NCBI GenBank assembly: GCA_028281625.1
Contig: JANQJN010000078.1
Location: 1-64,000 of the forward strand
Origin: Emcibacteraceae bacterium
GTDB lineage: Bacteria; Pseudomonadota; Alphaproteobacteria; Sphingomonadales; Emcibacteraceae
Length of the DNA: 64,000 nt
Direction of reading: 5' to 3'
The position numbers were made by a program, and so were the translations under genes. This document shows, in pieces, positions 1 to 64,000 of the stretch (position 1 is its first letter; each line of letters begins with the position of its first letter). Under the pieces are notes generated by a model. It searched no databases and was not told the origin of the DNA. It was given only the letters and a program-made list of their open reading frames with translations.

Positions 1-439
1 CTTGTTTTTTAATAACCAGATTCACCCAAAAATGTGGGATTGCCAGTCCGACAGGAATACCCGGTGCCAAGCACGGAAGAAATGCCAGATCGCTTACGAG
101 AGCCAATATAAAGGTCGTGACAAAAGCGATAACAGCATTCGCGGTAATATACTGCTTGAAATTGATCTCATATCCTGTCTGACGCAGGCGCTTTCTTAGC
201 TGGTCTTTTTTTGGAATGATGCCATCCAGGAAAGATTTTTCCTCTTTTCTGAAAAGTGCCCGCTTCTGACTTTCAAGTTGTGCTTCTTTGTTGTGGCGGC
301 CTTTAATTTTTTGCAGCCGGTCCTTGGTCACCTTGTTTGCTTTGCCGAAAATACTCATGGCAAACATAACACTCGCCAGCAGGATAAGCACAGCGGCAAA
401 CACACCAAACATCAATATATTGGGGTTAGAAACGATCAT
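1..439 (-). CDS. tadB: Type II secretion system F family protein, TadB-like (partial, runs off the left edge)
   Basis: Minus-strand reading from ATG at 439 gives MIVSNPNILMFGVFAAVLILLASVMFAMSIFGKANKVTKDRLQKIKG..., a TadB-like N-terminus directly downstream of cpaF. Confidence 0.8.
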   Translation of the reverse strand, partial: MIVSNPNILMFGVFAAVLILLASVMFAMSIFGKANKVTKDRLQKIKGRHNKEAQLESQKRALFRKEEKSFLDGIIPKKDQLRKRLRQTGYEINFKQYITANAVIAFVTTFILALVSDLAFLPCLAPGIPVGLAIPHFWVNLVIKKQ

Positions 440-449
440 TGTCTTTTTC

Positions 450-2165
450 CTACAAGGCCTCCATCAATGCACGGTCAAGTCCATAATATTTGGCCTTATC
501 GATGAAGTTCGGACGCATGCCGGTGGATCTAAACTGTCCTAGCAGGTTGCCGTCTGCATCTTCACCAGTAAATTCATAAAGGAACAGTTCCTGCGTGGTG
601 ATCACGTCACCTTCCATACCGACCACTTCTGTTACAGACGCGCAGCGGCGGCCACCATCACGCATACGGGAAACCTGTACGATCAGGTCCACAGCACCAG
701 CGATCTGCTCACGCACCGCTTTTTGTGGAAGTTTAAGATCCGCCATTCCGATCATGTTTTCCATACGGGTGAGGGCCTCGCGCGGGTTGTTGGCGTGGAG
801 CGTACACATTGAGCCATCATGACCGGTGTTCATTGCCTGAAGCACATCAAACGCCTCAGGGCCGCGAACCTCACCCAGGATAATGCGATCTGGACGCATC
901 CGCAGGGCGTTCTTCACCAAATCGCGCATGGATATTTCACCCTTACCTTCGAGGTTGGCTGGTCTCGTTTCAAGTCTCACCACATGGGGCTGTTGCATTT
1001 GCAGCTCCGCTGTATCCTCAATGGTTACAACGCGTTCGCCCGTGTCGATCATGCGGGATAAGGCGTTCAACATGGTAGTTTTACCAGAACCAGTACCGCC
1101 GGAAATAAGAATGTTAAGTCGGCTCGCCGCAGAAATTTTCAGCACGGTCGCCATTTTGTGGGACATACTGCCAAAATCGATCATTTTATCGAGGGTGATT
1201 TTCTGACGTGCGAATTTACGAATTGAAATAGAGGCGCCATCAATGGCGAGCGGTGGAATGATAATATTCACACGGCTACCGTCTTTGAGACGCGCATCAC
1301 AAATCGGCGTGGTTTCGTCCACGCGTCGGCCAACAGCATTTACAATCCGTGTACAGATGTTCATAAGATGTTGGTCATCACGAAATACAACATCGGAAAG
1401 CTGGATTTTACCACTCTTTTCGATGTAAATCTGCTTCGGACCGTTGACCATGATTTCGGTGATATCTTCGTTATCCAGAAGCGGCTCAAGAGGGCCAAGG
1501 CCCAACATATCGTTGAGCAGCATGTTGACAAGTTCACGTTGCTCGCGAAGGTTCAGGTTGATTTTCTCTTGCGCCATCAGTTCATTGACGGCCTCACTAA
1601 CCTGATCGGCAAGATCGGAGCGATCCATTTCATTTGCGGCGGTCGCATCGATATATTCAAGAAGAAGTGGCTGCAGACGATCTTTAGCATCTATGATGCT
1701 TTCCTTACTGGCAAGTTGATCCTGCTCTGCTTTTTCTTTTTTTGCTTGCGCCTTGTTTTTTACAACAGTTGCTTCTTTATCTTCTTTCTTCGCGGGTGGT
1801 TCAGCAGTTGGATCAGAAGTACTCAGCAAATCATTCAATAAAACCGTGTTAAGGTCACGACGCTCCAGGTCATTGAGTTGTAGCCGATTCTTACCAGAAA
1901 CTTCTCGTACCATATCGTCGATGATTTCGACCAGTTCGCTGCGCTGTACATCGCTGATATCTTTGTCTTTGAAACGAGCTTCGACCCTTGGCTCAACCAT
2001 CTCGTAGACTTTGTCTACCAGACTCGCGTCCGATGTCATAAATTTCGTTTCGACAAGATGATCCGTTGACCTGCGGCCATCCTTCTTTTGAGGCTGACCA
2101 GGCTTTTTATTGCCTGCAGGCACTGGTGATTTCGATGCTAATTTCCGTCCGAATGCTGGTTTCAT
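450..2165 (-). CDS. cpaF: CpaF/TadA family pilus assembly ATPase
   Basis: ISGGTGSGKTTMLNAL Walker A, GEVRGPEAFDVLQAMNTGHDGSMCTLHANNPREAL; typical CpaF. Confidence 0.96.
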   Translation of the reverse strand: MKPAFGRKLASKSPVPAGNKKPGQPQKKDGRRSTDHLVETKFMTSDASLVDKVYEMVEPRVEARFKDKDISDVQRSELVEIIDDMVREVSGKNRLQLNDLERRDLNTVLLNDLLSTSDPTAEPPAKKEDKEATVVKNKAQAKKEKAEQDQLASKESIIDAKDRLQPLLLEYIDATAANEMDRSDLADQVSEAVNELMAQEKINLNLREQRELVNMLLNDMLGLGPLEPLLDNEDITEIMVNGPKQIYIEKSGKIQLSDVVFRDDQHLMNICTRIVNAVGRRVDETTPICDARLKDGSRVNIIIPPLAIDGASISIRKFARQKITLDKMIDFGSMSHKMATVLKISAASRLNILISGGTGSGKTTMLNALSRMIDTGERVVTIEDTAELQMQQPHVVRLETRPANLEGKGEISMRDLVKNALRMRPDRIILGEVRGPEAFDVLQAMNTGHDGSMCTLHANNPREALTRMENMIGMADLKLPQKAVREQIAGAVDLIVQVSRMRDGGRRCASVTEVVGMEGDVITTQELFLYEFTGEDADGNLLGQFRSTGMRPNFIDKAKYYGLDRALMEAL

Positions 2166-2202
2166 TGTTATACTTATCTATTGATATTCAACTTTTCTAA
2201 AC

Positions 2203-3444
2203 TTAACCTTTTGCCAGGCCGATTTTCTTAAGAAACCCGCCCTTCTCGTCTTCGCTTGTACCGCCGCAAATATCATCACACATTGTGTGAATGATTTTTG
2301 ACACTTTGCTGTGTTTGGCAGATTGCGAAAGAATTTTTCCACTTTTGGCAACCTGGATCATTAGTTTTGGCTCATTTGGGATTTCCCAATCAACTGGTTG
2401 CTCAATTGTGGCTTCAAAATCTTTTTTACTGACCTCAACTAAAGTAGGGCCATTTGATTTATTGATTAACACGCGTATCTTAACTTGAGGAGCCACTGAT
2501 TTACAAAATGCAATGAAGCGCACAACATCACGGGTTGCAGAAAGACTTAGGTCCGATACGAGTACCACTTCGTCGGTTTCACTAATCAGCATTGGATAGT
2601 CAGCGACAATCCCGCGTGGCAGATCAAGGATCACATTTTTAAAATTGTTTCTCATTTCAACCAGCAAATGCTGAAGCGCTGCCGGATCTGTGTAAGATGG
2701 ATCATTAAGCGGCGCTTCTGAGCCAAGAATAGAAAGATTGTCACTTTCCTTAATCATCGCCCGTTCGATGAAGAGCCCGTCCACACGGCTCGGGTTTTCC
2801 AGAGCGTCGGTAAGCCCGCGACCTGGCTCAAGATCAAATGTCAGTGCGCCGGTACCAAAATACATATCAAGATCCACAAGCGCTGTTTTCTGGTTCTTTT
2901 CGTTAGCAAGTATCCAAGCGGTATTAGTTGCAAGTGTGCTCGCACCTACGCCGCCTCTTACACCGATGAAAGATATGACTTTTTCTTTGTTCTCTTCCTC
3001 AGGAGATTCGGCAACTTCCGCTGGCGCACGCAACGTATGTTCAGCGGCCAGGAACGCCTCCCTAAGCTGGTCTGTTGAAACTGGCTTAACAAGATAATCC
3101 TGTACCCCCGCTGCGATCATACTGCGGTAGAAAGATACGTCATTAAGTTTGCCGATAGTGATAACCATGGTGCCAGGCTCACAAACTTCCGCGAGCGCAT
3201 TGATATCTTCTTCAGGATCAATCGAATTAGAGAGATCCACCAGCAGAAATTGCGGCGATCCGATTGTCGCAAGCGTACGGATGGCGCTTTCAATGCCGCC
3301 GGTTTTTACCTGGTTACTGTCCCATTCACGTTCACCAAGGATCGGTACAAGCTGTTGGGTGGTTTCATCGTCACATAGATAAGCACCAAACTGCTGATTT
3401 CCGCCTGATCTTGGACTTGTATTCATTAGCTTTTCTACACTCAT
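2203..3444 (-). CDS. cpaE: CpaE/TadZ pilus assembly protein (REC-like N-terminus, MinD-like ATPase)
   Basis: FIGVRGGVGASTLATNTAWILA deviant Walker A; between cpaF and cpaD. Confidence 0.93.
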   Translation of the reverse strand: MSVEKLMNTSPRSGGNQQFGAYLCDDETTQQLVPILGEREWDSNQVKTGGIESAIRTLATIGSPQFLLVDLSNSIDPEEDINALAEVCEPGTMVITIGKLNDVSFYRSMIAAGVQDYLVKPVSTDQLREAFLAAEHTLRAPAEVAESPEEENKEKVISFIGVRGGVGASTLATNTAWILANEKNQKTALVDLDMYFGTGALTFDLEPGRGLTDALENPSRVDGLFIERAMIKESDNLSILGSEAPLNDPSYTDPAALQHLLVEMRNNFKNVILDLPRGIVADYPMLISETDEVVLVSDLSLSATRDVVRFIAFCKSVAPQVKIRVLINKSNGPTLVEVSKKDFEATIEQPVDWEIPNEPKLMIQVAKSGKILSQSAKHSKVSKIIHTMCDDICGGTSEDEKGGFLKKIGLAKG

Positions 3445-3457
3445 TTTTATTTAAACC

Positions 3458-4147
3458 TTAATTTTCAGTACTGCCTGTTGTTGCTGTTTCAACCACCACA
3501 GTTCGGCTGCGGTAACGTTCAACAGCACCTGCTGAACGCTCTGCATCTGCGGGTGCACCGTCAGCGCCAACAATCAGATCCCTTGGGCTCGCGACCATGA
3601 GACCAAGATTGGCCTGATTTGCGCATCCTAAATTGCTAATCGGTGCGTTTTCATAGTTTGGATATGATCTTTGTGACCAATCGCCGCATTCAGGTGTCGT
3701 TACCACATATTTGGAAATAAGCAGACGTCCGGTGCCAGCTGTTGGTTCCATACCATATGGCGTTATGGTTGCGGAAAGATATAAACCACTATCTTTAAGC
3801 AGGTTAGACATATAGGTTAGACGTTTTTGGTCCAGCTCGGATAGATTTCCACTACGATCAAGTGGGAAGTCCATGCTGAATTCATCGCCATAAGAAACAT
3901 CGGCTGCGCTCAGGAAATTATTCAGTTTCAGAATTTCCCGCCCCTCAAGTTCAATCTGATTAGCGGGAAATTGAATGCTGTAAGGGATGCGCACCATTTC
4001 AACCTGATTGCGGTTTTGTTGCTCCACACCGGTGTATTGGCTCATGTTTCCTGCGCAGCCCGCTGTCAGCAGGACACAGGTTGCACCAGCTAAAACTGAT
4101 CTAATAATGGTAGGAGTAGAAAATATATTTGTTGTTTTATGTGTCAT
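3458..4147 (-). CDS. cpaD: CpaD-like pilus assembly lipoprotein
   Basis: Lipobox LLTAGCAG; NLGCANQANLGLMVASPRDLIVGADGAPADAERS typical of CpaD. Confidence 0.93.
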   Translation of the reverse strand: MTHKTTNIFSTPTIIRSVLAGATCVLLTAGCAGNMSQYTGVEQQNRNQVEMVRIPYSIQFPANQIELEGREILKLNNFLSAADVSYGDEFSMDFPLDRSGNLSELDQKRLTYMSNLLKDSGLYLSATITPYGMEPTAGTGRLLISKYVVTTPECGDWSQRSYPNYENAPISNLGCANQANLGLMVASPRDLIVGADGAPADAERSAGAVERYRSRTVVVETATTGSTEN

Positions 4148-4156
4148 TACTCTCTC

Positions 4157-5590
4157 CTATTCCAATATAAAGCCGGCAGCGCCGTTCATCTTTTTACCGT
4201 TCGCGGCCTGGATTGGCTGTGGCACAAGTGGCGGCGTGCTCACATATGACTGACCATCTAGATACCTTTCTTTATCGTTTGGATATCTGAAGTTATCAGT
4301 CGGAAGATGCATTTGATCTTCGTTTGAAGGCTCTACAATATAGGGTGTTACAATTACCACCAGCTCTGATTCCTGACGGGTAAATTCGCTGGAGCGGAAC
4401 AAAGCACCAATTACAGGAATGTCGGCAAGCCAAGGGAATTTCGTAAGGTCATGTACGCCATTATTTTGGATAAGACCGGCAACAGCAAAACTCTGACCTG
4501 AGCCAAGTTCAACTGTTGTTTCCACACGGCGTGTGCTAAGCGCTGGAATGTTAAGCCCTTCAACAGTAATGGCACCAGAAGAGGTAATCTGGCTTACTTC
4601 TGGTCTTAGGTGAATGTTAATGCGGCCGCTGTCAAGCACTACAGGTGTGAAGTTCAATGCTACACCGAACTCTTTATATTGAATTGAAATACCGTCTCTT
4701 TGAAATACTGGGATTGGGTATTCGCCACCAGCAAGGAAGCTTGCGGTTTCACCAGAAAGGGTGGTCAGGTTTGGTTGTGCCAGAACCGAAATCACACCTT
4801 CTTCTTCCATGGCATCCACCAGAAAGTTCACATCCAAGTTTCCGATGGGAATACCGCCGACCAGATTTTTACCGTCCGTAATAAAGTTCCTTTGTGGGAT
4901 GGATGGATCAAAAGGGCTTGGTGTTATATTAAAAAAGTCTTTTCCTTGAGAAATTCCAAGAAATGTTCCGCCAGATGTATTAAGAATACTTTCCCAGTTA
5001 AATCCAAGCTGCTTCATGGTTTCGCGGCCAATTTCAGCAATACGTACACGAAGGTTCACCTGCACGGGTGTCGCGATATTCAGCTTATTGATAATGGTGC
5101 TTTCTTCACCAATAAATTCAGCGGCCATGCGCCGCGCTTCTTCCGCTTGCTCGGGATTATCCACGTGGCCAGTTAAAATGAGCAGGCCTTCATATGATTC
5201 AACGTTGATGCGGGTATCCGGCATTACAGTTTTAATGGCTGCTTCAAAGTGGCCAAGATTGTGGTTTACCGATACTTCACCATCGAAGACAACCTGGTCG
5301 TTTTCCGAAATTGCATATACGCTGGTTTGACCCTGCTTTTTACCAAAAACATAAGCAAGTGTAGGTGATTTTACCTGGATGTCCGCGATTGTTGGATCAG
5401 CGACAAATACGTTATTAACGGGCTGTGAAAAGCGAACTAGAGTGCCTTTGCTAACTTCGATCGTTATCAACTCTTTAGCGTTTGCAAAATTACCAAACGA
5501 TAAAGACATAATCATAGCCATTGAAATGGCCATGAAGCCCTTTAGGTACTTCGCAACATTAATCTGAAATGTTTGGTGAAAATGGGTCAT
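4157..5590 (-). CDS. cpaC: CpaC/RcpA type II/IV secretin
   Basis: Secretin motifs (VLAQPNLTTLSGETASFLAGGEYPIPV..., LPWLADIPVIGALFRS). Confidence 0.95.
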   Translation of the reverse strand: MTHFHQTFQINVAKYLKGFMAISMAMIMSLSFGNFANAKELITIEVSKGTLVRFSQPVNNVFVADPTIADIQVKSPTLAYVFGKKQGQTSVYAISENDQVVFDGEVSVNHNLGHFEAAIKTVMPDTRINVESYEGLLILTGHVDNPEQAEEARRMAAEFIGEESTIINKLNIATPVQVNLRVRIAEIGRETMKQLGFNWESILNTSGGTFLGISQGKDFFNITPSPFDPSIPQRNFITDGKNLVGGIPIGNLDVNFLVDAMEEEGVISVLAQPNLTTLSGETASFLAGGEYPIPVFQRDGISIQYKEFGVALNFTPVVLDSGRINIHLRPEVSQITSSGAITVEGLNIPALSTRRVETTVELGSGQSFAVAGLIQNNGVHDLTKFPWLADIPVIGALFRSSEFTRQESELVVIVTPYIVEPSNEDQMHLPTDNFRYPNDKERYLDGQSYVSTPPLVPQPIQAANGKKMNGAAGFILE

Positions 5591-5607
5591 ATATTTGCCT
5601 CTAACGC

Positions 5608-6522
5608 TTATTTATTTGATGGATCTGTGAAAACCAGATCTTCTGTTTCGCTTGCCCTCACAACTTTGACAGGACGTTTTTTGTTTACTCCCGGGCCGGT
5701 ACCATTTTGTTCGGCGACAACGCGGCTCACTTCGTCAGCATATGTAACCTGACGCCCATTGGTGACAAGTGTCTTAACCACTCCTTCGCTGCCTTCTTCT
5801 GTCTCAGTAGCCAGGCTTCTCAGGGCCAGTGAAAGGTCTCCCATCCTTGACATCAGGGCGATTTTTTCAGCCTGTTTTGGAAGCACTTCAAACGTAGCAA
5901 TTTTACCGATGTTCGGTGTGTTGGTGTCATTGGACATTTGGGTATCAATGGCAAGCACCCGAATGTCTTCAAGCACTGTTTCAGTGGCTTGGATCATGGT
6001 GGGTTCGCGATTGCTAACTTCCAGTTCCTGCACCTCATGTGTAAGAAGAATATCAACTGAATCGCCAGGGAAAATAAAACCGGAAAGGCCAGTACGAGCA
6101 CTGATATTGATGGATACCGCTCTGTAACCAGGCTGCAGCACTGCGGCCATGAAGCCTCTTGAGCCAGGTTTGACAACGCGACCATTAACAACTGGTTCAC
6201 CTGCAGCGATTGGCCCTTTGGCAACAGATCCCATGAATTCTTCCATTTGCCGACCAGCGTCTTCATCGGACGCTTTTACAGTATAGTTTTCATTGACGTT
6301 ATCGCCCGGCCAGGATTGCCAAGCCAGATCTTCCCTTTTTAGGAAATTACCAGTTTGAATATCCCTACTGGATACCAGGACCTGAACATCGGATGCCACC
6401 TGCTGCACAATGGTTGTTTGAGCAATTTCCGGTGTAGATACAAGGCTGCGTGCCAGAAAGGCAGTAATACCCGCAATTACGATGGCAGCGCTGATTAAAA
6501 TGATGCTTCGCGTGTTAATCAT
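5608..6522 (-). CDS. cpaB: CpaB/RcpC Flp pilus assembly protein (SAF domain)
   Basis: N-terminal TM, SAF-like VSSRDIQTGNFLKREDLAWQSWP, locus context. Confidence 0.92.
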   Translation of the reverse strand: MINTRSIILISAAIVIAGITAFLARSLVSTPEIAQTTIVQQVASDVQVLVSSRDIQTGNFLKREDLAWQSWPGDNVNENYTVKASDEDAGRQMEEFMGSVAKGPIAAGEPVVNGRVVKPGSRGFMAAVLQPGYRAVSINISARTGLSGFIFPGDSVDILLTHEVQELEVSNREPTMIQATETVLEDIRVLAIDTQMSNDTNTPNIGKIATFEVLPKQAEKIALMSRMGDLSLALRSLATETEEGSEGVVKTLVTNGRQVTYADEVSRVVAEQNGTGPGVNKKRPVKVVRASETEDLVFTDPSNK

Positions 6523-6544
6523 ATTCGTTGTCCTGTCTAAGGTC

Positions 6545-7078
6545 CTAATTTAGGGCCTGATAAAGCTGTAGGGTCACATAAAGACCACCAGCTGAAATTC
6601 CTATTCCGTAGGGAATGTTTTTTTCGTTACTCACCAACTCAGATGACTCTCGCACAGAAAAGTTTATATTTTCTGAAGATTTAGCCCTAGAAAGGTAACT
6701 TTTTAAGTATCTACAACATATCGTTAAGAGTGCGACTAGGCCGCCGCAAATCGTTGTAATTAAAAGAAATTCTAAGCTAAGTGCAGGTCCAGCCCACAGG
6801 AGTACCGCTGGGATCAATTTGACGTCCCCACCACCGATATAACCGTAAGCAAAAAGAGCGACGAGAATTGTAAAAGCTCCGGTGGCAATGGCGAAAGACC
6901 AACCGATATATTCCCAGCTCGGAGCAGAGCCGGTTAAAAACAAAGCAGTGACGAACACAAAGTAAAGGCCTGTGACGCTCAGGCACAGTTTGTTTGAAAG
7001 AATAAAAAACCTGAGATCAGAAATGGCCGCCCAGATCATTGTGGCGGCAAATACGAATAGAATGAAATTAATGATCAC
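6545..7078 (-). CDS. cpaA: A24 family prepilin peptidase (CpaA/TadV)
   Basis: FAYGYIGGGDVKLIPAVLLWAG (GxGD aspartyl protease motif), multiple TMs. Confidence 0.92.
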   Translation of the reverse strand: MIINFILFVFAATMIWAAISDLRFFILSNKLCLSVTGLYFVFVTALFLTGSAPSWEYIGWSFAIATGAFTILVALFAYGYIGGGDVKLIPAVLLWAGPALSLEFLLITTICGGLVALLTICCRYLKSYLSRAKSSENINFSVRESSELVSNEKNIPYGIGISAGGLYVTLQLYQALN

Positions 7079-7190
7079 TATAAAATCCAGCCTAAATTTA
7101 CTCTTTAAATGCTGGATAAATCATAGTGCAGGGGTATTAAGATACAGTAAATCTGAAACCTTTGAGACGTGTCAAGTAGTGTTAGACTAC

Positions 7191-7385
7191 TTATTCGCCG
7201 CCCTGTTCACCTTCTTGTTGAACAGAATCGATGCTGGTACTCACGGTATCAAGTGTGCCGTCTACTGTATTTCCAAAAGATAGCAGTACGCCAGTGATTG
7301 CCAGTGCGATGACTGAGACGATCAGACCATATTCTACGAGGGTTGCGCCTTTTTCATTTTTAATTAGTGATCTTATTTCCTTCAT
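7191..7385 (-). CDS. flp: Flp family type IVb pilin
   Basis: LIKNEKGATLVEYGLIVSVIALAITGVL class IVb pilin motif. Confidence 0.95.
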   Translation of the reverse strand: MKEIRSLIKNEKGATLVEYGLIVSVIALAITGVLLSFGNTVDGTLDTVSTSIDSVQQEGEQGGE

Positions 7386-7426
7386 CTCAATCTCTCTTTT
7401 TGCTTGTTGTTAATATTGTGAGATAG

Positions 7427-7467
7427 AAAAAAAGGACCTTGGCTACAGAGTTATGTAATCAAGGTCC
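7427..7467 (-). terminator. Rho-independent terminator between the two flp genes
   Basis: Minus strand GGACCTTG-(18 nt)-CAAGGTCC followed by TTTTTT; arms 7434-7441 and 7460-7467. Confidence 0.8.
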
Positions 7468-7500
7468 CTTCTTTAGATTAGTTTAGTCAAGAGGGGTTTA

Positions 7501-7710
7501 TTAAGAACCACCGCCTTCACCGCCACCTTCACCACCGCCAGTAGCAGTGTCAAGATCGCCTGAAACTGATTGGAATGTTGATTCTAGTGAACCACCAACA
7601 GCGCCCATGCCGCCGATCGCTGCAACAGCAACTAGTGCTGCAATCAGACCATATTCAATGGCAGTCGCGCCTTGTTCAGACTTACGTAGTTTAGCAAATA
7701 ATTTAGTCAT
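7501..7710 (-). CDS. flp: Flp family type IVb pilin with Gly/Glu-rich tail
   Basis: LRKSEQGATAIEYGLIAALVAVAAIGGMG; C-terminus ATGGGEGGGEGGGS. Confidence 0.95.
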   Translation of the reverse strand: MTKLFAKLRKSEQGATAIEYGLIAALVAVAAIGGMGAVGGSLESTFQSVSGDLDTATGGGEGGGEGGGS

Positions 7711-7965
7711 ATTCTTACTCCATTCATGTCTATAGTTTGCTGCGTTAAATATACAAATATCTTGTTTGCAGGAATCAGTATGGAGAAATAGTATGAATAA
7801 AAGGTTAACGATTTATATTTTTTCTGTTTATATAACAATGACTTACACGGATATTTTAAAATAAATTTAATTAAAAATTTATCTATTTGTCACGACCAGA
7901 TGTAAGATCAATACCTGATCGTTAGGGCTAAATCCTAAAAATATGAAGATTCTTAAGAGGTTAAA

Positions 7966-10191
7966 TTAAGCAGGGAAAGTGGAAATAGTGAAAACCACGT
8001 GTGTCACTTTTCCATTTTTAGACAGTGTTGAGAGCTCGCCTCCGATGAGTTTTGCAACATCCTGCGCGACTGATAAACCAAAACCAGAAGCAATTTTTGT
8101 TTCAAATTCACGGTTCACAGCTTTCTGATCTGAGCCACTGCCGTGTAAATTATAGGTTTTAACGAATAACTCATCAGCCTTTTCTTCGTCAATATTCTGA
8201 TTAAGTAGTGGTACTTCTATTCTGACCTGTGCTTTGCTGTTAACCAAAACAGAGACATGAAACTCATCACCCATATCCGCATTCTTTGTGGCGAAAGTGA
8301 TGATCTTGATAAGGCAAAGCACAATACAGTGTTTATCGTTATAAAGAATGACATCGATATTATCGTCTATTCCAGTGACTTTAAGTTCCTTACTTTCCAG
8401 AATCGGAGAGATTGTCTCAATTGCATCCTGGATCACCGACTTTAATGAAAATGATTCTGGCGAAGGTTCTATGAGACCCGCATCAAGTTTCGCTGAATCA
8501 AGGATATTATTGACGGCTTCCTTTAGATGATTGGCGGCATTTATGATGTCTTTGGTATTTTTCCTGTATCTCTCGCTTACTGGTCCCCACATTTCATTAT
8601 CGATCATTTGCGAAAAACCGATTATTGCATTCAGCGGCGTTCTAAATTCATGGGAGAGGTTGTGAAGTAGCTCTGACGCCACCTCATCCTGATTTTCTGC
8701 AGCTTTTAGATGATCGAGCGAATAATCTGTTTCGCTTTCATTTGCAGATGCATTTTTATCGCCATCTTCATCCAGCAAATTATCAGAAAATTCCGGACGG
8801 TGCGTTTCTTCGGATGTTGTATCCAGCTTTTCCACTAAAGGGGAGGTTAAAATGAGTTCGCTGTCTTCTTCTTTGACTTCTTCTTGTTGCTCGGAAACTT
8901 CATTGTCGTTGGTTTGCGCAATAGAAAAGATATCTGTACCGCTGCGGCTTAAGTGTGCGCTTCCGCGAAAGCCCGTAAAGCGGCCATTATCAAGATCAAA
9001 TGTTGCGATCGCGCTGAGAAGATGTGTCTGAAATATACCAGGCGCCATTTCAAAATCAAACTCTTCGTCTCTGAAGGGCTGACGCTTTTCAAAAAGGGCA
9101 ATAAAATCGTTCGGGTCGCTTTCGCTTGCCCCTTTGCGCCGCCAGAGGCAAAGAAAATCCTCGCCTGCCAAATCTTCCGGTGATTGCAAGAACACGCTTT
9201 CAGCATTTTCAGAGAGATACTTGATATTGCCATAGCGATCAATTTCCCAGAACCATTCATCAGCAATAGTCGTTGGTCCGCCTTGCGGCGCTTCATGTTC
9301 CAGAATGAGCTCTTCATCTTCTGGTTCATACACTGGGTCAAGTTGGTCATTGGCGCTTTGCAATTCATTTTCTGCAGGCTTCGACAGATCCGGCGCTATT
9401 TCTAGTGATGCATCCTCTTTTTCATCTGCAGCTTCTCTGGAAAGCTCATCTGTCTCAATAGCGGCTTCGGACTTTGTATCTTCCTCGAGCTTTTTTGAAA
9501 TGATCCTGGAAATAAGGCTTATCTTTTCGGTCTCATCTTCTGGATCTGTGAGAATCGGGTCTTCAGGGACCGGCTCTTTAACTGGTTCTTCAATATTTTT
9601 CTTGCCCCTTAGAAGTTCAAGAATATTGGCCGTCGCGTCTTCGTTGAGCTCAGTTGAGTTTTGTTCTGCTTCTTCAAGATCGTGTAAACTAACTTTAGAG
9701 GTTTCCGCCAGCGCGACCAATTCCTTAACTTCAGATTTTAGACGCCTTGAAGTTCTGGTTTGTTCATCAAGTTCGCGCCTCAAAAGAGGTGATAATCCGA
9801 ACCTGTCAGCGATATGCTCTCTGTGTTCATCAGACGCATATTTGATTAGATAGAGGAGTTGCTCATCATCGATCATCGCCTCCTCCAGCAGTTTTCCGGA
9901 CACTTCGACCACGTCTTCGCTGATCAGTTTGATAAGTTCTTCTGGCGGATTATCGATAGTGAGAAGGATGTCACATAGCTCCTTGCGGATGCTGATGTCC
10001 ACATCCGCAATAAGTTCGTTGATGATTTCGATGAGCATACGAACCTGGTTTTCAGACTCCATTGGTCGCTGCTGTAAAAAGAGATCACAAATATGGGAAA
10101 AGAGAAGGGTACGACTCTCAACAGAATTATCCTCTGCGAGCGATAGTAGGTTTCTAATTCTATCATCAAATTGTGCTTTATTCTGCACCAT
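7966..10191 (-). CDS. DUF2336-like/PAS-like/HisKA sensor histidine kinase-like protein
   Basis: N-terminus resembles alphaproteobacterial DUF2336 HEAT-like repeats; NLSHEFRTPLNAIIGF H-box; C-terminal FGLSVAQDVAKLIGGEL. Confidence 0.8.
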   Translation of the reverse strand: MVQNKAQFDDRIRNLLSLAEDNSVESRTLLFSHICDLFLQQRPMESENQVRMLIEIINELIADVDISIRKELCDILLTIDNPPEELIKLISEDVVEVSGKLLEEAMIDDEQLLYLIKYASDEHREHIADRFGLSPLLRRELDEQTRTSRRLKSEVKELVALAETSKVSLHDLEEAEQNSTELNEDATANILELLRGKKNIEEPVKEPVPEDPILTDPEDETEKISLISRIISKKLEEDTKSEAAIETDELSREAADEKEDASLEIAPDLSKPAENELQSANDQLDPVYEPEDEELILEHEAPQGGPTTIADEWFWEIDRYGNIKYLSENAESVFLQSPEDLAGEDFLCLWRRKGASESDPNDFIALFEKRQPFRDEEFDFEMAPGIFQTHLLSAIATFDLDNGRFTGFRGSAHLSRSGTDIFSIAQTNDNEVSEQQEEVKEEDSELILTSPLVEKLDTTSEETHRPEFSDNLLDEDGDKNASANESETDYSLDHLKAAENQDEVASELLHNLSHEFRTPLNAIIGFSQMIDNEMWGPVSERYRKNTKDIINAANHLKEAVNNILDSAKLDAGLIEPSPESFSLKSVIQDAIETISPILESKELKVTGIDDNIDVILYNDKHCIVLCLIKIITFATKNADMGDEFHVSVLVNSKAQVRIEVPLLNQNIDEEKADELFVKTYNLHGSGSDQKAVNREFETKIASGFGLSVAQDVAKLIGGELSTLSKNGKVTHVVFTISTFPA

Positions 10192-10520
10192 TTGCCCAAC
10201 GTCCCCTATAAAATACTCTACCTAACAAACTGCCTTAAATATTTTGAACGAAAAGTAAGTTTAGATGTGTGTATTTCCTCGTGATTATTTATAACTTGCT
10301 GTTTAAGCCTTCTCCGCGTTCAATATAACCTGATATTAGGTTCATATCCAGTGAAAGCTATGGTTAACGGAATAAAAAATACAATATTTTTCTGTGCCTA
10401 AAATATTTTAATATTATTATGCAAATGGGCTCACAGATATTATATTATTTCAAGAAAAAGTAATATAGTTAGCGAATATTACAAACTTACCCATTAGGTA
10501 AATGTTAGAAAAGAAACTCA

Positions 10521-11018
10521 ATGCACCAAATAAAGCTTGATGAAATTGACCTGAAGATCCTGCAAGTTTTACAGGAAGAAGGCCGAATTACAAACGTGAA
10601 TCTTGCCGATCGTGTCGGGATCACTGCACCGCCTTGTCTAAGGCGAGTGCGGGCGTTGGAAGATGCCGGTTTTATCCGTGGCTATCACGCGGACTTGAAT
10701 GCGGCTAAACTCGGGTATGATCTGGTGGTCTTTGCAATGGTGGGGCTTCACAGTCAGGCTGAAGCAGATCTTCAGGCTTTTGAAGAGTTGGTGGGTGGCT
10801 GGCCCATGGTCCGGGAAGCTTACATGCTTAACGGTGAGATTGATTTTATTCTTAAAATCGTCGCGAGAGACCTAAATCATTTTCAAACATTTCTGACAAC
10901 TCATCTCACTCCGGCACCAAACGTGGCCAATGTGAAAACATCCTTAAGCATCCGGTGCGGCAAAGACCGGTCCGGAATTCCCTTTACGCCTGATGATGTG
11001 GTAATCGAAAGTCCATAA
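10521..11018 (+). CDS. Lrp/AsnC family transcriptional regulator
   Basis: LDEIDLKILQVLQEEGRITNVNLADRVGITAPPCLRRVRALEDAGFIRGY. Confidence 0.95.
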   Translation: MHQIKLDEIDLKILQVLQEEGRITNVNLADRVGITAPPCLRRVRALEDAGFIRGYHADLNAAKLGYDLVVFAMVGLHSQAEADLQAFEELVGGWPMVREAYMLNGEIDFILKIVARDLNHFQTFLTTHLTPAPNVANVKTSLSIRCGKDRSGIPFTPDDVVIESP

Positions 11019-11046
11019 AAAAAGCCGCTTGAGAAAGCGGCTTTGT
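11019..11046. terminator. Bidirectional rho-independent terminator between lrp-like gene and greA
   Basis: AAAGCCGCTTgagaAAGCGGCTTT in a convergent intergenic region. Confidence 0.9.
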
Positions 11047-11065
11047 ATTCTGCCGTGGGTCCACC

Positions 11066-11539
11066 TTAAATGAAGTCGATTTTCACGATTTCATAATATG
11101 TTTCTCCGCCAGGTGTTTTGACCTCTACCTCATCACCAAGGTTACGTCCGATAAGCGCACGGCCAATTGGGGAGCTATAGGATATTTTACCGGCAGAAAC
11201 ATCCACTTCATCCACGCCAACGATCTGATAAGTGCTTTCCTTATCATCTTCGTCCGCAATAGTTACGGTAGAGGCAAACACAACAGTATTGCCGGACAGT
11301 TCCCTTGGGTCAATTACCTCCGAACGGCTAAGGCTGTCCTCAATCATCTGAATACGACCTTCAATCATGCCCTGTTGTTCTTTGGCGGCATGATATTCAG
11401 CATTTTCAGAAAGATCTCCGTGGGCGCGCGCTTCTTCAATTGCTTTAATGACTGCGGGTCTTTCAACATGCTTCAGGTTTTTAAGCTCTTCCTCAAGTCG
11501 GTTGTGCCCCTCAATGGTCATGGGAACTTTTTCTACCAT
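11066..11539 (-). CDS. greA: Transcription elongation factor GreA
   Basis: [56 protein letters not shown]; start placed at the internal Met of ORF 11066..11614. Confidence 0.95.
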
Positions 11540-11648
11540 TTTTATTTCTCTATCCAAAAAAGTATCAAAAAAATATTGGCACATTTGATCCGCGGATACA
11601 AATGTGGATTTCAAATAACCAAGATTTTCGCGTTAAATACTCAATCAA

Positions 11649-14600
11649 CTAAACATAAGATTGAAGGGGTTTAACTTCAAGTGAAGAAGATTTCAAGACT
11701 TTTATGGCTTCCATGGCCGAAATTGCCCCGCGGGACGTGGTATAATATGGAATATTGCCGACCAGCGCTGACCTTCTAAGTGTATAACTATCCTGGATCG
11801 ACTGCGCGCCTTCAGTTGTGTTAAAGATTAAATCAATCTCGTCATTCTTGATCGCATCCACAATGTGAGGTCGACCTTCCAGCACTTTGTTAATACGCGT
11901 CACTTCAATGCCATGTTCTTGCAAATATGCCGCTGTGCCGCCGGTCGCAACAACCGTGTAACCCATGGCAACCAGTTCGCGGGCAGGGGTAATCATTTTA
12001 GCTTTGTCACGGTTTTTAACTGAGATAAACACACGGCCCTTCATAGGAAGATGTGTGTTTGCCGCGATCTGGGATTTTAGGAACGCCCGTGGGAAATCAT
12101 CATCAAGGCCGATTACTTCACCTGTTGAGCGCATCTCAGGCCCAAGCAGAATATCCACGTCAGGGAAGCGATTAAACGGGAGCACCGCTTCTTTTACGGC
12201 CACATGTCCGGTCCGGTAGCTTGGAATGTCAAAATCTTTCAGTTTTTCACCAGCCATTAGTCGTGCTGCGATTTTGGCAACCGGTGCGCCGATGGCTTTA
12301 GCGACGAAAGGAACTGTGCGGCTTGCGCGTGGGTTTACCTCGATCAGGTAAACCACGTCATCCTTAACCGCAAACTGCGCATTCATAAGGCCACGTACAT
12401 TAAGTGCCAGTGCAAGCTTTCTGGTTTGTTCTTCCAGATCATCGATCACGCTGTCTTTAAGCGAATAGGGCGGAAGTGAGCAGGCACTGTCACCTGAATG
12501 GACGCCTGCTTCTTCAATGTGCTGCATGATCGCGGCAACGTGAACATCTTCACCGTCGGCAAGTGCGTCCACATCAATTTCTGTGGCGCCGCCCAGATAC
12601 TTATCAATAAGTACCGGACTTTCCCAGGATACGCTCACCGCTTCTTTCATATAGCGCTCAAGAGAAACCGTATCATAAACAATTTCCATAGCGCGCCCAC
12701 CCAGAACGTAGGAGGGCCGGATCAAAATCGGGTAGCCAATCCCTTCGGCGACTTCGACGGCTTCATCAGTTGTGGTGGCGATGCCGTTTTCCGGCTGCTT
12801 TAGATCAAGCTTGTTGACCAAATCCTGGAACCGTTCACGGTCTTCTGCCAGGTCGATGGAATCCGGCGATGTTCCCAGGATTGGAATATCGGCGGCTTCA
12901 AGGGCATGAGAAAGCTTTAGCGGTGTCTGACCGCCGAACTGGACAATCACGCCCACCACTTCACCGCTTTCCTGTTCCTTGCGGATCAGGTCAATTACAT
13001 TTTCTGCCGTGAGTGGCTCAAAATATAAGCGGTCGGACGTATCATAGTCTGTTGAAACCGTTTCCGGATTGCAATTGACCATGATGGTTTCGTAATTTTG
13101 TTCGCTCAAGCTAAAGGCCGCATGACAGCAGCAGTAATCAAACTCGATGCCCTGCCCGATGCGGTTTGGACCACCACCAAGAATCACCACCTTCTTACTG
13201 TCGGTAGGATCGGATTCACATTCGCTCGTTCCTGCTGCATCCCGCTCATAACTTGAATAAAGATAGGGTGTTTGCGATGCAAATTCGGCAGCACAGGTAT
13301 CGATCCGTTTGAAGGAGGGGCGAATGTCCATACTTAACCGCTTCGCAGTGACTTCCTTTTCTTCTAGGCCGGCAAGTTCCGCCAGTCGCTCATCAGCAAA
13401 CCCAAGGGACTTCAACTCAACGAAAGAGGCTTTGTCTTCGGGTAGGCCATTTTCACGGATATTCTTTTCTGCATCGATAATCAGTCTGATTTGTTCAATG
13501 AACCAGGGATCATATTTGGCGATTGCATGAATTTCATCTGTCGACATGCCCAGGCGTAGTGCTTGCGCCATTATAAGCAGCCGGTCTGCCGTAGGTTCAG
13601 CGAGTGCCGCGCGGACCGCGTTAATATCGCCTATCTCCGGATCATAGCCCGGCACAGGGACTTCATTTAGTCCGGTAAGATCCGTTTCCATTGAACGAAG
13701 CGCTTTTTGCAGGCTTTCCGGGAAGCTGCGACCAATAGACATGGCTTCACCAACCGATTTCATAGCGGTGGTAAGCGTTGGCGCTGAATCCGGGAATTTT
13801 TCAAAAGTAAAGCGCGGAATTTTAGTGACCACATAATCAATGGTTGGCTCAAAAGACGAGGGTGTTACGCCGGTAATTTCATTTGAAAGTTCATCAAGCG
13901 TATAGCCAACTGCAAGTTTTGCTGCCACCTTGGCAATCGGGAAGCCAGTCGCTTTGGACGCAAGTGCCGAGGATCGGCTCACACGCGGATTCATTTCAAT
14001 CACCACAAGGCGGCCATCGGCTGGGTTAACCGCAAACTGCACGTTTGATCCACCGGTTTCAACGCCAATGGCGCGAAGCACAGCGATCGATGCGTTTCGC
14101 ATGATCTGATATTCTTTATCTGTGAGCGTGAGCGCTGGTGCAACGGTAATACTGTCCCCTGTGTGAATGCCCATGGGGTCAAAGTTTTCAATGGAGCAAA
14201 TGATGATGCAGTTATCAGCCTTGTCGCGGACCACTTCCATTTCATATTCTTTCCAACCGATCAGGCTTTCATCGATTAGAATTTGTCCAACAGGGGAAGC
14301 GTCAATTCCACCTTTGACGATGGCTTCATATTCTTCACGGTTATAAGCTACACCACCACCGGTACCACCCATCGTAAAGCCGGGACGGATAATGGCTGGA
14401 AGTCCAACCTGATCCATCCGTTCTATTGCTTCGTTGATGCCGGTAGCCCGGTCATAGCCAATGATCTTACCGTCTTCATTTTTTATTTCTGGGGAGGAAA
14501 CAATAATCGCACGCGGGTTTTCAATCCCGATCTTGTCCATGGTGTCCCTAAACAGTTCCCGATCTTCTGCAAGGTTGATGGCATCAACCTTTGCGCCGAT

Positions 14601-14945
14601 CAATTCCACGCCATATTTTTCAAGAAGTCCTTGACGCTCAAGCTCAAGCGCGGTGTTTAGGCCGGTTTGTCCGCCCATGGTTGGCAGAATCGCATCGGGC
14701 TTTTCTTTTATAATGATTTTTTCGACCATTTCTGGTGTGATTGGTTCCACATAAGTGGCATCAGCCAGATCCGGATCGGTCATAATGGTGGCGGGATTAC
14801 TGTTTACGAGGATGACGCGGTAACCTTCTTCGCGCAGAGCTTTACAGGCTTGAGTGCCTGAATAATCAAATTCGCAGGCCTGGCCGATGATGATGGGACC
14901 AGCGCCGATAATCAGTATTGAATTTATGTCCGTACGTTTAGGCAT
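11649..14945 (-). CDS. carB: Carbamoyl-phosphate synthase large subunit
   Basis: [42 protein letters not shown]; two ATP-grasp halves plus MGS domain. Confidence 0.98.
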
Positions 14946-16110
14946 GTTTTAAAATCAAATCCATAAAGCGGTCAAAAAGGTAATGGCTGTCTTGTGGGCC
15001 CGGGCTTGCTTCCGGGTGATGTTGTACGGAAAATACCGGTTTACCCACCAGTTCAATACCGCAGCATGTTTGATCAAAAAGTGAAATATGACTGAGCTTG
15101 ACACCGTCAGGCAACGTGTCTTTATCGACCATGAAGCCGTGGTTCATGGATGTGATTTCAACTTTGTCAGTATTATAATCCATCACCGGGTGATTGGCAC
15201 CGCGGTGACCTTGATGCATTTTTGATGTTTTGGCACCTACAGCCAGTGCCAGCATTTGATGGCCGAGGCAAATTCCAAACAGTGGTATATTTGTTCTAAG
15301 CAGTTCCTGTATCACTGGAATCGCATATTCACCTGTTGCGGCCGGATCGCCCGGCCCATTTGAAAGAAAGATGCCATCAGGCTTGTGCGAGAGTATTTCT
15401 TCTGTAGAGGCATCAGCAGGCACAATTGTTACATTTGCGCCTACTGACGATAGACAGCGCAGTATGTTTCTTTTTATGCCATAATCAACTGCAACCACAT
15501 GAGCCTTTGGGTTTTCCAGCGTTTGATAGCCGTTTTCCAGGGTCCAGCGGATCTGGTCCCATTTATAGGTTTGTTTACAGCTGACTTCGATTGCAAGGTC
15601 CATGCCTTCAAGTCCCGGCCAATCATTCGCTTGTCTAACAAGGTCAGGAATGTCAAATGAACCTTCCGGATTAAAACAAATGACGCCGTTTGGAGCGCCA
15701 TTTTCTCTGATGTATCTTGTAAGCTTTCTGGTATCAATGCCTGAAATTCCAACAAGCCCCTGGCTGATGCACCAGTCATTGAGATGACCTGCTGCCCTGA
15801 AGTTAGATGGTTCTGTTATATTCTGGCGAACAACAAGGCCTCGGGCTGCTGTCTGGTTGGCTTCTTCGTCATCTACATTTGTTCCTACGTTGCCAATATG
15901 CGGGAACGTAAAGTTTATGATCTGCCCGGCGTAAGAAGGGTCCGTCAGAATTTCCTGATAACCTGTCATGGATGTATTGAAACAGACTTCGCCGACTGTG
16001 GTGCCAGTTTTACCCAGTCCGTATCCCCAAAAAACGGAACCATCTGCGAGCACCAATACGGCTGTAATTTTGTCGTGCGGTGGCATCTGGTCGGTTTTTA
16101 ATTCTGACAT
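14938..16110 (-). CDS. carA: Carbamoyl-phosphate synthase small subunit
   Basis: Class I GATase motif [32 protein letters not shown]; 8-nt overlap with carB. Confidence 0.98.
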
Positions 16111-16341
16111 ATATAATAGACTTTACTAATGTATATTGAATGCGGCGATTTTCATTTGATCTAATCTCGAAATTTCAAGATCCGACCTAAATTGACCGGA
16201 CAATAATAAATAGAAATCTCGCAGTCAAGTGAATATCGATCGAAAATATCATAAAAAAAATCCTTTAAAATCAATAACTTAAAAGATAATTTGCAGTTGC
16301 ATTATTCTTCGATTTCGGGTAGAGTCTCCTTTTCCTGAAAT

Positions 16342-16385
16342 AAAAAGCCGACGGACCTTGAGATGTCAATTGTCGGCGTTTTTGT
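16342..16385 (+). promoter_or_regulatory. Terminator-like hairpin in the yqeY leader (possible attenuator)
   Basis: AAAAAGCCGAC-(19 nt)-GTCGGCgTTTTT about 20 nt upstream of the yqeY ATG. Confidence 0.5.
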
Positions 16386-16406
16386 AAAATAAGGATATAA
16401 AACAAT

Positions 16407-16859
16407 ATGTTGCGCGACAAATTTAATACTGCGATGAAAGAAGCCATGCGTTCAAAAGACAGGCGTCGGCTTGCAACCATCCGGTTGATCATGGCCGCAG
16501 TGAAAGACAGAGACATCTCAGTACGTACCGAATCAGATAGTAAAGTTGGCGACCCTGAGATACTCGAAATCCTTTCCAAAATGGTCAAACAGAGAAACGA
16601 CAGCGTCAAAGCGTATGATGAAGCTGGTCGGGACGAGCTTGCTCAACAGGAGCGCGATGAGATCGAAATCATCAAAGAATTTCTTCCCAAGCAGTTAGAT
16701 GATGGTGAAATTGAAGCTGCTGTGAAAGGTGCGATCGAGCACACATCTGCTTCAGGCCTTAAAGATATTGGTAGAATCATGGCTAGGCTTAAAGGTGAGT
16801 ATTCCGGTCAGATGGATTTTGCCAAAGCAAGCGCTATGGCAAAGAATTTACTCTCTTAA
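16407..16859 (+). CDS. GatB/YqeY domain-containing protein
   Basis: MLRDKFNTAMKEAMRSKDRRRLATIRLIMAAVKDRDI...; upstream of dnaG. Confidence 0.95.
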   Translation: MLRDKFNTAMKEAMRSKDRRRLATIRLIMAAVKDRDISVRTESDSKVGDPEILEILSKMVKQRNDSVKAYDEAGRDELAQQERDEIEIIKEFLPKQLDDGEIEAAVKGAIEHTSASGLKDIGRIMARLKGEYSGQMDFAKASAMAKNLLS

Positions 16860-16931
16860 TCAGGGATTGTTTTGATTCCCTAATTATCCTAAAGTTTCCG
16901 CTTACGGTTTTTTGGGATTAAAGGTCCACTT

Positions 16932-18842
16932 ATGGGATTTGCGCCAGATTTTCTGGATGAAATTAGAAATCGTCTACCGGTCAGCGAGATCGTGGGGCGT
17001 AAGGTTCGGCTTGTGCGTAAAGGGCGTGAGCACCTTGGCCTTTGTCCATTTCACAATGAAAAGACCCCTTCCTTCACTGTAAATGATGATAAGGGCTTTT
17101 ATCACTGTTTTGGTTGCGGGGCCCATGGGGACGTAATTAATTTTGTACTCGAAACCGAAGGACTCTCCTTTCCTGAAACCATTGAACGGCTCGCCGGTCA
17201 GGCCGGCCTCCAATTGCCAGAATATTCGCCAGAGGATCGTCAGAAATCGAAAGTAAAGAAAACACTGTTTGATCTGATGGAGGCGGTCACACACTGGTTT
17301 GAAAGCCAACTTGCCGCCAAGATAGGAGAGCAGGGGCGAACCTACATTCAGAAACGGGGTCTCACTAATGAAACCGTCAGAAAATTTCGCTTAGGATTTG
17401 CGCCAAACAGCAAAATGGCTCTGAAAGAAGCGATGCTCGCCCGTTCAGAGTTTTCTGAAGAGATGCTGATTGAAGCAGGAATGCTCATAAAACCTGATGA
17501 TGGCGGGGAAAGTTATGATCGTTTTCGTGATCGTATTATGTTTCCGATTACCGATCGTCAAGGCCGAGTGATTGCCTTTGGTGGGCGTGCGCTTTCGAGT
17601 AACGCCAAAGCCAAATATCTCAATTCGCCAGAGACGCCTCTCTTTCACAAAGGGCGCCTACTTTATAATTTGAGTGGCGCGCGCAAAGCTGCCTTTGAAA
17701 AAGGCAGGCTTATCATCGCAGAAGGTTATATGGACGTGATCGCCATTTCCCAAGCGGGTTTTCCGGAAGCGGTTGCGCCACTGGGGACAGCAGTTACAGA
17801 AGATCAAATTCGCGAAATGTGGCGATTGGCGCCAGAACCGCTGATGTGTTTTGATGGTGATAAGGCGGGACAGCGGGCGGCGATCCGCGTGGTTGACCGG
17901 TCGCTTGGACTTTTAAAACCAGGATATTCGCTCAAATTTGTCTACCTTCCAGACGGTGAAGACCCGGACAGTTTTGTCGCTGGTTATGGCCAGCGTGCAT
18001 TTGAAGATCTTCTTTCCAAGGGTGTGCCGCTGGCAAACGTACTCTGGTCAGAACTTATCGGCGGAGTAGATGTAGATACTCCTGAACAGAGAGCGGGGCT
18101 CGAGCAAAAGATCGCACGCATATTATCAGAAATTAAAGATACGAAAATTCGCGGCTACTACGAAAGCGACTTTCAGAAACGCCTCAAAAACCTGTTTGGT
18201 GGTGAGTTTGTTCCGGACATTAATCTACACGAGCAAAATCAATATACGCAAAGCAAAGAGAATCACTCTGGTCAAGTTGCCAAAAACACTTATAGAAAGA
18301 GGTCTTACGACCGATATGAACAACGCGAGTCTATTGGAAATCTTAATAAAACAGAGATCGGAAAGAATGCCCTATTGTCGGTAAAAGACAGGGAAAGGCT
18401 TATTGTTCTAACGGTTATAGAGCATCCCTGGCTTCTGGAGCACCATGAAGAGCTGTTTGCGACCTTCGAATTCGAATCACTTGAGCTTGACAAGACCCGC
18501 AATGAAATAATACGTATAGCAAGTCGCGACTCGGACCTTGAAAAAGAAAACCTGAGACACCAACTGATAGAAAACGGATTGGGCCAGGTGGTTGAAACCA
18601 TATCCAGGCAAGGCGTGTTGACAGCCCAAAAATTTGTTGGGCAAGATTCTTCTGAGGAAGAAACGGAAGAAACCTGGTTGCATTCTATGGATCTTTTCCG
18701 TCTGGAAAAGCTTGAGATGGAAATTGCAGCACTGGGTTCTAAAGATTTGAACGAAGAAGACTTTGCGCGCTTGCAAGCCCTGTTGGAAGAACAGTCAGCA
18801 AGCAAAAAAAATATTAGCGATATCTTGGGTAAAGATACCTGA
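16932..18842 (+). CDS. dnaG: DNA primase
   Basis: Zinc-binding CPFHNEKTPSFTVNDDKGFYHCFGCGAHGD; TOPRIM IIAEGYMDVIA. Confidence 0.97.
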   Translation: MGFAPDFLDEIRNRLPVSEIVGRKVRLVRKGREHLGLCPFHNEKTPSFTVNDDKGFYHCFGCGAHGDVINFVLETEGLSFPETIERLAGQAGLQLPEYSPEDRQKSKVKKTLFDLMEAVTHWFESQLAAKIGEQGRTYIQKRGLTNETVRKFRLGFAPNSKMALKEAMLARSEFSEEMLIEAGMLIKPDDGGESYDRFRDRIMFPITDRQGRVIAFGGRALSSNAKAKYLNSPETPLFHKGRLLYNLSGARKAAFEKGRLIIAEGYMDVIAISQAGFPEAVAPLGTAVTEDQIREMWRLAPEPLMCFDGDKAGQRAAIRVVDRSLGLLKPGYSLKFVYLPDGEDPDSFVAGYGQRAFEDLLSKGVPLANVLWSELIGGVDVDTPEQRAGLEQKIARILSEIKDTKIRGYYESDFQKRLKNLFGGEFVPDINLHEQNQYTQSKENHSGQVAKNTYRKRSYDRYEQRESIGNLNKTEIGKNALLSVKDRERLIVLTVIEHPWLLEHHEELFATFEFESLELDKTRNEIIRIASRDSDLEKENLRHQLIENGLGQVVETISRQGVLTAQKFVGQDSSEEETEETWLHSMDLFRLEKLEMEIAALGSKDLNEEDFARLQALLEEQSASKKNISDILGKDT

Positions 18843-18882
18843 GGTAGTTTGTTTGCTTTATACATATATTTGAGGTTTATAA

Positions 18883-20862
18883 ATGGCGGAAAAAGCCAGT
18901 AAGTCTGACAAAAGCACGGAAGCGGTAGATGCACCCGTGGTGGATAGCCAAAAAGCTGTCAAAAAAATGATCGCAGAAGCGAAGAAGCGCGGGTACATTA
19001 CGTACGACGCGCTTAATGAAGCGCTCCCACAAGATCAAATGTCATCAGAACAGATCGAAGACGTAATGACCATGCTTTCGGAAATGGGCATCAACGTGAT
19101 TGATAATGCCGATGCAGAGGTGGAAGAAGCTGCGGAAAAAGAAGAAGGTGCTGTTGCTACTCCAGAAAAGCCAGCAGAAAAGACGCCGGCAGACAGAACC
19201 GATGATCCGGTAAGAATGTATCTGCGTGAGATGGGCAGTGTGGAGCTGCTCTCCCGAGAAGGTGAAATCGCGATCGCAAAAAGGATTGAAGCCGGGCGCG
19301 AAACGATGATTTCTGGTCTTTGCGATAGCCCACTCACATTTAATGCGCTTGCCGCATGGGGTGAGATGCTTGAAGACGAAGAAATTCTACTTCGAGATGT
19401 AATTGACCTTGATGCCATGTATGGCAACGACCCGACCCAGGAATCAGATGCTACACCTGAAGCGGTTGCTGAAGATGAAGAACCGGAAGATGACGTCGCG
19501 AACACCGATGATGATGAGGAAGAAACAAACGGTGAAGAGGGCGAAGACGATCTGGATGATGGCGATGATGATGACGATGAAGATGATGGCAGCACCATGT
19601 CGCTGGCAACAATGGAAGAAGCTCTTCAGCCACGGGTCATGGAAACTTTCGCTGAAATTCGTAAAGTTCATAAGAAATTTGCGAAGCTTCAGGATCTGCG
19701 TCACGAATCCAATATCGGTAATGCGGAACTTTCACCAGCCCAGGAACGAAGATACCGCAAACTTAGCGATGAACTGATCGGACTTGTGAATAACCTGCGT
19801 CTGAATAATAACCGCATCGAAGCACTGCTCGAGCAACTTTACCATTCCAGTAAGCGCCTTATGGGTCTTGAAGGTAAGATGCTGCGCCTAGCCGAGCGTT
19901 ATAAAGTCAGCCGCAAAGCGTACCTTGAAAACTACTGGAGCCGTGAACTTGAGCCGGGCTGGGTCAAAGCAATGGCCAAGGACAAGGGCAAGGGCTGGGA
20001 TACATTTACCAAGAATGAAGCTGAAATTGTTCAGAACATGCGTGATCAGGTGGCGGAAATAGCTAAAGATGTAGGGCTCAATATTTCGGAGTTCCGTGTG
20101 ATCGTAAATAAAGTTCAAAAGGGTGAAAAAGAAGCGCGCATCGCCAAAAAAGAAATGGTGGAAGCCAACCTTCGTCTGGTGATTTCGATCGCTAAGAAAT
20201 ACACCAACCGCGGACTTCAGTTCCTTGATCTTATTCAGGAAGGAAACATTGGTCTTATGAAAGCGGTGGATAAGTTTGAATATCGCCGCGGCTATAAGTT
20301 CTCCACCTACGCCACTTGGTGGATCAGGCAGGCGATCACCCGATCAATTGCCGATCAGGCGCGGACCATCCGTATTCCGGTTCATATGATCGAAACCATC
20401 AACAAGTTGGTACGGACCGGCCGACAAATGATGCATGAAATCGGCCGTGAAGCGACGCCAGAAGAATTGGCCGCCCGTCTTTCCATGCCGCTTGAAAAAG
20501 TGCGCAAAGTGATGAAGATCGCCAAGGAGCCAATTTCCCTCGAAACACCGATTGGTGATGAGGAAGACAGCCACTTAGGGGACTTCATTGAAGACAAGAA
20601 TGCAATTCTTCCTGTGGATAGTGCGATACAGACAAATCTGCGTGATACAACGACACGAGTACTGGCTTCTCTGACACCACGTGAAGAGCGGGTACTGCGC
20701 ATGCGCTTTGGCATAGGAATGAATACGGATCACACCCTTGAAGAAGTGGGGCAGCAGTTCTCTGTGACCCGTGAACGTATCCGTCAGATTGAAGCGAAAG
20801 CCCTGCGCAAGCTTAAGCATCCAAGTCGTTCAAGAAAGCTCAGAAGCTTCTTGGATAAATAA
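18883..20862 (+). CDS. rpoD: RNA polymerase primary sigma factor RpoD
   Basis: [33 protein letters not shown]-terminal [34 protein letters not shown]. Confidence 0.98.
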
Positions 20863-20882
20863 TCGCCGAAGGGGATTTTCAA

Positions 20883-21107
20883 ATGACCATGTGGGAAATG
20901 ATTGTATGGGTTGTGGGCCTTGGCACCATCGCCCATATCGTGCCAGAGTATCTAAAGGCCAGGGAAAAGGGCGTTTTTGATGAAGACAAAGGCAATGACA
21001 AAAATTATCTGGACCGTATCGAAAAACTTGAAGAGCGGATCAGAGTTCTTGAAAAAATAGCCACTGACAAAAGTAATAATCTTAAAGACGAAATTGACAG
21101 ATTGTAG
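20883..21107 (+). CDS. Small membrane protein with one TM and a coiled coil, PspB-like topology
   Basis: MTMWEMIVWVVGLGTIAHIVPEYLKAREKG... then DRIEKLEERIRVLEKIA; directly downstream of rpoD. Confidence 0.6.
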   Translation: MTMWEMIVWVVGLGTIAHIVPEYLKAREKGVFDEDKGNDKNYLDRIEKLEERIRVLEKIATDKSNNLKDEIDRL

Positions 21108-21201
21108 AGCTGAATTCACAATCTGAAAAAAATGCAGAGTGGGATCATTCTCCTCTGTATTCTTTTAAAATAATCTGCTACTTAAAGCAGTCTTGTTTTG
21201 G

Positions 21202-21278
21202 GGGCCTGTAGCTCAGTTGGTTAGAGCAAACCGCTCATAACGGTTCGGTCGTAGGTTCGAGTCCTACCAGGCCCACCA
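21202..21278 (+). tRNA. tRNA-Ile(CAU)
   Basis: GGGCCTG acceptor pairs with CAGGCCC; ACCGCTCATAACGGT anticodon arm; GTAGGTTCGAGTCCTAC T-arm; encoded CCA. Ile2 preferred over Met by resemblance, not proven. Confidence 0.88.
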
Positions 21279-21551
21279 GCAAGGTTACGATCTTATCGGT
21301 CGCTCAGTCTCCTTGTGTATAGTGTTTATATATCAAAGGGTTACGGATTATACTTTGGTGAAATACAGGGTACAAAAGCGCAAATATAGCCATTTTCAAC
21401 ATCAAATAATCCAAAGTCTCTGAGTGAAGTCGAAGTGGCCTGTGTTTTCAGCTTGTGTGTTTTGCTGATTGAGTTGAATTTCTTGTGGCAAAAAGCTGTG
21501 CTTCTAGTAACCCTCTTTAAATATTTTTGTTCATTAAATCGAAAAACCTTA

Positions 21552-22478
21552 TTAATGCTGTTGTAAATTGGTGGCTTTGTCAGAATGAGCAGAATTGTGC
21601 TCTTTATCCTTACCGTTAATCCGGTTCATTATTTCCGAAAGTCTTGACCAGTTTTGAAGAGCCATGGGAAGCACCAAAGAGGATTCAACAAATTCCCAAG
21701 AATAACTGATAATAGCAAATATAGTTCCGACAGTAATTTTAATATGAGTAACTGAGTACCAGAGATTAAAAACGATGAACCCGAGCAAGACCGCAAAAAT
21801 TGCGCCGTAGACATATGCTTCCGTATCTGAGATGCGAACCTCAAGTTTACGTACTCTATCCAAATGGGCAAAAATGCTGTTTCTTTTTCGTGTCTCGAGG
21901 ATGCTGACTTGCCGCTCTGTCTGGTGATTGAGATCTTCATTCAGACGGTAGAACCTTCCGTGACAAACACCATAAATGATTAACATTAAAATGGCCGCCC
22001 CCAGAGCGGCAGCGCAGAGCATAACATGGAAAGAGAATAATATAATCAGTGAAGCGATCAGTTGAACAGATGACGTCATTAGGACCGGCACTTCCTGTTC
22101 CAGGAAATCCACCAACTCCCGGCTCATACCCAATCTCGCATTAATATTCGATACCGGAATATTTTGAGATCTTTTAACAAGTTCATGACCGAGTTCAACG
22201 CGTATATCACCATATGCACGTGTGTCATAAATACGCCTTAAAACGCTCATACCGGTCAGACCAATTAAGATTGCGGAAAGCTGCCAAAGAGGAACTATGT
22301 CATCAGCCAAAAGCCCGTCAATGGCAAGGCCCATAAACATTGGGATGAGTACCATCAACACTGTCTCACAAAGTGTCAGAAACCATGTGACACTAATCGG
22401 TCCTGAAAATGTTTTGAGTAACGTTGTGACTGTTAGTGCTCTACCCCTGAACATCTGCAACCTCTTTCCCTTTTTCAC
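21552..22478 (-). CDS. ABC transporter six-TM domain protein without a nucleotide-binding domain
   Basis: ABC exporter-like TM region (SGPISVTWFLTLCETVLMVLIPMFMGLAIDGLL...); ends after the TM helices, no Walker A or signature motif. Confidence 0.8.
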   Translation of the reverse strand: MKKGKRLQMFRGRALTVTTLLKTFSGPISVTWFLTLCETVLMVLIPMFMGLAIDGLLADDIVPLWQLSAILIGLTGMSVLRRIYDTRAYGDIRVELGHELVKRSQNIPVSNINARLGMSRELVDFLEQEVPVLMTSSVQLIASLIILFSFHVMLCAAALGAAILMLIIYGVCHGRFYRLNEDLNHQTERQVSILETRKRNSIFAHLDRVRKLEVRISDTEAYVYGAIFAVLLGFIVFNLWYSVTHIKITVGTIFAIISYSWEFVESSLVLPMALQNWSRLSEIMNRINGKDKEHNSAHSDKATNLQQH

Positions 22479-25400
22479 TTTTTAAAAGTGTTTTTAGGTC
22501 TTCGGTAATGGCGATCAGAACGGGTACCAGCAAAAGCATCAAGGCCGTACCAAATATTTCCCCAAAAGCCAGTGATACGGCAGCAGGAATAAGATATTGT
22601 GCTTGCTCCGATGTTTCTGTCAGTAGCGGTAGAAGACCAATAACCGTTGTCGCCGTAGTTAAAAAGATGGCTCTAAATCTTCCCATACCAGCATCCTGAA
22701 GTGCATCGGGTACAGATAGTCCCTGCTCACGGGCCTGATTATAACGGGTTATCAATACCAAACTGTCGTTGATCACAACACCCGTAAGGGCCATCATTCC
22801 GAAAAAAGACAGAACAGAAAGTGATAACCCCATCATAAGGTGCCCCACTGCAGCACCTATAAAACCAAAAGGAACGATGGCCAAAATGATTAGTGGCTGC
22901 CCATAAGATTTAAGTGGAACCGCCATCAACACATAAATCAAAACCGCTGCCAACAGCAAAGCGCGCTTCATTCCTCCCTGAATTTCGCCAATTTCTTCCA
23001 GTTCACCGGCCTTTTTGAAGGTTACACCGGGATATTTGGCGATTAAGACTGGAACGAGCTGACTAAAGACCGCCTGCCCGATTTCCTCAGGAGCGACCAC
23101 CGAGCGATCAATTGATGCAGCCACGGTGTTAACACGTTTGCCATTTTCACGGTGAACAACGCCGGAGATATAACCACCTTTAACGTCTGCAATTGATTGG
23201 AACGGCACCCATTCTCCCATATTGCTTCTTAAATAAGTGTGTTGCAGGTCATCAATCGTATCACGGGCACCAGTGGCATTTTGTACCATCACCCTGTATT
23301 CCGTACCGGATTTTCTGATTTTCTGAACCTCTGCACCGCCAAAAGAATTTCCCAGTTGTGATGCTAACGTCTCCGTATTAAAGCCGAGGGTGCGTGCTTC
23401 CGGTTTTAACGTTATTCCAATTTCTGGCTGACCTGCCTGAAGTGTATCGCGAACGCTGCTCACTCCGTCGATCTTGCCCAGGAAATCTCGCAGATCTTTA
23501 CTGGCCGAACGAAGAAATTCTTCATCTTTTGAATATACCTGGATCTGAAACCCGCCACCAAGTTCTTCGGAACCCGTAAACTGAAGTTCAGTTGTGCCCT
23601 CTACCTGCCCGGTTTGATCACGCCATTCTCGGGTGATATCAAGTATACCAACATCGCCCCTTTCTGATACAGGAGTCAATTCAGCATATATTTGTGCGGA
23701 ACCGGCGTTTGGCATCTGCAGAAACATTGATCTTATCGGTGGTTGGTCCAGGTCATTCAGCTCTTGAATGTCCCTGTTCAGGTTTTCACCAACCGTTCTG
23801 ATGTGCTCCAAATTTGCTCTGGTCAGTTGATAGGGTGCTCTTGCATCCATTTCTAGAGTGATTGTAATAATCTGTCCCGGCACTTCTGGAAAGAAAACAG
23901 ATTTTATTTTTCCCTGCCACATCAACCCTAGTCCCAATAGACCAGCCGAAATGAACAGAATAAGAGCGGAGTAGCGGTACCTTACGGCGCCATTCAGCAC
24001 CGGCTGATAAATTCTGTCACGAAACCGATTTAAGTATCGCTGTGCGATCTTTTGAATTTTTCCCCACCACTGTGCGATTACAAAACGCGGGCGCTGCTCT
24101 ATATCTGTGTGGGCAAGGTGAGCCGGAAGAATGAACTTGCTTTCTATTAAGGAAAAAACAAGTGCGAAAATCACAATCCCGGAAAACCCGGCGAGAACCT
24201 TTCCCAGCGGATTATCAAGCAACAGCATCGGAAAGAAAGCCGCTATTGTTGTAAGCACGCCAAAAACTGTTGCCACCGCAACCTTAGCCACGCCTTTTTC
24301 GGTGGCACGGAATGGATCGCTGTTCTTCTGACGTGCTTCATATACACTTTCACCAACGACAACCGCATCATCCACCAAAATCCCAAGCACAATAATCAAA
24401 CCAAATGTGGTGACATCATTAAGGGAGTAATCCACCCATTTCGATCCGGCAACTGCGATGGCTCCCGCAATGGAAACCGGGATACCCAGAGCCACCCAGA
24501 AAGCCAGACGTACATCGAGAAATATTGACAGCATCAGTATGACCAGCAACAAACCCTGAATACCGTTATTTTTCAGAAGCTCAAGCCGCTCAGATATATA
24601 GTCTGCGCTATCTCCCCAAATGGTTATATCAACATTGGAAGGAAGTTGATTTTTAAAGGAAGCGACAACATTGTGCGCCACTTCAGATACATGAAGAAGA
24701 TTTTCCTTCTGGCCGATAAGTATCTCCATACCGGCAGTTGGGTCACCATTAAAGCGGTAGAGGTAATCTCCTTCTTTAAATGTATCTCTGACTGACGCAA
24801 TATCACCCAGCAGAATAGATGTTCCATCAGCTCTTTCAATGATTGGAATTCGCGCATATTCCGTAGAAAATTTAGCCCTGTCATCTGCTTTAAGGTATAT
24901 AAAACCACCATTGGTTTTTAACGTGCCTGATTGATAATCCAGTGAACTGGCACGGATCTGACTGACCACATCCGCCACCGTCAGGTTTAACCTTTGCAGC
25001 ATTTGCGGTTCCACCTCAATTTTCATTTCTCTTTCAAATAATCCCCAACTATTCAGTCGGGAAAGCTCCGGTTGCGCGAGAAGCTCTTCTCTAAGACGCT
25101 CGGAGAGTTTTTGAAGTGTCGCGGGATCAGTCTGGCCATGAAGGTTCAGATACAGGGCAGGAAAATCGAAGCCGCTGTCATCAATTATTGGACGTTTAAC
25201 AACTGCAGGGAAGTCAACAATTGCATCAATCCTCAAGCGCACTTTATCAAGCAATTTTTGCAGATCCTGTCCGCCCGCTCGGCGCACATATATAGTGGAT
25301 ATATCATTTGTGGACTGAGACGTAATGCTGCGCACGCCTTCCAGACCTTCGAGAGCTTTCTCGATCTTTTGCGTGATATGCTCGTCGACCTGAGCGCCGG

Positions 25401-25566
25401 AAGCGCCGGGGTAGAAGGTTGAAATAGTTACATTTTCCGATGGCATTCTGGGAAAACCTTCAATACGCATATCGGATATTGTGAGAAACCCAAGAAACAG
25501 AATGAAGACCATCATCAAGTTCGCAGCAACAGGGTTTCGGATGAACCAGGCGGTTAAAAAATGCAT
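22441..25566 (-). CDS. Efflux RND transporter permease (AcrB/HAE-like)
   Basis: 1041 aa; FPRMPSENVTISTFYPGASGAQVDEHITQKIEKALEGLEGVRSITS...; LDNPLGKVLAGFSGIVIFALVFSLIESKFILPAHL. Confidence 0.96.
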   Translation of the reverse strand: MHFLTAWFIRNPVAANLMMVFILFLGFLTISDMRIEGFPRMPSENVTISTFYPGASGAQVDEHITQKIEKALEGLEGVRSITSQSTNDISTIYVRRAGGQDLQKLLDKVRLRIDAIVDFPAVVKRPIIDDSGFDFPALYLNLHGQTDPATLQKLSERLREELLAQPELSRLNSWGLFEREMKIEVEPQMLQRLNLTVADVVSQIRASSLDYQSGTLKTNGGFIYLKADDRAKFSTEYARIPIIERADGTSILLGDIASVRDTFKEGDYLYRFNGDPTAGMEILIGQKENLLHVSEVAHNVVASFKNQLPSNVDITIWGDSADYISERLELLKNNGIQGLLLVILMLSIFLDVRLAFWVALGIPVSIAGAIAVAGSKWVDYSLNDVTTFGLIIVLGILVDDAVVVGESVYEARQKNSDPFRATEKGVAKVAVATVFGVLTTIAAFFPMLLLDNPLGKVLAGFSGIVIFALVFSLIESKFILPAHLAHTDIEQRPRFVIAQWWGKIQKIAQRYLNRFRDRIYQPVLNGAVRYRYSALILFISAGLLGLGLMWQGKIKSVFFPEVPGQIITITLEMDARAPYQLTRANLEHIRTVGENLNRDIQELNDLDQPPIRSMFLQMPNAGSAQIYAELTPVSERGDVGILDITREWRDQTGQVEGTTELQFTGSEELGGGFQIQVYSKDEEFLRSASKDLRDFLGKIDGVSSVRDTLQAGQPEIGITLKPEARTLGFNTETLASQLGNSFGGAEVQKIRKSGTEYRVMVQNATGARDTIDDLQHTYLRSNMGEWVPFQSIADVKGGYISGVVHRENGKRVNTVAASIDRSVVAPEEIGQAVFSQLVPVLIAKYPGVTFKKAGELEEIGEIQGGMKRALLLAAVLIYVLMAVPLKSYGQPLIILAIVPFGFIGAAVGHLMMGLSLSVLSFFGMMALTGVVINDSLVLITRYNQAREQGLSVPDALQDAGMGRFRAIFLTTATTVIGLLPLLTETSEQAQYLIPAAVSLAFGEIFGTALMLLLVPVLIAITEDLKTLLKSEKGKEVADVQG

Positions 25567-25569
25567 AAC

Positions 25570-26784
25570 TTAATACTCCCTTTCCTGTGCTCGAACTATT
25601 TGACCCGGTAAAAAAGAAACAAGCGGCGTGGTGGCAACTCGCCATTTAGCTGTTTTTTCTTCTGTTTTAATTATTACCCGGTCTTGACTGCGAAAAAGAA
25701 GGTCTGGTGTCGTACGTTGTAAGCGATCCTCCTGGTCCAGATACCAAATATAGCCCTCCTGGGTATATGCTGATTCCGGTATATCGAGTGCATCCGTGAT
25801 GCTTATACCAGGAAGTGAAACGCGAACAAAATCGCCGGAAAGAACGTCTAAGGAGGTGTTATTACTTATCTCCAGAAAAACTTGATACTGACGTGTTGCT
25901 TCATTGAGGAAACCTCCGCCCATTCGGACCTTCGCTTCTGCAATCATGTTATTGTTCTGATCATAGATCTGAGCAATAGAGCCGCTCAGTGGTTTCTTAA
26001 GCAGGTTCCAGTCCTTACGGCTAAGTTGAGCAATCAACTCAAATGTCCTGTTATCAGAAAGTCTGACAAGCGGATCTCCTGGATTAACCGCCGCACCAAG
26101 GCTTACAAAACGTTCCGTTATGAACCCGGAAAATGGTGCCGTTATTGTTGTATCCTTCAATTGTTTTTTAGCTGCTGCTACACGTGCTTCTGCGGATAAA
26201 ACCGAACTTCTGGCGATTTCCAGTTGTGGCAGTTTAAGCGCCAGATCATTTGGCGGTGTAATCCCGTTTCTTTCAAAATCCCTGCTGACAACTTTTGTTG
26301 CATTTTCAGCATGTAAAAGAGCGAGTTTTGTCTCCTTTAACATCAACTCAGCTGCCGCGAGCTCTGCAGCATACTGACTGTTTTCAAGTTCCATCAGTAT
26401 GGTGCCCGCCTCAACAAATTCACCTGCAAATGCATGATCTGTGACCCGCACAATTTGACCGGATACAGCAGCACGCAGCTCAGTGGACCAGCGTGGCCGC
26501 ACTTCCGTAAAAGAATTTATGATTGCGGTTTGCGGACCTGTTGAAATATGTTCGACAGATACCAATTGTGGGAGTGCCGCTTCCTTGCGTTCCTCTACAT
26601 CAACGGTATCTTCTATCGAACCAAGAAAAAAGATCACCGCCACAAATACAAATAATGAAGATATGATCCAACGGCGGCGTACATTCTTCTTATCAGATAA
26701 CAAAGATTGTTTGACATTGCCGTCGTCCGGCGAACGTCTTTCTGGTTTGCTATTTTCGATGACATCACGGTTTTTATCAGACAT
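25570..26784 (-). CDS. Efflux RND transporter periplasmic adaptor subunit
   Basis: Lipoyl/HlyD-like fold, ITAPFSGFITERFVSLGAAVNPGDPLVRL; 3-nt gap to permease. Confidence 0.94.
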   Translation of the reverse strand: MSDKNRDVIENSKPERRSPDDGNVKQSLLSDKKNVRRRWIISSLFVFVAVIFFLGSIEDTVDVEERKEAALPQLVSVEHISTGPQTAIINSFTEVRPRWSTELRAAVSGQIVRVTDHAFAGEFVEAGTILMELENSQYAAELAAAELMLKETKLALLHAENATKVVSRDFERNGITPPNDLALKLPQLEIARSSVLSAEARVAAAKKQLKDTTITAPFSGFITERFVSLGAAVNPGDPLVRLSDNRTFELIAQLSRKDWNLLKKPLSGSIAQIYDQNNNMIAEAKVRMGGGFLNEATRQYQVFLEISNNTSLDVLSGDFVRVSLPGISITDALDIPESAYTQEGYIWYLDQEDRLQRTTPDLLFRSQDRVIIKTEEKTAKWRVATTPLVSFLPGQIVRAQEREY

Positions 26785-26817
26785 ACACTATCACCTCTGG
26801 ATGTAGATATATAAATA

Positions 26818-26878
26818 TTTATGAAACACACTTGTCTCATAGCGCAAAATATATTATGATACAAGTGTGTTTCATAAA
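26818..26878. promoter_or_regulatory. Operator-like 18-bp inverted repeat between the RND operon and the divergent TetR gene
   Basis: TTTATGAAACACACTTGT (26818-26835) and its exact reverse complement ACAAGTGTGTTTCATAAA (26861-26878). Confidence 0.85.
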
Positions 26879-26894
26879 AAAGAGTGGAATTAAT

Positions 26895-27473
26895 ATGAAA
26901 AATCCAACTGATAAACGTGCGCAGCGTTCCAAAAAAGCCTTATTACGTGCGGGTTTAGAGCAACTTAATGTTAATCGGGAAGCCTCACTTTCTGACATAG
27001 CTGCTCATGCTAAAGTCGGGCGGGCGACATTGTATCGACAATATGAAAACCGCGAATCATTGATAAAAGCTGTGGCAATATATTGTTTTGACCGCTTTGA
27101 TGAAGTGACGTCAGATCTTGAGAGTGAAGCTCAATCCGGAATGGATGCCATTCGTATTATATTTAAACAAGTTATGCCCCTTACCGAAGAATTTCAATTT
27201 CTGATTAATTTGGAAAATTTCATCGATGATTACCCAGAAATTGATGAAATGAACAAAAAAATTCAGCGGGAAATGTTTGAACTAATCGAGTATGCAAAAA
27301 ACGAAGGGAGTGTCGATAAATCTCTGCCTACCGATTGGATTGCTCATTTTATAGATGGTTTGTTTGTTGCGGGCTGGCTTCAGATAAGAAGTGAAAAATA
27401 CACCGATGAGGAAGTTTCAAAGTTGGCGTTTCAAAGCTTCCGAAAAGCAGTAAGACCATCTATTCCCACTTAG
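26895..27473 (+). CDS. TetR/AcrR family transcriptional regulator
   Basis: MKNPTDKRAQRSKKALLRAGLEQLNVNREASLSDIAAHAKVGRATLYRQYENRESLI; start moved from 26832 because that codon lies inside the inverted repeat. Confidence 0.92.
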   Translation: MKNPTDKRAQRSKKALLRAGLEQLNVNREASLSDIAAHAKVGRATLYRQYENRESLIKAVAIYCFDRFDEVTSDLESEAQSGMDAIRIIFKQVMPLTEEFQFLINLENFIDDYPEIDEMNKKIQREMFELIEYAKNEGSVDKSLPTDWIAHFIDGLFVAGWLQIRSEKYTDEEVSKLAFQSFRKAVRPSIPT

Positions 27474-27532
27474 TAACTTAATAATTTAGACGTAGTAATT
27501 ATACGAAAATTTCCTACGTGATGAGGATTATA

Positions 27533-28186
27533 ATGAAAAAAATATTTTTTGGTTTTTCAATAATATTTGTAACCGCTCAATTCATTTTCTCAATTTCTCA
27601 CGCTGAAACCCGCAACTATGAGGTATTGGTAGATGATAAACTAGCCGGTATGTTGCAGGAAGAAGTAATATTTAGCACGGATGGTCAAACAGAAGTAAAT
27701 TCATTTTTTCAGGTAAAGTTTAAATATCTTTTATGGTCAGTTTCTCTTTCTGAAAAGACTAGCGCTATTTACAAAAATAACTCGTTGCTTTCTTTCAGTG
27801 TTGAAGAAGAAATAGATAATGAAATACGAACTTTCAAAGGAGAGATAAAGGATAAAGTGCTTTCTATAAGAAGCACAGAAGATAAAAATGAGATAAAACA
27901 AACTTTCAACACAGATGATTTTCAGCTATCCAGCCTTAGTTCCGGAAAAACACAATATAACGTTATGAAGAACTTAGTGGCAGGAGATACTATTAAAACA
28001 CTGTTTATATCTGAAATGAAAATTTATCCGATTATAATTAAATCTGTTTCTAAAGAAGCGCGCGAGTCAGGTGATGTGCTCAAAGTACGTCATTCGGGTG
28101 AAAACGGGGATGTTTACTATGAGTTAAGTAGTGAAGGAATTTTGCTTAACTACGAAGAAGACGGAATGAGGATTATTCTAAAGTAA
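27533..28186 (+). CDS. Secreted DUF6134-like hypothetical protein
   Basis: Signal peptide MKKIFFGFSIIFVTAQFIFSISHA; YEVLVDDKLAGMLQEEVIFSTDG. Confidence 0.65.
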   Translation: MKKIFFGFSIIFVTAQFIFSISHAETRNYEVLVDDKLAGMLQEEVIFSTDGQTEVNSFFQVKFKYLLWSVSLSEKTSAIYKNNSLLSFSVEEEIDNEIRTFKGEIKDKVLSIRSTEDKNEIKQTFNTDDFQLSSLSSGKTQYNVMKNLVAGDTIKTLFISEMKIYPIIIKSVSKEARESGDVLKVRHSGENGDVYYELSSEGILLNYEEDGMRIILK

Positions 28187-28319
28187 TGTATTTTAAGGTC
28201 GAGGGGCAATTTGCTAACAGGCATACAAGCTACTAACATACAATTTGGCGCATTTTTATGACCTCAAATAACCTCTTAAGTTATTGAAATATAACTACTG
28301 AACGACTAAAATCGAAGCT

Positions 28320-28364
28320 CTCCGAAGGTAGAGACCGTGAGTTCGAATCTCGCCGGGTGCGCCA
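28320..28364 (+). other. 3' fragment of tRNA-Arg(CCG), probable att scar
   Basis: CTCCGAA-GGTAG-AGACC-GTGAG-TTCGAAT-CTCGC-CGGGTGC-G-CCA; 5' half absent upstream. Confidence 0.85.
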
Positions 28365-28430
28365 GTTTACCAACCATAATTATTACTTAATTGATTTATT
28401 ACGATGATCGTCGTTAGGGTAATCTCAAGC

Positions 28431-28461
28431 AATGATTACTATCGACCCGAAGCGGACATTC
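28431..28461 (+). repeat. Dispersed imperfect palindrome, copy 1
   Basis: AATGATTACTATCGACCCGAAGCGGACATTC. Confidence 0.8.
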
Positions 28462-29058
28462 ACGTTAAGTCTAAATTTGAACAAACATATTGTTACCTAA
28501 CAATGCTAGCATTTTTACCCATTTCAAACTCTTGAGCAAAGCTAGAAAAAGGAAATAGCGACAGCATAATGGCCAATATTGGTTTTTCCAATTGATAATT
28601 TGATGGTCCTCATTGTTGTTAAAACGTTATCACAATTATACGTAAGCAAAATTTGATCATACAAAACAAGCAAATTTTCACTATCTCATTTCGTGCAGCG
28701 TGAACTTAGCACGTGCTTCGTGAAGTGATGAAGTTGTGTCCTATTCTTTATCAGTTTTGCGCAATATATTGTAATCCTCATTGGGTTGCAGCCGATCAGA
28801 AGTTGGAGTGCTGGTTAACAACTCAAAGCAGAGATTAAGATTATACGAGAGTAAGAGCTCGAAATCATAAACTTATATGGTAATTAATGAGCTATTGAAC
28901 CTTATAATTTAAGACCTTATAATTCCGTTTATAGATGCTTCCATAGGTCCTAATATTATAACTCATAGGCAAAGTTCTTGCGCCATAAAATATTGCCATC
29001 TAGATTACTTACTCAGGGCGAGCGGAAATCAACTTCCAACTAAAACAAGGGGAGTGTT

Positions 29059-29886
29059 TTGCAAGACAAAAAAATTGGACTAGCATTGGGTGGAGGCGGT
29101 GCAAGAGGCCTAGCACATATCCCTGTACTTGAGACAATCGATAAGATGGAGTTAAGCATAAGCCAACTTTCAGGAACTAGTATCGGAGCGATAATAGGTT
29201 CTTTTTATGCGTGTGGGCTTAAGGGAAAAGAAATCCGAAAAATACTTGATACCATATTGGCAGAGGATGAAGAATTCTGGAGCAGGTTTTTTGAAAAACG
29301 CAGTTCGTTGAAATGGTACGAACTTCTTGCCCCTCAAACAACCGGACCCGGGTTAATCAATGTCGATAAATTCCTGGATTTTCTAAAGGAACACCTGCCA
29401 GTACATTGATTTGAAGATTTAAAAATCCCATTCAAAGTTGTTGCAACAGACTTTTGGAATAGAGATGAAGTTGTGTTTGAAAAAGGAGACCTGCTAGAAG
29501 CGATACAAGCGAGTTTTTCATTAACAGGGCTATTGCCACCAGTACTAAAGGGTCAAAAAGTATTGGTGGACGGGGGAGCGGTTAATCCAATCCCGTTTGA
29601 CATAATTGAAGATTGCGATATTACGATCGCAGTTAATGTATTGGGCACGAAGACGCCAAAGGGAAGTCAACTTGAGCCAGGTATTTTTGACGCAATATTC
29701 AATACATATCAGATCATGGAAGAGAGTATTATTCGTCAAAAAATGCTATTAAAACGGCCTGATATTTATTTAAAGCCTGACATTAGAAATGTGAAAGTGC
29801 TCGAATTTCACAAGACAAAAGAAATATATGAACAAACTCAAGATACTGTCGATGAACTGAAAAGTGAATTGACCAAACTTTTGTGA
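29059..29886 (+). pseudogene. Patatin-like phospholipase (RssA-like) interrupted by an in-frame TGA
   Basis: ORFs 29059..29409 (GGGGARGLAHIPVLE, GTSIGA) and 29473..29886 (VDGGAVNPIPFD) are in the same frame; TGA at 29407-29409. Confidence 0.85.
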
Positions 29887-29894
29887 GATGAAAA

Positions 29895-31340
29895 TCAAAG
29901 ATAAGGCGTCAACATTCTGGCAAAGCCACCTCGAAGTTTAACGAATATGCTCCGTTCATCATGATCTTCAAGAGAATACAAGTCGGATTGTCTTTTTTTA
30001 CTTTCAAATGCTTCAATTAATGAACCCGCTAACTGATCACTGGAAACTTCTACGTTCATTTCGAAGTTTAGTCTGAAGCTCCTAACATCCCAATTTGCGG
30101 AACCAAGTGAAACGTATTCTTCATCAATAATTAGAAACTTCGAATGGTCAAATGGTGCGGGTGATAAGTAAATATTGCAACCTCTTACAAGCAAATCAAA
30201 TAGGCTGGCCATTTGGGCCCATGTCGTAAGCCTACTGTCAGTACTTTCGGGAATGATTATGTCAACTTTTACGCCGCGCAAAGAAGAATAAATAAGCGCA
30301 CTTAATACTTCTTTTGAAGGTAAGAAATAAGGTGTCACAATTCTGATGGTTTTTTTTGCACTGTTTACTGCGCTAATAAAATGCCATTGAATTTTTTCTG
30401 TGTTCTCTCCAGGTCCACCAATTACGACACGCCCAAAAGCTTGTGGTGTAGCATTTGATTGAACTATTGTAGACCCAATTTCATTATCTAGGTTTTCACC
30501 TGTTGCAAACAACCAGTCATCTACAAAAACAGCTTGAATATATGCAGAAATCTCGCCTTTTAGCATAAAGTGAAAGTCAAGAACGTGATCGTCACCTGCC
30601 TTTTCTGGCCAATAAGCTTGAGCGATGTTAAGCCCCCCTGTAAATGCTACCTCATTGTCAATGATAAGTATTTTGCGGTGGTTCCTCAAATTCGCAAAAT
30701 GTAAATTCCAGATCACAGGTAGAAATATCGCAAATGATATTTGGGCTCTTTCAAGTTTTTCTTGCAGCCTGTTCAATGTCGCTTTTGACCCCACTCCATC
30801 AACCAAAACTCTAACCAGCACACCTCTTTCTTTGGCTTTGATAAGGGATGAAATGACTTCGTCTGTCGCTCCATCAACTTCAAATATATAGCTGTAAAGG
30901 TAAATTGATTTAGATGCCTGATTTATCGACTTAATCATCGCAGGATACGCCTGATCGCCAGTATTCAAAGGAGAGATTTGATCTATCGAACATATTGGTG
31001 AGTATGCTAAGTTTTCACCAACTGTTAAAATATTTTTGTATTCCAGTTTTCTGTCATTGCGAACTGGAAGTTGTTTGATGTTCAGACTTTTTTTAGGGTA
31101 CAAAGCGTCAAATCTAAGCCCTTTTCTTTGAATTCGGTTTAATCCAAATAAGATATAAAACAGTGTTCCAATGATAGGAGCAGCGACAATAAAGGCAAAC
31201 CAACCAAGAGCGGCACGAGGCTCGCGTTTGTAAATAACCGCGTGGCAGGCAGCAGTTATTCCAATAATAAAAACACCAAAAATAAACAAATAACTGAAAA
31301 AGCTGACTGAGCTAAATGATAATATAAGTGCTTCTAACAT
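29895..31340 (-). CDS. cls: Cardiolipin synthase (phospholipase D superfamily)
   Basis: Two HKD motifs: NHRKILIIDNEVAFTGGLN and DHSKFLIIDEEYVSLGSANWD. Confidence 0.95.
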   Translation of the reverse strand: MLEALILSFSSVSFFSYLFIFGVFIIGITAACHAVIYKREPRAALGWFAFIVAAPIIGTLFYILFGLNRIQRKGLRFDALYPKKSLNIKQLPVRNDRKLEYKNILTVGENLAYSPICSIDQISPLNTGDQAYPAMIKSINQASKSIYLYSYIFEVDGATDEVISSLIKAKERGVLVRVLVDGVGSKATLNRLQEKLERAQISFAIFLPVIWNLHFANLRNHRKILIIDNEVAFTGGLNIAQAYWPEKAGDDHVLDFHFMLKGEISAYIQAVFVDDWLFATGENLDNEIGSTIVQSNATPQAFGRVVIGGPGENTEKIQWHFISAVNSAKKTIRIVTPYFLPSKEVLSALIYSSLRGVKVDIIIPESTDSRLTTWAQMASLFDLLVRGCNIYLSPAPFDHSKFLIIDEEYVSLGSANWDVRSFRLNFEMNVEVSSDQLAGSLIEAFESKKRQSDLYSLEDHDERSIFVKLRGGFARMLTPYL

Positions 31341-31530
31341 TCTTAATGCTGTCGTTCGATCTCAACAGCCTCCAGTATATATTTTGACAAACTTTTCGAC
31401 AAAAACATTAATTATAATTTGTGAATTCGATAGCTTAACCTAATATTTCGTTTCTAATGCAATATTATTTTACTGGAAGCATCAAACGTTTGCGAAAATC
31501 ATAAAGTTCAAAACGAAAAAACACTATTTC

Positions 31531-31568
31531 GAAAAAAGTCCGGGTACGCGAAATCGACACGCACCCGG
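31531..31568 (-). terminator. Rho-independent terminator downstream of the aldehyde dehydrogenase gene
   Basis: CCGGGT/ACCCGG arms with U-tract on the minus strand. Confidence 0.7.
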
Positions 31569-31588
31569 AAATTTCTTGAAAATCCCAG

Positions 31589-33019
31589 TTATCTTAAAAA
31601 TACGGAACGAAGCACTTTGAATACAAAGTCTCTGTTTTTAAGAATAAATCTGTTTTTAGGTAGCCATGCGGGGGAATGAAGCACAGTTTTTGCCTTCGAA
31701 AATGTTTGAAAGCCTTCTGGTCCGTGGTAGTGACCAATTCCTGAATTGCCTACACCACCAAATGGTGCGTCATCGGCCATAACATGCATAGCTGTATCAT
31801 TGATGGATACTCCGCCACTGTGAGTATTTTTGAGCACGCGATCAATGAGTTTTTTGTTGGTTGACATAATGTACAGGGCCAATGGACGTGGGCGATCGTT
31901 AATATAGCTGATCACTTCATCAAGGTTACTATAGGTCAGCACCGGAAGAATGGAGCCAAAAATCTCCTCCTGAAGAACACTCATATCCTCAGTAACATTT
32001 GTCAGTAGGTGTGGGAAAATTAGACGTCCATCTCCCTCTTCACGCTCTTTGACCGCGTGCACTTCAGCTCCTTTTATTTTAGCGTCTTTGAGGAATCTAT
32101 CCAAACGGTCGAATTGGCGATCAGAAACGATCTGAGTTTGAGTATTGGTATTGTTTCCACTCAGATGATACTCCTTGTATCGCATCAGGAAGGCGTCAAC
32201 AAATTCCTGCTCTCTGTTTTTAGGAACAAACACATAGTCAGGCGCAACACAGATTTGCCCGGAATTGGTGGACTTACCAATAATGACAGCGTCAACAGCT
32301 GCGTTGATGTCAATATCGTCATCGATAATTGTTGGCGATTTACCACCAAGTTCTAAAGTGATTGGTGTTAAATTATCAGCCGCTGTTTTTGCAACTAATT
32401 TGCCAACTGCTGCAGATCCTGTGAAAATCAGATGATCAAACGGTAGAGCTGAGAATGCCGCTCCCATTTCTGCTTCGCCTTCAACAATGATGACATGATC
32501 AGAAATAGGTTTAACAACTTCCCGGATCATTTGGTTTGCGTGAGGGGTAAACTCACTCATTTTAATCATGACACGATTACCAGCGGCCAGCGCCTGAATA
32601 GCTGGGCCGAGCGCCAGGAAGAAAGGAAAATTCCAGGGTGTTATCACACCGACCACACCAAGCGGCTGGTAGTGAACTGTTACTGATGAAGGGGCTAATA
32701 CTAGCCCTGAGTGACGCTTGGACGGTTTCATCCACTTCTTTAGATTTTTCAGCGCGTAATCTATTGCCGCTACACTCGGCATAACGTCTGAAATCAAAGT
32801 ATCGAACTCACTGCGATAACCATAATCGTGTTTTAGTGCATCATAGATGCCTTGTTCATTCTCGATCAATGAATTCTTAAGCTTTGTGAGTACTTCCTTA
32901 CGGTCATTGTATGTTGGTGCAGGTTTACTAATATACGCATTTTTTAAGGCCTCAAAATCAGCTTGCATCTGCGCTTGAGGATCAACTTCTACATCGTTTA
33001 ATTTTACTACGTTGGTCAT
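31589..33019 (-). CDS. Aldehyde dehydrogenase, coniferyl-aldehyde-dehydrogenase-like
   Basis: ITPWNFPFFLALGPAIQALAAGNRVMIKMSE; TLELGGKSPTIIDDD; NSGQICVAPDYV. Confidence 0.92.
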   Translation of the reverse strand: MTNVVKLNDVEVDPQAQMQADFEALKNAYISKPAPTYNDRKEVLTKLKNSLIENEQGIYDALKHDYGYRSEFDTLISDVMPSVAAIDYALKNLKKWMKPSKRHSGLVLAPSSVTVHYQPLGVVGVITPWNFPFFLALGPAIQALAAGNRVMIKMSEFTPHANQMIREVVKPISDHVIIVEGEAEMGAAFSALPFDHLIFTGSAAVGKLVAKTAADNLTPITLELGGKSPTIIDDDIDINAAVDAVIIGKSTNSGQICVAPDYVFVPKNREQEFVDAFLMRYKEYHLSGNNTNTQTQIVSDRQFDRLDRFLKDAKIKGAEVHAVKEREEGDGRLIFPHLLTNVTEDMSVLQEEIFGSILPVLTYSNLDEVISYINDRPRPLALYIMSTNKKLIDRVLKNTHSGGVSINDTAMHVMADDAPFGGVGNSGIGHYHGPEGFQTFSKAKTVLHSPAWLPKNRFILKNRDFVFKVLRSVFLR

Positions 33020-33060
33020 TGTTTCTCTCCAATAGGAATAATTATAATTAGGTATTAAGA

Positions 33061-33618
33061 TTAGTTTTCTAAGTCTAAGGTGCTCTTGAGAATGATTTCC
33101 ATGTCCTCAAGAAATGTTTCTCTTGATGTCTCTTCTAATAGAAGGCCTTTTCCAGCAGATATTAGGGCGAAGGCAACTCCAGTAGACTTTTCATTTGAAA
33201 CGTAATTTTTTCTTTCAATAAACTCGGCCAGTCTTGCTCTTAAACGCAATTGCCAGTCTTCCTCGGAATTTTTTGTTGCATGCAACGCGTCGTCCAATAT
33301 CTCTGTACCGTGAGGGTTACTGACGATTTCGATTGCTTCACCAATAAGGATGTCAAAAACATCCAGGAGAACTTGGAAAGGGGGCAATTCATCATTGTTC
33401 AAAGCGGAAAAAATGCGACCATACATGTTTGATAGGTAAGTGTTTATTGTCCACTGATAACATTTTTCCTTGGAACCAAATTTCTTGTAAATTGATTGTC
33501 TTGAAACCCCGGCAGCCCGACCGATATCATCCATAGATGTTTTCTGAAATCCGTATCTCGCGAATGTCGCCAAAACATCTTGAGCGATTTTGTTTTCGTC
33601 TCTTACAATATTAAGCAT
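33061..33618 (-). CDS. TetR/AcrR family transcriptional regulator
   Basis: ATFARYGFQKTSMDDIGRAAGVSRQSIYKKFGSKEKCY. Confidence 0.93.
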   Translation of the reverse strand: MLNIVRDENKIAQDVLATFARYGFQKTSMDDIGRAAGVSRQSIYKKFGSKEKCYQWTINTYLSNMYGRIFSALNNDELPPFQVLLDVFDILIGEAIEIVSNPHGTEILDDALHATKNSEEDWQLRLRARLAEFIERKNYVSNEKSTGVAFALISAGKGLLLEETSRETFLEDMEIILKSTLDLEN

Positions 33619-33636
33619 TATTTGGTCCTTTCAATA

Positions 33637-34848
33637 TTAAGCAAACGGCAGGTCGCGCTGACCGCTTTTGACAGAGTAAAGTATTGCTTCAACCTCTTTG
33701 CGGCGCATCACCTTCGGAACCGCGTAGGAACTCCAGGCTTCACTCGCAGCATCCTTAGCGATTTTCTGGTAGTCCTTTTCTTTAAGTTCATCCAATTTAG
33801 TTGGTATGCCTACTGTGTCAGCGAGAAGATCAACTCTTTGAATAAACTTTTCAGCAAGCAATTCGGTATTTTCTGAGCTATCCCCGCCTAGTAAGACTTC
33901 TAGTTTTGCATAGCGATCAGCACATGCTTTCTTGTTGAAACGTAGCACTCTTGGAAGTATTACGGCATTAGCCAGTCCATGTGGCGTGTTATAATGCGCA
34001 CTGATTTGATGTGATATAGCGTGAACGTAACCAAGGCTGGATTTTGTGAATGCGTATCCTGCTAGAAAAGCAGCTTGAGATACCAATTCACGAGCTCTCA
34101 AATTACCACCATCTTCATATGCAACAGGAAGATATCCAAATAGTAACTTTATCGCCATGGCCGCATCTCGATCAGTATCATCAAAATTGTTTCGTGAAGT
34201 GTACGCTTCGATCGCATGAGTAAGTGCATCCATTCCTACTGCCGCTGTCATCTGCGGCGGCAAGGTTTTTAGAAGCTGTGGATCAAGTGCAGTTGCAATC
34301 GGAATATATTTGGGATCTACAAAGAACTGCTTCTTGTGAGTTTTCGCATCGCCAATAACAGCAGCGTTTGTGACTTCCGAACCGGTACCCGACGTAGTTG
34401 GAACTACATAAAATGGTAGCGGCGCTTTTTTAACTTTCAAAATACCCGCGAGTTTTTTCAGATTAGCATTATTTGTACTAGCCGCAGCAATAACTTTAGC
34501 GACATCGATGACAGAGCCCCCACCAATAGCGAGTACGCTATCACAATTTTTATCTAAACTTAGCTGAAGGCCTTCAGCTACTTCAGCAGTTGTTGGGTTG
34601 GGAATTGAACCATCGAATATGGTCACCTCACAGCCTTGCCCATCCAACTGCGCAAACAAAGCATCAAGCTTATTATTTTCTAATAAGAAGCGATCAGTTA
34701 CCAAAAGAGGACGTTTCTGACCTGCTGCTACCATCAAGTCTGCCAGTTTTTGTGTTGAGCCAGAACCGGACAATACAAGCGGCTTTTGTACAGGATAAAA
34801 AGTTGAAAGCGCTTTAAGCGCATAGGTAACAGGTGTTGCTAACATCAT
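33637..34848 (-). CDS. Iron-containing alcohol dehydrogenase
   Basis: LAIGGGSVIDVAKVIAAAS; VVPTTSGTGSEVTNAAVI; metal-binding H residues in MDALTHAIEAYTS. Confidence 0.94.
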   Translation of the reverse strand: MMLATPVTYALKALSTFYPVQKPLVLSGSGSTQKLADLMVAAGQKRPLLVTDRFLLENNKLDALFAQLDGQGCEVTIFDGSIPNPTTAEVAEGLQLSLDKNCDSVLAIGGGSVIDVAKVIAAASTNNANLKKLAGILKVKKAPLPFYVVPTTSGTGSEVTNAAVIGDAKTHKKQFFVDPKYIPIATALDPQLLKTLPPQMTAAVGMDALTHAIEAYTSRNNFDDTDRDAAMAIKLLFGYLPVAYEDGGNLRARELVSQAAFLAGYAFTKSSLGYVHAISHQISAHYNTPHGLANAVILPRVLRFNKKACADRYAKLEVLLGGDSSENTELLAEKFIQRVDLLADTVGIPTKLDELKEKDYQKIAKDAASEAWSSYAVPKVMRRKEVEAILYSVKSGQRDLPFA

Positions 34849-34948
34849 TTCTCTCCAAAATGTAAATCATAAATTAACAGTTTAATTCATATTTGTAATT
34901 AATATGTTTACATTATTTACAAATATTCCAATAAATGTCAACTAATAA

Positions 34949-34976
34949 GTTTACATTAATATATACAATTGTAAAC
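34949..34976. promoter_or_regulatory. Operator-like inverted repeat upstream of the ADH/TetR/ALDH cluster
   Basis: GTTTACA-(14 nt)-TGTAAAC; further GTTTACA/TTTACAAA motifs just before it. Confidence 0.6.
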
Positions 34977-35162
34977 TTCACTGAGATAGACGTTTAAAAT
35001 CAGTGCCTTGTCGACACAAAGAAATTGTGTTAGTGCGGTAATCAGTGCCGATTTCAGCATGTTAAATTTGCTTAAAAGCAATTTTTCTGTGCGAATTAAC
35101 TTAAAAATTGGAACTGATTCCTTCTAGGTTATCAGCAACGAATAACTGAGCGCCGCATTGAC

Positions 35163-36485
35163 ATGAATTCTACTCAAAATCGCTTACGTCGGGACTTCGA
35201 AACTATTTCGATATTGGTTCGAAGTAAGCTTTGGTTACAAATTTTATTGGCAATGTGCTCTGGGTTGTTTATCGGCATATTGCTCTCGGCTGAAGGGGGC
35301 GCCGCAGTTTCATCTGAAACCAGTTTGATAATAGCGTCGTGGTTAAAACTCCCTGGTACAATTTTTTTGAACCTAATTCAAATGGTTGTTATTCCACTTA
35401 TTATGTCGTCGATAATCACTGGAATTAGTTCAAGCGGCAGTACGGACTATTTGAAAAATGTTGGTTTGCGGATATTTCCTTATTTTCTTTGTACGACAAC
35501 AATAGCGGTCACTATTGGCTTAACAATTGCGATGTTGATTAAGCCGGGCAATTATATTGAGGCAGACATTGTCGAAGTGGGTACCTCGTCTATTGAGGCT
35601 AACGTTAACGCGATGGATCAATCAACGGTGCCGGATCGAATTGCCGCGCTGATCCCAGCGAATTTTGCCGAAGCGAATGTAAATCAAAACATGCTACAGG
35701 TTGTCATTTTTTCCATTATTATTGGAGTGGCGATTATGACACTTTCATCTGAACGAAAACGAACACTTCTGTCGATTGCAGATGCTATTCAAGATGTTGC
35801 ACTAAAGGTTGTTAGTTGGGCGATGTTGCTAGCTCCCTTGGCAGTTTTTGGCTTACTAGCAGACATTACGATAAGGGTTGGGTATGAAGCAATAATTGGT
35901 ATGTCCGTTTATGTAGGCACTGTAATTTTAGGTCTTATGCTTCTGCTAGTGGTTTATTTGTTAATCGTGAAATTAGCTACAAATTCAAGTCTCTCGTTGT
36001 TTGTAAAAAGTGTTCGTGACGTTCAACTGTTAGCGTTCTCTACCTCAAGTTCAGCGGCCGTCATGCCACTTTCAATAAAAACCGCTATAGAAAAATTGGG
36101 AGTGAAACCCGCAATATCAAAATTTATTGTGCCTCTTGGAGCAACCATCAATATGGATGGCACGGCTCTGTATCAAGTGGTTGCTGCTTTGTTTCTTACG
36201 CAAGTCTACGGCGTCGATTTAACATCTGGAGAAATTGTTTTGTTGGTTGTTACGACTGTCGGAGCTTCAATTGGTTCTCCAAGTACACCGGGTGTTGGGA
36301 TTGTGATACTGGCCGCAATATTACAAAACATTGGAATTCCTCCCAGTGGAGTTGCTTTGATCATAGGAGTGGATCGAATTTTGGATATGTGTCGCACAAC
36401 TATCAACGTAACCGGTGATTTAACAGCGTGCGTTGTTATGAACAATTGGCTCGAATCGTCAACTCTTGAGGAAAGTAAAGTTTGA
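35163..36485 (+). CDS. Dicarboxylate/amino acid:cation symporter (DAACS family)
   Basis: MVVIPLIMSSIITGISS; FSTSSSAAVMPLSIKTA; VPLGATINMDGTALYQ. Confidence 0.95.
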   Translation: MNSTQNRLRRDFETISILVRSKLWLQILLAMCSGLFIGILLSAEGGAAVSSETSLIIASWLKLPGTIFLNLIQMVVIPLIMSSIITGISSSGSTDYLKNVGLRIFPYFLCTTTIAVTIGLTIAMLIKPGNYIEADIVEVGTSSIEANVNAMDQSTVPDRIAALIPANFAEANVNQNMLQVVIFSIIIGVAIMTLSSERKRTLLSIADAIQDVALKVVSWAMLLAPLAVFGLLADITIRVGYEAIIGMSVYVGTVILGLMLLLVVYLLIVKLATNSSLSLFVKSVRDVQLLAFSTSSSAAVMPLSIKTAIEKLGVKPAISKFIVPLGATINMDGTALYQVVAALFLTQVYGVDLTSGEIVLLVVTTVGASIGSPSTPGVGIVILAAILQNIGIPPSGVALIIGVDRILDMCRTTINVTGDLTACVVMNNWLESSTLEESKV

Positions 36486-36667
36486 TAGTGCTGAGACCTA
36501 TAACAAAAATGTTGAAATGCACTAGAATCACCTTGCTTAGAAACCAGACCCACTTGCCATTTGATATTTTTGCCAAGGTTGACTAGGTATCTTTTTTTAC
36601 CTAACATTTTGCATAGTCTAATTTGATAACGCAGGCATACGTCCAAATAATTAACCTAGGCTAATAA

Positions 36668-37798
36668 ATGTCAAGATATGATCCGTTAGTATACAAAGCT
36701 TTGTTCGAAGCTGCTGAAGATCCAATGTGGGTGATAGTGGACAATAAGTTTAGTTTCTGTAATACAGCAGCAGCTAAGTACCTTGGATATACCGATGAAA
36801 CTGAACTGGAGGGTGTCCGACCCACTCAGGTCTCACCAGAATTGCAGCCAGATGGTGAGCTATCCACAGTAAAAGCAGAAAGGTATATTGAGGATACATT
36901 AAGCAATGGATTTCACAAATTCGAATGGACGTTAAAACGAAAAGATGGAAGTGAGATTTCTGTTGAAGCCACACTGACCAAAGTTAAATACCATCACTTG
37001 AAATTTATATTTTGTATTTGGCGAGACATTAGCAAAAGAACGCAGTTAATCACTGATCTCATCGAAGAAAAGAACAAAGCGAACAAGGTCATAGAAGCAA
37101 AAAATTCGTTCGTTTCCAACATGAGCCGTGAATTGCGAACCCCGTTAAATGCAATCATAGGATTTTCTGATCTGTTGTTGTCAGGTGTCGCTGGAGAAAT
37201 AGCATCCCGAAAACAAGAAGATTACATTAAAGATATTAAATCAAGCGGAGAACACCTCGCCAGCCTGGTCAAAGAGATATTAGATTTGTCCGCGATGGAA
37301 AAAAACACGTTTGAATTGACTGAAGGTGAGTTTGATTTTGATACATGCATTAACGACGCAATCTTGTTTGTTGAAGAAGACGCTAATTTAAAAGATATTG
37401 CGATAGACTATGCTGATGGATCACCAATTACTTTCTTTGGTGACCAAATGGCTTTTAAAAGGGCTGTGGTAAATCTACTGACCAATGCTATCAAGTTTAC
37501 TAACACAAATGGTAATATTGAACTCAAAAGAACGATTTCAAACAGTGGGCAATTACTATTTGAAATCATAGACTATGGAACAGGCATTAGCGCCGAGGCC
37601 TTAAAGCGCATATTCAAGCCATTTGAACAAGGTATAGGCAATCACGAACTTCAAGAACTAGGTGTCGGGCTTGGGTTAACAATTGTAAAAAGTGTTATAG
37701 AGCTGCATGGTGGCATAATTGAACTCAATAGTGTTCCTAATGTGGAGACACGTGCTCTAATCACAATGCCTGCTAACAGGATTTCCGTTACAGTCTAG
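36668..37798 (+). CDS. PAS domain histidine-kinase-like protein with His to Arg change at the phosphoacceptor site
   Basis: PAS N-terminus; NMSRELRTPLNAIIGF where MSHELRTPLN is expected; intact N, G1, G2 boxes (NLLTNAIKFT, DYGTGIS, GVGLGLTIVKSV). Confidence 0.9.
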   Translation: MSRYDPLVYKALFEAAEDPMWVIVDNKFSFCNTAAAKYLGYTDETELEGVRPTQVSPELQPDGELSTVKAERYIEDTLSNGFHKFEWTLKRKDGSEISVEATLTKVKYHHLKFIFCIWRDISKRTQLITDLIEEKNKANKVIEAKNSFVSNMSRELRTPLNAIIGFSDLLLSGVAGEIASRKQEDYIKDIKSSGEHLASLVKEILDLSAMEKNTFELTEGEFDFDTCINDAILFVEEDANLKDIAIDYADGSPITFFGDQMAFKRAVVNLLTNAIKFTNTNGNIELKRTISNSGQLLFEIIDYGTGISAEALKRIFKPFEQGIGNHELQELGVGLGLTIVKSVIELHGGIIELNSVPNVETRALITMPANRISVTV

Positions 37799-37930
37799 TC
37801 GTTTGTCGTGTAACCGCTGAGCCGTATTTTCTCTATCACAAAATTAATCCATTAGATTATTCTTCGCAATGGCTAGAGATTTTCATGTTTCTTCGTCTAA
37901 TTGATTTTTAAACTAAATTGTCAATAAACA

Positions 37931-38665
37931 TTAATTGCCACCTTGGTTAAAGTGCTTCGCTTCCTCTCTCAGCGGTGGGACTTGAAAAACCATCTCGTCT
38001 TCGCTCGGTAGCTGCCCAGCACAAGCTTTAATGACATCAGTGCTATCTGTCGGTTTTTCCACATCGGCGATAAAAAATCCAAGTGGTCCATACGCATTTA
38101 CATAAGGAAGGCCATGATTGGCATACTGCGTATCACGATCATATCCAATATCTTCGGGCTTTGTATAAGGTGCTGTATACATGACATGAGCTGCTACCCG
38201 ACCATAACGTCCATCAGGGGCTTGCCGATAATTGTAATTGGAGGCCATATAAGAAACTCCGGTTTTGGTTGGCACCTGATAAATGCCTTCCTCAAACCCT
38301 TCCTTGCGTTCTTCAGCTATCTCAGCAAAAGATTTACCTTCCCGAAGTTTCCGCCCTTCATCCAGGTAAACTGGCAGGTGAGATTTTTGTGTTATTTCAT
38401 CCAAACATTGTGGAGAAAGCCCAATACCGGGGCGCCTAGGAACAATACATATGAAATTATTTTTTTTCTCCTTTACGAGTTCAAACTTTTCTGGCCCCAG
38501 AATATAAACACCCGCACCTTCACGAATGTTTTTTGGTCCTCCAGCCAATGCAAGGGCCGTTTCACATTCAGGCGTCAGCGCAATAAGCTCCTCTTGCGCG
38601 GTGGCGGTTTGGTTTGCGCCCAATAAGCCCAGCGCCATAACTGCTTTTAGGGTAATTTTGCTCAT
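37931..38665 (-). CDS. Hypothetical exported protein
   Basis: Signal peptide MSKITLKAVMALGLLGANQTATAQ; no family recognised. Confidence 0.6.
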   Translation of the reverse strand: MSKITLKAVMALGLLGANQTATAQEELIALTPECETALALAGGPKNIREGAGVYILGPEKFELVKEKKNNFICIVPRRPGIGLSPQCLDEITQKSHLPVYLDEGRKLREGKSFAEIAEERKEGFEEGIYQVPTKTGVSYMASNYNYRQAPDGRYGRVAAHVMYTAPYTKPEDIGYDRDTQYANHGLPYVNAYGPLGFFIADVEKPTDSTDVIKACAGQLPSEDEMVFQVPPLREEAKHFNQGGN

Positions 38666-38715
38666 TTTGTAATCTCCATATTTGAGCCTAATTGGCTACT
38701 TGATAAATTAGTTGG

Positions 38716-39309
38716 TTAATTTTTGAGACTTTTAATTGCAGTATCGATGGAACGTTGAACGTTTTCACGATCGATGCCAGATTTATACAAAACGGAAATA
38801 GAAATAAATTGTGCTTCAAGAAATGACGTCAGACTATCGACATCAAATCCGTCAGGCAAAAGTCCGTTTGCTTCCACTCGTTCGAGGTAATGTCTAAAAT
38901 AGTTGAACCGCTCCTGGCTGAATTTTCGAGATAGTTTCTTAAGTTCAGGGGCGCTGTCAGAACTTTCTACAATTGTATTAACCGTCATGCATCCTTCAGG
39001 CGTACTGTTATCATAAGTTCTGTCCGCCACTGTCGTAAGAAAATTTCTGATCCCTTGATCAACCGGAATATCATCGCGCAAAGTTTCTCTAGAGATTGGG
39101 CGACCCACGGTTTCTACATAATGTTCCAAGGCTTTGGCGAAAATTTCCATTTTGTTACCAAACGCATGATACAAGCTGGGTTTGACTAGCCCAGTAGCTT
39201 GCTCGAGATCGCTCAGCGTGGTTCGCTTAAAACCTTTTTGCCAAAACAACATCATAGCGGCATTCAATGCTGTTTCTGGGTCTTCTTTTCTGGGGCGTCC
39301 TCTAGTCAT
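38716..39309 (-). CDS. TetR/AcrR family transcriptional regulator
   Basis: MTRGRPRKEDPETALNAAMMLFWQKGFKRTTLSDLEQATGLVKPSLYHAFGNK. Confidence 0.94.
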   Translation of the reverse strand: MTRGRPRKEDPETALNAAMMLFWQKGFKRTTLSDLEQATGLVKPSLYHAFGNKMEIFAKALEHYVETVGRPISRETLRDDIPVDQGIRNFLTTVADRTYDNSTPEGCMTVNTIVESSDSAPELKKLSRKFSQERFNYFRHYLERVEANGLLPDGFDVDSLTSFLEAQFISISVLYKSGIDRENVQRSIDTAIKSLKN

Positions 39310-39378
39310 GATTTTCCTTCTAATGCAATTCAGTGTAAAAATTCACAGCCTTACATTAATGACGTTTTTGATCGCTTA

Positions 39379-39777
39379 CTATTTGTTTTTATTTAAGAAT
39401 ATAAGCCACGTCTGTGCGACCATGATACAGATGGCGAAGAATGACAAAATCCAAGGATCTATCCACCAGCTTTCAATCCAAAAGCCTCGCTCTTCTCTTT
39501 GAATGGCGACCCAGCCTCGAAAGTGCTGGTTGCCCGCAACTATTAATCCATAGCCAGCCAAGATACATGTGATATATCTAGGGATAAAATGTTTGGTATG
39601 GGGCAGCATCATAAAGATGCCGAGGATTGCAATGACGGTTCTTTGTGCACGACAGAATGGACAAACATAAACCCAGTCCATCCAGTCCATTACCCAGGCG
39701 CCCATGCCTACGATAAAAGCGATCAATCCTAAAATTCTAATATTGTCTAAGTAAAAATCTAATTCGAACAGTTTCAT
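39379..39777 (-). CDS. Small multi-TM protein with a DsbB-like CPFCxxQR motif
   Basis: 132 aa, about 4 hydrophobic segments; WVYVCPFCRAQRTVIAILG. Confidence 0.6.
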   Translation of the reverse strand: MKLFELDFYLDNIRILGLIAFIVGMGAWVMDWMDWVYVCPFCRAQRTVIAILGIFMMLPHTKHFIPRYITCILAGYGLIVAGNQHFRGWVAIQREERGFWIESWWIDPWILSFFAICIMVAQTWLIFLNKNK

Positions 39778-39907
39778 TTAACCTTCCTTTTGTGCATTTG
39801 CTAGCTCCCGCGACAATGACAAAAACCAACAAATAAAGAAGGTTCATTGCGCTTATTAGCTTTTGTTTTTGATAGCGACGTAGAATTTAACAACGTCACC
39901 ATATTTT

Positions 39908-39971
39908 TTTATACTGTTGGGTATAAAATTAAAATGGGATACATGTCAAGAAATTATACTGAATAGTATAA
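39908..39971. promoter_or_regulatory. Two operator-like palindromes upstream of the DsbB-like gene
   Basis: TTTATAC-(6)-GTATAAA (39908-39927) and TTATACT-GAAT-AGTATAA (39954-39971). Confidence 0.7.
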
Positions 39972-40111
39972 AAATCTACTTTATGTCATAGAAATAGCAA
40001 TGAGATTGGATATCTTAGTGTCCGCTGTTTTGAAAATGCGAAAAATTAACGTTGTTGCCTTTCGATAACATTAGATTATCGAAAGTAATTTGCATATAAC
40101 CGCAATTTCCA

Positions 40112-40142
40112 AATGACTGCTATCGATCCAAAGCGGACAGTT
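40112..40142 (+). repeat. Dispersed imperfect palindrome, copy 2
   Basis: AATGACTGCTATCGATCCAAAGCGGACAGTT. Confidence 0.8.
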
Positions 40143-40355
40143 AACAATAGATTCTGAAGGTTATATAAATTATTAGTTGCAATTAAGAATGATTATTAAT
40201 AATAATGTGTCGACATTGATTCATATTAATAAAATTTTAGCCATGCCAGCAATAAAACGAGTGCAGAATCTTTAGTTCGTTCGAACAACACTCATTCAAA
40301 TAGCGAGCAAGCCATAATTAAATCTCCCGAAAATCGGGAATTGAGGAGTTTGCTC

Positions 40356-42491
40356 GTGAAAAATTTACACGGTATATCAAGATTGGCGCTTATGTCTGTG
40401 CTCGCGCTATCTACACCAACTTATGCACAAACCAGTGATGCACAGGAAAATAATGAAGATCAGGATAATACAGATACAATCGTTGTAACAGGACGGTTCC
40501 AGCAATCCTTGATTGACCGCATTCCAATCGCACCGCAAGAGCTTCCTTTTTCATTGGATGTCATTAACCGTGAACTGCTTGACGAACTTAACTATACGCG
40601 TCCGCTCGATGCGCTAACAACGTTGCCAAACGTTACAATCATCACGGATAGGCTTGGAACAGGTACGCCACGTTTCTTTGCCCGTGGTTTTGAAGCACCA
40701 ACATTGGTGGATAACCGCCAGCAAAATTCATTTCGTGGTTCAGGAGCGCGGGACGATTCCTTCGTTGATCGCTATGAAGTCCTTCGAGGCCCGGCGTCAA
40801 TTACTCTTGGTCCAGTGGGCAGCGGTGGTGTTTTTAACACCATTACCAAAAGCCCTGAGAATGAAGATTTTATCGCAGGTAAGCTTCGTTTTGACCATTT
40901 TGGTTCAATGGGCGCAGAATTTGACATAAATGGTGCCGAACTATTTGGCTCTGATGTCATCTCCGCGCGCATGAGCGGTGCTGTGCGCGATTTCAACTAT
41001 GATGCTGAACTGGCGCAACGAAAAAACTATGCCATTCGCCCGGTTGTTGTTTTTGATTTTTCAGAAGATACATCAGCAAAATTCAGTACATCTTATGTTC
41101 GGCAGGATGCCAATCCAAACAGGGGTTTTCCACTAAACGCTGATGGGTCAATCCCGATGGAAATTACAACCAAATCCTTTACCAGTTATGCAAACGGTGA
41201 CGGGCGTACAGAAGACCTTTATGTGGATGCTAATCTGGAACATAATTTCCTTGATAATCTGAAGCTCACATTGCGTGGTAGCCATCAGGATACAGACTTC
41301 AACTATCAAAATACCTCTGGTCTTTATAAATATCGCTTTGGTTTTACCTCAGCGGATGATCGCGACGCCTATGCGTACAGCCAACGTGCAGTTACCAAAA
41401 GCAAAAATACTTTTATTGATGCGCAACTCGCTGTGGATTTTGATTGGGGCGGCCGGGAACAAAATTTTGTAATCGCTGCGTCTTATAATGACGACTCATT
41501 TAACCGTATGTTCTCTGATTACACCTATCAGGCATACAACCTTGCTGATATCGATGTCCCTCGTTTTGGTGATGCAACGGCAACTGATGAAGTATTCCCG
41601 CATACGGAGTCCGAAGGCACATTATACTCTGTACTTGCAGAAGCAGCATTACGACCAGCAGATTGGGTAACCTTTGTTGGTGGAGTACGCTATGACGATG
41701 TCGATCAAACCTTTACCCGCTTTAGAGGTGGTAACGCATTTGAATCCGGCCTAAAAGACGACAGCATCACTTTCCGTGTTGGCTCAAGCGTTGCACTTAA
41801 CGAATCCTTTAATGTCTACGCAAGTTATGCGGAAGCCTTTACCCCACAATCTGGTAACCGGCTGGATGGATCCCCTGTTGAGCCAGAGACAACAGAAGGT
41901 TTTGAGATCGGCATCAAGGGTTCGGCCATCGAAGACCGACTTTCATTTACGGCAGCATATTTCAACACTGACCGTTCCAACGTTGCAGTGAGCTTCTTTA
42001 CACCAGAAGAAGCCGTTTACTATGAAACAATTGGTAAGGCGCGTGCGCAAGGGTTTGAAATTACAACAAACTTTGAGCCGTTTTCTGGCTTTAACATGGG
42101 TGTGAACTATGGTTACACAGACAGCGATGTTATTGAAGCGGGTGACTTTGGCGATGTAACTTCAACAGCATTTCCAAAACACACTGCAAGTGCGCATTTC
42201 TCCTACGAAGTGCAAGATGGTGCTCTCGAAGGCCTCACGCTGGGTGGGAATGTGCGCAATGTCGGCTCACGTGAATCCATTGTTGCGGATGCAATTTTTG
42301 ATGGCTACACGGTAATTGATCTGAATGCATCAATGCCCATTGACGACAACTTTAACATCGCGTTGAACGTCATTAACCTGGGTGATAAGCTGTACCTTGA
42401 AAGTAATGGTGAAATTACCGGACGCGTGACAGGCCTATCAAGACTTGGCGCGCCGCGGACAGTTGTTGCCACTGTTAGCGGAAGGTTTTAA
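40356..42491 (+). CDS. TonB-dependent siderophore receptor
   Basis: Signal peptide, plug domain VLRGPASITLGPVGSGGVFNTITK, C-terminal beta strand ending in F; GTG start after GAGGAG preferred to the TTG at 40341. Confidence 0.94.
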   Translation: MKNLHGISRLALMSVLALSTPTYAQTSDAQENNEDQDNTDTIVVTGRFQQSLIDRIPIAPQELPFSLDVINRELLDELNYTRPLDALTTLPNVTIITDRLGTGTPRFFARGFEAPTLVDNRQQNSFRGSGARDDSFVDRYEVLRGPASITLGPVGSGGVFNTITKSPENEDFIAGKLRFDHFGSMGAEFDINGAELFGSDVISARMSGAVRDFNYDAELAQRKNYAIRPVVVFDFSEDTSAKFSTSYVRQDANPNRGFPLNADGSIPMEITTKSFTSYANGDGRTEDLYVDANLEHNFLDNLKLTLRGSHQDTDFNYQNTSGLYKYRFGFTSADDRDAYAYSQRAVTKSKNTFIDAQLAVDFDWGGREQNFVIAASYNDDSFNRMFSDYTYQAYNLADIDVPRFGDATATDEVFPHTESEGTLYSVLAEAALRPADWVTFVGGVRYDDVDQTFTRFRGGNAFESGLKDDSITFRVGSSVALNESFNVYASYAEAFTPQSGNRLDGSPVEPETTEGFEIGIKGSAIEDRLSFTAAYFNTDRSNVAVSFFTPEEAVYYETIGKARAQGFEITTNFEPFSGFNMGVNYGYTDSDVIEAGDFGDVTSTAFPKHTASAHFSYEVQDGALEGLTLGGNVRNVGSRESIVADAIFDGYTVIDLNASMPIDDNFNIALNVINLGDKLYLESNGEITGRVTGLSRLGAPRTVVATVSGRF

Positions 42492-42533
42492 CTCATCGCG
42501 CCGCAACCAAACCATAACAACCCGAATTCACCA

Positions 42534-43994
42534 ATGACCTCAGAAGATTGGTTTGAAAAAGGAAATGAATTTAAGCGCACTGGCAATCTTGCTGGTGCGC
42601 TTGACGCATATCGCATGTCCATAAAAATGAATGGTCATGTAGCGGCGCCTTGGATTGGGCTCGCAACTGTGTTGGAGGCGAATAGCCAGTTTGAAGATGC
42701 CAGGGAATGTTTCCGACGCGCTACTTTGGCGGATCCCAACCACGTTGCGGCTCGCCTTTATCTTGCGACATCCCATAAGAATCTTGGTTATGTGGAAGAT
42801 GCAGAAATAGAATATCAAAAAGCGCTTGAGCTTGATCCGCAGTCTTCGGACGCGTTTTTCGGACTTGGGGAGCTTTATGAGGATCTCGGTAAACCTGAAG
42901 AGGCCGCGAACGCTTATCGCAAAGCCATATCCATAGATGCCCCCAATTGCGATGCTCTTGCCAACCTTCTTGGTTTAGGTCGCCATATTGATATAAGCGC
43001 TGACATTGATGAAGCGAAGCGCCTTCTGGATAACTTGGATAAAAGGGAAAAAGCCCTTGTTGGCTACGGCCTGGGCAAAGCATATGAACAGAATAAGATT
43101 TATGATAAAGCCTTCGAAGCATACGCGATAGCCAATGCCGCCCGCAAAGAAGAGGCGGGTGCCTTTAATCATGCTGTATTTGATAGTCGCATCGAAAAGC
43201 TGATAGATGTATTTTCTGAAAAGCTTTTTACTGATCGTTCGGATTGGGGAAATTATTCGGACAGACCAGTTTTCATTGTTGGCCTTCCGCGCTCCGGCAC
43301 AACGCTGACGGAACAAATTATTGGCTCGCACCCTGAATGTTTTGGTGCGGGAGAGCTTAATGTTCTGACCGATTTGGCAACCGCGACACCTGACAGACTT
43401 AACGATCCAAATACAAGATGGCCTGAGTGCGCAAATGAACTAAGTGAAACGCTGATATCCGATATTGGTCGCGATTATGTTTCCGCTTCTAGTGTACAAG
43501 CACCTTTTGACGTACGTCGCATCGTTGATAAACAACCCCTTAATTTCTGGCATTTGGGACTTGTGGCACTGGCGCTCCCAAACGCCCGCATTATTCACTG
43601 TTCGCGCGATATTCGGGATTGCGGCTTTTCGATATTTTCTCAGAATTTCAATTTGCAGCAGCGCTGGGCAACCGATTTGAGCGATATTGGCCACTATTGG
43701 CAAGGTTACTCCCGACTGATGGAGCACTGGAAAAATGTGACGAACCTAGAAATATTGGATGTTTCGTATGAAGAAACAATCAATGATACTGAAGCTCAGG
43801 CTCGCCGAATTTTGGAGTTTCTTGGTTTATCTTGGGATGACAGAGTTCTGGCTTTTCACGAAAATGAAAGGGCAGTTCAGACGCCTAGTCGTTGGCAGGT
43901 TCGCCAACCTATCTACACAAGCTCAAAGGCAAAATGGAAACGCTTTGAAGCGCATCTTGGGCCACTCATTAAAGCCATGGAAAAACATCAATGA
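42534..43994 (+). CDS. TPR-repeat sulfotransferase family protein
   Basis: N-terminal TPRs; PAPS-binding VFIVGLPRSGTTLTEQIIGSHPECFGAGEL. Confidence 0.93.
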   Translation: MTSEDWFEKGNEFKRTGNLAGALDAYRMSIKMNGHVAAPWIGLATVLEANSQFEDARECFRRATLADPNHVAARLYLATSHKNLGYVEDAEIEYQKALELDPQSSDAFFGLGELYEDLGKPEEAANAYRKAISIDAPNCDALANLLGLGRHIDISADIDEAKRLLDNLDKREKALVGYGLGKAYEQNKIYDKAFEAYAIANAARKEEAGAFNHAVFDSRIEKLIDVFSEKLFTDRSDWGNYSDRPVFIVGLPRSGTTLTEQIIGSHPECFGAGELNVLTDLATATPDRLNDPNTRWPECANELSETLISDIGRDYVSASSVQAPFDVRRIVDKQPLNFWHLGLVALALPNARIIHCSRDIRDCGFSIFSQNFNLQQRWATDLSDIGHYWQGYSRLMEHWKNVTNLEILDVSYEETINDTEAQARRILEFLGLSWDDRVLAFHENERAVQTPSRWQVRQPIYTSSKAKWKRFEAHLGPLIKAMEKHQ

Positions 43995-45127
43995 AGTTTC
44001 GCTTACGTCCCACTCTTGTTGTCTGGCATCGCTGGTTTGGTTTGCTGGCAGCCATCTGGCTAATTTTAATGGCCGTTACAGGTTCAATCATTGTTTTTTA
44101 TGGCGAAGCCGATACCGCGCTGAACCCGGAAACAAGAACAGTGTCCACTACGCAACAGGGTTATGCACCGCTTGATGATGTTGTATCCAGTGCTGAAAAC
44201 GACGTACCGGGGTCCTACGCAAGCTTTATCGATTTTCCTGAAGATCCAGAACGATCGCTGACGATTTTGTTAAGGGCGAAGCCAGGAGAGGAAAGCGAAG
44301 TCCGCGGCGCCCTTGAAGTTTTCCTCGATCCTTACAGAGCAGAAGTACTTGGGTATCGCGATCAAGGGAGGCCTGAGCTTAATAAAAATTTCATTATGGG
44401 AATCCTTTATCAACTTCATATTGATCTATTACTTGGGACGCCAATGGTGATCTTTCTGGGGGTGGTTTCATTCTTTTGGTTTTTGGACCATTTTGTTGCG
44501 CTAATCTTGTCGTTTCCGACCCTCGCTAAATGGAAAAATAGCTTTATGGTCCGAGGCTCCAGACGAGGTCACAAGTTTAATTTCAGATTACACAGAGCTT
44601 CTGGTATTTGGCTGTTTCCAATTACGATGATGTTGTCTTTTTCGGGGGTTTACCTCAACCTGTATGAACCCGTTGTGCATGTGGTAGAGGTCTTTTCTCC
44701 TATTACGCCTCGCTATGTTTGGCGTACCCCCGAACTAGAGCAGCCGGTTTTTGAACCGCAAGTATCCTTTGAGCAAGCTTCGGATATCGCAACCGACTAT
44801 ACTGGTGAAGGCCTTGATATGGTGCATTATTTTCCGGGACATGGTGTCTATCAATTCCGTGCGTTCAGCGAAGAATTGGATATGGATGGCATGGGGCGTC
44901 GTTATATTATTGTTGATGCGACGAGCGGTGATATTCTTGATGATGCGCATGCCAATGCCGGAACAGGCGGCGACAAATTTGTCTTATGGCAGTATGCACT
45001 GCACTCCGGTCGAGCATTTGGTTGGACCGGAAGGATCATCATTTTCCTATCCGGCATTGCGGTCACAGCACTTTGTGTCACCGGGATATTAATCTGGTGG
45101 AAAAAGAAAAAAGCCAGAAGCAGCTAG
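43991..45127 (+). CDS. PepSY-associated TM helix domain protein
   Basis: VVWHRWFGLLAAIWLILMAVTGSIIVF; LHRASGIWLFPITMMLSFSGVYLNL; ATGA overlap with the upstream gene. Confidence 0.92.
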   Translation: MKFRLRPTLVVWHRWFGLLAAIWLILMAVTGSIIVFYGEADTALNPETRTVSTTQQGYAPLDDVVSSAENDVPGSYASFIDFPEDPERSLTILLRAKPGEESEVRGALEVFLDPYRAEVLGYRDQGRPELNKNFIMGILYQLHIDLLLGTPMVIFLGVVSFFWFLDHFVALILSFPTLAKWKNSFMVRGSRRGHKFNFRLHRASGIWLFPITMMLSFSGVYLNLYEPVVHVVEVFSPITPRYVWRTPELEQPVFEPQVSFEQASDIATDYTGEGLDMVHYFPGHGVYQFRAFSEELDMDGMGRRYIIVDATSGDILDDAHANAGTGGDKFVLWQYALHSGRAFGWTGRIIIFLSGIAVTALCVTGILIWWKKKKARSS

Positions 45128-45192
45128 TGGTAACTAGTGGACAGGTCCTCAGCCCTCTGGAGTATAATATAAACATCAAGACAACGGACCGC

Positions 45193-45224
45193 GAATGTCC
45201 GCTTTGGGTCGTAAGCAGACATTC
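45193..45224 (-). repeat. Dispersed imperfect palindrome, copy 3 (inverted)
   Basis: GAATGTCCGCTTTGGGTCGTAAGCAGACATTC; near-perfect hairpin. Confidence 0.85.
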
Positions 45225-45715
45225 GTCAATTAGCTAAAAACCGCAGCGATAAACATTACTTTTGGGACGTTTGGGCGAAGAGGAGATTAGTTCGAATTCA
45301 CTACGTGCCACCATCCATTCTCCTGCTAACCATGGTGTTTTTATCTCTATATGCTTAGTGCCTAAGTATCAATGGGACAGGGCGTATACTTCAGAGAATT
45401 AGCGGATGGAGACGGTTATATTTTTTGGGTTTAACTGCATTCTCACCCAAAGTCTCTGTGGGTATTCAAAGTGCCCGCTGTTTTTAATTGAAATATAACT
45501 AACACTGATTTTTGTTTGCAGTATTTCTTATACAACATAAAAAAGTAGTTTTTATACAATGGTTTATCATCTTCAAGGATAGAGGTATCTATTATATAAA
45601 GCTGTAACAGTTCGTTTTATGTATAAAGTCACTAAGGTGCACCTGTAAAACTCAGCAATTGCGTAACAATTTTTATTCGTGCCAGATGTGTCATTATTGA
45701 GGATAAATTTAAGGT

Positions 45716-46975
45716 ATGAGCGATTACTCAGCGTTCTCACTGCTAAAGAATGCTTTTAGTGGACATAGAAACTGGAAGTCTGCCTGGCGCAAACCCGAGC
45801 CACGTGAAAACTATGAAGTGGTTATCATTGGTGGCGGTGGGCATGGATTAGCCACAGCGTATTATTTAGCAAAGATCTATGGTGTCAGAAACATTGCTGT
45901 CCTTGAAAAAGGTAACCTTGGCGGGGGCAATGTTGGAAGAAACACAACAATAGTTCGCTCCAATTATCTACTGCCTGCAAACATTCGATTTTACGAATAT
46001 TCAATGAAGCTTTGGGAAGGACTATCCCGGGAAATTAATTACAACGTCATGTTTTCTCAAAGAGGTGTATTAAATCTGGCGCATACGCCTGGTCAGCTGG
46101 ATGAGTATGCGCGCAGAGGGAATGCGATGCTCATGGAGGGCGCCGATGCGGAGTTATTAAGTAGAGAAGAGATCAGTAGAAGGATACCTGGCCTTTACAC
46201 AGGTCAGGATACTCGATTTCCGATTTTGGGAGGATTAAACCAACCGCGTGCTGGAACAGCACGTCATGACGCCATTGCTTGGGGTTACGCGCGTGCGGCA
46301 GATCGACAGGGCGTGGACATTATTGAAAATTGTGAAGTTATTGGATTTATCAAAGATGGCGATACCGTCACGGGTCTTAATACAACTCGAGGTGAAATAT
46401 CGGCCGCAAAGGTTGGTGTATCCGTTGCGGGGAGCACGTCTAATGTTATGAAATTGGCAGGAATTGATAAGCTTCCGATCGAATCCCATGTTCTGCAGGC
46501 ATTTGTGACAGAGCCCTTAAAGCCGTTGATTGATACAGTGGTTACTTTTGGTGCAGGACACCTATACATTTCGCAATCTGATAAAGGTGGATTGGTTTTC
46601 GGTGGAGATGTGGATGGTTACAATAGCTATGCCCAGCGAGGGAATTTACCGATATTTGAACATGTCGCGGCAGCGGCGGTAACAATGTTTCCTAATTTGT
46701 CACGCTTGCGCCTTCTCAGAAACTGGGGAGGAATTGTCGACATGTCGATGGATGGAAGCCCAATTATCTGCAAAGGGCCATTGCCAGGATTATATCTTAA
46801 CGCAGGCTGGTGTTACGGTGGTTTTAAGGCGACACCTGCAGCAGGACACTGCTTCGCCCATACCATTGCCAAAGATGAGCCCCATGAACTTAATTCAAAA
46901 TATACGCTGGACCGATTTTTTAATGGCAACGAACTTGATGAAAATGGGACCGGACCAATACCGGCGCTTCATTGA
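45716..46975 (+). CDS. soxB: Sarcosine oxidase subunit beta family FAD protein
   Basis: VVIIGGGGHGLATAYYLAKIYGVRNIAVLEKGNLGGGNVGRNTTIVRSNYL; soxBDAG order. Confidence 0.93.
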   Translation: MSDYSAFSLLKNAFSGHRNWKSAWRKPEPRENYEVVIIGGGGHGLATAYYLAKIYGVRNIAVLEKGNLGGGNVGRNTTIVRSNYLLPANIRFYEYSMKLWEGLSREINYNVMFSQRGVLNLAHTPGQLDEYARRGNAMLMEGADAELLSREEISRRIPGLYTGQDTRFPILGGLNQPRAGTARHDAIAWGYARAADRQGVDIIENCEVIGFIKDGDTVTGLNTTRGEISAAKVGVSVAGSTSNVMKLAGIDKLPIESHVLQAFVTEPLKPLIDTVVTFGAGHLYISQSDKGGLVFGGDVDGYNSYAQRGNLPIFEHVAAAAVTMFPNLSRLRLLRNWGGIVDMSMDGSPIICKGPLPGLYLNAGWCYGGFKATPAAGHCFAHTIAKDEPHELNSKYTLDRFFNGNELDENGTGPIPALH

Positions 46976-46994
46976 TGAGGGTTAGGAACTGATT

Positions 46995-47276
46995 ATGAAG
47001 ATAAAGTGCCCCATCTGTGGAAAAAGAGAAGCGAGTGAATATACTTATATTGGTGACGCTACTGTAAAACGCCCCGATGTAAATAATACGGATGAACAAA
47101 GTTGGTTCGAGTATGTTTTTCAAAGGAGAAATCCACGTGGTGATCATGAAGAGCATTGGCAACATACCGCGGCTTGCCGCTCCATCTTAAAAGTTAAGCG
47201 CAATACGGTAACTCATAAGATTTCATCGGTAGATTTAGAAGGCCCGTGGCAGGGTCAGGGCGAGGAAAATAATTGA
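46995..47276 (+). CDS. soxD: Sarcosine oxidase subunit delta family protein
   Basis: KCPICGKREASEYTYIGDA...HTAACRSILKVKRNTVTHKI. Confidence 0.93.
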   Translation: MKIKCPICGKREASEYTYIGDATVKRPDVNNTDEQSWFEYVFQRRNPRGDHEEHWQHTAACRSILKVKRNTVTHKISSVDLEGPWQGQGEENN

Positions 47277-50254
47277 TGAGTGGGTATCGGTTGAAAGACA
47301 GTGGTATCTATATCGATACTGCTCAAGAATTACGCTTCGAATTTGATGGGAAAAAATATGTCGGCTATCAAGGCGACACACTTGCTTCGGCGTTGCTGGC
47401 GAATGGCGTTACATTATTTGCGAGATCATTTAAATATCACCGACCGCGTGGTGTTTATACAGCGGGCCCTGAAGAACCAAATGCACTGGTGTCATTAAGG
47501 ACAGGAGACCGACACGAACCAAATTGTCATGCAACCACCGTTGAACTTTACGATGGGTTGGTTGCGAGAAGCCAGAACGCCTGGCCGTCTTTGAATACAG
47601 ATTTCATGGCAGTTAATCAATTTTTTGCGCCTCTGCTCATAGCAGGATTTTACTACAAGACATTTATGGGGACAGGGCAGAAGTTCTGGCATTTTTGCGA
47701 ACATTTCATTCGTCGTGCCGCAGGAATGGGGCAGGGTGGTCTGAGCGCCGATCCGGATAAATATGAAAAAACAAACCATTTCACAGATGTGTTTATCATC
47801 GGAGGTGGCCCCGCGGGCCTGCTGGCAGCGGATACACTTGCCAAAATAGGCGCAAAGATAACTCTTGTGGAAGAGAGTAACAATTGGGGTGGGTCGTTAT
47901 CGGAAGAAGAAGGGCTGATCAACGGCGAACCCGCTCTATACTGGGCTAACAATGTCGTTAAAATACTCACTAAAAATGAAAAGGTTACAGTACTGCCGCG
48001 TACAACTGTCTATGGTTATTTCGATGATAATACACTCGGTGCAATTGAACGCGTTTCCGATCATAAACAAATGCCCAAAAACAACGAGCCAAGACAGCGG
48101 CATCATAAAATATTCGCAAAAAGAGTGATTATTGCGACGGGTAGTGTTGAACGTCCGATTGTGTTTGAAGGTAACGATATTCCTGGCGTAATGCTGGCTA
48201 ATTCAGCGCTCCGTTATGCAAAAAGATATGGTGTAGCGGTTGGCAATAAAGTGGTTGTTTTTACGAACAATGATGACGGTTATCATAGCGCAATAGAACT
48301 CAAAAAGATGGGCGTGAATATCATTGCTATGGTTGATCCTCGTTCAACACTGGATCCTGAACTTAAAACGCAAATCGAAGAACAAAATATTGAACACCAT
48401 CCGGGTTGCATGGTGACTTCAGCTAAGGGCGGCAAATCGCTTAACCATGTAAATATTGCTCACTTTAGTCGAGATAGCGGGTCTTCAGGCTCATTGCAAA
48501 GAATAAATGCTGATGTGTTGCTCATCGCAGGTGGCTATACGCCAACTATTAACTTGTGCAGTCAAATTGGAACTAAAGCTGATTTTGTAGAAGAAATTCA
48601 ATCTTTTGTTCCAGGTGAGTCAACACAGCCTTTTGTTGCTTGTGGTGCAGCAAAAGGGCAACTTGATCTTGAATCTACATTGTGTGGTGCTGTTGAAGCG
48701 GCAGTTCAAACGGCAAAATATCTCAATCTAGATATCGATACACATCCTTCAATAAAAGTAGAAAAAGCAAACCGAAAAGCCATACCGTTTCCATTAACAG
48801 ACATTCCATCGACTAATTCGAGCGCTAAAAAATTCATTGATCTTCAGCATGATGTAACGGTCAACGATTTAAAAATTGCTCACCGTGAAGGATTTAGCAG
48901 CGTCGAGCATCTTAAACGCTATACTACAATGGGTATGGCGGCGGATCAGGGCAAGACTTCAAATATGAATGCGCTAGCCTTAATAGCAAAAGAGCGAGGG
49001 ATATCTATCCCTGAAGCGGGAACCACAAGTTTTCGTGTGCCAAGTAAACCTGTGGCACTGGGGGCGCTTGCGGGTCGTGATGTTGGCAACCATTATCACG
49101 CACTTAGAAGAACGCCAGTGCACGAATGGCATATCAAAAATGGTGCAGAAATGGTGGATACAGGAGGTTGGCACCGGCCACGTGTATATAAAAAGGCGGG
49201 AGAATCATTATTCGAGGCATATTCGCGCGAAGCAAAGGCAGTGCGCAACAATGTTGGTATTGTCGATGTAACCAGCCTGGGAAAAATAGATGTTCAGGGG
49301 CCAGATGCAGCCGAATTTCTCGACCGGGTTTATGCCAATTCCTTCCAAAAGCTGCCTGTTGGAAAAGCTAAATATGGGATTATGTTGCGAGACGACGGTT
49401 ATATTTTTGATGACGGTACAGTTTGGCGGCTCGGCGAGACACAGTTTTTGATGACCACGACAACGGTAAATGCAGCAAGGGTCTTATCCGAGCTGGAGCG
49501 ATTGTTATCCCTGTATTGGCCGGAATTAAAAGTGCATGTAAGTTCGCAATCTGATCAGTGGGCTGGAATGGCGGTTGCTGGTCCAAAAAGTCGCTCGGTT
49601 CTTGAAAGCATTATAACTGATATGAGTTTCTCGGAGGAAGATTGCCCGGTAATGTCAGTACGAAAAGGTCGGATTGGAAAATGGCCTGTTATGGTGGCAC
49701 GTTTATCTTTCTCGGGTGAGCGTGCCTACGAAATCCTTACTCCGAGGAATTACGGCTTGGACGTTTGGGAAGCGATCATGGATGCTGGAAAGCCTTTTGG
49801 GATTACTCCATATGGAACGGAATCGATGGGGGCTCTCAGGATTGAAAAGGGACATATTGGCGGTCCAGAAATGGATGGACGGACTACATTGGGTGATGTG
49901 GGAATGGAGCGTCTGTCTTCCAAAAAGGGATCTTATATAGGTTCGGTGCTCAAAAATCGACATGGCTTGAAAAGCGATGATCGAAAAACAATGGTCGGAT
50001 TAATATCGGATGGCATTAAACCATTAAGACCTGGTTCGGTGGTGTTGAAAAATAATGAAATTGTGGGGCACGTAACATCCGCAACATTTAGCCCTATACT
50101 CGATAAGAACATAGCACTCGCCTTAGTAAGAAAAGGCAAAAAACATATTGGAGAAAACCTTCAGGTTGTGTTTCCATTAAAAGATGAAGCATACAATGTA
50201 AGGGTGGTTGACCCCTGTTTTTATGACGCAGAAGGAAAACAATTATATGCCTGA
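47276..50254 (+). CDS. soxA: Sarcosine oxidase subunit alpha family protein (FAD/NAD and GcvT-like domains)
   Basis: DVFIIGGGPAGLLAADTLAKIGAKITLVEE; IVDVTSLGKIDVQGPDAAEFLDRVY; ATG start at 47276 overlaps the soxD stop. Confidence 0.95.
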   Translation: MSGYRLKDSGIYIDTAQELRFEFDGKKYVGYQGDTLASALLANGVTLFARSFKYHRPRGVYTAGPEEPNALVSLRTGDRHEPNCHATTVELYDGLVARSQNAWPSLNTDFMAVNQFFAPLLIAGFYYKTFMGTGQKFWHFCEHFIRRAAGMGQGGLSADPDKYEKTNHFTDVFIIGGGPAGLLAADTLAKIGAKITLVEESNNWGGSLSEEEGLINGEPALYWANNVVKILTKNEKVTVLPRTTVYGYFDDNTLGAIERVSDHKQMPKNNEPRQRHHKIFAKRVIIATGSVERPIVFEGNDIPGVMLANSALRYAKRYGVAVGNKVVVFTNNDDGYHSAIELKKMGVNIIAMVDPRSTLDPELKTQIEEQNIEHHPGCMVTSAKGGKSLNHVNIAHFSRDSGSSGSLQRINADVLLIAGGYTPTINLCSQIGTKADFVEEIQSFVPGESTQPFVACGAAKGQLDLESTLCGAVEAAVQTAKYLNLDIDTHPSIKVEKANRKAIPFPLTDIPSTNSSAKKFIDLQHDVTVNDLKIAHREGFSSVEHLKRYTTMGMAADQGKTSNMNALALIAKERGISIPEAGTTSFRVPSKPVALGALAGRDVGNHYHALRRTPVHEWHIKNGAEMVDTGGWHRPRVYKKAGESLFEAYSREAKAVRNNVGIVDVTSLGKIDVQGPDAAEFLDRVYANSFQKLPVGKAKYGIMLRDDGYIFDDGTVWRLGETQFLMTTTTVNAARVLSELERLLSLYWPELKVHVSSQSDQWAGMAVAGPKSRSVLESIITDMSFSEEDCPVMSVRKGRIGKWPVMVARLSFSGERAYEILTPRNYGLDVWEAIMDAGKPFGITPYGTESMGALRIEKGHIGGPEMDGRTTLGDVGMERLSSKKGSYIGSVLKNRHGLKSDDRKTMVGLISDGIKPLRPGSVVLKNNEIVGHVTSATFSPILDKNIALALVRKGKKHIGENLQVVFPLKDEAYNVRVVDPCFYDAEGKQLYA

Positions 50255-50825
50255 GTTAAATTTTGCGGCCAATCAATTACAAAATCCCTATTTAGATCTA
50301 ATTGATGAGGTAAATAACAATTGTGTAAAGCTGAATGAAGTGCAATTTGGTTTTGGTGTGTTGGTGAAAGCATGGCCGGACAGCTTTACTAAAGTGCAAG
50401 AACTATTGACGTCGTATCTGAAAGTGCAAGAAGTGCCGAGGCTGCGCAACTTTGTTAATCGACACAACATTTACTGTGCATTCCTGGCCCCGGGTCAATT
50501 TATTATATTCGGTCACGAACCTAATATGATCGAAGAAATAGCGAACTTATTTGAGGCCGACATTGCTTCAGTATTGGATATCTCCCATTCAAGACGCTGT
50601 TTTAGATTGTCTGCTGCAAAAAGTACTTTAGTTCTGAACAAAGGACTACCGATTAATCTTGAAGATGAAGAATTCGGAATTGGAAAAGCTTTTCAGTCAA
50701 CCATTCATTCAATGGGAGTTATAGTTTTCAAGACTGGTGCCGATGAATTTCTGATCTTCACTAGCGCAAGTTATTCAGTGAGTTTCGTTGAATGGTTATT
50801 TGAAGCTTCAGCCGAGTTTGGATAA
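50247..50825 (+). CDS. soxG: Sarcosine oxidase subunit gamma family protein
   Basis: Position after soxA with 8-nt overlap; SAAKSTLVLNKGLPINLE..FQSTIHSMGVIVFKTGADEFLIFTSASYSVSFVEWL. Confidence 0.85.
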   Translation: MPELNFAANQLQNPYLDLIDEVNNNCVKLNEVQFGFGVLVKAWPDSFTKVQELLTSYLKVQEVPRLRNFVNRHNIYCAFLAPGQFIIFGHEPNMIEEIANLFEADIASVLDISHSRRCFRLSAAKSTLVLNKGLPINLEDEEFGIGKAFQSTIHSMGVIVFKTGADEFLIFTSASYSVSFVEWLFEASAEFG

Positions 50826-50875
50826 TACAACTCGACTGATTGAAATAGTGCAGTAATGAATTCAATCGAACTTGG

Positions 50876-52606
50876 TTAATAGCCTATCGCTGCTGCCCCA
50901 GGGCGCCTTGGGTCCGCTGAACCATAAAATGTGTCACCTACTTTCATGATGGTTTGGGTACTTCCCATGGTAAATGGTGTTGGCTCTATATCGTGACCTT
51001 TGTTTCGCAATATGTTCAACGTATCTGCGCTTATGCCAGGTTCAATATACACTTTATTTGGTAGCCATTGATGATGAAAACGCGGTGCGTGGGTCGCCGC
51101 TGCTACATTCATATCATGGTCGATAACATTCATTAAAATTTGCAAATTTGTGGTGATAATGCGGCTTCCTCCCGGACTGCCTGTTGTGAAATAAGGCTTG
51201 CCGTCTTTCGTTACAATCACGGGTGTCATGGAACTAAGTGCTCTTTTTCGTGGCGCAATGGAATTTGCCTCCCCACCTATCAAACCAAAACCATTAGGTG
51301 TACCTGGCTGCGCTGAAAAATCGTCCATCACATTGTTAAGAAGGATGCCTGTTCCTTCAGCAATAATTCCTGAACCATAGGTATAGTTAAGTGAATATGT
51401 ATTGGAAACGATGTTACCCTGGCTATCCATTACTGAGTAATGAGTGGTGTCCGGACTTTCAGTTTGCGGTGCCATTCCGGGATTTACATCCTTCGAATCC
51501 CGTGCGTGATCTAACGAAATATTTTCAACCGTTTCGTTTGCATATTCTTTGCTCATCAGCCATTGCATTGGAATGTTATTAAAGTCCGGATCGCCTAAAT
51601 ATTTACTTCGGTCTGCATATGCCTGACGCATGGCTTCCGTCATAATATGGATTGTCGCCGCGCTGTTATGGCCCATTTCCTTGATGTTGAACTTTTCAAA
51701 TATATTCATCATTTGAATGATATGCACGCCACCAGAGCTTGGGGGTGGCATAATTGTAAGATCGTAACCGCGATAAGATCCTTTTACCGGCTCGCGTTCC
51801 GCAACAACATAGTTTGCCATATCATCCATTGTTACAAGGCCGTCATTCTTTTCCATATCGGCCGCTATCCGTCTTGCAATTTCACCTTTATAAAAAGCGT
51901 CTGCGCCATGCTCGGCAATCTGTTCAAGTGACCAGGCCAGATCTTCCTGTACCAGCAAATCGCCAACTTTTAATGTTTCGCCGGCTTCGTCAAAAAATAT
52001 CTTCCGCGCTTCTGCGTCCCTATAGAGCTTTTCTTTCGCAAATATCAGTGCGCCAGCCAGTCCTTCTGTTACCTCAATTCCCTCTCGTGCAGCTTTAATC
52101 GAAGGTGCGAGAACTTCTCGCAATGTCATGGTTCCATGATCATCCAGCGCTTTTGCAAATGCTGCTACAGTACCCGGAACGCCAAAACCTTTTCTGGTGA
52201 AGCGAATTGCATCAAAATCAACTGTACCGTCTGATTTGATATACATATCCCGGCTCGCCGCAGCAGGCGCCATTTCCTTATAATCGAGCGCGACAAATTT
52301 ATTTTCTTCAGCAAGATAAATAAGCATAAACCCACCGCCTGCGATGTTCCCGGCGCGCGGCAACGTGACTGCTAATGCAAAACCAGTCGCCACGGCTGCG
52401 TCAACGGCATTGCCGCCCTTTTCAAGAATGTCCGCTCCTATTTGACTGGCCAATGTCACCTGTGAAGAAACCATGCCATTTTTGGCGCTTACGGGATGGG
52501 TAATGCTGGCAAATTCAAGGAGCGGGGAATTAGCCTGTTGACTGTTAGCAGACAGGGTTAGCATTACTAACACTGCGATGATTCTGAATATGTGATTTTG
52601 CTTCAT
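50876..52606 (-). CDS. ggt: Gamma-glutamyltransferase, exported
   Basis: Signal peptide; PDTTHYSVMDSQGNIVSNTYSLNYTYGSG contains the catalytic Thr (TTHYSV). Confidence 0.96.
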   Translation of the reverse strand: MKQNHIFRIIAVLVMLTLSANSQQANSPLLEFASITHPVSAKNGMVSSQVTLASQIGADILEKGGNAVDAAVATGFALAVTLPRAGNIAGGGFMLIYLAEENKFVALDYKEMAPAAASRDMYIKSDGTVDFDAIRFTRKGFGVPGTVAAFAKALDDHGTMTLREVLAPSIKAAREGIEVTEGLAGALIFAKEKLYRDAEARKIFFDEAGETLKVGDLLVQEDLAWSLEQIAEHGADAFYKGEIARRIAADMEKNDGLVTMDDMANYVVAEREPVKGSYRGYDLTIMPPPSSGGVHIIQMMNIFEKFNIKEMGHNSAATIHIMTEAMRQAYADRSKYLGDPDFNNIPMQWLMSKEYANETVENISLDHARDSKDVNPGMAPQTESPDTTHYSVMDSQGNIVSNTYSLNYTYGSGIIAEGTGILLNNVMDDFSAQPGTPNGFGLIGGEANSIAPRKRALSSMTPVIVTKDGKPYFTTGSPGGSRIITTNLQILMNVIDHDMNVAAATHAPRFHHQWLPNKVYIEPGISADTLNILRNKGHDIEPTPFTMGSTQTIMKVGDTFYGSADPRRPGAAAIGY

Positions 52607-52740
52607 AAGCTTACTTTCTAAAGGTCATAATATTGGCTGACATTAAGGTCATTGAACATATTCTGTAAGCAGATTGTAGAATTTACAAGACAATAGCTTT
52701 TGTGTTTTAAATTTGATATCTACTATCAGTAATTCTTATA

Positions 52741-54102
52741 TTAGCTGGCTTTTCGCCAATTCAATAAGAAACTCAGAAAGATGATTGTTGCCAGATAAAA
52801 TAGCATTCCGGATAGGGCTTCAATGCCGTAGCCAGCCATGATCAATGTTGGTACAAATGAAACTAAAATTATGTCGACAATTGACCCTGGAATATAAGCG
52901 ATCGCGTAATCTTCGAGGATGCCATTTTTACCCTTGGGGTCAGCGATCCTCAATAACAGTATACCCATAGCAACAGTTCCAGTCATCCAGCCCCAGGAAA
53001 AAATACCTTTTTCAAACCAATGATTACCCAACATTCGTGGCGCTACAAAAAATAGCAGAAACAAGCAAAGTAACATCCCCATCAGCATAAGGAGTAAAAA
53101 CGGCAAAGCATAAGATATAAGTACCGTAATTTTTATCGACGCAATTCCAAATACAACCAAATAGTCGGTTGCTGCTCCAGCGCTAAAAGAAAATAGCCGG
53201 TTTTCGAAGTGTGGAATTGCGCCGGTTCTTTTCATGATAGCCCGCACTAGGCAGCCAATAAGAAATGCGCAAGCAAATACAGGAATAGAAACAAATTCAT
53301 AAAAGTCGGAAATAAAAGACGATAAGTAGTAGGCTGAAGCAGTCACAATACAAATCAACGATATATGAAGCGTAAATACGTTGACAGAAGAAGAAGCAAC
53401 CGTTTCTTCACCGATGCTATTTCTTTCTGCCTTTGGGATAAGTCCTTTTCGAAAATGAAGTTCCATATCCTTGAAACGCGTAACATTCTGAATTAACCCC
53501 AATCGCGCACCGATATTTACAATTATCAGGCCACCTAAAACAGAAGCAAAAATTCCGAAGGTTGCTGAAGTCAGGGCAAGTGTTAAGGCATCTTCCCAAC
53601 CTAAACTTATTAAGCTATTGCCCACTGCTGCTGCGGTACCGTGTCCGCCCATAAATCCAGCCGGTAGGATAACGCCAAAAGATTCTGAAATATCATTTGC
53701 GAATATTTTTAATATAAATAGCCCTGAGACAGCGGCCAATATCCACTGGGATATGGTGATAGTCTGATTATATACAAACAACTTTCCTGTTCTGTTTACA
53801 AGCAATGAAATCTTGGGAAATTCTGTTGATAGTCCGATTGATCCAAAAATAACTGCGATAAGAACACCACCATAACTCGAGGCGATGTTTGAAAATGAAA
53901 AAAGTTCAACCCCATTTTGACTGAATAAGAGACCGAACAGTCCTGCAAGTAGCGCCACAGGGATATACAATCTTTGAATTATTGTTACGGTGGTTCGGAT
54001 ATATTTCGCAATTAGTATTAATGCGCTTGCTATTCCAAAATCAGTTGCTAATTCCCAAATCAATGCTGGCTCCATTTCGAGAAGTTTTCTTATTTTGTGC
54101 AA
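52741..54102 (-). CDS. gltS: Sodium/glutamate symporter (GltS family)
   Basis: VILPAGFMGGHGTAAAVGNSLISLGWEDALTLALTSATFGIFASVLGGLIIVN typical of ESS/GltS. Confidence 0.9.
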   Translation of the reverse strand: MHKIRKLLEMEPALIWELATDFGIASALILIAKYIRTTVTIIQRLYIPVALLAGLFGLLFSQNGVELFSFSNIASSYGGVLIAVIFGSIGLSTEFPKISLLVNRTGKLFVYNQTITISQWILAAVSGLFILKIFANDISESFGVILPAGFMGGHGTAAAVGNSLISLGWEDALTLALTSATFGIFASVLGGLIIVNIGARLGLIQNVTRFKDMELHFRKGLIPKAERNSIGEETVASSSVNVFTLHISLICIVTASAYYLSSFISDFYEFVSIPVFACAFLIGCLVRAIMKRTGAIPHFENRLFSFSAGAATDYLVVFGIASIKITVLISYALPFLLLMLMGMLLCLFLLFFVAPRMLGNHWFEKGIFSWGWMTGTVAMGILLLRIADPKGKNGILEDYAIAYIPGSIVDIILVSFVPTLIMAGYGIEALSGMLFYLATIIFLSFLLNWRKAS

Positions 54103-54491
54103 ATCAACTTATCAGATGACCGAGCAATATTAAGGTCTCGACACATGTACTTTATATCCCAATCTTAAGCTTATAGTTAATATCATCTTTGCTTAACTTA
54201 GCCACATACTAAATTTGGGGGTTAATTATAGTTAGTGAATTATATGTATTATTTTCAATAAGTTATATTGCTTTTGGTTTGGGGGGTAACTCGCCTGAGA
54301 AATGTTCAAATTTGGTTTTCCGCTTGGAGGATCGATTGACAGTGACAGCGCTAATCGTCATTCGTGGTTTCGAGTTTTTAGAAAACAGCAATTGAAGTCT
54401 GCGTTAAACGCCTTCTTTAAGCAACAACAATACAAGCCAGTGTTTGTTTCTCTAATAACTTGAACATGAAAACCGATATTAGGAGGAAACA

Positions 54492-57173
54492 ATGGTGAGT
54501 TTAAGTGAGAACCTACCAACTAGAAAATTCAAAAACACTGTATCAGCTACTGCTTTAATAATTGCTATGACGACTATTCCGACCACTGCAGCTTTTGCGC
54601 AGCAAGCGGCTACACCGGTCAACGTGTTGCAAGATGATGATGTTGATACGATAGTAACCATTGGTACAAGAAGACCGGGAAGAACAGCTGTAGACAGTAA
54701 TGTTCCTGTCGACTCAATTGATGCCGAAATACTTTCAACCACTGGATTTACTGACATTAACAGACAATTGCAGGGGGTGTTACCAAGCTTTAACTATCCA
54801 CAACCTTCTGTTGTGGATGGTACAGAACATGTAAAACCTGCATCTATCCGCGGATTGGCGCCTGACCAAACATTGGTGCTGATCAACGGTAAAAGGCGAC
54901 ACTCAAGTGCGCTACTTAACCTTAATGGTTCTGCAGGGCGGGGATCCGTTTCTGTTGATCTGAACTCAATCCCTTCAATGGCCATACAGCGTGTTGAAGT
55001 GCTTCGTGACGGTGCTGCTGCTCAATATGGTTCAGACGCAATTGCCGGCGTTATCAATATTGTGACCAAAACTAAGCAGGAAGGTGGTTCAATAACAGTT
55101 AAGGGTGGATTTCATCGAACCACATTGGATGGTGTTCCGCAGTTACTAGGCATTCAAGAAGGGCCAAATGGGTATCCTGTACAAAATGGTGGTTCTCGAC
55201 TTGCACGTATTAACAGCGACGAAGATATTTCACGCACAGACGGCGAAACATTAAACGTGGCAGCAAATTACGGTCTCCCAATTGGCGAGAACGGATATTT
55301 TAACATCACTGGTGAATATAACCTGGCCGCTCGAACCAACCGCGGGGGACAGGACGACGGCGATACTTATCCTCTACTAGGAAATGGCGAACGTGACCCA
55401 CGTGAGTTAACTGTGGATCGGAACCGTTACTTTTATGGTAATCCTTCGAGTGAGGCGTACACTGCTCTCGCCAACGCGGGTTACGAAATTAGTGATGCAA
55501 TTGAATTATATGCAACGACCACCTTTCAGAATCGTGATGCGACATCTGGGGCTTTCTACCGTGAAGCGTCAGATGAAGCGTTTGGTATTCAGTCTATTTA
55601 TCCCGATGGATTTACACCTCGCATTCAATCAAGAATTGATGATCTCTCTATTTTAGGAGGGGCAAGAGGCATGATTGGCGAATGGAATTACGACCTTAGT
55701 GGCGTGTGGGGGAAAAATAAAATTTCCTATAATAATATCAATACTGCCAATATCACTTTCCTGGAAGCGACGCCAACAGAATTCTACGGTGGGTTTTTGG
55801 AACATAGTCAAACGACCATCAATGCGGATATGTCCAGATTGATTGATGTGCAAGGATTATCTTCGCCACTGTCTATTGCTTTCGGAGCGGAATATAGAAA
55901 AGAAAACTATGGTATAGGTGCCGGGGATCGTGCCGCTTATACAAATCAGCCGCTTCTTGACGCCAATGGTGATTATATCCTTGATGCCAATGATAATATT
56001 CAATTTGGAGATGCGCTTTTGCCTGTTGGGTCGCACTTGTTTGCTCAGGGCTCCCTGTACTTTAGCGATAATGATGCAACCAGTCGAAACAGGGATTCAG
56101 TAGGCATTTATGCAGAAGTTGATGCTGATGTTACTGACAGATGGAACATCACTGTAGCAGGTCGATTTGAAGATTATTCTGATTTTGGTAGTACCACCAA
56201 CGGTAAAATCGCGACAAGATATAATCTCGCCGATACATTCGCGGTTCGTGGTTCATTCAGTACTGGTTTTCGCGCGCCATCATTGCATCAGCAGCACTTC
56301 ACGTCAACAGTTACGCTGTTTACCAATGGAATACCATCTGACGTTGGTACATTGCCTGCGACAAGTCCGGCTGCAATGGCATTGGGTGGGACACAGTTGC
56401 AAGCAGAAAAATCGAACAACATCAGCTTAGGTTTTACCTGGACACCCACTGATGAATTTACGGTTACGGTTGATGCATACCAAATCAATATTGATGATAG
56501 AATAGTGTTGTCCGAAACATTAGGTAACAATGCAGAGGAAGCGGCAATCGTGCAGCAGGTGTTTGCACAAGAAGGTATCGTTGGTGTTGGCTCTGCTCGT
56601 TTCTTCATCAATGGTGTTGATAGTAAAACGGAAGGGGTAGACGTAACTGCTGTTTATTCTACGGAACTTGGTGATGGTAGTGATCTTGGAATTACGGGTG
56701 GATTTAACTATACAAAAACCGAAGTTAGTGACGTTATCGCAACGGTAGGGCCAGCCTCCCTTTTTGCGCCGGAAGTACTTTTCTCCAGACGTGAAACTAA
56801 GAGGTTGGAAAACGCCGCTCCAAAAACCAAAACTAACTTAACTGTAACCTGGGACAAAAATGATTTTGGAGTTGTGCTGCGTGGAAATTATTATGGCAGC
56901 GTTACACAGCCAGGTACCACAGAAGTTGGTGACGTGACCATAGATCCAGCACTTATTTTTGATGCGGAAGTAAATTATCGCTTTAATGAAACTTTTAGCG
57001 GTTCATTGGGTGTAAATAATTTATTCGACAAGTATCCAAAATCCGCAGTGCAAAGATCTATTGAAGCCGGGAATTCTCCGTCTCAATTTAACTATATTTT
57101 CCCATATGCAGGCTTCTCGTCTTATGGTTTCCAAGGCAGATATATTTATGGAACTGTAACAGCAGATTTCTAA
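54492..57173 (+). CDS. TonB-dependent receptor
   Basis: Plug: SIRGLAPDQTLVLINGKRRHSSALLNLNGSAGRGSVSVDLNSIPSMAIQRVEVLRDGAAAQYGSDAIAGVINIVTK. Confidence 0.95.
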   Translation: MVSLSENLPTRKFKNTVSATALIIAMTTIPTTAAFAQQAATPVNVLQDDDVDTIVTIGTRRPGRTAVDSNVPVDSIDAEILSTTGFTDINRQLQGVLPSFNYPQPSVVDGTEHVKPASIRGLAPDQTLVLINGKRRHSSALLNLNGSAGRGSVSVDLNSIPSMAIQRVEVLRDGAAAQYGSDAIAGVINIVTKTKQEGGSITVKGGFHRTTLDGVPQLLGIQEGPNGYPVQNGGSRLARINSDEDISRTDGETLNVAANYGLPIGENGYFNITGEYNLAARTNRGGQDDGDTYPLLGNGERDPRELTVDRNRYFYGNPSSEAYTALANAGYEISDAIELYATTTFQNRDATSGAFYREASDEAFGIQSIYPDGFTPRIQSRIDDLSILGGARGMIGEWNYDLSGVWGKNKISYNNINTANITFLEATPTEFYGGFLEHSQTTINADMSRLIDVQGLSSPLSIAFGAEYRKENYGIGAGDRAAYTNQPLLDANGDYILDANDNIQFGDALLPVGSHLFAQGSLYFSDNDATSRNRDSVGIYAEVDADVTDRWNITVAGRFEDYSDFGSTTNGKIATRYNLADTFAVRGSFSTGFRAPSLHQQHFTSTVTLFTNGIPSDVGTLPATSPAAMALGGTQLQAEKSNNISLGFTWTPTDEFTVTVDAYQINIDDRIVLSETLGNNAEEAAIVQQVFAQEGIVGVGSARFFINGVDSKTEGVDVTAVYSTELGDGSDLGITGGFNYTKTEVSDVIATVGPASLFAPEVLFSRRETKRLENAAPKTKTNLTVTWDKNDFGVVLRGNYYGSVTQPGTTEVGDVTIDPALIFDAEVNYRFNETFSGSLGVNNLFDKYPKSAVQRSIEAGNSPSQFNYIFPYAGFSSYGFQGRYIYGTVTADF

Positions 57174-57200
57174 CAACCTCCCATCTAAGCATCAAATTGG

Positions 57201-57236
57201 AAAAGCGAGCTACTTATTGCAGTCTCGCTTTTTCTT
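57201..57236. terminator. Rho-independent terminator after the TonB receptor gene
   Basis: AAAAGCGAG-(14 nt)-CTCGCTTTTTCTTTTT. Confidence 0.85.
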
Positions 57237-57269
57237 TTTAGGAAGATTGATACATTCTTCAGTATTCAT

Positions 57270-58244
57270 TCATCTAGTGTTTGAAAAGTCGAATTTGAAA
57301 CTGTCAGATAGCCAGTCAAATCTTTCAACGAGTGACGCCACACTTTCGTTCCGAAGTATCTTTTGGCAACTATTTGCGATCTTAGCTGCAATTACGTGGT
57401 CCTCTTTCTTTCGTGCAAGTAAATTTATTTGCCGCGAGAAAGACGCACGTGGCAGCGGCACTAACCTTACATTGCTATAAATTTCCGCTAAGTTTGTAAA
57501 ACATAGCGGCGTCGTGAGCCCAAACCCTTTACCCGAATTTATAATTTTCATCTGCCCAATTACAGACTCTATCTCAATCCACCTTGGCGGAGACACATTC
57601 ATGCGGTTTAATTGCTGTTCGATCCTTCTTCCTGTCCGCGAATTTAAACCGTACCTGATTAGCGGTAACTTGCGGGCTATGGCTTCAATATCTATCTCAT
57701 TCTTATAGTTAGCTGGAAGCGCAAGTACGTAGGGTTCACGCATGAGTTCGAACCTATCTATGTCTTGTTCACCTTCGAGCATCTCGTCAATCGTGATGAC
57801 CATGTCTACTCGGCGTTCAAGAAAAAGCTCGATGTGGTCAGGTGTGATGCCCGAAGATATTTTCCATTGGCTTGCAAGTTCGCCAAATTCGCTAACTAAT
57901 TTAGGGGCAATCGTTTCAGCGCAACTGTTTGCCATGGCAATATGCAGGCGCGCAACATTGTTTCCTGACAGATCTCTTACCGCACCAATTGTTTCATTTT
58001 GTAAAGCGAGTATTTTCAGAGAATAATCGTAGAATATTTCACCTTGACGGGTTAAAGCCAGTGGCCTTCTGTTTCGTGAAAGTAAAGTCACTCTAAGTTG
58101 CTCTTCTAAACTTCGAATAGTTTGGCTCACCGCAGACTGCGAAATTCCAAATTGTTTTGCCACAGCCGACATGGACTTTGTTTCTGCCACAGCGACAAAT
58201 ATCTTTATGTATTTCGCATCTAAGAAAGTGTCTAGGTCGGTCAT
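57270..58244 (-). CDS. LysR family transcriptional regulator
   Basis: YIKIFVAVAETKSMSAVAKQFGISQSAVSQTIRSLEEQLRVTLLSR. Confidence 0.95.
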   Translation of the reverse strand: MTDLDTFLDAKYIKIFVAVAETKSMSAVAKQFGISQSAVSQTIRSLEEQLRVTLLSRNRRPLALTRQGEIFYDYSLKILALQNETIGAVRDLSGNNVARLHIAMANSCAETIAPKLVSEFGELASQWKISSGITPDHIELFLERRVDMVITIDEMLEGEQDIDRFELMREPYVLALPANYKNEIDIEAIARKLPLIRYGLNSRTGRRIEQQLNRMNVSPPRWIEIESVIGQMKIINSGKGFGLTTPLCFTNLAEIYSNVRLVPLPRASFSRQINLLARKKEDHVIAAKIANSCQKILRNESVASLVERFDWLSDSFKFDFSNTR

Positions 58245-58583
58245 ACTATCATAGTACTAAAATAGATTGTTTCAGCAAGCAGAAGGTAGAGTGTCAAGTG
58301 CGGTAAGTTATTTGTGTATCAGTGAAACGGGAAATTTATGTACTAATTATCGAGTTAACATGTTGTGTTAAAACATCGTTTAAAAACATCATATTTGCTT
58401 ATAGTATTAATAAGAACATCTTATTTTGAATTTTATTATTTCATCTATCCAACCAACACGACTTCCCCAAGACTAACTCTATTAAATAGTAATAAATATA
58501 ATGTCGCAGTTTTTTAAAGTTGTACTGCTAGATTAGGATATATTTTCTTGCAAGTGGTAGTGAGGTCCACCTCAGAGCGTTGC

Positions 58584-58638
58584 TTTGTTCATTACATCAC
58601 AAAACCTTATTAAAATTATTGTAAATCGGTGGCTTTGT
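58584..58638 (+). repeat. Relic duplicate of the 3' end of the ABC-TM gene at 21527-21581
   Basis: 47 of 55 positions match by hand alignment; minus-strand reading gives KATDLQ* versus KATNLQQH*. Confidence 0.7.
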
Positions 58639-58776
58639 AAGCTTTATGGCTTTTGATCTACAGGCTCAAATGGGAGTAGTAGTTTTGGTTAACGGCACAA
58701 GATATTTTAGTGATTTAGCCTTAAAAATTTTAGATCCTACCTATCCACTTCGGGATGTTAAGTAAGGGAGCCTATC

Positions 58777-58804
58777 TTGCCGCTTTGGGTCGATAGCAAT
58801 CATT
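58777..58804 (-). repeat. Dispersed imperfect palindrome, copy 4 (inverted)
   Basis: TTGCCGCTTTGGGTCGATAGCAATCATT. Confidence 0.75.
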
Positions 58805-58849
58805 TAGAGATTGCCTGTTATTGTCTTCTTGCGTGATCAAATTCCCAAT

Positions 58850-59030
58850 GGGTAAGTTTGTATTCCCTGTTCTTGAGTCAGGGAAAAATTATGTAGAAAG
58901 ACAGATTTTATGGGCTTTTTGACGCGAAAGAATGAATAACTGGATCAGATTCTTGCAAATTCCCTGTATTTTAGGGAATTATGTCAGAGACGGGTTAGCC
59001 GTAGACTGCCCACACCACCACTCCCTTCTA
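58850..59030 (+). mobile_element. Possible degenerate mobile-element or island-end remnant
   Basis: Paired TTCCCTG hairpins (58863-58885, 58958-58980) followed by GTCAGAGACGGGTTAGCCGTAGACTGCCCACACCACCAC; resembles tails seen next to islands, from memory only. Confidence 0.35.
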
Positions 59031-59181
59031 AGTTTTATCATTAATTTATACAGAGTTGACAGCAACCGCAGAACAATATTGAAAGAATTTGATTTTTTTA
59101 TGTATTGATGAAATCGTATTGATAAAGAATATACAGAAATAGTGTTTTCGTCATAAACTGAAATCCTCTTCAGGAAACATT

Positions 59182-61359
59182 GTGATCATTATGAAACAAG
59201 CGAAGGATACACAACCCTCAAGGCCAGTAAATCTATTCACATATTTTTTAGATATTAAAGTATCAACAAGATTGATTTCTGGTTTTACAATTATTGCGCT
59301 TATCGGTGTAATTGTTGGCAGTTCAGGGCTCTACTATATCTACAAAATTGATAATAATCTAAACCGGATTACCGATATAACGGCACCTACGGTGGAAACG
59401 GCAGATGATCTTATTGCCAACATATGGGAAGCAATGAAAGTAGCAGAAGAGGTTATTGCTAATGAAGAATTGCAGCAATTGCCTGCGTTGGTATTAGAGT
59501 TTGATAAACTGAGTGATGAATTTCAACAAACGTATGTAGAACTTACAACCATTGTTATCGATGAAAATCTGCTGGATGAATTGGAGGCGGTAAAATCCGG
59601 GCATGTAGAGTTTATCAGAGCCGCGCATGAAATGTTTGAAACTCATTCATTGGAACTTGAACAAATAGAGAGTGCGGACCAATTACTTATAGATTTTGAT
59701 ATTCAAGGGATCGCATTAATTACATCGCTTGATGAGTTTGCAGCAGATAACCAACTGGAAATGGCAAATGCGGAGGAGGAGGGCGATCGCTTGGAACGTT
59801 CGGGGGCTAGCGCCGGGGACGTAAACCGTGTCCTTGGCGGACTATATGATCAAGATTATCCAGTAGTTGAAGCTTCGTTTAAATTTCAGCGTTTAATCTT
59901 AGAAATGCAGGACAGTGTCAGAGAGTATATGGTCGAAGAAAGTCCAGAAAAATTAACCGAGATAAGAGGCAAATATGAACAAAATAAAAGGCTTGCAACA
60001 CCATATCTAAATTTGATCAAGCAATTGTCGGAAACTGAAAAGGAGTCGCAAGATATAAATCAGCTGGAAGCCCTCTTTAACAACTGGATATTGCTCGCTG
60101 AGCAGAATGAAGGATTGTTTAAAATTCATCTAAATTACCTTGATGTTGAAAATACAGCGGACAATTTAGCGGAAAGATTGGATTTGGATGCTGATAATAT
60201 GGCGGGTATTCTGAACCAAGTTGCTGATTTCGCTGATGCTATTAATGATGGTGCGGATGAAGAGACAGCGGCGGTGGTGGAACAGGCGAGAAATGTCGTA
60301 GCAGTTTTATTGTTCCTAACAGTTCTTTCTTCAGCGTTCTTGATTGCCATGGTCATAAAAACAGTTACCCGGCCAATTCAAACTTTGACGCGTACCATGG
60401 CTAGCTTGGGAGCGGGTGATGAGCCAACCTCTCTATCAGAAGAGCAAGTACGAAATGACGAAATTGGTGAATTGGCGTCAACATTCAATACATTAATTTC
60501 CCAACTTCGTGCGGCTACTAAGAATCTGGAGGATCAAGTTCAAAATAGAACAACAGAACTTTATACCGTAAACAAAAACCTTGAAGAAGAATTGGAACTT
60601 CGACGTTCCTTGGAAAGCCAATTGGTTCACGCGCAGAAACTGGATAGTTTGGGAACGTTGGCCGGTGGCGTTGCACACGACTTTAACAATATGCTTTATG
60701 TTATTTCGGGAAGCAATCAACTTGCGCAGGATTTGGTCAAACCTGACAGTGAAATTGGAAAACATCTGAAGAGAATAGGCGAGGCGGCAGATCGTTCACA
60801 CGAGATAGTCAGTCAAATTCTCTACTTTAGCAGGCAGGAAAGGTTAGACCGCAAACCAGTCATGGTCGCGAAAGTCATAGATGATGCCATTAAACTGGTT
60901 CGCGCAGGCTTGCCATCTACTATAAAACTGGATGTCAGTATTTCAGATAAATGTGGATCTATCTTGGCGGATGAAACCCAGATCCATCAGTTAATCGTCA
61001 ATCTCACCACTAATGCGTTTCATGCGTATCAAGAAAGTAAGGGTACGGTCAGCGTATCTCTCATACCGATAAATATTAGTGAAAAATCTGCCAGAAAACA
61101 TGTCGGGTTACGTTCGGGTACCTATGTAAAGTTAAGTATTCAGGATGAGGGTATCGGGATCAAGGAAGAGCATTTTACCAAAATATTTGATCCGTTCTTC
61201 ACAACAAAAGAAGTAGGAGAAGGAACGGGCTTGGGCCTCGCTGTTGTCCACGGAATTGTAACTGCGCATGATGGTGTTATAATGTTTGAGAGTACTCCTT
61301 GTGTGGGAACGCAGTTTGATGTGTATTTACCAGAGATTGATGATGAGAACATCAAGTGA
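59182..61359 (+). CDS. HAMP domain sensor histidine kinase with 4-helix-bundle-like periplasmic sensor
   Basis: Two TMs; LDSLGTLAGGVAHDFNNMLYVI H-box; QDEGIGI and GEGTGLGLAVVHGI. Confidence 0.94.
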   Translation: MIIMKQAKDTQPSRPVNLFTYFLDIKVSTRLISGFTIIALIGVIVGSSGLYYIYKIDNNLNRITDITAPTVETADDLIANIWEAMKVAEEVIANEELQQLPALVLEFDKLSDEFQQTYVELTTIVIDENLLDELEAVKSGHVEFIRAAHEMFETHSLELEQIESADQLLIDFDIQGIALITSLDEFAADNQLEMANAEEEGDRLERSGASAGDVNRVLGGLYDQDYPVVEASFKFQRLILEMQDSVREYMVEESPEKLTEIRGKYEQNKRLATPYLNLIKQLSETEKESQDINQLEALFNNWILLAEQNEGLFKIHLNYLDVENTADNLAERLDLDADNMAGILNQVADFADAINDGADEETAAVVEQARNVVAVLLFLTVLSSAFLIAMVIKTVTRPIQTLTRTMASLGAGDEPTSLSEEQVRNDEIGELASTFNTLISQLRAATKNLEDQVQNRTTELYTVNKNLEEELELRRSLESQLVHAQKLDSLGTLAGGVAHDFNNMLYVISGSNQLAQDLVKPDSEIGKHLKRIGEAADRSHEIVSQILYFSRQERLDRKPVMVAKVIDDAIKLVRAGLPSTIKLDVSISDKCGSILADETQIHQLIVNLTTNAFHAYQESKGTVSVSLIPINISEKSARKHVGLRSGTYVKLSIQDEGIGIKEEHFTKIFDPFFTTKEVGEGTGLGLAVVHGIVTAHDGVIMFESTPCVGTQFDVYLPEIDDENIK

Positions 61360-61417
61360 ACTGGGCAAATTTGTTTATAATTATTATCTTTCATACTTCA
61401 ATTTATAGAGGTTTATA

Positions 61418-61786
61418 ATGGCAAGAATTCTTATTATTGACGACGAAGAATTGATTTGCGGAATGCTGGAAACATTATTCGATAGAGCCGGTCATGAGGT
61501 TGATACAGCTCACGATGGGATAATGGGGCTTGAAATTTATCAGGAGAAACCGGCTCAGGTCGTAATAACAGATATTATAATGCCAGAAAGTGATGGTTTG
61601 GAAACTATTAAAAACCTGAAACAGATCAATCCTGATGTCAAAATTATTGCTATTTCCGGAGGATCAAGAATAAAACAGGTTGATTTTCTAGAAGTTGCAT
61701 CTGATCTGGGGGCTGATCATGCATTTTTTAAACCGCTGGATCACACAAAATTAATGCAAGCCGTTGATAGTTGTTTGGTATCCTAA
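61418..61786 (+). CDS. Single-domain response regulator (REC only)
   Basis: ARILIIDDEELICGMLETLFDRAGHEV; VVITDIIMPESDGLE. Confidence 0.95.
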   Translation: MARILIIDDEELICGMLETLFDRAGHEVDTAHDGIMGLEIYQEKPAQVVITDIIMPESDGLETIKNLKQINPDVKIIAISGGSRIKQVDFLEVASDLGADHAFFKPLDHTKLMQAVDSCLVS

Positions 61787-61813
61787 AAAATTAGTGACAG
61801 AATTATCTTTAAA

Positions 61814-62416
61814 TCAATTCTTGTCTTCGGGTGTCATTGGGCCATGTTTTGGGCATAACGGCGGTCCAACTTTTTCGATCCATTTGCGTGAAACACGTGC
61901 CACGTAACCGCATTCATTGCAGGATACCTTTATTAGACGTGTAGTTTGTTTACCAGACCGAACATAATTCTGTGTCATCGTCTCCGACTCTGGTATAGAG
62001 CCAATAGTTTTTTCTATTGGGCGGAAGAGTTCTTTAAAAACCTGTCCCGGGGGTGTCTCAAATTTCTTTCCTCGTAGACCGATCGATATAGCGAGATGTT
62101 GAAACAAATGGCCGAACTGATCTTTAGGACCAGCAGCGATGCTGCATAGCTGTTGTGCAATGGCGGCGCCAACGGTAAGGGAGTCATTTTGATCGGGCCT
62201 AACAATTAAAACAAAACTTGCGCCATTATCGTGTGTCCAGGATTCAGCCACGGTATTACTGCGCTGGCCGGAACTTGGAAAACCGCTTTGAATTTCATAT
62301 TTGGGTAGAGGGAAGCCAAGATCATCGTACCAGCTCGACATCAAGTTAGCAGCTTTCTTGAGCCATTCTTCTCTAGTCGTAGAGTTTTGACTATTTTCCT
62401 TTTCTGACTTTGCCAT
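61814..62416 (-). CDS. SprT-like protein with degenerate metal site and C-terminal zinc ribbon
   Basis: VGAAIAQQLCSIAAGPKDQFGHLFQHLAISIGLRGK; CNECGYVARVSRKWIEKVGPPLCPKHGPM. Confidence 0.6.
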   Translation of the reverse strand: MAKSEKENSQNSTTREEWLKKAANLMSSWYDDLGFPLPKYEIQSGFPSSGQRSNTVAESWTHDNGASFVLIVRPDQNDSLTVGAAIAQQLCSIAAGPKDQFGHLFQHLAISIGLRGKKFETPPGQVFKELFRPIEKTIGSIPESETMTQNYVRSGKQTTRLIKVSCNECGYVARVSRKWIEKVGPPLCPKHGPMTPEDKN

Positions 62417-62589
62417 AAATAAGAATTTCTTGAATGCTTGTTCGTCGTTGAACTTTCTTCGTAAATTCTACACATCAAAAACTTTTAAGCAAGCATCTCA
62501 AGGCGTTCTGATAACAACTGAAATACTAAATTGTTGGAATATCTAATTATTCCACAATTTTAATATAATGTTTACTTTACTGATCTATA

Positions 62590-62618
62590 TGTTTAAACAA
62601 AATAAAATTGTTTAAACA
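62590..62618. promoter_or_regulatory. Tandem TGTTTAAACA palindromes upstream of the chemotaxis receptor gene
   Basis: TGTTTAAACA at 62590-62599 and 62609-62618, 19 bp centre to centre. Confidence 0.6.
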
Positions 62619-62636
62619 TAGTTACAGGTAATGCAT

Positions 62637-64000
62637 ATGGATAAGTTTAAGTTCATTTTTAGAATCTCGGGTCGATTATCAGTTGGCATAGCATTTCTAA
62701 TTTCGATGATGATTATAATTTCTGGAATAGGATTGTTTTATTTGTCTGCGCTCAATCAACGTGTTGAAGAGATGTATTACGAAGATTTGGTTCCGATAGA
62801 GGATCTGGATAACATAAAGTCTGCTCTCTACAGTATTCGCGGAGATGTAGTGGAACATATTCTCGCTGATGATCCGGAAGAAAAACTAGATCATGAAAAA
62901 CTGATAAGAGAAAACGAAAAAATAATTCAGAACCTCCTTTCTTCTTTTCAATCGGACCGCTCAATGGGCGAAAAAGGTGAATTATTAATTCAATTTGATA
63001 AGCATCTTTCTCAGTACCTTGCGATCCTGGAAGAGGATGTACTTCCTCTCAGTGGTTCTGGTGATCCAGTTTCTGTCACGGAGGCGGAAAGAATAGCACT
63101 GGGTGCGGCCTTGAGCTCTTTCCATCAGGCGCAAAATTCAATGACTGATCTTATGAATTATTCCGTCACTCGTGCGGAGGAACATATTAAACATTCAGAG
63201 GCTGATTATCAGTCAGCAAAGTGGAAGCTTATCATTTTTGGTGGTTTAATGGTGTTGGTAGGATGCACTGAAGGTTTTTTGACCGCACGCAGTATTATCA
63301 ATCCAATTAAATCCATTACAGATGCTATGTATAAGCTTTCTCAAGGTGAAATGGATACACCAGTTCCTGCCCTTACGCGCAAAGATGAGGTGGGAGAAAT
63401 GGCTAAAGCGCTTGAGTTATTTAAAAATAGCCTTATCCAAATGGATAAAATGAGGGCAGAGCAAGCGGACCTGGAGAAAAAGTCAGCTGATCAACTACAA
63501 AAATCCGCCGATGAAAGAGAAGCAAATCGTTTACGGGAAGAAGAACGAGCGACAAAAGAAAAACTGGAAGCAGAGCGGCGTGCAGAGAAAATTGAACATC
63601 TTTTGGCGGGTTTTAATGCAAAAGTTACGAAAGTAATCCAATTAGTGGATGATGCAGCTAACGAGATGGAAGAAACAGCACAGTCTATGGCAGAAGTCGC
63701 GCAGTCAGCAAGTAGTAAAACTGAAACTTCGGTATCCGGTGCTGATCAGGCGACCTCAAATGTGCAGGTAATGGCTGCAGCAGCGGAGGAGCTATCCGCA
63801 TCTGTTTTTGATATAAGTCAGCGGGTCAAGGAATCTAGTATTGCGGCAACTGATGCAGTCGCGCAGTCAGAAGAAGCAAGTAAAACGATTGGAAAACTTG
63901 AGAACGCAGCTAAAAAGATTGGCGAAGTCGTAGAGCTTATTGATGACATTGCCAGCCAAACAAATTTACTTGCACTCAATGCGACGATAGAAGCCGCGAG
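62637..64000 (+). CDS. Methyl-accepting chemotaxis protein (partial, runs off the right edge)
   Basis: 4HB-type sensor, HAMP (INPIKSITDAMYKLSQGEMDTPVPAL), signalling tip start IDDIASQTNLLALNATIEAA; open to window end. Confidence 0.93.
   Translation, partial: MDKFKFIFRISGRLSVGIAFLISMMIIISGIGLFYLSALNQRVEEMYYEDLVPIEDLDNIKSALYSIRGDVVEHILADDPEEKLDHEKLIRENEKIIQNLLSSFQSDRSMGEKGELLIQFDKHLSQYLAILEEDVLPLSGSGDPVSVTEAERIALGAALSSFHQAQNSMTDLMNYSVTRAEEHIKHSEADYQSAKWKLIIFGGLMVLVGCTEGFLTARSIINPIKSITDAMYKLSQGEMDTPVPALTRKDEVGEMAKALELFKNSLIQMDKMRAEQADLEKKSADQLQKSADEREANRLREEERATKEKLEAERRAEKIEHLLAGFNAKVTKVIQLVDDAANEMEETAQSMAEVAQSASSKTETSVSGADQATSNVQVMAAAAEELSASVFDISQRVKESSIAATDAVAQSEEASKTIGKLENAAKKIGEVVELIDDIASQTNLLALNATIEAA

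What the first reader, a model, noticed from the sequence alone, without database searches (positions are those of the whole stretch)
36668..37798. Histidine kinase lacking its phosphoacceptor histidine
The H-box reads NMSRELRTPLNAIIGF. The His codon is replaced by CGT (37127-37129, residue 154), one transition from CAT. The ATP-binding boxes remain intact and the protein is otherwise full length. It cannot autophosphorylate at the canonical site, suggesting a pseudokinase-like regulator, a heterodimer partner phosphorylating another kinase, or recent inactivation. It lies directly after a DAACS symporter with no response regulator beside it.
Basis: partly seen in the sequence, partly recalled or inferred. 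Interest (0 to 1): 0.62.

Follow-up and report, generated by a model that had tools for sequence, protein, structure and literature searches.

The report
Sensor kinase missing its phosphorylation histidine
One bacterial sensor kinase really has an arginine where virtually all its relatives carry the histidine that receives phosphate, but it is a fast-changing gene found in a single species, so it is either a young non-signalling partner of other kinases or a kinase that is being lost; histidine-less kinases are already known.

Summary
The 376-aa ORF (36668-37798, +) is a PAS-HisKA-HATPase_c protein whose codon 154 (37127-37129) is CGT, giving NMSRELRTPLNAIIGF. All ATP-binding boxes, Glu155 and Thr158 are kept.

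All compared homologues except one have His there; the exception is a DivL-like protein with Tyr. The Arg form of the motif occurs only here among 401 genomes of the order and 289 of the class. No orthologue was found (best full-length match about 41%), so conservation of Arg154 cannot be tested, and a sequencing or strain-level error cannot be excluded.

New findings. The gene is a chimaera: its PAS domain is nearest a small soluble PAS-kinase of the genus (47-52%), while its kinase core belongs to a genus-expanded family of membrane kinases with paired periplasmic solute-binding domains (100/99 support). It evolves about twice as fast as that family. It lies among genes without close orthologues in the genus.

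Best reading: a species-restricted, cytoplasmic, His-less kinase that cannot phosphorylate itself at the usual site but could still dimerise with paralogues or bind their response regulators. Recent inactivation is almost as likely. This is a new member of a known kind (DivL, RocA). Interest is modest.

The parts
36668..37798 (+). PAS-HisKA-HATPase_c histidine kinase homologue, 376 aa, no His at the phosphoacceptor site
36719..37033 (+). PAS domain (residues 18-122, PAS_9), 47-52% identical to the PAS of small soluble PAS-kinases of the genus
37097..37300 (+). HisKA / DHp domain (residues 144-211)
37127..37129 (+). CGT = Arg154 in place of the phosphoacceptor His
37130..37141 (+). E155-L-R-T158: kept ExxT residues next to the missing His (Glu for autokinase, Thr for phosphatase in HisKA kinases)
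37439..37774 (+). HATPase_c / CA domain (residues 258-369) with intact N, G1, F and G2 boxes
35163..36485 (+). upstream SDF-family (GltP/DctA-like) symporter; 182 bp gap; no orthologue in the genus (best 38%); functional link not shown
37931..38665 (-). downstream convergent gene, no Pfam or NCBIfam match, no match in the 13 other genomes of the genus

Best explanation
A real, species-restricted His-less histidine kinase (pseudo-HK). Its cytoplasmic PAS domain has been joined to a kinase core from the genus's expanded family of solute-binding-domain membrane kinases. Shown: Arg at the phosphoacceptor site, intact predicted fold and ATP-binding residues, chimaeric origin (core well supported, PAS side weaker), accelerated change. 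Inferred: it cannot carry phosphate itself; it dimerises through its DHp helices with itself or with paralogous kinases and/or docks their response regulators, so that the PAS state modulates their phosphorylation (trans-phosphorylation of a partner's His, response-regulator dephosphorylation through the kept ExxT motif, or simple sequestration).
For: Arg154 in the His column. E155, R157, T158 and all invariant CA residues kept. AlphaFold model with mean pLDDT 92, two long DHp helices (122-172, 181-211) and a complete CA fold. The core is inside a 23-row clade of mostly SBP_bac_3 kinases at 100/99; grouping it with the PAS-kinases is rejected, AU p 0.00016, while the PAS is nearest those PAS-kinases. 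The long branch (1.1 changes per site) has kept an open frame and all 15 invariant columns, which argues that most of it was under selection for the fold. Precedents: DivL has Tyr or Ala at this site and works by binding DivK~P (PMC4211667); RocA is a pseudokinase that works through CovS (PMC7028121); a ChrS pseudokinase acts through HrrS, with which ChrS forms heterodimers (PMC9491836).
Against: No orthologue, so no sign that Arg154 is maintained. Elevated change over the whole protein, including conserved positions (A141V, D203E, G213N, G360E), is also what decay gives. No partner kinase or response regulator is identified. No expression data.
Confidence: 0.47

Rival explanations
1. Recent inactivation: a chimaeric kinase of limited use lost its His by one transition (CAT to CGT) and is on the way to becoming a pseudogene; no present function.
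For: Single species, no orthologues, neighbours also without close orthologues in the genus, about twice the family's rate of change and 2.5-3 times in DHp, 8 departures at conserved columns against 0-2 in the nearest cores, one transition from His.
Against: Frame and start intact over 376 codons; all ATP-box residues intact; no second clear lesion.
Confidence: 0.38
2. The CGT is an assembly or sequencing error, or a minority allele in the sampled population; the gene encodes an ordinary PAS histidine kinase.
For: One genome only, 205 contigs, origin unknown; a single base decides; reads not available.
Against: Not a homopolymer or repeat; the rest of the gene is clean; the protein is unusual in other ways (long branch).
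Confidence: 0.11
3. An active kinase that uses another residue near position 154, or another His, as phosphoacceptor.
For: ATP-binding site and Glu155 intact; a further His stands in DHp helix 2 (H196 in SGEHLA).
Against: The SGEHLA His is common to the His-bearing relatives of the core clade, so it is not a replacement; no new His, Asp or Cys stands beside Arg154.
Confidence: 0.04

Closest known systems
DivL (pseudo-histidine kinase, Caulobacter; PMC4211667)
   Same: HisKA-HATPase_c protein with PAS input and a non-His residue at the phosphoacceptor site; Arg at +3 kept (R157 here; R553 in DivL, needed for DivK~P binding)
   Different: DivL carries Tyr (or Ala), has several PAS domains and is conserved; this genome has its own DivL-like protein (L026, Tyr motif in 10 of 14 genus genomes, 74-85% identity). 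The present protein has Arg, one PAS, and no orthologue.
Tandem SBP_bac_3 sensor kinases of the same genus (e.g. L004, L006)
   Same: Source clade of the kinase core; 41-50% identity over DHp and CA; mostly without a neighbouring response regulator
   Different: They are membrane-type sensors with paired periplasmic solute-binding domains and keep His; this protein has a PAS domain and no such sensor.
Small soluble PAS-HisKA-HATPase_c kinase (L002, L064, L066)
   Same: Same architecture and length; nearest PAS domain (47-52%)
   Different: Kinase core only 27-28% identical in CA; His present.
RocA of group A Streptococcus (PMC7028121)
   Same: Sensor-kinase homologue without kinase activity, acting through another kinase
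   Different: Membrane protein with a known partner (CovS); no partner known here.
EnvZ H243A laboratory mutant (PMC5727384)
   Same: Loss of the phosphoacceptor His abolishes kinase function in a HisKA kinase
   Different: Engineered change.

Membership tests
HisKA-type histidine kinase (by homology) | HisKA and HATPase_c domains in order | tested here: met
HisKA-type histidine kinase (by activity) | phosphoacceptor His in the H-box | tested here: not met
   Arg154
HisKA-type histidine kinase (by activity) | intact N, G1, G2 ATP-binding boxes | tested here: met
HisKA-type histidine kinase (by activity) | autophosphorylation | not testable with these tools
   needs purified protein
DivL | orthology to DivL (several PAS domains, Tyr at the site, conserved in relatives) | tested here: not met
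   the DivL-like gene is L026 on another contig; the present core falls in another clade
SBP_bac_3 sensor-kinase clade | kinase core in the clade | tested here: met
   100/99 support
SBP_bac_3 sensor-kinase clade | periplasmic solute-binding domains | tested here: not met
   only PAS N-terminal of HisKA
maintained pseudokinase | His-less state conserved across orthologues | tested here: inconclusive
   no orthologue found

The most novel reading that the evidence does not exclude
A domain-shuffled, cytoplasmic, Arg-bearing pseudo-kinase that uses its intact ATP site to phosphorylate, in heterodimers, the His of the genus's many orphan solute-binding-domain kinases, so that one soluble PAS sensor gates a whole paralogous kinase family.
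Probability: 0.08. Interest if true: 0.65.

Novelty: new member of a known kind. Interest (0 to 1): 0.3.

Why it matters
If the protein is functional, it is a young, naturally arisen pseudo-histidine kinase with traceable parts (PAS from one family, core from another), caught before or just after loss of kinase function, and it sits in a genome full of close paralogues that could be its partners. If it is decaying, it shows how easily a single transition silences a kinase while annotation pipelines would still name it one.

Tried and rejected
Orthologue searches in GTDB r220 contigs, 61 relatives, 401 order genomes, 385 class genomes and plasmids: no full-length match above about 41%, so dN/dS on orthologues could not be done; paralogues at 45% identity are too far apart for it. 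Operon with the symporter: 182 bp gap, promoter- and terminator-like matches no more than chance, undecided. An alternative phosphoacceptor His: H196 is common to the His-bearing relatives, so not a substitute. NCBIfam matches are all far below their cut-offs, so no named subfamily. A literature search for an Arg replacement gave nothing relevant; the library lacks most subscription papers. The structure model was not searched against fold libraries: the fold is not in doubt. An earlier count gave 48 His-form sites; the right number is 40 (corrected in entry 2).

Full report
Observation. The ORF at 36668-37798 (+) encodes 376 aa with PAS_9, HisKA and HATPase_c domains well above Pfam cut-offs. 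Codon 154 (37127-37129) is CGT; the H-box reads NMSRELRTPLNAIIGF. In an alignment of 80 kinase cores the column is His in all but two rows with a residue there: Arg here, Tyr in L026. Of 15 invariant columns in a 55-row alignment the protein keeps all, including N273, K276, D302, G304, G306, F319, G332, G334 and G336; of 19 nearly invariant ones it departs at A141, H154, D203 and G360. Glu155 and Thr158, which in HisKA kinases serve autokinase and phosphatase steps (established knowledge; the CovS E281A and T284A mutants described in PMC7028121), are kept. The AlphaFold model is confident (mean pLDDT 92) and shows a complete PAS, DHp and CA.

Is it more than chance? The Arg form of the motif was found once among 401 genomes of the order and, with a slightly wider pattern, once among 289 genomes of the class; both times it was this gene. 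The genus's 14 genomes hold 40 sites with the His form and none with a codon starting A, G or T in that motif. Read-level errors cannot be tested here.

Conservation. No orthologue was found: best full-length matches are 36-41% in the own genome, 61 relatives and 401 genomes of the order, with none better in 385 genomes of the class or the GTDB r220 scan. As a control for a maintained His-less kinase, the DivL-like protein L026 of the same genome has a Tyr-bearing counterpart in 9 other genomes of the genus at 74-85% identity. The upstream SDF symporter has at best 38% matches in the genus and the downstream gene none, so the gene lies in a stretch without close relatives in the genus.

Origin. 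The PAS domain is 47-52% identical to those of small PAS-kinases L002, L064 and L066 of the same genus, although the PAS tree alone gives weak support (49/63). The kinase core, in contrast, falls in a clade of 23 rows with 100/99 support (repeated); the two full-length members examined carry two SBP_bac_3 domains, HisKA and HATPase_c. Forcing the core together with the PAS-kinases is rejected (AU p 0.00016). The protein is therefore best read as a domain-shuffling product. Most of the SBP_bac_3 kinases in the own genome have no response regulator beside them in the stretches read (one has an OmpR-type regulator about 1.5 kb away), so the missing partner here is not peculiar.

Rate. The end branch is 1.1 changes per site against 0.12-0.55 for its nearer clade mates (0.68 for the outermost, L013). 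Relative-rate counts with nine outgroups give about 33 unique changes against 16 over the core and about 14 against 5 in DHp; single comparisons are mostly near p 0.01-0.1, but the direction is the same for all 21 mates and no other mate shows a comparable excess. The PAS branch is long too (1.25 against 0.02-0.25 in its nearest relatives). Because the frame and all invariant catalytic residues survived this much change, most of the branch was probably under selection for the kinase fold; either the His was lost late, or ATP binding has stayed useful after its loss. This is inference.

Mechanism. Without His the protein cannot take part in canonical phosphotransfer. It may dimerise through DHp with itself or paralogues, trans-phosphorylate a partner, dephosphorylate or sequester a response regulator, or do nothing. 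Known pseudo-kinases show such actions: DivL binds DivK~P and lacks kinase and phosphatase activity (PMC4211667), RocA works through CovS (PMC7028121), a ChrS pseudokinase works through HrrS (PMC9491836). Loss of the His in EnvZ (H243A) abolishes its kinase activity (PMC5727384). The available data do not choose firmly between a young regulator (0.47) and recent inactivation (0.38); an error or minority allele remains possible (0.11).

Verdict. Observation confirmed, interpretation partly supported, kind already known. Interest 0.3.

Noticed in passing
L026 (own genome, contig C103: about 3501-4193): DivL-like protein with Tyr in place of His (MSYELRNPLN); same Tyr motif in 10 of 14 genomes of the genus, 74-85% identity.
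   Followed up: yes
L093, L094, L095, L096 (own-genome contigs C72, C22, C184, C166): Genus-level expansion of sensor kinases with tandem SBP_bac_3 domains, several side by side on C72, mostly without neighbouring response regulators.
   Followed up: partly
window 37931-38665 (-): Protein of 244 aa with no Pfam or NCBIfam match and no match in the genus.
   Followed up: partly
window 35163-36485 (+): SDF-family symporter only 38% identical to its best match in the genus; far below the NCBIfam cut-offs for GltP and DctA.
   Followed up: partly
L091 (G002, contig C59: 9905-11128): A related symporter gene in another genome of the genus has one TAA stop inside the matched stretch.
   Followed up: no
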